Of a stretch of DNA of 27,211 nucleotides, positions 1-27,211 are shown in pieces; the first letter of the stretch is position 1, and each line of letters begins with the position of its first letter. A program made the translations under genes and the position numbers. Where the stretch lies: positions 1 through 27,211 of IMG/VR virus record IMGVR_UViG_3300011126_000091; one strand, 5' to 3'. Below the pieces are notes generated by a model. It ran no database searches and was not told the origin of the DNA. It saw nothing but the letters and a program-made list of their open reading frames with translations. This DNA comes from a virus.

Positions 1-166
1 TTTTTTTGGTACTCCTTGTTAACCGTGGCAAACAATTGATTGTTCTGTTCTGTTTGGCTTTAGTTCTTCTTTGCGCCACTAACGGTTTTGCCGAAATCCT
101 TACGCATTTCCTCCACCGATTCTGTGTTTAGAGGCCGCATAAACAGGACACAGCTTTCCTTCTTTT

Positions 167-523
167 TCAATCTCTACACATTTCAAGAACACGATCTATC
201 AACTCCTGATTAGTGTTTGGAACTTGGCTAATACCAAGCTTGTATTTTAGGTAATAAACAACACCAACACATTTCAACGTATCCATTAGGCATTTTGGGT
301 ACAACCTGAACTCCTGCGTCCAAAACGTAACCTCGCCTTTCTGGTGTTGCTCTTGGTGCTTTGAGTGGCGTAGTGGTAGCGCCTCGAAATCATGTGATTT
401 AATTCCCTTACCAGCGGTGCCAATGTGTGCCGGGTCAACAGCATAAAAGTCTTGGCTAGATTCCCACGTTATCCAACAACGCTGGTCACGCAACCAATCA
501 AGATAGTTTCTGTCTCTCAGCAT
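167..523 (-). CDS. DUF968/Ref-like HNH-fold nuclease, phage recombination protein
   Basis: The 118-residue product has the histidine-rich core of small phage recombination nucleases of the DUF968/Ref type: DPAHIGTAGKGIKSHD at about residues 30-45, followed by PLRHSKHQEQH with H53, H56 and H60 as likely metal ligands or catalytic residues. A longer upstream reading frame exists, but the ATG at 523 is chosen because GGGGAGG lies five bases upstream; the ATG at 526 is the alternative. It overlaps the end of the preceding gene by 26 bases, so it is translated in the same operon as SSB and the annealing protein, which fits a role in trimming or nicking recombination intermediates. Only one cysteine (C17) remains near the motif, so zinc binding is uncertain. 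Family assignment is from motif memory. Confidence 0.7.
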   Translation of the reverse strand: MLRDRNYLDWLRDQRCWITWESSQDFYAVDPAHIGTAGKGIKSHDFEALPLRHSKHQEQHQKGEVTFWTQEFRLYPKCLMDTLKCVGVVYYLKYKLGISQVPNTNQELIDRVLEMCRD

Positions 524-707
524 CATCGCCTCCCCACATTGTATGGACTGTTTCTCTGTATGTTTCATCAAGCTGACCGATAATGTCCGAAAGAACATCG
601 GCTTTGAAAAGGCGCGTTTGGCCATCAAGTTCGCTTGGTAGCGGCATAACAACCGCCTCACCGCTTTCAAAATCAATCTCTACACATATGTAAATAACCT
701 TTTTCAT
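498..707 (-). CDS. hypothetical phage protein, 69 aa
   Basis: Small acidic protein with no family I recognise. It begins with a beta-strand-like segment (KKVIYICVEIDF) and continues with an amphipathic helix around residues 35-55; no signal peptide or membrane segment is seen. Its ATG overlaps the stop of the upstream gene in an ATGA arrangement and its 3' end overlaps the nuclease gene, so it is the middle cistron of a tightly coupled recombination operon. Function unknown. Confidence 0.7.
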   Translation of the reverse strand: MKKVIYICVEIDFESGEAVVMPLPSELDGQTRLFKADVLSDIIGQLDETYRETVHTMWGGDDAERQKLS

Positions 708-1018
708 GCGTCTGCCTCAGTGAAGTGATTAGGCTCATCCATGCGATCACCAAAGAAATCACTTTGGTCTTTCAGGCTCTTTACAATTCCATCTGCATGT
801 GGGTCTTTGTATTGAGGCATCCAATAAACCTTGTAGGAAACCCTGTCACCCATAAGGTTAGTGGTTGTGATTAACTTGTCGGCAATCTTATGGCCCTCTG
901 CGCGAAGGTCAGAAATCCGTGATGGCGTTTTGAACTTATAAGTCTCCTGATAAATCGTCAGTCGGCTAATGGTTCTGCCAGTTTGTAGCTCTTGAAGTAT
1001 GTAATCTTTTAAGGTCAT
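704..1018 (-). CDS. winged-helix DNA-binding protein (HTH_39-like)
   Basis: The 104-residue product starts with a short winged-helix domain: MTLKDYILQELQTGRTISRL, then a recognition-helix segment with SRISDLRAEGHKIADKLI. That pattern (RIsdLRaeGh.I) is typical of small phage helix-turn-helix proteins, which usually sit among replication and recombination genes. The start at 1018 is preferred over an upstream ATG at 1069 because AAAGGAA sits six bases before it and the domain begins at once. The C-terminal half (from about residue 65) is acidic and featureless. A hairpin (1039-1077) and a promoter-like TTGACACC (1081-1088) lie just upstream, so this gene and the two below it may have their own promoter. 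Confidence 0.65.
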   Translation of the reverse strand: MTLKDYILQELQTGRTISRLTIYQETYKFKTPSRISDLRAEGHKIADKLITTTNLMGDRVSYKVYWMPQYKDPHADGIVKSLKDQSDFFGDRMDEPNHFTEADA

Positions 1019-1038
1019 TTCAATTCCTTTAAATTGCC

Positions 1039-1077
1039 CCCCTGCTAGAGAAATGAGAACTAGCGGCAAAGCAGGGG
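1039..1077 (-). promoter_or_regulatory. inverted repeat in the leader between ssb and the winged-helix gene
   Basis: CCCCTGCT at 1039-1046 pairs with AGCAGGGG at 1070-1077 (8 bp). An inner GCTAG/CTAGC pair (1044-1048, 1060-1064) competes with part of the outer stem. There is no T-tract after it in the leftward direction, so it is not a good intrinsic terminator; it may be an attenuator, an mRNA stabiliser or a protein-binding site. Confidence 0.4.
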
Positions 1078-1112
1078 AGCGGTGTCAACAAAGGTGCCGC
1101 CAGTTATCTCTC

Positions 1113-1562
1113 CTAGATAATTCCATATGGGTGAGCAAAAGGTATATTATCGTTCAAGTCTTCATCAGGCTCAGTCTCACCGCCGCCTGTATTAGATGGC
1201 GCATTTGAGCCATCATCTGTTCTGCCAAGCATTTTCAACTCACCACGGAAGTTTTGCAGGACAATTTCTGTTGAATATCGGTCAACACCGTCTTTTTCCC
1301 ACTTGCGCGTTTGAAGCGCACCCTCAAGATATATCTGAGAACCCTTCTTTAGATAGTTAGACGCTACCTTGGCCAAATGCTCATTGAAAATCACAATTTT
1401 GTGCCATTCTGACTTTTCTTTTTTCTCGCCAGTTGACTTGTCTTTCCAACTTTCTGACGTTGCAACAGACAGATTAACCACCTGATTTCCATTGCCCATT
1501 GTGCGAACTTCTGGGTCTTGACCCAATCGGCCCACCAAAATCACCTTATTTACGCTGCTCAT
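1113..1562 (-). CDS. ssb: single-stranded DNA-binding protein
   Basis: OB-fold SSB of 149 residues. The first 110 residues show the SSB pattern clearly: [58 protein letters not shown] and an aromatic-rich end. It coats single-stranded DNA during replication and recombination and would work with the adjacent Rad52-like annealing protein. The wording of these motifs resembles alphaproteobacterial SSBs, which hints at the host. The acidic tail ends in DNIPF followed by seven further residues (AHPYGII), whereas SSBs normally end at the IPF tip. The start follows GAAAGGATG, and the gene overlaps the end of the preceding gene by 17 bases. Confidence 0.95.
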
Positions 1563-1749
1563 CGTTCATCCTTTCGATATATCCAGTTACAAAACTTGTG
1601 GAAAATGGCGGGGTATCTTGCATTACTGTATGCGCCAAATCCGCAATCTCCATTTCTTCTTTGATTGTTGGTTCACGGCCCGCTTCTTCCTCGAATTGAC
1701 CGCAAGCCTCCTCAAGCAAGTCCATATGTGCTTCTCTGTAATCAAACAT
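1546..1749 (-). CDS. hypothetical small acidic protein, 67 aa
   Basis: Highly acidic, mainly helical protein (clusters of E between residues 10 and 35) with no family I can name. The ATG at 1749 is chosen over an upstream ATG because GAGGAGA lies six bases before it and the longer reading would lie inside the annealing-protein gene. It overlaps the annealing-protein stop by 8 bases and runs 17 bases into ssb, so it is translationally coupled to both; a helper role in recombination is possible but not shown. A DnaA-box-like TTTTCCACA (minus strand, 1598-1606) lies inside the gene. Confidence 0.65.
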
Positions 1750-2416
1750 CTGTATTCTCCTCAATGTACTTACGGCGCTTATTGACGGTGCCATCAAACC
1801 CACAGTTCTCAAAAGAACCATCGCCTTGCATTTGCTCTGGTATAACTTCCCAAAAGCGAGCAATTAGCTTTTTAGTCCTGTCGTTATTTAAATACAGGTC
1901 TAGCTGGTCAATATCCGCACAGGCACCTATCTCCATGTAAACGTCTTTAAGTGCGCCTTTTGCTGTTGTGATATTGCCCTTCTTTGGGTCAGCCTCGGCC
2001 TTTAGAGCCGCAACATACTTATTGTCGTCAAACTTTCCAAGAAACACATCAGCATTGAAGCCAATGATAGACAGGCACTTTGTCACGCCATCAGTGATCG
2101 CTTTTTTCATGCAGTCTTTGTCGGGCTTAGACCTGGCGTTGTCGGTGTAGTAAGACGACTGCCCACCGTGACAAAATGTTTTTGATGGATCGCCACTATG
2201 CCACATTTCAATAATCACGCACAACTCGTCAGTGGGAAGGCGGTGAACGTCCTTAACTGCATACCCCCACCCCTCACCAACTGGCCCAAATTGCTCAGTG
2301 GCGTTTCTGATCTGGTGGTATGGGTCGATAGCAGTAATGGCTCGCCCAAACGTAACCTTCTTGGTATGCGCTGGATTGGTTTTTTCAACCTTTTCCCAAA
2401 TTTTTAAGTTACTCAT
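1742..2416 (-). CDS. Rad52-like single-strand DNA annealing protein
   Basis: The 224-residue protein matches the phage Rad52/Sak-like single-strand annealing group: an N-terminal NLKIWEKVEKTNPAHTKKV, then YHQIRNATEQFGPVGEGWGY, YYTDNARSKPDKDCMKKAITD and CLSIIGFNADVFLGKFDDNKYV. Such proteins anneal complementary single strands and are normally paired with an SSB, as here. The C-terminal third (from about 140) is a variable tail. The start at 2416 overlaps the preceding stop (ATGAGTAA). The assignment is from recognised sequence style; a structure or profile search would decide between Rad52-, Erf- and RecT-type folds. Confidence 0.7.
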   Translation of the reverse strand: MSNLKIWEKVEKTNPAHTKKVTFGRAITAIDPYHQIRNATEQFGPVGEGWGYAVKDVHRLPTDELCVIIEMWHSGDPSKTFCHGGQSSYYTDNARSKPDKDCMKKAITDGVTKCLSIIGFNADVFLGKFDDNKYVAALKAEADPKKGNITTAKGALKDVYMEIGACADIDQLDLYLNNDRTKKLIARFWEVIPEQMQGDGSFENCGFDGTVNKRRKYIEENTDV

Positions 2417-2624
2417 TTTCCATTCTCTCAATCTGAATTGCTCTGATTTCCTCGCACATTTCTATAATATCCAAGGCTATGTTTTTTATGGAGCGAAGCT
2501 CATCGGCATTAACCCACTTTCCAGAACGCGCATCGTTGCGGTTGGTGGTAACAAGACCGTGTGCCGTTTTCATCTTAGCAACAATCTTGCATGTACTATG
2601 CGGAGTCACTCTCCATTCTCCCAT
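2409..2624 (-). CDS. hypothetical protein, 71 aa
   Basis: A small protein with an N-terminal beta-rich segment (GEWRVTPHSTCKIVAKMKT) and a C-terminal helix rich in E and I (residues 45-70). No recognised family. The ATG at 2624 has TGAGGA six bases upstream; an in-frame ATG at 2630 is the alternative. It overlaps the genes on both sides by 8 to 19 bases, as is usual in this leftward operon, which is otherwise devoted to recombination. Confidence 0.65.
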   Translation of the reverse strand: MGEWRVTPHSTCKIVAKMKTAHGLVTTNRNDARSGKWVNADELRSIKNIALDIIEMCEEIRAIQIERMENE

Positions 2625-2863
2625 AACCATTCCTCAAACACCTCTTTAATAGACTTGGGCGTTGCGTTCATTAACTCACGAATTGATTTCGTGCCACGAA
2701 TACGGTCAAACACCTCATTAAACTCAGAAGTATAGTCATCGCCATCCGGCCCAATGATCTCAAATTCCTCACACCAGTTCTCATCTGGGTTTTGGGACTT
2801 AGACCAAACGCCACGCAGTTCATATTCTGCGCCCATCCATTTATGTGTTGCTTGCTTTTCCAT
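2606..2863 (-). CDS. hypothetical protein, first gene of the leftward operon, 85 aa
   Basis: Acidic protein (many E and D) with two tryptophans near the N-terminus and a helical C-terminus ending EEWLWENGE. No recognised family. AAAGGAG lies seven bases before the ATG. It is the first gene read from the leftward promoter of the switch region, with a predicted leader of under 20 bases, so it is probably expressed early. Many phages place small host-takeover or anti-defence proteins at this position, but nothing in the sequence proves that here. Confidence 0.7.
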   Translation of the reverse strand: MEKQATHKWMGAEYELRGVWSKSQNPDENWCEEFEIIGPDGDDYTSEFNEVFDRIRGTKSIRELMNATPKSIKEVFEEWLWENGE

Positions 2864-2878
2864 TTCTCATCTCCTTTG

Positions 2879-2907
2879 TTGACACCAAACTAGCAAAGGC
2901 ATATAAG
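2879..2907 (+). promoter_or_regulatory. rightward sigma-70 promoter of the switch region
   Basis: TTGACA at 2879-2884, a 17-base spacer, then TATAAG at 2902-2907: a near-consensus promoter for the HTH/DnaA-like operon. The same -10 context (TATAAGGG) occurs in the promoter at 14909-14938. Confidence 0.75.
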
Positions 2908-2915
2908 GGTGTCAA
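2887..2915 (-). promoter_or_regulatory. leftward sigma-70 promoter of the switch region
   Basis: Read on the minus strand: TTGACA at 2915-2910, 17 bases, then TAGTTT at 2892-2887. The -35 box is perfect and the -10 is weak. It would start RNA near 2880, just ahead of the gene at 2863. It overlaps the rightward promoter almost completely. Confidence 0.55.
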
Positions 2916-2920
2916 TAACA

Positions 2921-2929
2921 TTTTACACA
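2921..2929 (+). promoter_or_regulatory. DnaA-box-like site TTTTACACA
   Basis: Fits the relaxed DnaA box TTWTNCACA and sits just after the predicted rightward transcription start, in the leader of the operon that encodes the DnaA domain IV protein. One hit could be chance; its position makes autoregulation or a host DnaA effect plausible. Confidence 0.35.
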
Positions 2930-2943
2930 AAAAGGATAATGAT

Positions 2944-3144
2944 GTGGATTTAGATAAGTATATAGAGCGGTTCCATGGTGGCAATAAGTCTGAATTTGCT
3001 AGGATTTCTGGGCTTTCCAGAGCAAGAGTCAGTCAACTTTGCAAGAAGGGTGGCCCTGTGTCGCTAAAAACCGATGGTAAATTAAAAGACGCAACTAATG
3101 GCCTTGTTACAGCTTATGATTTATTTATGGCGGCAGATAAATGA
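2944..3144 (+). CDS. small Cro/C1-type HTH regulator, GTG start
   Basis: A 66-residue protein that is almost entirely a lambda-repressor-like helix-turn-helix: NKSEFARISGLSRARVSQLC at about residues 14-33 carries the turn and recognition helix. The size is that of Cro rather than a full CI repressor, as there is no dimerisation or protease domain. The GTG at 2944 is chosen because it lies downstream of the predicted RNA start (about 2914) and has AAGGA seven bases before it; the longer upstream frame begins inside the opposite promoter. It probably binds the adjacent inverted repeat and sets the balance between left and right transcription. Its stop overlaps the next start (ATGA). Confidence 0.75.
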   Translation: MDLDKYIERFHGGNKSEFARISGLSRARVSQLCKKGGPVSLKTDGKLKDATNGLVTAYDLFMAADK

Positions 3145-3557
3145 ACACCCCTGATGAAGTTTTCCAATTTATTCGTGATAAGTACGGATATTCAAAAGGC
3201 GTTCTTCTTGGAAAGAATCGCGGTCAGGACATTGTGACTGCGCGTCATATAGCCATGTTCCTAGTTGTGGAAAAGTGTGGGTTAAGTTTTCCACAGGCCG
3301 GGAAGTTATTTAGGAAGGATCACTCAACGGTTCTCTCTGCTTATCATAAAATCAGAGGCCTGATAATTGATAAGAAACTAGACCTAGATGAAAAAATCAC
3401 AGGGTATGAGCCCAAGATACGCCATGTGATAAGTCTTGATGATACACTAGATGATGGCCTTGACTTAGTTCGCAAGAAAATCAATGCCGCCTTTGGGCGC
3501 GACCCGATTGATACATTCATGGAACTGGCGGCTCTAGCAAAAAGGTTAGACCCATGA
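3141..3557 (+). CDS. stand-alone DnaA domain IV (DnaA-box-binding) protein
   Basis: The 138-residue protein carries the C-terminal DNA-binding domain of DnaA without domains I to III. Residues 22-75 match its signature: LLGKNRGQDIVTARHIAMFL, a helix-turn-helix with SFPQAGKLFRKDHSTVLSAY (DHSTV where DnaA has DHTTV), then HKIRGLI. Without an AAA+ domain it cannot bind ATP, form the initiation helix or load DnaB, so it is more likely to compete for DnaA boxes or to act as a regulator; that is inference. The C-terminal 60 residues are unrelated to DnaA. ATGA overlaps join it to the genes on both sides. Two inverted TTTTCCACA boxes lie inside its own coding sequence (3266-3295). Confidence 0.85.
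   Translation: MNTPDEVFQFIRDKYGYSKGVLLGKNRGQDIVTARHIAMFLVVEKCGLSFPQAGKLFRKDHSTVLSAYHKIRGLIIDKKLDLDEKITGYEPKIRHVISLDDTLDDGLDLVRKKINAAFGRDPIDTFMELAALAKRLDP
3266..3295. repeat. inverted pair of DnaA-box-like sites inside the DnaA-like gene
   Basis: TGTGGAAAA (3266-3274) and TTTTCCACA (3287-3295) are a perfect 9-bp inverted repeat with 12 bases between; centres are 21 bp apart, two helical turns. Each half fits the DnaA box TTWTNCACA. A further TTTTCCACA is on the minus strand at 1598-1606. Confidence 0.5.
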
Positions 3558-3787
3558 CCACTCAGCAGCTATGCACAGCCCAGAACGACCTATCCCAAGT
3601 TTTAAACGACAAGGACGCGAGCAAGAGCGATAGAGACTTTCTATTGTTTCAAGCCTCATCTGTAACCAGATCGCTTGGGCATGTGGACATTGCTGATCTC
3701 ATAATGGCTGGCAAGATTCAAGACGCGATTGACGATCTTGATGTTTTGATTAAGTCTGAACTGCGCGGTGGTATACTTCCCGGCTGA
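3554..3787 (+). CDS. hypothetical protein, last gene of the switch operon, 77 aa
   Basis: Acidic helical protein, no recognised family. Residues 1-30 are polar, residues 48-72 alternate hydrophobic and acidic positions (ADLIMAGKIQDAIDDLDVLI) like a helical hairpin. It is joined to the DnaA-like gene by an ATGA overlap, so the two are made together and may act together. Its 3' end abuts, on the opposite strand, a leftover ATGAGC junction of the neighbouring cassette array. Confidence 0.65.
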   Translation: MTTQQLCTAQNDLSQVLNDKDASKSDRDFLLFQASSVTRSLGHVDIADLIMAGKIQDAIDDLDVLIKSELRGGILPG

Positions 3788-3805
3788 CGCTCATTAGAAT
3801 ATCCT

Positions 3806-4123
3806 CTATAAAATGAAAGTTAGGACTACAGCCCCGACAATAAAAATCAGAATGAAAGTACCAAAAGCCTCATCTTCATTCATGTCGCGCAATGTCTTTT
3901 TGGTAAAGTTTTTACCTTCCCGACCACAAGACCAATCATATACTGATCGCCGCTCGTCTTTTATAGATGTGTAATCAGAAGGATTGCCGTTTTCTGGCTC
4001 ATCAATCGTGTGTCTTGTCAGGCGACAAGCGTCCCTATAATAGCGCGTAAATGCGCCACTGCCTGTTGTGAACTCAAAATGGTGTTTGCAATCATGGCAA
4101 CTTGGTATGCGTTCATCGCTCAT
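3806..4123 (-). CDS. cysteine-containing protein with C-terminal membrane helix
   Basis: The 105-residue product begins with a possible metal site: C9-x2-C12 followed by HH at 14-15, then C33 and C66, a spacing seen in small phage zinc-binding proteins. Residues 88-105 are a hydrophobic helix ending the protein, so it is probably tail-anchored with the cysteine domain in the cytoplasm. No known family. It is the last full gene of the ATGAGC array. Just after its TAG stop the same frame continues R-I-F then TAA overlapping another ATGAGC, so the stop may be a newer truncation of a protein that once ended in RIF like its array relatives. Confidence 0.65.
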   Translation of the reverse strand: MSDERIPSCHDCKHHFEFTTGSGAFTRYYRDACRLTRHTIDEPENGNPSDYTSIKDERRSVYDWSCGREGKNFTKKTLRDMNEDEAFGTFILIFIVGAVVLTFIL

Positions 4124-4270
4124 TTAAATATCTCCAAAAATAAGAGTGCATCCAGCGATCAAAAGCCAGATGAAAGCAAAAACAATACTAAACTGCTTGC
4201 TCATAAACCGTGATGCAAAAACAGAGCATATGGTTAGTGCGGCCCAAAACCTTATTAAGTCTGCGCTCAT
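4124..4270 (-). CDS. small membrane protein, 48 aa, two predicted TM helices
   Basis: A short open frame that fills the space between two array genes exactly. It starts ATGAGC overlapping the upstream TAA (TAATG) and its own TAA abuts the next ATG. The product starts MSADLIRFWAALTICSVFAS and has a second hydrophobic stretch, SIVFAFIWLLIAGCTLIF, separated by a short basic link (SRFMSKQ). This gives a helical hairpin in the inner membrane. No homologue is recognised. The identical junctions on both sides are the best evidence that it is a real gene. Confidence 0.65.
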   Translation of the reverse strand: MSADLIRFWAALTICSVFASRFMSKQFSIVFAFIWLLIAGCTLIFGDI

Positions 4271-4509
4271 TAGTGAGTTTCCACTTCATTGATCATAGCG
4301 CCCCAACAGTCTCGCGGATGCTTACCGTCTTTGAGCGCGTTAAATCCAGCCGTAGCCATCTTTTCTGTTGCGACTACCGGAACTACCATAAAGCCAGCGT
4401 CTTTGAGTGCGTTGAGCTGAGCATTAGCCGCGCTGTATTCTGTTGCCTGAGTGTGCTTGCTGGCATGATCGTACAGCGTGTTTTCTAAAATTTTGTGTAT
4501 AGTGCTCAT
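4270..4509 (-). CDS. hypothetical array protein, 79 aa
   Basis: Helical N-terminus (residues 5-37, rich in A and L) followed by a strand-like MVVPVVA and a C-terminal block with GKHPRDCWGAMI. The R-x2-W-x-A-M-I ending is a pattern I have seen in small proteins of several phages, but no function is known to me. It begins with the array junction GGAGATATTCTAATGAGC, the best copy of the repeat, and its stop overlaps the start of the small membrane protein by one base. Confidence 0.65.
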   Translation of the reverse strand: MSTIHKILENTLYDHASKHTQATEYSAANAQLNALKDAGFMVVPVVATEKMATAGFNALKDGKHPRDCWGAMINEVETH

Positions 4510-4745
4510 TAGAATATCTCCATATCTGGATTTCTTTTTTGGAAAGTTCGACCAGCATTAAAGGCCGCTTGAAGTGCAGACCCTACATCTCTATCGGTTA
4601 CATCAATGAGGGTGCTTTTTATTTTCTCTCGCTCTTCGCCCTCCGTTTTACTATTTGAGCAGAACACTTCAATGACAATGTTGGTTATGTTTCTAATCCA
4701 TGCAGAATTGCTATAGCCAACGGATATTTCATCATGATCGCTCAT
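4509..4745 (-). CDS. hypothetical array protein, 78 aa
   Basis: No recognised family. The protein has an acidic start (MSDHDEIS), a hydrophobic strand around IRNITNIVIEVFCS, a charged middle (KTEGEEREKIK) and a helix ending in QAAFNAGRTFQKR. The last residues MEIF are encoded by the ribosome-binding part of the next junction (GAGATATTCTAATG), so part of the protein end is set by the repeat rather than by function. Confidence 0.6.
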   Translation of the reverse strand: MSDHDEISVGYSNSAWIRNITNIVIEVFCSNSKTEGEEREKIKSTLIDVTDRDVGSALQAAFNAGRTFQKRNPDMEIF

Positions 4746-4933
4746 TGGATTTGTACTCCTAATTTTGAAACCTCAGCATATAGGCAATCCCGAAATGCAA
4801 GGCGCGGTGCGCTGAGATAATATTCAACTGTTGCCAATTCGATTGCTTTATCAATTTTATCTGAACTGACACCATCGGCCAGAGCAACAACCTTTAAGGC
4901 CGACACCACATCTTGATCTATCAAGCCGCTCAT
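4742..4933 (-). CDS. hypothetical array protein, 63 aa
   Basis: Mainly helical, with ALKVVALADG and IDKAIELATVEYYLSA segments and no membrane helix or motif that I recognise. It is joined to its neighbours by ATGA overlaps at both ends and starts with the common MS. Function unknown. Confidence 0.6.
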   Translation of the reverse strand: MSGLIDQDVVSALKVVALADGVSSDKIDKAIELATVEYYLSAPRLAFRDCLYAEVSKLGVQIQ

Positions 4934-5196
4934 TTAAAATCTCCCAATAGTTGTGCAAAAGCGATTGCGGCTTTTCTGCCTTGGATAGCGATTATGTTAT
5001 CTGCGCGCTTCATTTGATCACTGATGCGCGGCGTATGAAATTGCTTGCACTCAATATATGTATCAAATTCCTCAATATAGAAATCAAGGCCATTTGTTTT
5101 TCCGCTGGTTTCGTGATCATACGACACGTCTGCAACATCAAGAGCGCTGGCAATGATCAATTCAATGGGGTCGGTAAAAAGCCTGTTCTCGCTCAT
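4930..5196 (-). CDS. putative minimal PD-(D/E)xK nuclease-fold protein, 88 aa
   Basis: The core LDFYIEEFDTYIECKQFHTP (about residues 34-53) has the arrangement of a PD-(D/E)xK nuclease: an acidic residue on a first strand (D35), then E49-x-K51 (ECK) nine to fifteen residues later, then a helix with Q60 and a hydrophobic strand IIAIQGRKAAIAFAQLL. This is the fold of restriction and Holliday-junction nucleases in minimal form. It lies in the same leftward block as the cytosine methyltransferase, but nothing shows the two work as a restriction pair. No Cys or His cluster is present. Nuclease activity is inferred from the motif only. Confidence 0.5.
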   Translation of the reverse strand: MSENRLFTDPIELIIASALDVADVSYDHETSGKTNGLDFYIEEFDTYIECKQFHTPRISDQMKRADNIIAIQGRKAAIAFAQLLGDFK

Positions 5197-5399
5197 TAGA
5201 AAACCCCGCTTTCATTCATAACCGCTACTAGCTTCTCGCCAAACTCACGGCAAGGATCGGTGCCATCCTCCCTGAAACAATCCATATCTTTGTCGGTCAA
5301 GCAGTGTGGGTTAATTTTAAAAAGGCAGTGGCCCTTTTCGTCCTTAACCACACCCCAATCATCATATTTATCTGGCCTATAAGAAAACATATCGCTCAT
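5196..5399 (-). CDS. hypothetical array protein, 67 aa
   Basis: The ATG at 5399 is chosen since it carries the array ATGAGC and an ATGA overlap with the gene before it; a longer frame to 5435 is only a shadow. The protein has four cysteines (in HCLFK, PHCLT, DCFRE, PCREF), a possible metal site, and ends ESGVF through the next junction. No family recognised. Confidence 0.6.
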   Translation of the reverse strand: MSDMFSYRPDKYDDWGVVKDEKGHCLFKINPHCLTDKDMDCFREDGTDPCREFGEKLVAVMNESGVF

Positions 5400-5593
5400 T
5401 TGTTTATCCTTAACTCTCGCGCACGATCTAACCACTTGTGCGCTTCGTTTCTAAATTTGCCCGACAGCTTATTACCCTCTTGCCGCTCAATCATGTGATT
5501 GCTGTCACACCAATCCAAATCAAGGTGATCGCTGCAAGACATGTATGCCTCGGCTCTGGCGCAGCACTGTTCGTATGTAAGCTTGGCGCTCAT
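5396..5593 (-). CDS. hypothetical array protein, 65 aa
   Basis: Starts at 5593 (ATGAGC, ATGA overlap). Basic, helical, with a cysteine pair in QCCARAEAYMSC and a tryptophan-containing C-terminal helix HKWLDRARELR. No family recognised. GAGGGA precedes the start by about nine bases. Confidence 0.6.
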   Translation of the reverse strand: MSAKLTYEQCCARAEAYMSCSDHLDLDWCDSNHMIERQEGNKLSGKFRNEAHKWLDRARELRINK

Positions 5594-5901
5594 TTGTGTA
5601 ATCCCTCTTTGCTGTTTTTGGTGGCTGCAATGAAGTGCTGATAGATGGAGTGAAAAGCGGCTTGATGCGCTAAAATCCACTCATACAATTCATGGTCAGT
5701 ATTCTTGTCCAACTCCATAGAAATGCGACTGCGTGTGTAGCTTTCTTGTTTCCGTTTCAGCCACGCCTCGAAAGCCTCTAAGCTGTCCATACCAACTTGA
5801 ATATCAAAACCACCAAGAAGGGATTTTCCGCTCAATATGTCGTTCAGCGGTATCATCCCCGCCTCTTTCATGCGCTTTGATAATTCATCCGTATCGCTCA
5901 T
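5590..5901 (-). CDS. hypothetical array protein, 103 aa
   Basis: One of the longer array proteins. It has a polar start, a SLEAFEAWLKRKQESY helix near the middle and a C-terminal helix HELYEWILAHQAAFHSIYQHF that may form a coiled coil. No motif that suggests catalysis. TAATG overlap with the gene before it, ATGA overlap with the gene after. Confidence 0.6.
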   Translation of the reverse strand: MSDTDELSKRMKEAGMIPLNDILSGKSLLGGFDIQVGMDSLEAFEAWLKRKQESYTRSRISMELDKNTDHELYEWILAHQAAFHSIYQHFIAATKNSKEGLHK

Positions 5902-6143
5902 TAGAATTTTTCCTTTTCGTCTTCTTCAATCGCATCAATTACTTTGCGAAGTGCCTCTCGGGTTTTTCTCGACCTACACCCAGACATGCAAAACTCGATA
6001 ACAGCCGAGTGATGGCGAAACCCATCAGAGTCCTCTGTTATGGTTTCAACGGCAATATCACTACTGCTACTTTCCGTGATGCGTAGCCATGATCTAGGCG
6101 AGCAATCTCCATTCACGGAAACCTGTCTGATTTCATCGCTCAT
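5901..6143 (-). CDS. hypothetical array protein, first ATGAGC gene, 80 aa
   Basis: Serine-rich, acidic, with two cysteines in IEFCMSGCRSRK and a C-terminal charged helix ending EKF from the next junction. It follows the methyltransferase with a four-base ATGA overlap (6140-6143). No family recognised. Confidence 0.6.
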   Translation of the reverse strand: MSDEIRQVSVNGDCSPRSWLRITESSSSDIAVETITEDSDGFRHHSAVIEFCMSGCRSRKTREALRKVIDAIEEDEKEKF

Positions 6144-6910
6144 ATGTGTGAACTCCTTATTTCTGAAATTGCGTTGCCTATCATCTCTGGTAGCCGGGGC
6201 GGTACTGCGTTCCCTAGCGTTCTAAGTCTGTGTGTCCTATTGGAAATCCCTTGAGCCACTCCACAAACTCTGGATGAGGGTACTGACCATCGGTCTTGTT
6301 CTCTCTGATGACTTCCCGAAAATTCCCCCTGCATTGCGACGAACCCCTGTAACGCTTTGAACTCGCGCCCTTTGCATCCGAGGCTGTTGGCCGCGGCAAT
6401 AATCCACAAGTGCCGTTCCATCGTTGGTAGTCCTGCTGCGTCAGACGCAATATCAAACGTCCGGACGGTGTATGCCGCGGCTTCCAAATCGGATAAGACA
6501 ATATCGAGGCCCATATTGGCGTGGTGAGAAACATTTTCTCCAATAAACCAATCGGCCCGGCACTCTTTGATAATTCTATCAACTTCTTTCCAGAGCCAGC
6601 GGTCATCTTGTTGGCCCAATCTTTTGCCAGCAATACTCTCTCCTTGGCAGGGATAGCCCGCTGAAACAACGTCAATTGGTCCGGTGTAGATAATGTCTCC
6701 GTCATAACTTAATTCTTTCGTTAGGTAATTATAGCTGAGTTTCTTTACGTCCTGTGCTGCGGGTACTAAGGGCCAGTGTTTTTTCAACACCTTGCGGCAA
6801 AACTCGTCTACCTCACAAAACGCTATTGTTTCCATCCCGGCGCGGTCAAAACCTAAAGCAAAGCCGCCAATACCGCTAAACAGATCAAGGACTTTGAGTT
6901 TTTCGGTCAT
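6140..6910 (-). CDS. dcm: DNA cytosine-5 methyltransferase
   Basis: A 256-residue C5 methyltransferase that transfers methyl from S-adenosylmethionine to cytosine in DNA. Motif I is DLFSGIGGFALG (residues 9-20), motif IV GYPCQGES with catalytic Cys88, motif VI ENV at 125-127, a diverged motif VIII (MERHLW, 164-169) and motif X with RTLGNAVPP near 230. The part between motifs VIII and X, which recognises the target, is short (about 60 residues), as in many phage enzymes. It overlaps the recombinase stop by ATGA. It may protect phage DNA from host restriction. A second, 163-codon open frame runs inside it (6214-6705). Confidence 0.9.
   Translation of the reverse strand: MTEKLKVLDLFSGIGGFALGFDRAGMETIAFCEVDEFCRKVLKKHWPLVPAAQDVKKLSYNYLTKELSYDGDIIYTGPIDVVSAGYPCQGESIAGKRLGQQDDRWLWKEVDRIIKECRADWFIGENVSHHANMGLDIVLSDLEAAAYTVRTFDIASDAAGLPTMERHLWIIAAANSLGCKGREFKALQGFVAMQGEFSGSHQREQDRWSVPSSRVCGVAQGISNRTHRLRTLGNAVPPRLPEMIGNAISEIRSSHI
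6214..6705 (-). CDS. overprinted open frame inside dcm, family-like protein
   Basis: This frame lies entirely within dcm, shifted by one base, and is open for 163 codons. Its translation is protein-like and, as far as I remember, resembles small phage proteins often found with cytosine methyltransferases: GLLPRPTASDAKGAS, a YRGSS..CRGNFRE block, then YPHPEFVEWLKGFPIGHTDL at the end. The same bases that encode the dcm motif X region (GISNRTHRLRTLGNA) encode GFPIGHTDLER here. The ATG at 6705 has only a weak AAG-rich ribosome site. Either it is a true overlapping gene or the database family is itself a shadow of dcm genes; I cannot decide from one genome. Confidence 0.35.
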   Translation of the reverse strand: MTETLSTPDQLTLFQRAIPAKERVLLAKDWANKMTAGSGKKLIELSKSAGPIGLLEKMFLTTPIWASILSYPIWKPRHTPSGRLILRLTQQDYQRWNGTCGLLPRPTASDAKGASSKRYRGSSQCRGNFREVIRENKTDGQYPHPEFVEWLKGFPIGHTDLER

Positions 6911-7536
6911 TTACTGCCTCTATTCTTCTCAAACGGAAACCGTGTTTCAAACGGCACATTCGCCCTAATGTCGTCACGGTAATTATAAATTCTAGCATAC
7001 GCCATGCCACTAATCGCTTCCAACTGTTTAAGCGTCAGTGGCTTATCGTCGTTCAAGGATGCTTTATACGCAGCACAAGCAGTGTCCCATTGTTCTTTAG
7101 TGAACGTCAGTCCCCTTGTGGTGTATGTTTCGCGCTCCTTCGCAGCCTGTATACCAGCAGCCGTTCTTTCTGCTGTTGTATCGCGCTCCATTTGCGCCAG
7201 AGCAGCCATTATATGAAAGATAAGCGTTCCCATAGGGGTAGTGGTGTCAAAGCCTTCTGTAAGGCTCTTAAAACCCACTCCACGGTCTTTTAAATCATTA
7301 ATGGTGTGGATAAGGTGCAAGACCGATCTACCAAGCCTATCTAATTTCCAAACAACAAGCGTGTCACCTTTTCGGCAGCGCTTTAATGCTAAATCATATT
7401 GAGGGCGTTTCGCCGCTAAAGCAGAAACCTTTTCTTGATGAATATACTTATCTTCAATGCCAGCTTTGCGTAATGCGTTAAGCTGTAAATCAAGGTTCTG
7501 ATCTTCCCTAGATGTTCTTGCGTAACCAATTTCCAC
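6907..7536 (-). CDS. serine recombinase (resolvase/invertase type)
   Basis: The 209-residue protein has the resolvase catalytic domain: YARTSREDQNLDLQLNAL with nucleophile Ser9, KLDRLGRSVLHL with arginines 67 and 70, and FHIMAALAQMERDTTAERT (helix D/E region). The C-terminal part (about 150-209) carries a helix-turn-helix-like LTLKQLEAISGMAYARIYNYR. The size is that of small resolvases and invertases, not large phage integrases. It could resolve genome multimers or invert a segment; no paired inverted target site was found in the window. It is the first gene of the leftward block and shares an ATGA overlap with dcm. Confidence 0.85.
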   Translation of the reverse strand: MEIGYARTSREDQNLDLQLNALRKAGIEDKYIHQEKVSALAAKRPQYDLALKRCRKGDTLVVWKLDRLGRSVLHLIHTINDLKDRGVGFKSLTEGFDTTTPMGTLIFHIMAALAQMERDTTAERTAAGIQAAKERETYTTRGLTFTKEQWDTACAAYKASLNDDKPLTLKQLEAISGMAYARIYNYRDDIRANVPFETRFPFEKNRGSK

Positions 7537-7668
7537 TATATTTTCCTATTTTGAAATCACGTTATTTTTACTTGTGTAAACGATTAGTATAACTTTTTTG
7601 TTGACGTGTCAAGAGAAGTGTGAAATATATGTGTAAATTAATTTTAAACGCCCAAAGGATGAATTTAC
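7537..7668. promoter_or_regulatory. divergent promoter region with TTGACGTGTCAA and two TGTGTAAA repeats
   Basis: The region separates the leftward recombinase from the rightward PAPS-reductase-like gene. TTGACGTGTCAA (7601-7612) is a near-palindrome whose two halves can serve as -35 boxes in both directions; leftward, TATACT follows TTGACA after 15 bases (spacing not ideal). TGTGTAAAC (7574-7582) and TGTGTAAAT (7630-7638) are direct repeats flanking it. The arrangement resembles the 2.9-kb switch, so the same repressor may act here. Confidence 0.45.
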
Positions 7669-8550
7669 TTGCCTAGACCGACAACACCATTTGCGCTTCC
7701 TTACGATCTGATTGTTTCTGTATCAGGCGGGGAGACTTCAATGTATATGGCTTATTGGCTGAAAGAGAACGCGCCGCGCCACTATAATTTGAAGTTTATC
7801 TTTGCCAATACTGGAGAGGAGCGAGAAGAAACTCTGCGCTTCGTTAATCAGTGTGACATGCAATGGAAGCTTGGTGTGGTGTGGCTAGAGGCTAAGGTGT
7901 TGGGTGCACGTAAGGGAACGTCCTACACAGTGACGGACTATGCCGGAGCATCTAGGAACGGCGAGCCGTTTGAGGCTGTTATTCAAAAGTATGGAATACC
8001 AAACGCCGCATATCCTCATTGTACGCGAGAATTAAAGCTGGCCCCAATCACTAGCTATATGTCTGACAATGGACTGAAAGATGCTTGGACAGCCATAGGT
8101 ATCAGGGTTGATGAGATTGACCGCATGAGGGGTGACGCAGCGCAAGCGCGTCTTATTTACCCATTCATCCAATGGACTACTGTTAGAAAGCAGGAAGTTA
8201 AAGAGTTCTGGGAAAGCCAGCCGTTTGAGTTGGGACTGAAAGAGCATGAGGGTAATTGTAAATGGTGTTGGAAAAAGTCGGATCGCAAGCTTTACACGCT
8301 TGCCCTAGATAACCCAGATATATTTGATTTTCCGAAGCGTATGGAAAACGAGTATGGATTAGCTGGTGCTAATGTGGATGGAACGCACCGCAGGTTCTTT
8401 CGTCACCATAGATCAGCGGCAGATATTCTTGCTGAGGCTGGTAAAGCTAACTTTGAGAAGTTTTCAGAACGTAATTTTACCCATGAACCAGAGCTTGATT
8501 TAGGGTTTGGTTGTGGGGACACATGCGAAGCCTTTGTTGAGGCTTCTTAA
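7669..8550 (+). CDS. PAPS-reductase-family (PP-loop) protein, TTG start
   Basis: The 293-residue protein belongs to the PP-loop ATP pyrophosphatase/phosphoadenosine phosphosulfate reductase superfamily. SGGETS (19-24) is the PP-loop, followed by FIFANTGEEREETLRFV, a typical second block. Cysteines C118 (CTREL), C197/C200 (CKWC) and C282/C286 (CGDTC) could bind an iron-sulfur cluster or take part in thiol chemistry, as in DndC-like members. The TTG at 7669 is chosen because AAAGGA lies about nine bases before it and the nearest ATG (7659) soon hits a stop. Substrate unknown: sulfate assimilation, tRNA thiolation or DNA sulfur modification are all possible. It starts the rightward AAACGCCC operon. 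Confidence 0.75.
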   Translation: MPRPTTPFALPYDLIVSVSGGETSMYMAYWLKENAPRHYNLKFIFANTGEEREETLRFVNQCDMQWKLGVVWLEAKVLGARKGTSYTVTDYAGASRNGEPFEAVIQKYGIPNAAYPHCTRELKLAPITSYMSDNGLKDAWTAIGIRVDEIDRMRGDAAQARLIYPFIQWTTVRKQEVKEFWESQPFELGLKEHEGNCKWCWKKSDRKLYTLALDNPDIFDFPKRMENEYGLAGANVDGTHRRFFRHHRSAADILAEAGKANFEKFSERNFTHEPELDLGFGCGDTCEAFVEAS

Positions 8551-8593
8551 TTATTACACTAACGCCCGGTTTGGGCATAACAGGAGACACAAG

Positions 8594-8866
8594 ATGGACG
8601 CAGTATGGGTAATGTTTGACGAAGAAGGAAAGTGGGTTCGCGCCTACTCGTCTAAGAACAGGGCAGAAGAAGATTTGGACTTAATGTCTGATCGCGAAGG
8701 CCATACGATAGAAGAATTGCCAATGTACCACGGTGCTGTTGCTGGCTTTCGGGGTCTCGGTTTAATACCAGAAAGTGTGCGCGAGCTTCGTATGGGATTA
8801 GACCCTGCTATTGGTAGCGCCCAAACTGGTTCGCTGGAGCGCGGTATTCGCGATCTATCGGAATAA
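8594..8866 (+). CDS. hypothetical protein, 90 aa
   Basis: The ATG at 8594 follows AACAGGAG and an AAACGCCC element, which fixes the start; a longer frame begins inside the previous gene. The product starts with a compact strand-rich part (MDAVWVMFDEEGKWVRAYSS) and has a Gly/Arg-rich C-terminus. It resembles no family I know. It is followed at once by another element copy and the tRNA genes. Confidence 0.65.
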   Translation: MDAVWVMFDEEGKWVRAYSSKNRAEEDLDLMSDREGHTIEELPMYHGAVAGFRGLGLIPESVRELRMGLDPAIGSAQTGSLERGIRDLSE

Positions 8867-8892
8867 CACTTAAACGCCCATGTGGGCAATAA

Positions 8893-8969
8893 CAGGGTAT
8901 AGCTCAGTTTGGTAGAGTGTCGGGTTTGGAACCCGAAGGCCGAAGGTTCAAATCCTTCTACCCTGACCA
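8893..8969 (+). tRNA. tRNA-Pro (anticodon TGG)
   Basis: All arms fold: acceptor CAGGGTA/TACCCTG (7 bp), D-arm, anticodon stem TCGGG/CCCGA with loop TTTGGAA (anticodon 8927-8929), T-arm GAAGG/CCTTC with loop TTCAAAT, and an encoded CCA. The C1-G72 pair and A73 are bacterial tRNA-Pro identity features. Position 37 is A, whereas tRNA-Pro nearly always has G37. Confidence 0.95.
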
Positions 8970-8973
8970 ATAT

Positions 8974-9049
8974 GGTGTTAGTAGCTTAATGGTAAAGCGC
9001 TGGATTGTGAGTCCAGAGACTGCGGGTTCAAGTCCCGTCTATCACCCCA
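8974..9049 (+). tRNA. tRNA-His (anticodon GTG)
   Basis: The acceptor GTGTTAG/CTATCAC pairs except for U4-U69. An extra G at 8974 (G-1) faces C73, the hallmark of tRNA-His, and CCA is encoded. Anticodon stem CTGGA/TCCAG with loop TTGTGAG (anticodon 9007-9009); the T-loop TTCAAGT is normal. It begins four bases after tRNA-Pro. Confidence 0.95.
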
Positions 9050-9062
9050 AAAAGGAACGACG

Positions 9063-9257
9063 ATGCGAGTTTTTGTGGATTTGGAAAGATACGGAAGCCC
9101 GGAGACTAGGCAGATTGATATAGACATCGAGCCTTTGGTGAAAAAAGAGCTTGCTGCGGAAATAAATCATGTTGCCGGGTACTCTTCCGATGCGGTTGAT
9201 GAGGCAGAAATTGATTATTACGCCACGACAAAAGAGATGGTCGCGGATAACTTTTAA
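9063..9257 (+). CDS. hypothetical protein, 64 aa
   Basis: Acidic protein starting MRVFVDLERYGSPETRQIDI, with a helix rich in E and A in the second half. AAGGAACG precedes the ATG by a few bases. It begins 13 bases after tRNA-His, and its stop overlaps the next AAACGCCC element. No family recognised. Confidence 0.65.
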   Translation: MRVFVDLERYGSPETRQIDIDIEPLVKKELAAEINHVAGYSSDAVDEAEIDYYATTKEMVADNF

Positions 9258-9295
9258 ACGCCCGCTATGGGCATAACAACGGAGTATTTTTAATT

Positions 9296-9429
9296 GGTGT
9301 GTCGTGGTGGTACTGACCACAGGTGAGGCGGGATGGTTCCAGATTGTGTATTCGAACGCACACGCCTTATTTCAGTTAAGCGGCACACCTACTAAGAATA
9401 CTTCACAAACGCCCGGAGATATGGCATGA
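9296..9429 (+). other. structured segment, possible small RNA or 41-aa gene
   Basis: Between an AAACGCCC element and the next gene lies a stretch with strong folding signals: GGTGTGTCG (9296-9304) pairs with CGGCACACC (9381-9389), GTGGT pairs with ACCAC near 9304-9320, and GGCG/CGCC lies inside. GGTGTGT can also pair with ACACGCC (9360-9366) like a tRNA acceptor of a 71-base molecule, but the T-arm is wrong and no CCA is encoded. The same DNA has a frame open from GTG 9304 that ends TGA at 9427-9429, overlapping the next ATG as ATGA. The ribosome site for it is poor. Either reading is uncertain. Confidence 0.3.
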
Positions 9430-9581
9430 CTAAAAAAGAACTCGGATATAAATACGCACAAGAAGAAAACGGTCATTTGGCTGGTCAATGGCCTGAGCCG
9501 GATGACGGTGGCTTGGCCGACGATCCAGATTTCAAGACTGGATATAAGCAGTTTCATGATGAACTGAGCCAAATGCCCTAA
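9426..9581 (+). CDS. small acidic protein, 51 aa
   Basis: An open frame from ATG 9426 with CGGAG seven bases before it. The product is acidic and polar, with PEPDDGGLADDPDF in the middle; no family is recognised. The ribosome site and start are embedded in a degenerate copy of the AAACGCCC element. The same frame stays open after the TAA at 9579 right through to the next gene (9726-9914), so a nonsense change splitting one longer gene is possible. Confidence 0.5.
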   Translation: MTKKELGYKYAQEENGHLAGQWPEPDDGGLADDPDFKTGYKQFHDELSQMP

Positions 9582-9725
9582 TCAACACTTAAACGCCCGA
9601 ATTACTCCGAGCCGCCTCTCAACGATGCGTACACGCTAGAACCTGAATTGACAGGGTATCGTCCAGAGGGAACGCTGGAAATGGAGTGTTATTATTTTAA
9701 CCACAAACGCCCGAAAGGAACTGAT

Positions 9726-9914
9726 ATGACACGTATCGAGATATACGACCACAAGAAGCGCATGACGGTTCGTGCTGGCGCTGTTCTGCCACGTAACGGC
9801 TTTGATTGGATTAGATGGGCGAACGGTCACATGGTTCGCTTGGATGCCTTCATAGATGGCTGTAAATCATTCCACTGGAATAAAAACGACAACAGGATGG
9901 TTATTTATCGTTGA
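9726..9914 (+). CDS. small basic protein, 62 aa
   Basis: The ATG at 9726 has AAAGGAA about seven bases upstream and an AAACGCCC element (9702-9712) just before that. The protein is strand-rich and basic with several aromatic residues (NGFDWIRWANGHMVRLDAF, FHWNK). No family recognised. It is the last gene of the element-marked operon before the replication genes. Confidence 0.6.
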   Translation: MTRIEIYDHKKRMTVRAGAVLPRNGFDWIRWANGHMVRLDAFIDGCKSFHWNKNDNRMVIYR

Positions 9915-9944
9915 CGCGGTGAGGTGAATAGAAGATAATATGCG

Positions 9945-9959
9945 CACTTGAATCAAGTG
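9945..9959. promoter_or_regulatory. palindrome CACTTGAATCAAGTG upstream of the initiator gene
   Basis: Seven-base arms around a single central A; a third half site TTCAAGT is at 10014-10020. The 136-base gap before the replication initiator (9915-10050) otherwise holds no gene that I can support. The site could be an operator for the replication operon. Confidence 0.4.
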
Positions 9960-10050
9960 GCGAAAAAAGCACGATTAAGCCCGTGTCGCTCCTCCCCATA
10001 CCGGAGCCGCCATTCAAGTAAATAGCTAGGTGTGGGTGCTACAGGTAGAT

Positions 10051-10794
10051 ATGGGAAATTCAATGAACGGCTTTTTTACATTACACAGAGATTTGATGCA
10101 GCATTGGTGCGCGTCTGATCCTAATTTTTTGGCTGTTTGGGTTTGGCTTATCAATGATGCTAACTGGCAGGACAAGAAATCTCTTATCAATAGTTCCGTG
10201 GTTGAGGTTAAGCGTGGACAGTTAATTTATGGCCGGGATGCGTTCTCTAAAAAGTCCGGTGTTTCTGTTTCAAAATTAAGACGCATCATTAAAATTCTCG
10301 ACGATGAGGGCATGATTAGCCAGCAAAAAACCAATAAATATTCAATCATTTCAATAACTAAGTATGACGATTACCAGTCAGTTGACCAACAAAACACCAA
10401 CAAAACACCAACAAAACACCAACAAAACACCACACCTAAACAACTTAAACAAAATAAACCACTAAACAAAGACATTGGACGCTTTGAAGAATTTTGGTCT
10501 GTGTATCCAAAAAGGGAGGGCGGCAATCCAAAATCACCAGCAATGGATAAGTTTATTAAGGCGGTCAATGATGGCGCTAATCCTGATAGCATCATAGCAA
10601 GTGCAAAAGCATACGCAGCTAGTGTGGAGAATATCGACAACAAGAGAATGATCTGCCAAGCAATTACTTGGTTAAATCAAAAGCGGTGGAAAGATGAACA
10701 CGAAGCACCAGAAAAGGCGCACCTTGAAAGCCCAGAGGATTGGGGGGTGGATGCTAACGCGCCGATAACGATGACAATGGAGAAATACAAGTGA
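10051..10794 (+). CDS. replication initiator/replisome organiser with winged-helix domain
   Basis: The 247-residue protein has the layout of phage replication initiators: an N-terminal winged-helix part (about 45-107: SSVVEVKRGQLIYGRDAFSK, LRRIIKILDDEGMIS), a polar Q/N/T/K linker (111-140) and a C-terminal helical domain starting FEEFWSVYPKREGGNP and including ICQAITWLNQKRW, which is common in replication proteins that contact the helicase loader. The next gene is a DnaC-like loader. ATG 10051 has AGGT six bases upstream; ATG 10063 is the alternative. The linker is encoded by four 11-bp iterons, so the origin probably lies inside the gene, as in lambda O. Confidence 0.8.
   Translation: MGNSMNGFFTLHRDLMQHWCASDPNFLAVWVWLINDANWQDKKSLINSSVVEVKRGQLIYGRDAFSKKSGVSVSKLRRIIKILDDEGMISQQKTNKYSIISITKYDDYQSVDQQNTNKTPTKHQQNTTPKQLKQNKPLNKDIGRFEEFWSVYPKREGGNPKSPAMDKFIKAVNDGANPDSIIASAKAYAASVENIDNKRMICQAITWLNQKRWKDEHEAPEKAHLESPEDWGVDANAPITMTMEKYK
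10386..10429 (+). repeat. four perfect 11-bp iterons, probable replication origin
   Basis: CCAACAAAACA is repeated exactly four times head to tail at 10386-10396, 10397-10407, 10408-10418 and 10419-10429. Eleven is not a multiple of three, so the protein does not repeat in step; the pattern is therefore kept as DNA. An A-rich stretch follows to about 10480, like an unwinding region. Confidence 0.65.
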
Positions 10795-11294
10795 CCCAAG
10801 AAGCCAGATTAAAATTCGCAGGAATACCAAAGCGGTTTGCCGATGCTGATCTTGCAGACTTCCCGGAACATGCCGAGCAAGTGCGTGAATGGATGGATGG
10901 CGATGATTGGGCCTGCCTAGCTCTTGTGGGGCCAGTGGGGACAGGCAAGACCCATCTTGGATGCGCAATAGCCAAGGAATACTGTAAGCGGCGGAATGCG
11001 ATTTATACGACAGCGTACAACATGAACCAGAAAATCATTTCTGATCGCAATGCGGATGGCTTCAATAAATACCCGCTATTGATTGTAGATGAAATAACAC
11101 GCTCGTTCGAGACAAAGAGCGAAGCGGCGCGAATGTTTGATTTGATAAACTATCGCTATGAAAACTTGCTTCCAATGGTTATTTTGGGAAACCAGAGCAT
11201 TGACGCGACACTCAAGGCGCTAGGGCAAGCAATAGCTGATAGGCTGAAAGAAAATCTGTCAGTAATCACGCTGGCAGGAAAAAGCAGAAGGTAA
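10791..11294 (+). CDS. DnaC-like helicase loader ATPase
   Basis: A 167-residue AAA+ protein: Walker A GPVGTGKT (47-54), Walker B LLIVDE (96-101), sensor-like N134 in ILGNQS and R151 as a possible arginine finger. It would load the host replicative helicase onto the origin together with the upstream initiator. It is shorter than host DnaC and lacks an obvious N-terminal helicase-binding domain, although the first 35 residues may serve. It starts with GTG overlapping the upstream TGA (GTGA) with GGAG eight bases before it. Confidence 0.85.
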   Translation: MTQEARLKFAGIPKRFADADLADFPEHAEQVREWMDGDDWACLALVGPVGTGKTHLGCAIAKEYCKRRNAIYTTAYNMNQKIISDRNADGFNKYPLLIVDEITRSFETKSEAARMFDLINYRYENLLPMVILGNQSIDATLKALGQAIADRLKENLSVITLAGKSRR

Positions 11295-11310
11295 CTAAAG
11301 GCGGTAGAGA

Positions 11311-11994
11311 ATGGGTAAGGCATACAAACGCAAAGAGGTTATAGGCGACTGCACACTGTATCTAGGCGATTGTTTAGATGTCATGCCAACGCTTGATAAG
11401 GTTGATGCTGTTGTTACCTATCCGCCTTATGGCATTAAACAGGCCGTGGGCTTCTCAGCACCAATTAAACGCAGGGAGTATAGTGGTGATTGGGATGATG
11501 ACAAACCAGATTTAACAGGATTGTTTATTCACCCTAATTGTCAGCATATTATATGGGGTGGAAACTATTTCACCGATCAATTGCCACAGTCTAATTTTTG
11601 GTTAGTTTGGGATAAGCAAAATACAATGCCAACTCATTCTGATTGCGAGTTAGCGTGGACGAATATAAAAAGAAACAGTGTTAAGAGGCTGGTCTATTTA
11701 CAAAATGGTTGTATGAGCAAGGAAAAGGAAAGATTTCATCCGACACAAAAAGCCGTTGGGGTTATGGAGTGGTGTTTAGGGTTTCTTCCTGACGCTAAAA
11801 CAATCTTAGACCCCTTCATGGGCAGTGGAACAACGGGGGTAGCCTGCGCCAAACTGGGTCGCAAGTTCATTGGAGTAGAACTAGACGAAGAATATTTTGA
11901 TATATCGTGTGGAAGAATACGCAAGGCATACCAGCAGCCCGATATGTTTGTAGAGCAGCCAAAAGAAATAGAACAATGCAACCTAGACATTTAA
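11311..11994 (+). CDS. N6-adenine/N4-cytosine DNA methyltransferase, beta-class, altered DPPY motif
   Basis: The 227-residue protein has the beta-class order: motif IV first, then the target region, then motif I (LDPFMGSGTTGVA, 166-178) with FHPTQKAVG before it. The catalytic motif IV reads TYPPYG at residues 36-41 instead of DPPY: codon 37 (11419-11421) is TAT where GAT would give Asp. That Asp normally holds the target amino group, so the enzyme may be inactive or have changed activity. Everything else looks intact and the frame is open. It lies between the helicase loader and accessory genes. Confidence 0.85.
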   Translation: MGKAYKRKEVIGDCTLYLGDCLDVMPTLDKVDAVVTYPPYGIKQAVGFSAPIKRREYSGDWDDDKPDLTGLFIHPNCQHIIWGGNYFTDQLPQSNFWLVWDKQNTMPTHSDCELAWTNIKRNSVKRLVYLQNGCMSKEKERFHPTQKAVGVMEWCLGFLPDAKTILDPFMGSGTTGVACAKLGRKFIGVELDEEYFDISCGRIRKAYQQPDMFVEQPKEIEQCNLDI

Positions 11995-12188
11995 GCATTA
12001 TTGAGGTTATCACGGGAACCGTCTTCGGATTTATTATCTCGTTCTTACTCACGTTTCTGGTGTTGCCGTTTTGGGGGTTTGCGCCGACGCTTATGGATGC
12101 GTCTGAAATAACGCTGGTCTATACAATTGCAAGCCTGATACGTGGATATATTGTGAGGAGGTTTTTTAATGAAATATCAAATCATTGA
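11976..12188 (+). CDS. small phage membrane protein (DUF7220-like)
   Basis: A 70-residue protein with two membrane helices (about 9-33 and 45-58) and the ending RGYIVRRFFNEI. This layout (S-x-I-E near the N-terminus, a long first helix, R-x-Y-x2-RR-x-FN at the end) matches a small phage membrane family that I believe is DUF7220; its function is not known. The ATG at 11976 overlaps the methyltransferase end by 19 bases and has a weak AAGAAA ribosome site; longer upstream frames are shadows. Confidence 0.7.
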   Translation: MQPRHLSIIEVITGTVFGFIISFLLTFLVLPFWGFAPTLMDASEITLVYTIASLIRGYIVRRFFNEISNH

Positions 12189-12354
12189 TCCATACACAGG
12201 ACACGCGGTAAAGATGCAGGGCAATAGGGTTATAGAGCGAAAGCAATCTGGAGGGCCATACAGGGGTATTCCAGTATTTGTGCCACGGGACACTGAAACA
12301 CTAGCTAACGTCATTCAGGCGGCTTGTAGGAGCGTTAAACAGTATGAAAATTGA
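12169..12354 (+). CDS. hypothetical protein, 61 aa
   Basis: Basic protein with strand-rich N-terminus (MKYQIIDPYTGHAVKMQGNR) and a helix at the end. GAGGAGG precedes the ATG by seven bases, one of the best ribosome sites here. It overlaps both neighbours. No recognised family. Confidence 0.65.
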   Translation: MKYQIIDPYTGHAVKMQGNRVIERKQSGGPYRGIPVFVPRDTETLANVIQAACRSVKQYEN

Positions 12355-12694
12355 ATTACCCTTCCCCCCTACCCTAAATGGGCTTTATTCGACTGATTGG
12401 CGCACCAAGCGAAGGTTTAAGTCTAAGAGGTACAAGGATTGGACTAAACTCGCACAAGCGATGCTTGCCACGCAGAAAACCACTTTAATCACTGGCAAGG
12501 TTGAAATTGAAATACTCTTGACCCGCCCGGACAAGCGAAGGCGTGACGTTGCCAATTTTGAAAAGGCTGTGACTGATTTTTTGGTTGATAGTGGAGTTCT
12601 TGAAGATGATTGCCTGATTGAAAGAAACACTCAAGCTTGGATTGGTGAAGTCGTGAAGGGGGGCAAGTGTTCGGTTTTAATTATTCCCTACTAA
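12344..12694 (+). CDS. rusA: RusA-type Holliday junction resolvase, altered acidic motif
   Basis: A 116-residue RusA-family endonuclease, which cuts Holliday junctions and branched DNA before packaging. The N-terminal LPFPPTLNGLY and the block RPDKRRRDVANFEKAVTDFL, then LEDDCLI, are the RusA signature. In E. coli RusA the block is R-D-L-D-N with both Asp needed; here the second is Ala70 (codon GCC, 12551-12553), while D68 and D88/D89 remain. Some phage RusA subgroups may also vary here, so loss of activity is not certain. It is the last gene of the rightward replication operon. Confidence 0.85.
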   Translation: MKIELPFPPTLNGLYSTDWRTKRRFKSKRYKDWTKLAQAMLATQKTTLITGKVEIEILLTRPDKRRRDVANFEKAVTDFLVDSGVLEDDCLIERNTQAWIGEVVKGGKCSVLIIPY

Positions 12695-12708
12695 CTCGCC
12701 CCACATGG

Positions 12709-12804
12709 TCACATGTTGCCCGTTAACAAGAATCCGGTTAATAGTAAGGCATAGAGCGCGAGCGCGGCAAGTATGCCTTGTAAGGCTGGTTTCAGTTTAT
12801 TCAT
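12709..12804 (-). CDS. very small membrane protein, 31 aa
   Basis: A short open frame whose ATG overlaps the stop of the upstream HTH gene (ATGA at 12801-12804) with GGAGGCGA upstream. The product has a basic start (MNKLKP) and one hydrophobic helix spanning most of the rest (residues 9-28). It would be a single-pass membrane peptide, such as a regulator or small toxin-like protein; no family is recognised. The coupling to the HTH gene supports it being real. Confidence 0.5.
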   Translation of the reverse strand: MNKLKPALQGILAALALYALLLTGFLLTGNM

Positions 12805-12980
12805 TTTCTCGCCTCCAGTATCATTTTAATCAGTATTTTAGATTGTTTCGGAATAGGGTTTTGGCCTTTCTCCCACTTCCACACGGTCATATTGGACTTT
12901 AATCCTAGCGCGTTTGCAGTCTTGGCCTGTGACAAGCCCATGATTGCCCGGAAGCTTTTAATCAGTTCTGGATCGGTCAT
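12801..12980 (-). CDS. small Cro/C1-type HTH regulator, 59 aa
   Basis: The 59-residue protein is one helix-turn-helix domain: LIKSFRAIMGLSQAKTANAL, then GLKSNMTVWKWEKGQNPIPK (residues 26-45), an XRE-type pattern with the WEKG turn. It has no extra domain. The ATG overlaps the upstream gene (ATGA) and it shares an ATGA with the tiny membrane gene below. It belongs to the leftward accessory unit (promoter at 13542-13569) and probably regulates that unit or the neighbouring late promoter. Confidence 0.8.
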   Translation of the reverse strand: MTDPELIKSFRAIMGLSQAKTANALGLKSNMTVWKWEKGQNPIPKQSKILIKMILEARK

Positions 12981-13240
12981 TTATTCAAATCTTTCAATTT
13001 AATCTCACCAGCTTCAATGGCCGCTTTAATCTCGCCCGTATTCATACCAAGAAATTCATTTCTGTATTTTGAAGTGGTGCGCGAATAGTCCCAATAGTTT
13101 TTGTCTAGTGTGATTGTTTCGCCCTTCACCTTGGCAATCATGGATTCGTATGATTGAAAATATCTAGTACCGCGATTAACCACAATAAACTGATTTGGAA
13201 CTGTGTTACCGCTTGCGCTTGTCATGTTCGAAATTCTCAT
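12977..13240 (-). CDS. conserved phage protein of unknown function, 87 aa
   Basis: Contains NTVPNQFIVVNRGTRYFQSY, an ITLDKNYWDYSRTTSKY block and EFLGMN, a layout I recognise from small accessory proteins shared by many tailed phages (FQSY...WDYS.TT.KY). Its function is not known to me. GGAGGC precedes the start; it overlaps the HTH gene by four bases. Confidence 0.7.
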   Translation of the reverse strand: MRISNMTSASGNTVPNQFIVVNRGTRYFQSYESMIAKVKGETITLDKNYWDYSRTTSKYRNEFLGMNTGEIKAAIEAGEIKLKDLNK

Positions 13241-13241
13241 T

Positions 13242-13511
13242 TTAAGCCTCCATGCCCATTAAGAATGAATATAACTTGCTATACAAATCTTTCTTGGTGT
13301 CATAGCCGCCCCCAATGGGATTAGATACGCCACCACCATCAGTACAAACGCGCTGGAACTGAACGCCACCATATGCCCAACCAAGGCAATAATGCCCTAC
13401 ATTAGACTTGCGAACACCATCACTATTTACTGTGGAATATTCCATGGGGCTATTGGTTGCGCTGTTAATGCGATCAACCATTGATTCTAAATCTGCTTTA
13501 TTGATTCTCAT
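13242..13511 (-). CDS. conserved phage protein of unknown function, 89 aa
   Basis: Starts MRINKADLESMVDRINSATN and carries CLGWAYGGVQFQRVCTDGGG near the middle and a C-terminal DLYSKLYSFL helix. This belongs to a small phage family seen across unrelated phages, of unknown role. The ATG at 13511 is chosen because the promoter start is about 13535 and the longer frame runs through the promoter. First gene of the leftward accessory unit. Confidence 0.7.
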   Translation of the reverse strand: MRINKADLESMVDRINSATNSPMEYSTVNSDGVRKSNVGHYCLGWAYGGVQFQRVCTDGGGVSNPIGGGYDTKKDLYSKLYSFLMGMEA

Positions 13512-13541
13512 TTTCTTTATTCCCTTTGCTGTTGATGCCTC

Positions 13542-13569
13542 ATTATAACCAAAGCATAAGCAAAGTAAA
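13542..13569 (-). promoter_or_regulatory. leftward promoter of the accessory unit
   Basis: Minus strand TTTACT (13569-13564), 16 bases, perfect TATAAT (13547-13542), about 30 bases before the first gene at 13511. Confidence 0.7.
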
Positions 13570-13607
13570 CCCGAATATATAACTATTTTATAAGGCATTG
13601 TTTTAAC

Positions 13608-13635
13608 TTGTTTATTTTTATGGATTTGATAGAAT
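13608..13635 (+). promoter_or_regulatory. possible rightward promoter for the small-terminase gene
   Basis: TTGTTT (13608-13613), 16 bases, TAGAAT (13630-13635), followed after 27 bases by the ATG at 13663. Weak -35. Confidence 0.4.
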
Positions 13636-13662
13636 TGGGGCGAATTTTGAAAGGGTTATACT

Positions 13663-13983
13663 ATGGCACGAGCCAAGGGTACAAAGCTAACACCAGAGCA
13701 ACGCAAGAAATGTGCGCCAAAACGCAATAGGTCACATCCAGACGATCCAGCGTTCGAGCGTACACGGGAAACAATACAATCGAATAAGATTGTGACGCGA
13801 TTGAGGGGCTTTATTCTTGGTGAGGAGGATTCGTTCGGTAATGCTATTGATATGAGTACACAGCAAGTGAACGCCGCTAATATCCTGCTAAGAAAGAGTT
13901 TACCGGATTTATCTAGTCAGGAGGTCACGGGCAAGGATGGAGGCCCGGTTATTCCTATTTTGACTATTACGGAAAAGGAATAG
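13663..13983 (+). CDS. putative terminase small subunit
   Basis: The 106-residue protein is short and basic at its N-terminus (MARAKGTKLTPEQRKKCAPK) with a helical middle and the end LLRKSLPDLSSQEVTGKDGGP. The phrase QQVNAANILLRKSLPDL...VTGKDGGP is typical of the ends of small terminase proteins, which recognise phage DNA and start packaging. The N-terminal DNA-binding part is not clearly visible. AAGGGTTATACT precedes the ATG. It is separated from the large subunit by 1.4 kb holding leftward genes, which is unusual. Medium confidence. Confidence 0.6.
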   Translation: MARAKGTKLTPEQRKKCAPKRNRSHPDDPAFERTRETIQSNKIVTRLRGFILGEEDSFGNAIDMSTQQVNAANILLRKSLPDLSSQEVTGKDGGPVIPILTITEKE

Positions 13984-14007
13984 AAAAACCCGCCACTAGG
14001 ACGGGTT
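13984..14007 (-). terminator. intrinsic terminator for the leftward unit 14031-14744
   Basis: AACCCG (13987-13992) pairs with CGGGTT (14002-14007). Read leftward, the stem is followed by TTTTT from the run of A at 13984-13988, so it ends leftward transcription. In the rightward direction it lacks the T run but could still slow readthrough. Confidence 0.7.
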
Positions 14008-14030
14008 AATCTGGCATTATTTTTTAGTTG

Positions 14031-14246
14031 TTAATCGAGACTATTCACAATCTCTGCAATTGCTTTTTTCCTTGTTGTAAAGAATGGCAAGTTAAACTCG
14101 TCTTTTTCGTCTGTTGATTTTTCATCTATCCACATATTAATGGCCCACACGGAACCCCAGCGACCTTGGATTTTAAAAACCCCATGTTTATCGCCATGTT
14201 TATCGGTGAAATTGTCGCGCCGAATAATTTGCATTATTTTAGTCAT
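14031..14246 (-). CDS. hypothetical protein, 71 aa
   Basis: Basic protein starting MTKIMQIIRRDNFTDKHGDK, with a tryptophan-rich WGSVWAINMW middle. No family recognised. AAAGGGA precedes the start by nine bases. Third gene of the leftward unit between the terminase genes. Confidence 0.6.
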   Translation of the reverse strand: MTKIMQIIRRDNFTDKHGDKHGVFKIQGRWGSVWAINMWIDEKSTDEKDEFNLPFFTTRKKAIAEIVNSLD

Positions 14247-14283
14247 TTCATTTCCCTTTGTTAAATACGGTTTACCGCTTCAT

Positions 14284-14466
14284 TTATTCTACATATTCAC
14301 CAAGTCCACAGAAATAGTCATTGGCCAATATATAACCCTCCTCCAGAGTATATTCTTGATCACACTTGTAAGAGGAACGGAACGCGCCACCCCCATTACT
14401 TATAATTGTTGTAAAGACTCGAAGCCCCTCTACTGCACTTATACCATTGTAATTAATATGTTCCAT
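14284..14466 (-). CDS. hypothetical protein, 60 aa
   Basis: Mixed-composition protein with a Gly-rich middle (ISNGGGAFRSSY) and a single cysteine pair. AGGAGG sits about eight bases before the ATG. It is preceded by a terminator (14495-14525), so it may need readthrough or its own start signal. No family recognised. Confidence 0.6.
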   Translation of the reverse strand: MEHINYNGISAVEGLRVFTTIISNGGGAFRSSYKCDQEYTLEEGYILANDYFCGLGEYVE

Positions 14467-14484
14467 TTCTCTTTCCTCCTGTTA

Positions 14485-14513
14485 TTGACACTCTAAAAAC
14501 CCCGCCATAATTA
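14485..14513 (+). promoter_or_regulatory. possible rightward promoter, TTGACACT
   Basis: TTGACA (14485-14490), 17 bases, TAATTA (14508-14513). The 12-mer TGTTATTGACAC here is also present in the switch region (minus strand, 2920-2909). It would give RNA antisense to the gene at 14541. Confidence 0.35.
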
Positions 14514-14525
14514 AATGGCTAAGGG
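14495..14525 (-). terminator. terminator-like hairpin between 14541 and 14466
   Basis: GCCAT (14504-14508) pairs with ATGGC (14515-14519) around AATTAA, with flanking CCC/GGG; leftward it runs into TTTTT (A run 14495-14499). Confidence 0.55.
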
Positions 14526-14540
14526 CGTTAAAGTTGGGGG

Positions 14541-14744
14541 TTAGATAGCGTGTGCTATACCATAGTGGTTAAGAACACTAATTTCACCCGGTGTTAACTT
14601 GCGAGTTTCCAAGAATTCCTTTGCTTGGTTAATCATATCCCGCTTCATTATAGATTCACACATACCGCGCTCGCTTGGTGTCTGGCATTGCGCTAAGGCT
14701 TGCTTATATTCGTTGTGTAGTTGCTTTACATTCCAAGACTTCAT
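14541..14744 (-). CDS. hypothetical protein, first gene of the leftward unit, 67 aa
   Basis: Helical basic protein MKSWNVKQLHNEYKQALAQC..., with no family I recognise. It has a ribosome site AAAGGG 10 bases upstream and a good promoter at 14778-14806 with a leader of about 30 bases. It is placed between the two terminase genes and is probably an accessory gene. Confidence 0.6.
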   Translation of the reverse strand: MKSWNVKQLHNEYKQALAQCQTPSERGMCESIMKRDMINQAKEFLETRKLTPGEISVLNHYGIAHAI

Positions 14745-14777
14745 GTTCTCTTTCCCTTTGTTTGATTAACTATCCCC

Positions 14778-14806
14778 TTTATATAATGCCATTATATCTA
14801 TGTAAA
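14778..14806 (-). promoter_or_regulatory. leftward promoter of the 14031-14744 unit
   Basis: Minus strand TTTACA (14806-14801), exactly 17 bases, TATAAA (14783-14778), about 35 bases before the ATG at 14744. Confidence 0.7.
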
Positions 14807-14908
14807 GCTTATTCCTTACTATTTGTGCAGATAGTCTATATGTGTTGTATAAATATCACGCCAGTCTTATCAGTTCCTCTGTATCCCTTAGTGAGTAACG
14901 AATCACCA

Positions 14909-14938
14909 TTGACACTATTTAACATAACTCAGTATAAG
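14909..14938 (+). promoter_or_regulatory. strong rightward promoter, probable late promoter
   Basis: TTGACA (14909-14914), 18 bases, TATAAG (14933-14938), followed by G runs. It shares TTGACAC and TATAAGGG with the switch promoter at 2879-2907. It would transcribe the terminase and structural genes after a leader of about 460 bases. Confidence 0.65.
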
Positions 14939-15405
14939 GGGGGTAAGGGGGGATGACAACAAAGTAGCAGCTTGCTTAATCTAACCACATTTGCAATTCG
15001 TTTAATCATTCAATGCCTTACTTAACTGCAATCAGGGTAATAGATCCAATATAGATAGGGTTTATGGGGGATTTGTACCAATACACAGCCTCTCTGTTAT
15101 CTCTGAATCTTTCACCTTGTTCCTAGCTTTCCCCTTTCCGGTCAATGACTTAGTGTCGTTTGACTTGTTCAAACATACGGTTAACATATGGTTGGTTGTA
15201 TGAGTGCCTATATATAAAGAGTGTGTGTCGGATCGGTTAGGTTGGTGGGTGTGTGTATCCGGGTAATGTATGGGGACGGTTGGTAGGGGGAGAAAACCGA
15301 AAACGGGGGTTGTTGTATATGTATTCCCACTCACAACAGTTTTAGTATTGAGACTTACCTCTGGTATTTTTTGACATTTGAGACTTTTTGGTAGATGGTT
15401 TGTTT

Positions 15406-16875
15406 ATGGGCATTGATTTAGAGTTATATGAGAAACAGATGATTGCTTTGCAGACGGAGGCCACTGAGGTTTTGTATGGTGGTGCTGCTGGTGGAGGCAA
15501 GAGTCATTTGATGCGTATTGCTGCGATTATGTGGTGTACTGCTATACCGGGGTTACAGGTTTATTTATTTCGTAGGGTTCGTGATGATTTGGTAAAGACG
15601 CACTTGGACAGTCCGAATGGTTTTCGGAATACGTTGAGGGAGTGGGTTGATGCTGGATTGGTTAAGATTAAAGAGGATGTGATTGAGTTCACGTTTAACA
15701 ATTCCCGAATATACCTTTGTCACTGTCAGCATGAGTCGGATGTAGGTAAGTATTTATCTGCTGAGTTTCATGTCTTGTTGATTGATGAGCTTACCACGTT
15801 TAGTGAGAGCATGTATCGTAAGTTGCGAGCAAGGGTTCGTATGGTTGGGATTGATGTGCCTGAGAAGTACAAGGGTCAGTTTCCGAGAATTATGTGTGGG
15901 TCTAACCCCGGCAACGTTGGTCACTTGTTTGTTAAATCCACCTTTGTAGAAAACCATAAACCCTTTGAGGTTTGGCAAGCCCCTTCTGAGGAAGGTGGTA
16001 TGAAGCGACAGTATATTCCTGCGAGGGTAAATGATAACCCTGCGTTGTTGGAGCAAGACCCTACTTATGTTGATAAGCTAAAGGGCATTGGGTCGGACGC
16101 GCTGGTGAAGGCAATGCTTGAGGGCGATTGGAATATCGTTGAGGGCGCTTACTTCGATTGCTGGATGGATGATAAGCATGTCATTAAGCCCTTTGTTATT
16201 CCTGATGATTGGATGCGGTTTATGTCAGGGGATTGGGGTTCTGCTAAGCCCTTTTCCTTTGGTTGGTTCGCCGTTGTATCAGATGATTATCAAATGGACT
16301 GTGGGCGGGTTTTGCCGAGAGGATGCCTTGTTAGATATAAGGAATGGTATGGCTCACGAAATCATAACGATGTTGGACTGAAACTTCATGCAGAAGATGT
16401 CGGCGCTGGCTTGAAAGAACGAATGACGGATAAACTGTCTTATGCCGTTCTTGACCCCGCTGCCTTCTCAGAAGATGGCGGGCCTTCCATTGCAGAACGT
16501 ATTTATAAGGGTGGTGGGCCGTATTTTATTCGTGCTGATAATAAACGAACAGCAAGGCAAGGCGCTATGGGTGGTTGGGATCAAATGAGGTCACGACTTG
16601 TTGGTGATGAAGATGGTAGACCTATGCTTGTCTTTTTCGATACATGCCTAGATTCAGTGCGAACAATACCCGCATTGCAACATGATCAAAACAGACCAGA
16701 AGATATTAATACTCACCTAGAGGATCACGCAGGGGATGATGTAAGATATGGCTGTATGTCACGCCCGTATATAACCAATTCGGTTCAAACAGAGAAAAAG
16801 TTGCCATATGGGTCTTTTGGTGACATAATCGAGCGCAAATCGAAAGCAAGGGGTTTCCGTGAAGGAAGAATCTAA
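15406..16875 (+). CDS. terL: terminase large subunit
   Basis: ATP-driven DNA packaging motor and nuclease, 489 residues from ATG 15406 (a TTG at 15388 would add six; neither has a good ribosome site). Walker A is GGAAGGGKS (25-33), Walker B VLLIDE (123-128), and the coupling motif is MCGSNPGNVGH around 163-173. The nuclease half begins near 273 (SGDWGSAKPFSFGW with D276), and LDPAAF (D350) supplies a second acidic residue. It cuts concatemers and drives DNA into the prohead through the portal encoded next. Its last 17 bases overlap the portal start. Confidence 0.95.
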   Translation: MGIDLELYEKQMIALQTEATEVLYGGAAGGGKSHLMRIAAIMWCTAIPGLQVYLFRRVRDDLVKTHLDSPNGFRNTLREWVDAGLVKIKEDVIEFTFNNSRIYLCHCQHESDVGKYLSAEFHVLLIDELTTFSESMYRKLRARVRMVGIDVPEKYKGQFPRIMCGSNPGNVGHLFVKSTFVENHKPFEVWQAPSEEGGMKRQYIPARVNDNPALLEQDPTYVDKLKGIGSDALVKAMLEGDWNIVEGAYFDCWMDDKHVIKPFVIPDDWMRFMSGDWGSAKPFSFGWFAVVSDDYQMDCGRVLPRGCLVRYKEWYGSRNHNDVGLKLHAEDVGAGLKERMTDKLSYAVLDPAAFSEDGGPSIAERIYKGGGPYFIRADNKRTARQGAMGGWDQMRSRLVGDEDGRPMLVFFDTCLDSVRTIPALQHDQNRPEDINTHLEDHAGDDVRYGCMSRPYITNSVQTEKKLPYGSFGDIIERKSKARGFREGRI

Positions 16876-18772
16876 ATTAAAGAAGTTCTGGGCTGGTCAA
16901 ATTTCCGAAGCTAAAAAGCGCGAGGAGAAATGGCGGAGTGAAGGTGATAAGGTCGTTAAAATCTATCGTGATGGATATGATGGCACCTCTTTTAATATTC
17001 TGTGGGCGAATACAGAGATTTTGAAAGCCGCTACCTTCTCACGACTAGCACCGCCTAATGTCTCCCGTAGATATAAGGACGATAACCCTGCTGCGCGAGA
17101 AGCCTCTGAGATTCTTGAACGCGCCTTGGAGTTTCAGGCCGATGATGAGGACTTCATGCGAAATCTACGAAAATCGCGTGATGATATGCTTCTTCCGGGT
17201 CGCGGAACTATTTGGTATGAATATGACGCTGACTTCTCCCTTTTACCAATGGATAAGATTGAACAGCCACCTCAAGTCGATGAGGCGGGTGAGTTAATCG
17301 AGTCTGAGGCTATCTTTGCTGTTAATGGTATTGCTTCAAAGCCAGATACTATTAAAGATGATACCGGGTATATGGAAGTGCAGACAGCACAGCGCATCAC
17401 ACCTAAATACGTTTATTGGAAAGACTATCTGCAATCAGATAGCCGTTCAGAAGAAGATGTATGGTGGAAAGCCCGTAAACATGGCTTGTCTGTTTCTGAG
17501 GTGACTGCCTTGCTTGGTGAGGAAGCTGCCAAGAAAATAGATATGGAACGCTCAGAGAATGATGAAAAAACTGACGTTTTAGAAATTTGGGAGATTTGGT
17601 CTAAGCCAAATAGAAAGCGCATTTGGTTCTCTGACCGTGCAACTGACGCGCTGCAAGTGGAAGAAGTGCCTCTGCAACTCACAACCTTCTTCCCTTGCCC
17701 CAAACCTTTATTTCCGTTTGAAACCACAAATACAATGGTTCCGATCCCTGAGTATAAGGTTTATCAAAACCAAGCTATTGAATTGAATGTAATCGTCACG
17801 CGCCTGTCAAAGCTAACGAAACAGCTAAAAGTTGCGGGTGTGTATAATGGGGCTGATGCCGAGGCAGTGGTTGACTTGAACGGGCTTGCTGATGGGCAGT
17901 ATAAGTCTATTCAGAACGCCGCTGCCTTTCAAGAAAGAGGTGGGTTTAGCTCCGCTCTCTTTTCTATTCCATTGCAAGAAACAATCACGACCATTCAAGG
18001 TCTTGAGCAACGCAAGCAAATCATCAAGTCTGAAATCTATGAGATCACTGGCATTTCCGATGTAATCCGTGGCGATACTCAGAAGTATGACACTGCACAG
18101 GCACAGCGCCTAAAGGGTTCATATGGTTCGCTTCGCCTAAGACCTCGCCGCGAGCCGATGGAAGAATTCATCCGTGATGGCTATCGTATTATGGCTGAGA
18201 TTATTGCCGACAAGTTCACACCGTCTACAATTCAGAAAATGACAGGCATTGAGACAGACGAAGAAACGATGGCTCTCTTGCGTGATAATGCAAGTCGTGA
18301 ATACATGATTGATGTCGAGACTGACTCAACAGTACAGCCGAACGAAGAAATTGATATGCGTAAGGCCAATGAGTACCTGATGGCTATGGGTAGCTTTATG
18401 CAACAAGCAATACCCGCCGCACAGTCCTCTCCTGCCCTTGCTCCTGTAATGATGGAAATGGTGAAATTCGCGTCAAGACAATTCAAGGTAGGTCGGCCAC
18501 TTGAGAACGCAATTAAAGAAGCTACTGTGACAATTATGCAACAGAAGCCACCTGAACAGGATAATGGCGAGGCTCAGAAGGCACAAATTGAGCAAATGAA
18601 GGTTCAGGCTGATATGCAACAGACTCAGATGGACAATCAGACTGATCTGCAAATTGCACAGATGAATAATGAAGCGAAGGTTATGGACACGCAGATGAGG
18701 GCGCAGGGTGAGGCTGAAAGAAATCAGACCATCTTGGCTAAAAACGTCTTGGACGTAAAGGCAGCTCAGTGA
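16859..18772 (+). CDS. portal protein
   Basis: A 637-residue portal, the dodecamer at the capsid vertex through which DNA enters. It begins GTG with AAGGGG about six bases before it. Recognisable portal blocks include a helical start, APPNVSRRYKDDNPAAREAS, RITPKYVYWKDYLQSD and EITGISDVIRGDTQKYDTAQ (the last typical of podovirus-like portals), and a long Q/M-rich helical end (from about 570) that would form a barrel or coiled coil, as in P22-type portals. The position after the terminase and before scaffold fits. The exact subfamily was not determined. Confidence 0.9.
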   Translation: MKEESKLKKFWAGQISEAKKREEKWRSEGDKVVKIYRDGYDGTSFNILWANTEILKAATFSRLAPPNVSRRYKDDNPAAREASEILERALEFQADDEDFMRNLRKSRDDMLLPGRGTIWYEYDADFSLLPMDKIEQPPQVDEAGELIESEAIFAVNGIASKPDTIKDDTGYMEVQTAQRITPKYVYWKDYLQSDSRSEEDVWWKARKHGLSVSEVTALLGEEAAKKIDMERSENDEKTDVLEIWEIWSKPNRKRIWFSDRATDALQVEEVPLQLTTFFPCPKPLFPFETTNTMVPIPEYKVYQNQAIELNVIVTRLSKLTKQLKVAGVYNGADAEAVVDLNGLADGQYKSIQNAAAFQERGGFSSALFSIPLQETITTIQGLEQRKQIIKSEIYEITGISDVIRGDTQKYDTAQAQRLKGSYGSLRLRPRREPMEEFIRDGYRIMAEIIADKFTPSTIQKMTGIETDEETMALLRDNASREYMIDVETDSTVQPNEEIDMRKANEYLMAMGSFMQQAIPAAQSSPALAPVMMEMVKFASRQFKVGRPLENAIKEATVTIMQQKPPEQDNGEAQKAQIEQMKVQADMQQTQMDNQTDLQIAQMNNEAKVMDTQMRAQGEAERNQTILAKNVLDVKAAQ

Positions 18773-19194
18773 AGTATTGCAAGCGCCGAAATAAAACAAT
18801 GGCTACTGGCGATTGGCATCGTGCCGAGATAAAGCTTGAGTGGATTCGTTTGCGTGGAAAGATACGTGCTTATTTGGCCTATTTATGGTCAGATTTGACC
18901 AAAGGGGTTAAAAGGGTTAAGGTCGATACCGAGTTTATGGAGAAGCTTGATTATTGGAGAACCCATAGAGGTTTAACGGTGGTCACTGGCGATACGATGG
19001 ATTCTATGGTGTCTATGGCAGATGGCAAAAGATATTCATCCAAGAAAAAGTACCGTCAGGAGTTAAATGCGCGTGGTTTTCAGGAGGTTGGAAACGATAC
19101 GCAGGAACACTTGAAGTCAGACGCACTCTGGGCTGACAAACGTTTGGAGCAGGACATCAAAAAGGACATAGCGGAGGTTGTTTATGGCCGATGA
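18769..19194 (+). CDS. conserved head-module protein, 141 aa
   Basis: Begins with GTG overlapping the portal stop (GTGA), AAGG eight bases upstream. The C-terminal half has DGKRYSSKKKYRQELNARGF followed by EVGND, a pattern I know from small proteins next to portal genes in many phages; its role is unknown, though head assembly is likely. The N-terminus is basic and helical with tryptophans. ATG 18799 is an alternative start. Confidence 0.65.
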   Translation: MKYCKRRNKTMATGDWHRAEIKLEWIRLRGKIRAYLAYLWSDLTKGVKRVKVDTEFMEKLDYWRTHRGLTVVTGDTMDSMVSMADGKRYSSKKKYRQELNARGFQEVGNDTQEHLKSDALWADKRLEQDIKKDIAEVVYGR

Positions 19195-20206
19195 AGAAAA
19201 CAGCGTAGAGCAAGACATTATTGATGCTATTGAGGCATCGATTAACAAGGGCCCTATTGAGGAGGCCGTTGAGGAGCCTCAAGAGGAAGTCATTGAAGAA
19301 ATCACCGAGGAAGTGGTTGAGGAGGTCGCGGTTGAACCCGCTGACGAGATTCAAGTTATTTCCGCACCGGATAATTGGGATGCTGATCGTAAAGCCGCTT
19401 TTGATGGCTTGTCTGATGAAGCATCTAAGCAGACATATCTTGATACCGTTAAGTCGCTAGAGCGCGGGTATCAATCGAAATTTGACGAGTTAGCAACAAC
19501 TCGCAAAGAACATGAGCAAATTGTGGGCTTAATGCAGCCATTTGAAACACAACTCAATGCGTCTGGACTAGACCGAGTAGCTGGTATTCGGCAACTAGTA
19601 GGGGCGCAACAGTTGTTGATGGATAATCCTGCACAGGGGCTATCACAATTAGTTCAGCAATTTGGAGGGCAAAACGCGCAAGCTATTGTCAGTCAACTTG
19701 CACAACAGTATGGGGTTGCTCCTGCCGCTGAAAGCGAAGCATATGTAGACCCTGAAATTAAATCATTGCAAGACCAAGTGTCACAACAAAACACTTACTT
19801 GCAGCAAATTGAAACCAATGCACAAACCCAACGAGTATCGGAAGCACAGAACCAAATTGACCTGTTTAAGAACGCCACGGACGATAAGGGGGGTGCTTTA
19901 CATCCCCACTTCGAGCGCGTTGAGAAAGTTATGGGAACTCTTATATCAAACGGCATCGCAGAAGATATGAATGATGCTTATAATCGTGCGATATATTCAG
20001 ACCCAGAACTTCGCAATGAGTTTATTGAGCAGGAAAAAACCAGTGTTGCTGAAAGGTTAAACACTGATCGTAGGGAAAAGGTTGCTGATTCAAAACGAGC
20101 ATCTAAGAACGTGAAAACAAACCACGTTGCTCCTGAGTCTGCACCTCCTGAACCTGACGATATAAGGGAATCTGTACGAAATGCTTATAGGGCCAGTGCT
20201 GTTTAA
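19184..20206 (+). CDS. scaffolding/capsid assembly protein
   Basis: A 340-residue protein with a very acidic first 50 residues (runs of E), a Q/A-rich helical middle and a basic end. DNWDADRKAAFDGLSDEASK is a phrase seen in phage scaffolding proteins. It lies directly before the major capsid gene and is likely lost from the head on maturation. ATG 19184 is used because GGAGG lies six bases before it; the frame also opens at a TTG six bases earlier. Confidence 0.8.
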   Translation: MADEENSVEQDIIDAIEASINKGPIEEAVEEPQEEVIEEITEEVVEEVAVEPADEIQVISAPDNWDADRKAAFDGLSDEASKQTYLDTVKSLERGYQSKFDELATTRKEHEQIVGLMQPFETQLNASGLDRVAGIRQLVGAQQLLMDNPAQGLSQLVQQFGGQNAQAIVSQLAQQYGVAPAAESEAYVDPEIKSLQDQVSQQNTYLQQIETNAQTQRVSEAQNQIDLFKNATDDKGGALHPHFERVEKVMGTLISNGIAEDMNDAYNRAIYSDPELRNEFIEQEKTSVAERLNTDRREKVADSKRASKNVKTNHVAPESAPPEPDDIRESVRNAYRASAV

Positions 20207-20218
20207 GGAGTGTAAACA

Positions 20219-21193
20219 ATGGCCTCGGCTAACACAAACTTTGACGAAATTATCACAACGACCCTGAAAAATCGTTCAGGCAAGGTTGCTGATAACGTCA
20301 CCAATAACAATGCCTTTCTTCGGCTTTGTTCTAAAAAAGGTAACGTCCAACTTGAGGATGGCGGTCAAACGCTTGTTCAAGAACTGGAATTTGCCGAAAA
20401 CTCAACCTTCAAATACTATGATGGTTTTGAAACGCTGAACGTATCTCAGTCTGACGTTCTTTCTGCTGCTGAATTTGATTGGAAACAGGCTGCTGTAGCA
20501 GTTACGGTTTCTGGTAAAGAAATGCGTCAGAACATGGGCGAAAACCGCGTGATTAATTTCGTTGCGGCTAAAGTCAAGAACGCTGAGAACACCATGGCAA
20601 ACAACCTGTCCACGGGTATTTTCTCCGATGGTACGGGTTCTTCCGGTAAGCAAATCGGTGGCTTGCAACTGATTGTAGCTGATGCGCCCTCAACAGGCAC
20701 AGTCGGCGGTATCAATCGTGCAAACTATTCGTTCTGGCGTAACTACGCTTATGATGCGACCACAGACGGTGGTGCTGCTGCTACTTCTGCAAACATTCAG
20801 GACTACATGAACAACGTATGGATTAATACCGTACGTGGTGCAGATCGTACTGATGCTATCGTTGCAGACTCAGCGTACTTCAATCTGTATTGGCAGTCTC
20901 TACAGGCTATCCAACGCATTACGAGCGAAGAAAAAGCTGGTGCGGGCTTCCGTTCCTTGGAGTTTAACGGCCCCGGTGGTTCTGCCCCGGTTCTGCTAGA
21001 CCAAGCAGCACCTACAAATCACATGTACTTCCTGAACACTGACTATCTGTTCTGGAAAGTTCATTCGGATGCTAACTATGCGCTGCAAAATGACATCCGT
21101 TCTGTAAACCAAGACGCTATTGTGAAACACATCTTGTTCATGGGTAACATGACCGCAAGCAACTGTGATTTGCAAGGTGTGCTTAAGGACTAG
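20219..21193 (+). CDS. major capsid protein
   Basis: 324 residues with composition and layout of an HK97-fold capsid protein: TTTLKNRSGKVADNVTNNNA at the start, an E-loop-like region with TLVQELEFAENSTFKYYDG, and many Gly/Ser/Asn loops later. It follows the scaffold with AAGGAG nine bases before the ATG. No N-terminal delta domain is seen, consistent with a separate scaffold. The codon choice is more GC-rich and regular than in the small genes, as for a highly expressed gene. Confidence 0.9.
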   Translation: MASANTNFDEIITTTLKNRSGKVADNVTNNNAFLRLCSKKGNVQLEDGGQTLVQELEFAENSTFKYYDGFETLNVSQSDVLSAAEFDWKQAAVAVTVSGKEMRQNMGENRVINFVAAKVKNAENTMANNLSTGIFSDGTGSSGKQIGGLQLIVADAPSTGTVGGINRANYSFWRNYAYDATTDGGAAATSANIQDYMNNVWINTVRGADRTDAIVADSAYFNLYWQSLQAIQRITSEEKAGAGFRSLEFNGPGGSAPVLLDQAAPTNHMYFLNTDYLFWKVHSDANYALQNDIRSVNQDAIVKHILFMGNMTASNCDLQGVLKD

Positions 21194-21242
21194 GCAGGTC
21201 TAAAGATTATTATGTTTACATTGTCTCCATATGCCTCTAATC

Positions 21243-21264
21243 TTTATATCTTCGCAGATATAAA
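21243..21264 (+). promoter_or_regulatory. hairpin before the homing endonuclease ribosome site
   Basis: TTTATATCT (21243-21251) and AGATATAAA (21256-21264) form a perfect 9-bp stem with loop TCGC. Its 3' arm runs into the ribosome site AAAGGA (21263-21268), 6 bases before the ATG at 21275. It may limit translation of the endonuclease. Confidence 0.6.
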
Positions 21265-21274
21265 AGGATTAGTT

Positions 21275-21706
21275 ATGGATGCTTTGGATAGGTTTAATAA
21301 GTACATTAAAATAGTCTCCAGTGGATGTCATGAGTGGCAATCTACAATGCATAGGGATGGTTATGGAAAATTTTGGTATGAAGGCGGCACAAGAATGGCG
21401 CATAGAATATCTTATTTTTTGAATGTGGGTGAGATTCCTAAAGGAATGCTTATCTTACACAAGTGCGACAATCGTAAGTGTGTAAATCCACGCCATCTTT
21501 ATGTAGGAGATTATTCAGACAACGCTCAAGATATGCATAACAGGGGTCGTGCCGTTGGGCATAGAACTCTTACGAAAGAAAGCGTTGCTGAAATTCGCAA
21601 TAAATACGCGAATGGAGGGATCACACAAAGTGAGATTGCTGAAGAATATGGTGTTAAGCAAGCCGCAATAAGCAAAATAATCTTAGGTCAAACTTGGTCT
21701 AAATAG
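21275..21706 (+). CDS. HNH homing endonuclease, free-standing
   Basis: From ATG 21275 the product is 143 residues. The HNH domain has CHEWQ, then AHRISYFLNVGEIPKGMLIL, HKCDNRKCVNPRHLYVGD and NAQDMHNRG (catalytic His in the first HK/HR parts and Cys residues for zinc). The C-terminus (from about 100) is a helix-turn-helix-like LTKESVAEIRNKYANGGITQ with AEEYGVKQAAISKI. Such genes spread by cutting sister phages without the insertion. It sits between the capsid and the next head gene and is AT-richer than both, typical of a homing insert. A longer frame from 21212 is less likely. Confidence 0.85.
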   Translation: MDALDRFNKYIKIVSSGCHEWQSTMHRDGYGKFWYEGGTRMAHRISYFLNVGEIPKGMLILHKCDNRKCVNPRHLYVGDYSDNAQDMHNRGRAVGHRTLTKESVAEIRNKYANGGITQSEIAEEYGVKQAAISKIILGQTWSK

Positions 21707-21722
21707 AAAGAAGGAAACTATT

Positions 21723-22175
21723 ATGTCTTATATTGTTGGAATGGACGTTACAGCCATTGATACTGTTCCTCAGTTTGAATTGGGTGCTGTTGGCACCGAA
21801 TCAAGCGGCAAGGAATATCGTTACTATCAATACAATGCTGGTACAGCCGCTATCGCGGGTGTTGCTGGTGAGGTAGCTGCTTTTTATTTGGCGGGTAGCT
21901 CTCAGGATGGCATTGTATGCTCTGATTACTCAGATGGCGTTTACGTTGGTGCTGGTGTGCTTCAAGCAGCCCTGACAGACGGTACTTATGGCTGGCTGCA
22001 AACTCGCGGCCCTGCCACACTTACTATCGCCCTGACTGCTGGTGCTGATGGTAATGCGCTAACATGTGTTGGTGCTGGTGATGGTACGCTTGACGTATCT
22101 GCACTGGTCAGCGACCATATCTGCGCTATTGCTGACGATGTTACTGCTAAAGAAATCGTCTGCATGTTCCCGTAA
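21723..22175 (+). CDS. putative capsid decoration/head protein, 150 aa
   Basis: A Gly/Ala-rich, acidic, strand-rich protein: FELGAVGTESSGKEYRYYQY, then AGTAAIAGVAGEVAAFYLAG, YGWLQTRGPATLTI and CAIADDVTAKEIVCMFP. The pattern is like small head-decoration proteins that follow the capsid gene in many phages. It is followed by a strong terminator at 22183, so it ends a unit. Moderate confidence for the role, high for the gene. Confidence 0.6.
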   Translation: MSYIVGMDVTAIDTVPQFELGAVGTESSGKEYRYYQYNAGTAAIAGVAGEVAAFYLAGSSQDGIVCSDYSDGVYVGAGVLQAALTDGTYGWLQTRGPATLTIALTAGADGNALTCVGAGDGTLDVSALVSDHICAIADDVTAKEIVCMFP

Positions 22176-22182
22176 TGTGATT

Positions 22183-22206
22183 GGGGGGTTTCGGCCCCCC
22201 TTTCTT
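22183..22206 (+). terminator. strong intrinsic terminator after the decoration gene
   Basis: GGGGGG (22183-22188), loop TTTCGG, CCCCCC (22195-22200), then TTTCTTC. It would lower expression of the downstream connector and tail genes relative to the capsid genes. Confidence 0.85.
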
Positions 22207-22222
22207 CACTTGGAGATACCTA

Positions 22223-22417
22223 ATGGATATGAAAACCTTTATGAAGGCATCGCCCCTAAAGCAGAGGGCTATGTTTCAGACTCTTTTAGATCGGGTTGAG
22301 TTTAAGCCTGATTTTGACAAAATGACGGTTGCAGACTTGCGCTCAATCGCTCAAGAACGTGACCTACTGGGTTATGGTAAAATGAAAAAGGCTGACTTGA
22401 TTAAAGCCCTTTCTTAA
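22223..22417 (+). CDS. small protein with SAP/HeH-like end, 64 aa
   Basis: The C-terminal half (MTVADLRSIAQERDLLGYGK, then MKKADLIKAL) is a SAP/HeH-type helix-extension-helix, often used to bind nucleic acid; the N-terminus is helical (MDMKTFMKAS). GGAG precedes the ATG at 22223; the longer frame begins within the terminator. In the head module it may be a small accessory or completion protein. Confidence 0.6.
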   Translation: MDMKTFMKASPLKQRAMFQTLLDRVEFKPDFDKMTVADLRSIAQERDLLGYGKMKKADLIKALS

Positions 22418-22429
22418 TTGGAGACTACA

Positions 22430-23026
22430 ATGGACATCGACCACCAAGCTACAGGTAGTGCCGCAGATGGCAATATCGTAACTATTTATATGAACAAGGT
22501 TCTCAATAACTTCAAATCGAAGCAAGAGGATGACCTTGTTTATGATATGATTCCGTTTGTGCGGATTGTATCGCCCGGACAGAAACACTCAATTGTTGAC
22601 CGCAAGGTTCGTGACAATGATAAAGTTGACTATAAGGAACACTGGTCAGCATTTGAGAAGAAGGAAGAATTCAGAACCAATGGTACGCCGCTCCGTGATT
22701 GGCATGTTATTGAGAAGAATATGATTCCTGAATTGGAACTTCTGAGTATCTTTACTGTCGAAGATTTCGCTAATGTATCGGACTCAAACTTGAAGAATAT
22801 CGGCCCCGGCGCTGTTAAGTTGCGTGAGAAGGCTGAGAAATTTGTTGCAGGATTGTCCGAAAGTGATGTAAAGTTGCAACAAGCCGAAGATCGCATTGCA
22901 GACCTTGAGGCTAAATTAAACGAATTGATGGACGCTAAAGTGGCGAATCCTGTTGTTAACGAGGAAACACAGGATGTCGCTACTCTCCTTAGTGCAGGAC
23001 AGCTTGAGGGAAATCGGGGGCTTTGA
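22430..23026 (+). CDS. head-module protein with HhH-like segment and coiled coil
   Basis: 198 residues from ATG 22430 with GGAG upstream. The middle has IFTVEDFANVSDSNLKNIGPGA, a helix-hairpin-helix-like segment, followed by a long charged helix (LQQAEDRIADLEAKLNELM) that looks like a coiled coil. This type of protein occurs after the capsid gene in podo- and siphophages; exact role unknown. Its end overlaps the next gene by 53 bases. Confidence 0.65.
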   Translation: MDIDHQATGSAADGNIVTIYMNKVLNNFKSKQEDDLVYDMIPFVRIVSPGQKHSIVDRKVRDNDKVDYKEHWSAFEKKEEFRTNGTPLRDWHVIEKNMIPELELLSIFTVEDFANVSDSNLKNIGPGAVKLREKAEKFVAGLSESDVKLQQAEDRIADLEAKLNELMDAKVANPVVNEETQDVATLLSAGQLEGNRGL

Positions 23027-23696
23027 AGTCCCCACCTCTGTTGTTGGCAATAACAACGAGACTGCTATTCGTAGTCTTGCGCTTGCCAATCGTTCTTTAA
23101 AGGAAACAGCAAAACGATTAAATTGGCCCGGATTGACAGTTCGGGCTACTTTATCGACTGTTGCCTCTCAAGAAGAATATGCACTTCCTTCTGACTTTCA
23201 GTCTTTAATCAATCAAACGATATGGGATGACACCAATAACCTTGAGGTTAGTGGGCCTGTATCTGCGTCTGATTGGGAATACCTACAAAACTCTGATACC
23301 GCTGCATCTACATCATCTATCTCAACATGGTTTAGAATCTTGCGCGGCACATCATCAAACAATAAATTGATGTATCTCTTTCCTATTCCTGACAGTGTTA
23401 GAACGCTTCGGTATGAGTATAAATCAGATGCTTTGACTGAGACTTCTGGGAATGTACTGCAAGGCGATAAATACATTGCTGATACAGATGTTTCTATTGT
23501 TGATGAGGATATAGTAGCTCTTGGGTTCAAGTGGCGCTTTTTAATGTCTCATGGCCTTCCTTATGTTGAGGAGTTCCGTGATTACGAAGTAGCCATTGAA
23601 ACAGGAGCTAGTGCTTACGGCGCACCAATTATAGACTTGTCTGCGAGAACCATACGCAGAACAACCATCATTGTTCCAGAAGGAGACTTTGGTTGA
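22974..23696 (+). CDS. head-to-tail connector/tail tubular A-like protein
   Basis: 240 residues from ATG 22974 (GAGGAA eight bases before). The start LLSLVQDSLREIGGFEVPTS, then VVGNNNETAIRSLALANRSL and NWPGLTVRATLS, matches the pattern of phage adaptor proteins joining portal and tail. The rest is strand-rich. It starts inside the previous gene and ends with a TGA that overlaps the next TTG start. Confidence 0.7.
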   Translation: MSLLSLVQDSLREIGGFEVPTSVVGNNNETAIRSLALANRSLKETAKRLNWPGLTVRATLSTVASQEEYALPSDFQSLINQTIWDDTNNLEVSGPVSASDWEYLQNSDTAASTSSISTWFRILRGTSSNNKLMYLFPIPDSVRTLRYEYKSDALTETSGNVLQGDKYIADTDVSIVDEDIVALGFKWRFLMSHGLPYVEEFRDYEVAIETGASAYGAPIIDLSARTIRRTTIIVPEGDFG

Positions 23697-25243
23697 GGAT
23701 GCCTCTTGGCGATATGAGGCGCTTTAAGCAAGCGTCAACTGTTTTTTCCCTTCCCGCGCCTACTGGTGGCTGGAACGCTAGGGATAATCTAGCGGCTATG
23801 GAGCCTCTTGATGCTGAGAAGATGGTTAATTTTTTTCCCGAAGTTGACGGAGTTACCCTTCGCAAAGGTGATGTCCTCTTTGCATCGGGGCTATCGGGTG
23901 AAGTTGAGACTCTTTTTGAGTACCAAGGGTTAACCTCCAATGACCTTCTTGCTGCATCCGATGGTAATTTTTACGATATAACGGCTGGCGGTGCGATTGG
24001 TAGTACAATCGGTACTGGTTTCACAAATGCACAATGGCAATGTGAGAACTACAATGCGCGAGCGTTTTTCGTAAATGGGGATGATGCCCCTAGAGATTGG
24101 AACGGCTCTACCTTGGCCGCGACATCATGGTCGGGTTCAGGCCTAACTATTGCCAATCTAATCAATGTGGCTGCTATCCGTGATAGGATGTGGTTTGTTG
24201 AGAAGGACACGGCGAACGCATGGTATGGGGCAATTGGCTCTATCACAGGCGCTTTGACTAAGTTTGCTGTTGGTGAGATTGCCCGTTCCGGGTATTTAGT
24301 AGCCGTTGCATCATGGTCTAAGGACTCCGGTTCAGGTATGGACGATTTCACAGTATTCATTATGTCCACTGGTGAATGTCTTATTTATTCGGGCGACCCT
24401 TCTACATCACTCTCATTGGTTGGCAGATATGCCGCCCCTGAACCTGTTGGGTTTAGATGTTTTACGAATTGGGGTGGCGAGTTGGTTCTCATCACTCGTT
24501 CGGGCTATTTAGGAATGACTCAGATTATGCAGGGCCGTGTACGTCCTGATGATGCTATTTCTGAAAAGATTAGGGATGCGGTAGCGTCTGCTGTTGAGAA
24601 TGGCGGTGCAATTGATGGATGGGCAGCGATGATGTCTCCTGATGGACGCAAACTTATTTTCAATGTTCCTGTTACAGATCAGTCTATTTACCATCAGCAC
24701 GTTGTAAATACGATTACAGGTGCGTGGGGCAAGTGGGAAAACCGCAATATGCGATCTATGGGTACGCTTGATAATGAAATGTTTGGCGGGTTTAGCACTG
24801 AGGTTTATCGCCTAGAGGATGGTCGTGCAGATACGTCTAATTCATCGCTTGTTGTTGAGGGTACTGCAAAGCAAGCGTGGAATTCCTTATCACAGCCTGA
24901 CGTTGCCTTAGACGGGCAAACTAAGGTTGTTACTACGCTTCGTCCGTTTATTCGCGGTGGTGGTGATATTAGTCTTACAATTGACTGTCAGTCAGATTTC
25001 TCAAATTTGCAATTACCTGATAATTTGCAATCGCTTTCTCCGAACTCTGAAAAGTGGGAGAACATCCCAACGCTTTGGAATGAGTGGGAATTACCGTGGG
25101 GAAGCGGTGCTGGTATTGCGTCCTCTCTTTTGACGGTGAACGCATCAGGTCAAACCTTTTCGGTGATTTTAGACGCTGAAACAAGCGATAGCATGACTTG
25201 GTATTCAACAGATATTATTTATAAAGTGGGTGGATTGAACTAA
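23693..25243 (+). CDS. tail/nozzle-like protein with beta-propeller-like repeats
   Basis: A 516-residue protein starting at TTG 23693 (AGGAG 7 bases before; overlap with the previous TGA); ATG 23699 is an alternative. Residues 20-45 (PAPTGGWNARDNLAAMEPLD) are a known signature of phage tail proteins of the nozzle/packaged-DNA-stabilising type, and the body alternates short strands and loops, as a beta-propeller would. It probably continues the DNA channel below the connector. Subfamily not determined. Confidence 0.7.
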   Translation: MRMPLGDMRRFKQASTVFSLPAPTGGWNARDNLAAMEPLDAEKMVNFFPEVDGVTLRKGDVLFASGLSGEVETLFEYQGLTSNDLLAASDGNFYDITAGGAIGSTIGTGFTNAQWQCENYNARAFFVNGDDAPRDWNGSTLAATSWSGSGLTIANLINVAAIRDRMWFVEKDTANAWYGAIGSITGALTKFAVGEIARSGYLVAVASWSKDSGSGMDDFTVFIMSTGECLIYSGDPSTSLSLVGRYAAPEPVGFRCFTNWGGELVLITRSGYLGMTQIMQGRVRPDDAISEKIRDAVASAVENGGAIDGWAAMMSPDGRKLIFNVPVTDQSIYHQHVVNTITGAWGKWENRNMRSMGTLDNEMFGGFSTEVYRLEDGRADTSNSSLVVEGTAKQAWNSLSQPDVALDGQTKVVTTLRPFIRGGGDISLTIDCQSDFSNLQLPDNLQSLSPNSEKWENIPTLWNEWELPWGSGAGIASSLLTVNASGQTFSVILDAETSDSMTWYSTDIIYKVGGLN

Positions 25244-26025
25244 TGGCAACTTTAACAGGCACAGCACCTAAAGACACATATAAGGACTTACTACAGGTTA
25301 GTAATTCTAATAGCGGTATTGATGCTACACTTCGGTTTTTGTCTGATGGTGAGGGTACAGACTCTACTTTAAAACTGTCGACAACAACTGCGTCATTTAC
25401 AACCGCCCTAACAGTAACGGGTATTTTAACTGCAACGGCGGGTATAGTAACTGGTGGTGTCATCGTATCAGACACAGACGGTACAGACGACATAGGTACA
25501 ACAGGAGTTAGGTTTAGATACGGTTACTTTGATGATATGGCTGTCACTAACGGCGTTGTTGCAGCTAACCTAGACGGTATTCTAGGCGCAAACACCCCCG
25601 CCCCCATTAGTGGTACAACGGGGACGTACAGCGGTATATTCAATATAACAAACAATACTGATAGTACATCAATTTCTTCGGGCGCATCGCAAAATGCGGG
25701 TGGTCAGAGTATAACTAAACAGTTATGGGTTGGTGGTTCCGCTCATTTTACAAATACTGTTGATATTATAAATGGAACACTGACGCTTTCTGCGGGGGGT
25801 ACGGCAAACGGCTCAATTAGCTGTGCCGCGTCATGCTTCATTAATATTGATAGTGACAACGGAGCTACTAATGAGAAATTTGTTATAGCCAAAGATGCCA
25901 CAGGTACGGGCGGCACAGAGTTATTCAAAGTACAAGAAAATGGTGAGATATTTGCTAATCTACCCACAAGTGCGGGTACGGCAGGATCGTTATGGAATGA
26001 TAGCGGAACGGTGAAAGTAGCGTGA
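25243..26025 (+). CDS. putative tail fibre/spike protein, 260 aa
   Basis: Rich in Ser, Thr, Gly and Asn with many short strands, no membrane helix and an ending (LPTSAGTAGSLWNDSGTVKV) that I know from fibre proteins. The start overlaps the preceding stop (TAATG). It could bind the host surface, though many fibres are longer, and this may be a base or chaperone-like part. Medium confidence. Confidence 0.6.
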   Translation: MATLTGTAPKDTYKDLLQVSNSNSGIDATLRFLSDGEGTDSTLKLSTTTASFTTALTVTGILTATAGIVTGGVIVSDTDGTDDIGTTGVRFRYGYFDDMAVTNGVVAANLDGILGANTPAPISGTTGTYSGIFNITNNTDSTSISSGASQNAGGQSITKQLWVGGSAHFTNTVDIINGTLTLSAGGTANGSISCAASCFINIDSDNGATNEKFVIAKDATGTGGTELFKVQENGEIFANLPTSAGTAGSLWNDSGTVKVA

Positions 26026-26126
26026 GTGTAAAAGAACACATATCAAAGCGCCCTATGGCCTACTTCTCAGTAGGTTGTTTCGTTGGTGTGTTCCCGTTCA
26101 TCTTTGCGGCTAACATGGCTATATGA
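26022..26126 (+). CDS. small membrane protein, 34 aa
   Basis: GTG at 26022 overlaps the preceding TGA (GTGA). The product has a basic start (VSVKEHISKRP) and one hydrophobic segment (SVGCFVGVFPFIFAANMAI). It fills the gap before the GNAT gene. It might be a small lysis or membrane protein; no family is recognised. An internal ATG at 26055 is a second possible start. Confidence 0.5.
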   Translation: MSVKEHISKRPMAYFSVGCFVGVFPFIFAANMAI

Positions 26127-26143
26127 TGCTCAAAGGAAAATAG

Positions 26144-26587
26144 ATGAATACTGCTGAACAAATAGATACTGGTGAGGGCGTACATCTTGCTTATAACTGT
26201 GACGAAATGGTCAGAAGTTGGGTTTCCCGCGAACTTGATATAGATGTTGGTGGTGATAATTTTCGAGCTATTGGCGCTGTATTAGATGGTAGAATGATAG
26301 CCGGGATTGTTTTTTATGATTATCAAGGGTTTATGGCTCAGTGTTCTATAGCCACAATTGACCCGCAATGGTGTACTCGATCAGTTTTGAAGTCTGTTTT
26401 TGATTATGCTTTCGGTCATTTGGGATGTAAGCGGCTTCATGGGGCATGTGCAAAGAAAAATAAGAAAATGAGAAATCTATTCGATAGGTTAGGCTTTAAA
26501 TACGAAGGCAATGCAAGAAAAGCTTTCGATGGTGAACAAGACGCTATGATTTATTCAATGTTAAACAATGAATGTAGGTGGACGTAA
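26144..26587 (+). CDS. GNAT-family acetyltransferase-like phage protein
   Basis: 147 residues of the GNAT fold: a central strand set (FRAIGAVLDGRMIAGIVFYD), a helix with WCTRSVLKSVFDYAF, the pattern RLHGACAKKNKKMRNLF and LGFKYEGNARKAF near the end, then DAMIYSML. This is the small GNAT found among phage tail genes. Acetyl acceptor unknown. It overlaps the next start by TAATG. Confidence 0.8.
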   Translation: MNTAEQIDTGEGVHLAYNCDEMVRSWVSRELDIDVGGDNFRAIGAVLDGRMIAGIVFYDYQGFMAQCSIATIDPQWCTRSVLKSVFDYAFGHLGCKRLHGACAKKNKKMRNLFDRLGFKYEGNARKAFDGEQDAMIYSMLNNECRWT

Positions 26588-27211
26588 TGGGTAAAGGTTC
26601 TGATATTAACTTTCCGGATCAACCGGATGGGGCAGCATTAGCACAGCAACAAGGTCAGAATAACCTTGAGGCTGCGATTGCAACGTCACTTCTTAATCAG
26701 GTTGGTGAGAATACTCCATATGGCAGTGTTAACTACACTCCGTCTGGAGCGACAACCAGAATCGGCGGTTATAATGTTCCCTCCTTTACTCGGAACGTCA
26801 ATTTAACACCTCAAGCACAGGCTCAGTTGGACGCACAGCAGGCTACTTCGATGAACCTTGCACAGTTAGGCCAAGAAAACATCGGGCGTGTACGGGGCGC
26901 ACAGGAGGCCAATCTGAACTTTCAGGGTTTGCCTGATATGGTGTCTGGTATTAATGCTGCGCCTATTAGTGGTTTTCAGGCACCGGGGCAGGAAGTTTCA
27001 TCAAGCCTTCAAGAGTTTGACCCACTGGCCGCAAGCGGTCTTTTTGGTATTGGTGGTGATTTCGCTCAACAGGGTTCTGACTTAGAACGCGCTACATTTG
27101 ATCGCGGGATGTCATTGCTAGAGCCTCAGTTCGGTAGGCAAATGGAAGAAGCCGAAGTTCGCATGTCTGAGCGCGGCCTTCCTCTTTCCTCTCAGATTGG
27201 TCAGAACATTC
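26587..27211 (+). CDS. large virion protein, cut by the window edge
   Basis: Open from ATG 26587 to the right edge with at least 208 residues. It is rich in Q, A, N and G; the last visible part has DLERATFDRGMSLLEPQFGR and RMSERGLPLSSQIGQN, a pattern that recurs in long phage internal or tail proteins (FDR..SLLEPQF.RQ...A..RLSERGLP.SSQ). It may be an ejection protein, tail-needle-like protein or fibre. The rest of the gene is outside the window. Confidence 0.7.
   Translation, partial: MGKGSDINFPDQPDGAALAQQQGQNNLEAAIATSLLNQVGENTPYGSVNYTPSGATTRIGGYNVPSFTRNVNLTPQAQAQLDAQQATSMNLAQLGQENIGRVRGAQEANLNFQGLPDMVSGINAAPISGFQAPGQEVSSSLQEFDPLAASGLFGIGGDFAQQGSDLERATFDRGMSLLEPQFGRQMEEAEVRMSERGLPLSSQIGQNI

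Follow-up and report, generated by a model that had tools for sequence, protein, structure and literature searches.

An operon of small genes with a common start

The window (the whole 27,211-nucleotide stretch of viral DNA analysed here) carries a minus-strand operon headed by a serine recombinase gene. A DNA methyltransferase gene follows, and then ten consecutive leftward small ORFs (6143→3806), all of which begin with ATGAGC (the box). The features are listed below, the higher coordinate of each array gene being its start.

3554..3787, plus strand: convergent gene, 77 aa, its stop adjoining the orphan box with 1 nt between
3789..3794, minus strand: orphan terminal ATGAGC box, then only a 14-codon ORF (3794-3750)
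3806..4123, minus strand: array gene 10, 105 aa, ATGAGC start
4124..4270, minus strand: array gene 9, 48 aa, hydrophobic, ATGAGC start
4270..4509, minus strand: array gene 8, 79 aa, ATGAGC start, weak phrog_5913 match
4509..4745, minus strand: array gene 7, 78 aa, ATGAGC start
4742..4933, minus strand: array gene 6, 63 aa, ATGAGC start
4930..5196, minus strand: array gene 5, 88 aa, ATGAGC start, nuclease-like (conserved LDFYI...IECKQFH...IQGR; weak phrog endonuclease match)
5196..5399, minus strand: array gene 4, 67 aa, ATGAGC start, ATGA overlap
5396..5593, minus strand: array gene 3, 65 aa, ATGAGC start, ATGA 4-nt overlap
5590..5901, minus strand: array gene 2, 103 aa, ATGAGC start, TAATG 1-nt overlap
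5901..6143, minus strand: array gene 1, 80 aa, ATGAGC start, 4-nt overlap with the methyltransferase stop
6140..6910, minus strand: C5-cytosine DNA methyltransferase, lying immediately upstream of array gene 1, ATGACC start (PF00145, 5e-28)
6907..7536, minus strand: serine recombinase of the invertase/resolvase type, operon head (PF00239, 1e-42)
8552..9720, plus strand: a second, different junction element (TAAACGCCCG and a ribosome site), recurring ahead of small genes and a tRNA pair

Each of the ten starts either abuts the previous stop or overlaps it, by 4 or 1 nt, much as the first-pass annotation had described, and with the ribosome site lying inside the upstream gene the array forms a translationally coupled chain of the lambda nin type. 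The same annotation had the proteins mostly beginning with MS followed by D, E, A or G; this is true of nine (D in five, A in two, E and G once each), while the tenth has T as residue 3. All three junction strings that it quoted are present, but one of them, AGGATATTCTAATGAGCG, belongs to an eleventh copy of ATGAGC, at 3794, that heads no gene.

The array proteins are not homologous to one another, and tandem duplication of one gene is thus rejected. Pfam, PHROG and PADLOC gave no confident match for any of them, the weak nuclease hint for 4930-5196 excepted. Among known RNA elements, an Rfam search of the window returned two tRNAs only, neither terminators nor promoters at the junctions rose above the shuffle level in the region, and no regulator, RNA or expression data were found.

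The signal is positional and is constrained as nucleic acid

The raw number of ATGAGC hexamers in the window is unremarkable (22 versus 15.2 +/- 3.9 expected, a value reached in 7 of 100 shuffles). The signal is positional: the hexamer starts 10/10 genes of this array and 12/12 genes of the array of a relative (L041, IMGVR_UViG_3300022670_000360), versus 5 of the 99 remaining ORFs in these phages (Fisher P = 1e-19). Position and comparison with other ORFs together reject a chance origin. The figure of 5 in 99 bears out the earlier statement that starts elsewhere mostly lack the AGC second codon, and the suggested count of such starts outside the array thus excludes genome-wide sharing of ATGAGC. 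With the two array phages set aside, at most five genes share a start hexamer in any of 257 operon-like chains from about 200 loci.

At the junctions ATGAGC is invariant (23/23) and is followed by G at +7 in 20/23; the register of the box with the start codon is fixed, and a purine-rich ribosome site always precedes it. It had been claimed that about 15 bases are kept across the junctions. The upstream part of this claim did not hold, as the 16 nt in front of the boxes, which comprise the ribosome site and an AT-rich spacer, are no more alike than column-wise shuffles of them (best pair 12/16 identical, P = 0.53 for the window; P = 0.95 for the relative), which leaves an invariant core of 6-7 bases. 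Extended homology around the boxes is thus rejected. So is a shared C-terminal peptide, since almost the same upstream DNA is translated in different frames at two junctions (GAG ATA TTC TAA at 4509 versus GGA GAT ATT TAA at 4123) and does not code for protein at 3794.

The second-codon serine of the array genes is encoded by AGC in 22/22 cases, although AGC makes up only 30% and 19% of serine codons inside the array genes of the two phages, and the constraint therefore acts on the nucleic acid rather than on the protein. Translational coupling was rejected as the cause of the fixed AGC, in agreement with the first-pass annotation, because overlapping genes of the same phage outside the array start with ATGACC or ATGAAC. 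A similar chain of small accessory genes is found in the nin region of phage lambda, where ATGA and TAATG overlaps occur and ribosome sites lie inside the upstream genes. The array described here is joined in the same way; however, its AGC is fixed, which coupling alone does not require, and to our knowledge no fixed second codon has been described for the nin region.

Gene content turns over while the box stays

Relatives were sought in IMG/VR, in records of phages and plasmids and in 754 bacterial genomes from two proteobacterial classes, by scanning for portal, capsid, terminase, recombinase, DnaA-like and array proteins and for two junction patterns. These collections yielded one relative with a full array (L041) and one with a variant array (L176), and no closely related pair showing exchange at the boxes. 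The core proteins of L041 (TerL, portal and capsid) are 61-73% identical to those of the window phage, with 61% for the portal and 68% for the major capsid protein. It carries a separate array of 12 genes, every one starting with ATGAGC. Within each phage the array genes (10 and 12, respectively) lie on a single strand and are non-homologous, and no array protein is common to both. Array content has thus been fully turned over between the relatives while the box stayed. Outside arrays, three of four relatives of the gene starting at 5196 start differently, as does the Alteromonas phage relative of array gene L041:15651. Since the relatives of these two array proteins outside arrays mostly lack the box, it belongs to the operon and not to the gene family.

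A proposed start-anchored expression signal

The reading that we favour, with about even confidence, is that ATGAGC(G) is a start-anchored expression signal on the mRNA which has been kept through gene turnover. The ATGAGC letters appear to constitute a signal selected in its own right, which probably marks the genes for joint expression. This reading draws on the 10/10 and 12/12 array starts, the exclusive use of AGC, the fixed register behind a ribosome site, the lack of array proteins common to the two phages, and the rarity of the box among relatives outside arrays and its absence from overlapping genes elsewhere in the phage. With a box at the initiation site of each small gene, all genes of the operon may be translated, or controlled, together, and if genes could enter or leave the operon only with the box, selection would keep the box while the genes turn over. 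The accessory operon looks like an early one, and its expression would presumably be early. In translation, the box might act either as an initiation enhancer or as an operator for a phage or host RNA-binding factor. On one hand, AUGAG is complementary to CUCAU of the initiator-tRNA anticodon loop, which an enhancer could exploit, and A at +4 is known to favour initiation, via U33 pairing or an out-of-frame stop (PMC9841429). On the other hand, strong ribosome sites are already present, and an extra initiation enhancer is not obviously needed. Two further observations count against the expression signal. ACGAGC is retained in three genes of L176 as codons 7-8, exactly 18 nt downstream of a new ATG, where a start-codon role is impossible, and no real gene follows the orphan box at either array end.

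A possible role of the box as a gene boundary

These orphan boxes, together with the A(T/C)GAGC of L176 lying off the start codon, point instead to a boundary role, in a suggestive rather than a decisive manner. The box might be a site at which whole small genes enter, leave or replace one another, with N+1 boxes for N genes, through a site-specific enzyme or through recombination at short homologies. The ribosome site of each gene would travel with the 3' end of the gene upstream of it. We consider this possible, but rather doubtful. Array genes were completely replaced between the relatives with the boxes unchanged, and in both phages an orphan box ends the array a single base from the stop of an unrelated convergent gene, the L041 box at 16410 being arranged like the one at 3794. 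At 14965 of L041 one ORF encloses an in-frame box that has a ribosome site of its own, as if two cassettes had fused, and in L176 the string CAAATCAAA(T/C)GAGC forms an end-of-gene/start junction at one place and internal codons at another. Moreover, a serine recombinase or its homologue stands at the array head in 3/3 phages.

Nevertheless, no breakpoint was observed in the collections searched, which hold no closely related pair, and the bases upstream of the box resemble one another only as composition predicts. Known serine recombinases use longer inverted-repeat sites, unlike the asymmetric core of 6-7 bp seen here. The catalytic positions of the recombinase-like protein are intact only in the window copy and changed in L041, where the resolvase fold is kept, and in L176, and an active serine recombinase as the conserved engine of the array is thus rejected. 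The junction had earlier been read as a short homology module through which small genes are swapped. The replacement of gene content at retained boxes agrees with the swapping, but the 15-base module is not supported, as a core of 6-7 bases is too short for ordinary homologous recombination.

An integron-like array would require a recombinase with intact catalytic residues, whereas here only the window copy has them. The orphan terminal boxes of both arrays might be the extra site of an N+1 series, but in L041 a single gene without a box intervenes between the last box gene and the orphan, and gain or loss at the sites cannot be placed, since array content differs completely between the two phages. 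An unlikely, more specific variant is a gene-capture array in which the box would be a boundary doubling as a start codon, ORFs would be exchanged exactly there, the orphan box would be the open end and the resolvase-like protein would stand at the head. If this were true, every newcomer gene would be expressed and in frame at once.

Improbable alternatives: founder effect and protein-level constraint

A founder effect, in which one short 5' leader (ribosome site and ATGAGC) was repeatedly copied to the front of ORFs that were unrelated or newly arisen, and the box would now be functionless, appears improbable. The box is short, and similar leaders (ATGACTGACA..., ...AAATCAAACGAGC) do head non-homologous genes in L176. 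However, neutral copies would decay to other serine codons, and the box is intact in 23/23 cases despite core proteins only 61-73% identical and fully diverged flanks. Selection of an N-terminal Met-Ser-(Asp/Glu), e.g., for Met removal or stability, is hardly credible, for although highly expressed proteins favour serine, among other residues, at position 2 (PMC1397820) and the third residue is often D or E, all 22 serines use AGC while 70-81% of the other serines in array genes use other codons, and of the 12/99 non-array ORFs with Ser2 only five have ATGAGC.

Comparison with known start-linked motifs

The closest precedents of the box appear to be the start-associated sequences (SAS) of cluster K mycobacteriophages and cluster EF Microbacterium phages, start-linked motifs of unknown function that, like the extended ESAS, precede non-homologous genes (PMC3203893, PMC7302621). 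The likeness would be functional: in both cases many small genes that lack homology to one another, all in one orientation, share a short conserved sequence at their initiation sites, and this sequence is kept across related phages on different gene families. SAS, however, is a 13-bp motif upstream of the start codon that contains the ribosome site, whereas here the upstream bases vary, the core is the start and second codon (ATGAGCG) and the genes overlap in one array. The 17-bp imperfect inverted repeats of ESAS, found upstream of many genes there, were not seen here, and neither array has junction-linked inverted repeats. In cluster O mycobacteriophages, a 17-bp repeat flanks Corndog gene 14, and one gain or loss was seen by comparison of close relatives (PMC4351075); the repeat likewise lies at a junction where a small gene comes or goes, but the core here has only 6-7 bases, and the collections searched hold no such close pair. 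In archaeal viruses, a conserved early-gene regulatory sequence has been used to find anti-defence genes (PMC11065993). It too marks many unrelated small early genes, but lies upstream and includes a promoter, while the box lies in the coding start of operon genes.

Significance and a second array

In phages, small accessory genes, many of which may act against host defences, are grouped in variable blocks, and the array bears on how such blocks stay expressed as genes come and go. A tag of six bases that covers both the start and the second codon and outlasts full replacement of the genes behind it is an unusually clean case, and provides a sequence by which such operons can be sought in metagenomes. 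Simple experiments could separate its reading as an expression signal from that as an exchange site. The same phages also carry the second array, with the TAAACGCCCG junction element, and exact copies of AACGCCCG number five versus 0.5 expected. That these phages have two arrays, each with a junction type of its own, suggests a principle rather than a one-off.

Two arrays of small genes share an ATGAGC start

The window, an IMG/VR virus record 27,211 bases long, derives from a tailed phage, with genes for terminase, portal and an SU10-type capsid. A run of ten leftward genes, each started by ATGAGC (hereafter the box) and with starts overlapping or abutting the preceding stops, had been described in the first-pass annotation, and it was confirmed here by ORF inspection, on which gene calls rest throughout.

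Features of the array region in the window
7536-6907 (−): serine recombinase, upstream of the methyltransferase and the array
6910-6140 (−): C5-cytosine methyltransferase, between recombinase and array
6143 to 3806 (−): ten small array genes, each starting ATGAGC
3554-3787: convergent gene, its stop 1 nt past the box at 3794

Neighbouring array genes overlap by 4 nt (ATGA) or 1 nt (TAATG), or abut. An eleventh ATGAGC, at 3794, has a good ribosome site, yet opens an ORF of only 14 codons. Of the records that include an early region, the closest is IMGVR_UViG_3300022670_000360 (terminase, portal and capsid 61-73% identical to the window's); at its locus L041 it carries a second such array.

Features of the array region in L041
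12846-13340: resolvase-fold protein, catalytic residues altered, helix-turn-helix at the C-terminus
13337-16212: 12-gene array, each gene starting ATGAGC

No recognisable kinship was found between these 12 array proteins and the ten of the window. The L041 array also ends in an orphan ATGAGC (16410, 8 codons); a single base lies between it and the stop of a convergent, unrelated gene. Within one array ORF, ATGAGC recurs in frame at 14965, accompanied by a ribosome site of its own. Comparable arrays were found neither in more distant portal, capsid and terminase relatives nor in nine proteobacterial genomes encoding a related capsid protein; the feature is known from three genomes only, all metagenomic.

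Position and extent of the conserved core

The number of ATGAGC hexamers anywhere in the window (22 versus 15.2 ± 3.9) is uninformative; what matters is their position. Counted over the window and the closest relative together, ATGAGC starts all 22 of 22 array genes versus 5 of 99 other ORFs (at least 60 aa, simple ORF caller; Fisher P = 1e-19), so it is not a genome-wide start, in line with the earlier remark that starts elsewhere mostly differ. Among 257 chains of neighbouring ORFs assembled automatically from about 200 loci, none outside these two phages had more than five genes sharing a start hexamer. The sole non-array window gene starting ATGAGC encodes a single-strand DNA-binding protein (1113-1562, −).

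ATGAGC is intact at 23 of 23 junctions of the two phages and is followed by G at +7 in 20; the region before it consists of a purine-rich ribosome site and an AT-rich spacer. Near-identical upstream strings, as reported earlier, do exist. Pairs of junctions nevertheless resemble each other no more than they do after column shuffling (P = 0.53 and 0.95 in the two phages), and the claimed conservation of about 15 bases therefore shrinks to a core of 6-7 bases plus ordinary ribosome-site composition.

Among relatives of window gene 5196, those in Rhizobium phage TM30, L003 and L004 start with other codons and only that of L002 with ATGAGC, while the Alteromonas phage R7M relative of L041 gene 15651 starts with ATGACA. 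Judging by these sequences, the box mostly belongs to the operon rather than to the gene family. Gene 5196 itself (4930-5196, −) encodes an 88-aa protein in which LDFYI...IECKQFH...IQGR is conserved; it is probably a small nuclease of the PD-(D/E)XK type and has homologues in Rhizobium phages.

A third phage with a related layout

A scan for the junction pattern picked up IMGVR_UViG_3300023219_000110 (L176), whose structural genes differ from those of the other two phages and whose layout is the same: a second-type array (described below) occupies one strand and is followed by a resolvase-like gene and a set of coupled small genes.

Features of L176
10610-11113: resolvase-fold protein, catalytic residues altered, helix-turn-helix at the C-terminus
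11471-12371: three genes in which ACGAGC follows an upstream ATG at exactly 18 nt

Two L176 genes start with ATGAGC. The three listed start 18 nt earlier and retain ACGAGC in frame at codons 7-8 (N-termini MTDTNQ-TS, MIRKNQ-TS and MTDNTK-TS), and the word CAAATCAAA(T/C)GAGC forms a gene-end/start junction at one place and internal codons at another. Either the ACGAGC words are relics, or A(T/C)GAGC has a role independent of start-codon function. Non-homologous genes in this stretch carry similar 5' leaders. Elsewhere in L176 (10160-10390, −), 15-base units (GAGGTTTGCCCCTTC), near-identical and repeated in a long run within a coding frame, likely encode a pentapeptide-repeat protein.

What the box may do

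Every second-codon serine of the array genes is AGC, though AGC accounts for only 30% of the serine codons within these genes in the window and 19% in the relative; selection thus acts on the nucleic acid, and a selected Met-Ser N-terminus is rejected. Most likely, the box is a start-anchored expression signal. It would be needed for the genes of an accessory operon to be translated or controlled together, and would stay constant as the genes behind it are replaced. AUGAG is able to pair with CUCAU of the initiator-tRNA anticodon loop. That an A at +4 favours initiation is already known (PMC9841429). Both leave the C at +6 and G at +7 unexplained, and a trans-acting factor therefore remains a candidate reader of the box.

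The main rival is that the box marks a cassette boundary, a model with a precedent in Corndog gene 14, a small gene documented to be gained or lost at a 17-bp repeat. This model gains from the orphan boxes and from the third phage, but the core is short and zero breakpoints were observed. As for the start-anchored signal, its nearest kind are the Start-Associated Sequences (SAS) of cluster K mycobacteriophages and cluster EF Microbacterium phages, which are likewise linked to the starts of many unrelated genes. However, SAS lie upstream of the start and include the ribosome site, whereas the box begins at the start codon, and we therefore do not class it as an SAS; by analogy, it may work like one. 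The stop/start-coupled lambda nin genes show similar overlaps without the fixed codon.

A resolvase-type protein at the head of the array

A resolvase-type protein heads the array in all three phages. For the L041 copy, the best-matching solved and viral structures of an AlphaFold model (mean pLDDT 74, from an alignment of just three sequences including the window recombinase) are serine recombinases. A conserved active recombinase working on the boxes is nevertheless unsupported, because L041 and L176 have other residues in place of the catalytic serine and arginine, and the window recombinase, which looks intact, is separated from the array by the methyltransferase gene. The head protein could possibly have a DNA-binding role, and the L041 and L176 copies may be repurposed regulators. 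Divergent from the window recombinase gene lies a phosphoadenosine phosphosulfate reductase family gene (7669-8550, +; phrog_424).

A second junction element

In another small-gene block of the same two phages, the junction element is instead TAAACGCCCG, with a ribosome site after it.

Blocks of the second element, before unrelated small genes
8552-9720 (+): window
12760-10899 (−): L041

Copies may extend as TAAACGCCCG(GAG), several can form a GCCC...GGGC hairpin, and variants occur in L176. One window copy sits before a tRNA-Pro/tRNA-His pair, so the element is not purely translational. Right after this pair, between two second-type elements, lies a structured-looking stretch (9278-9400, +) that neither ARAGORN nor Rfam called as a tRNA.
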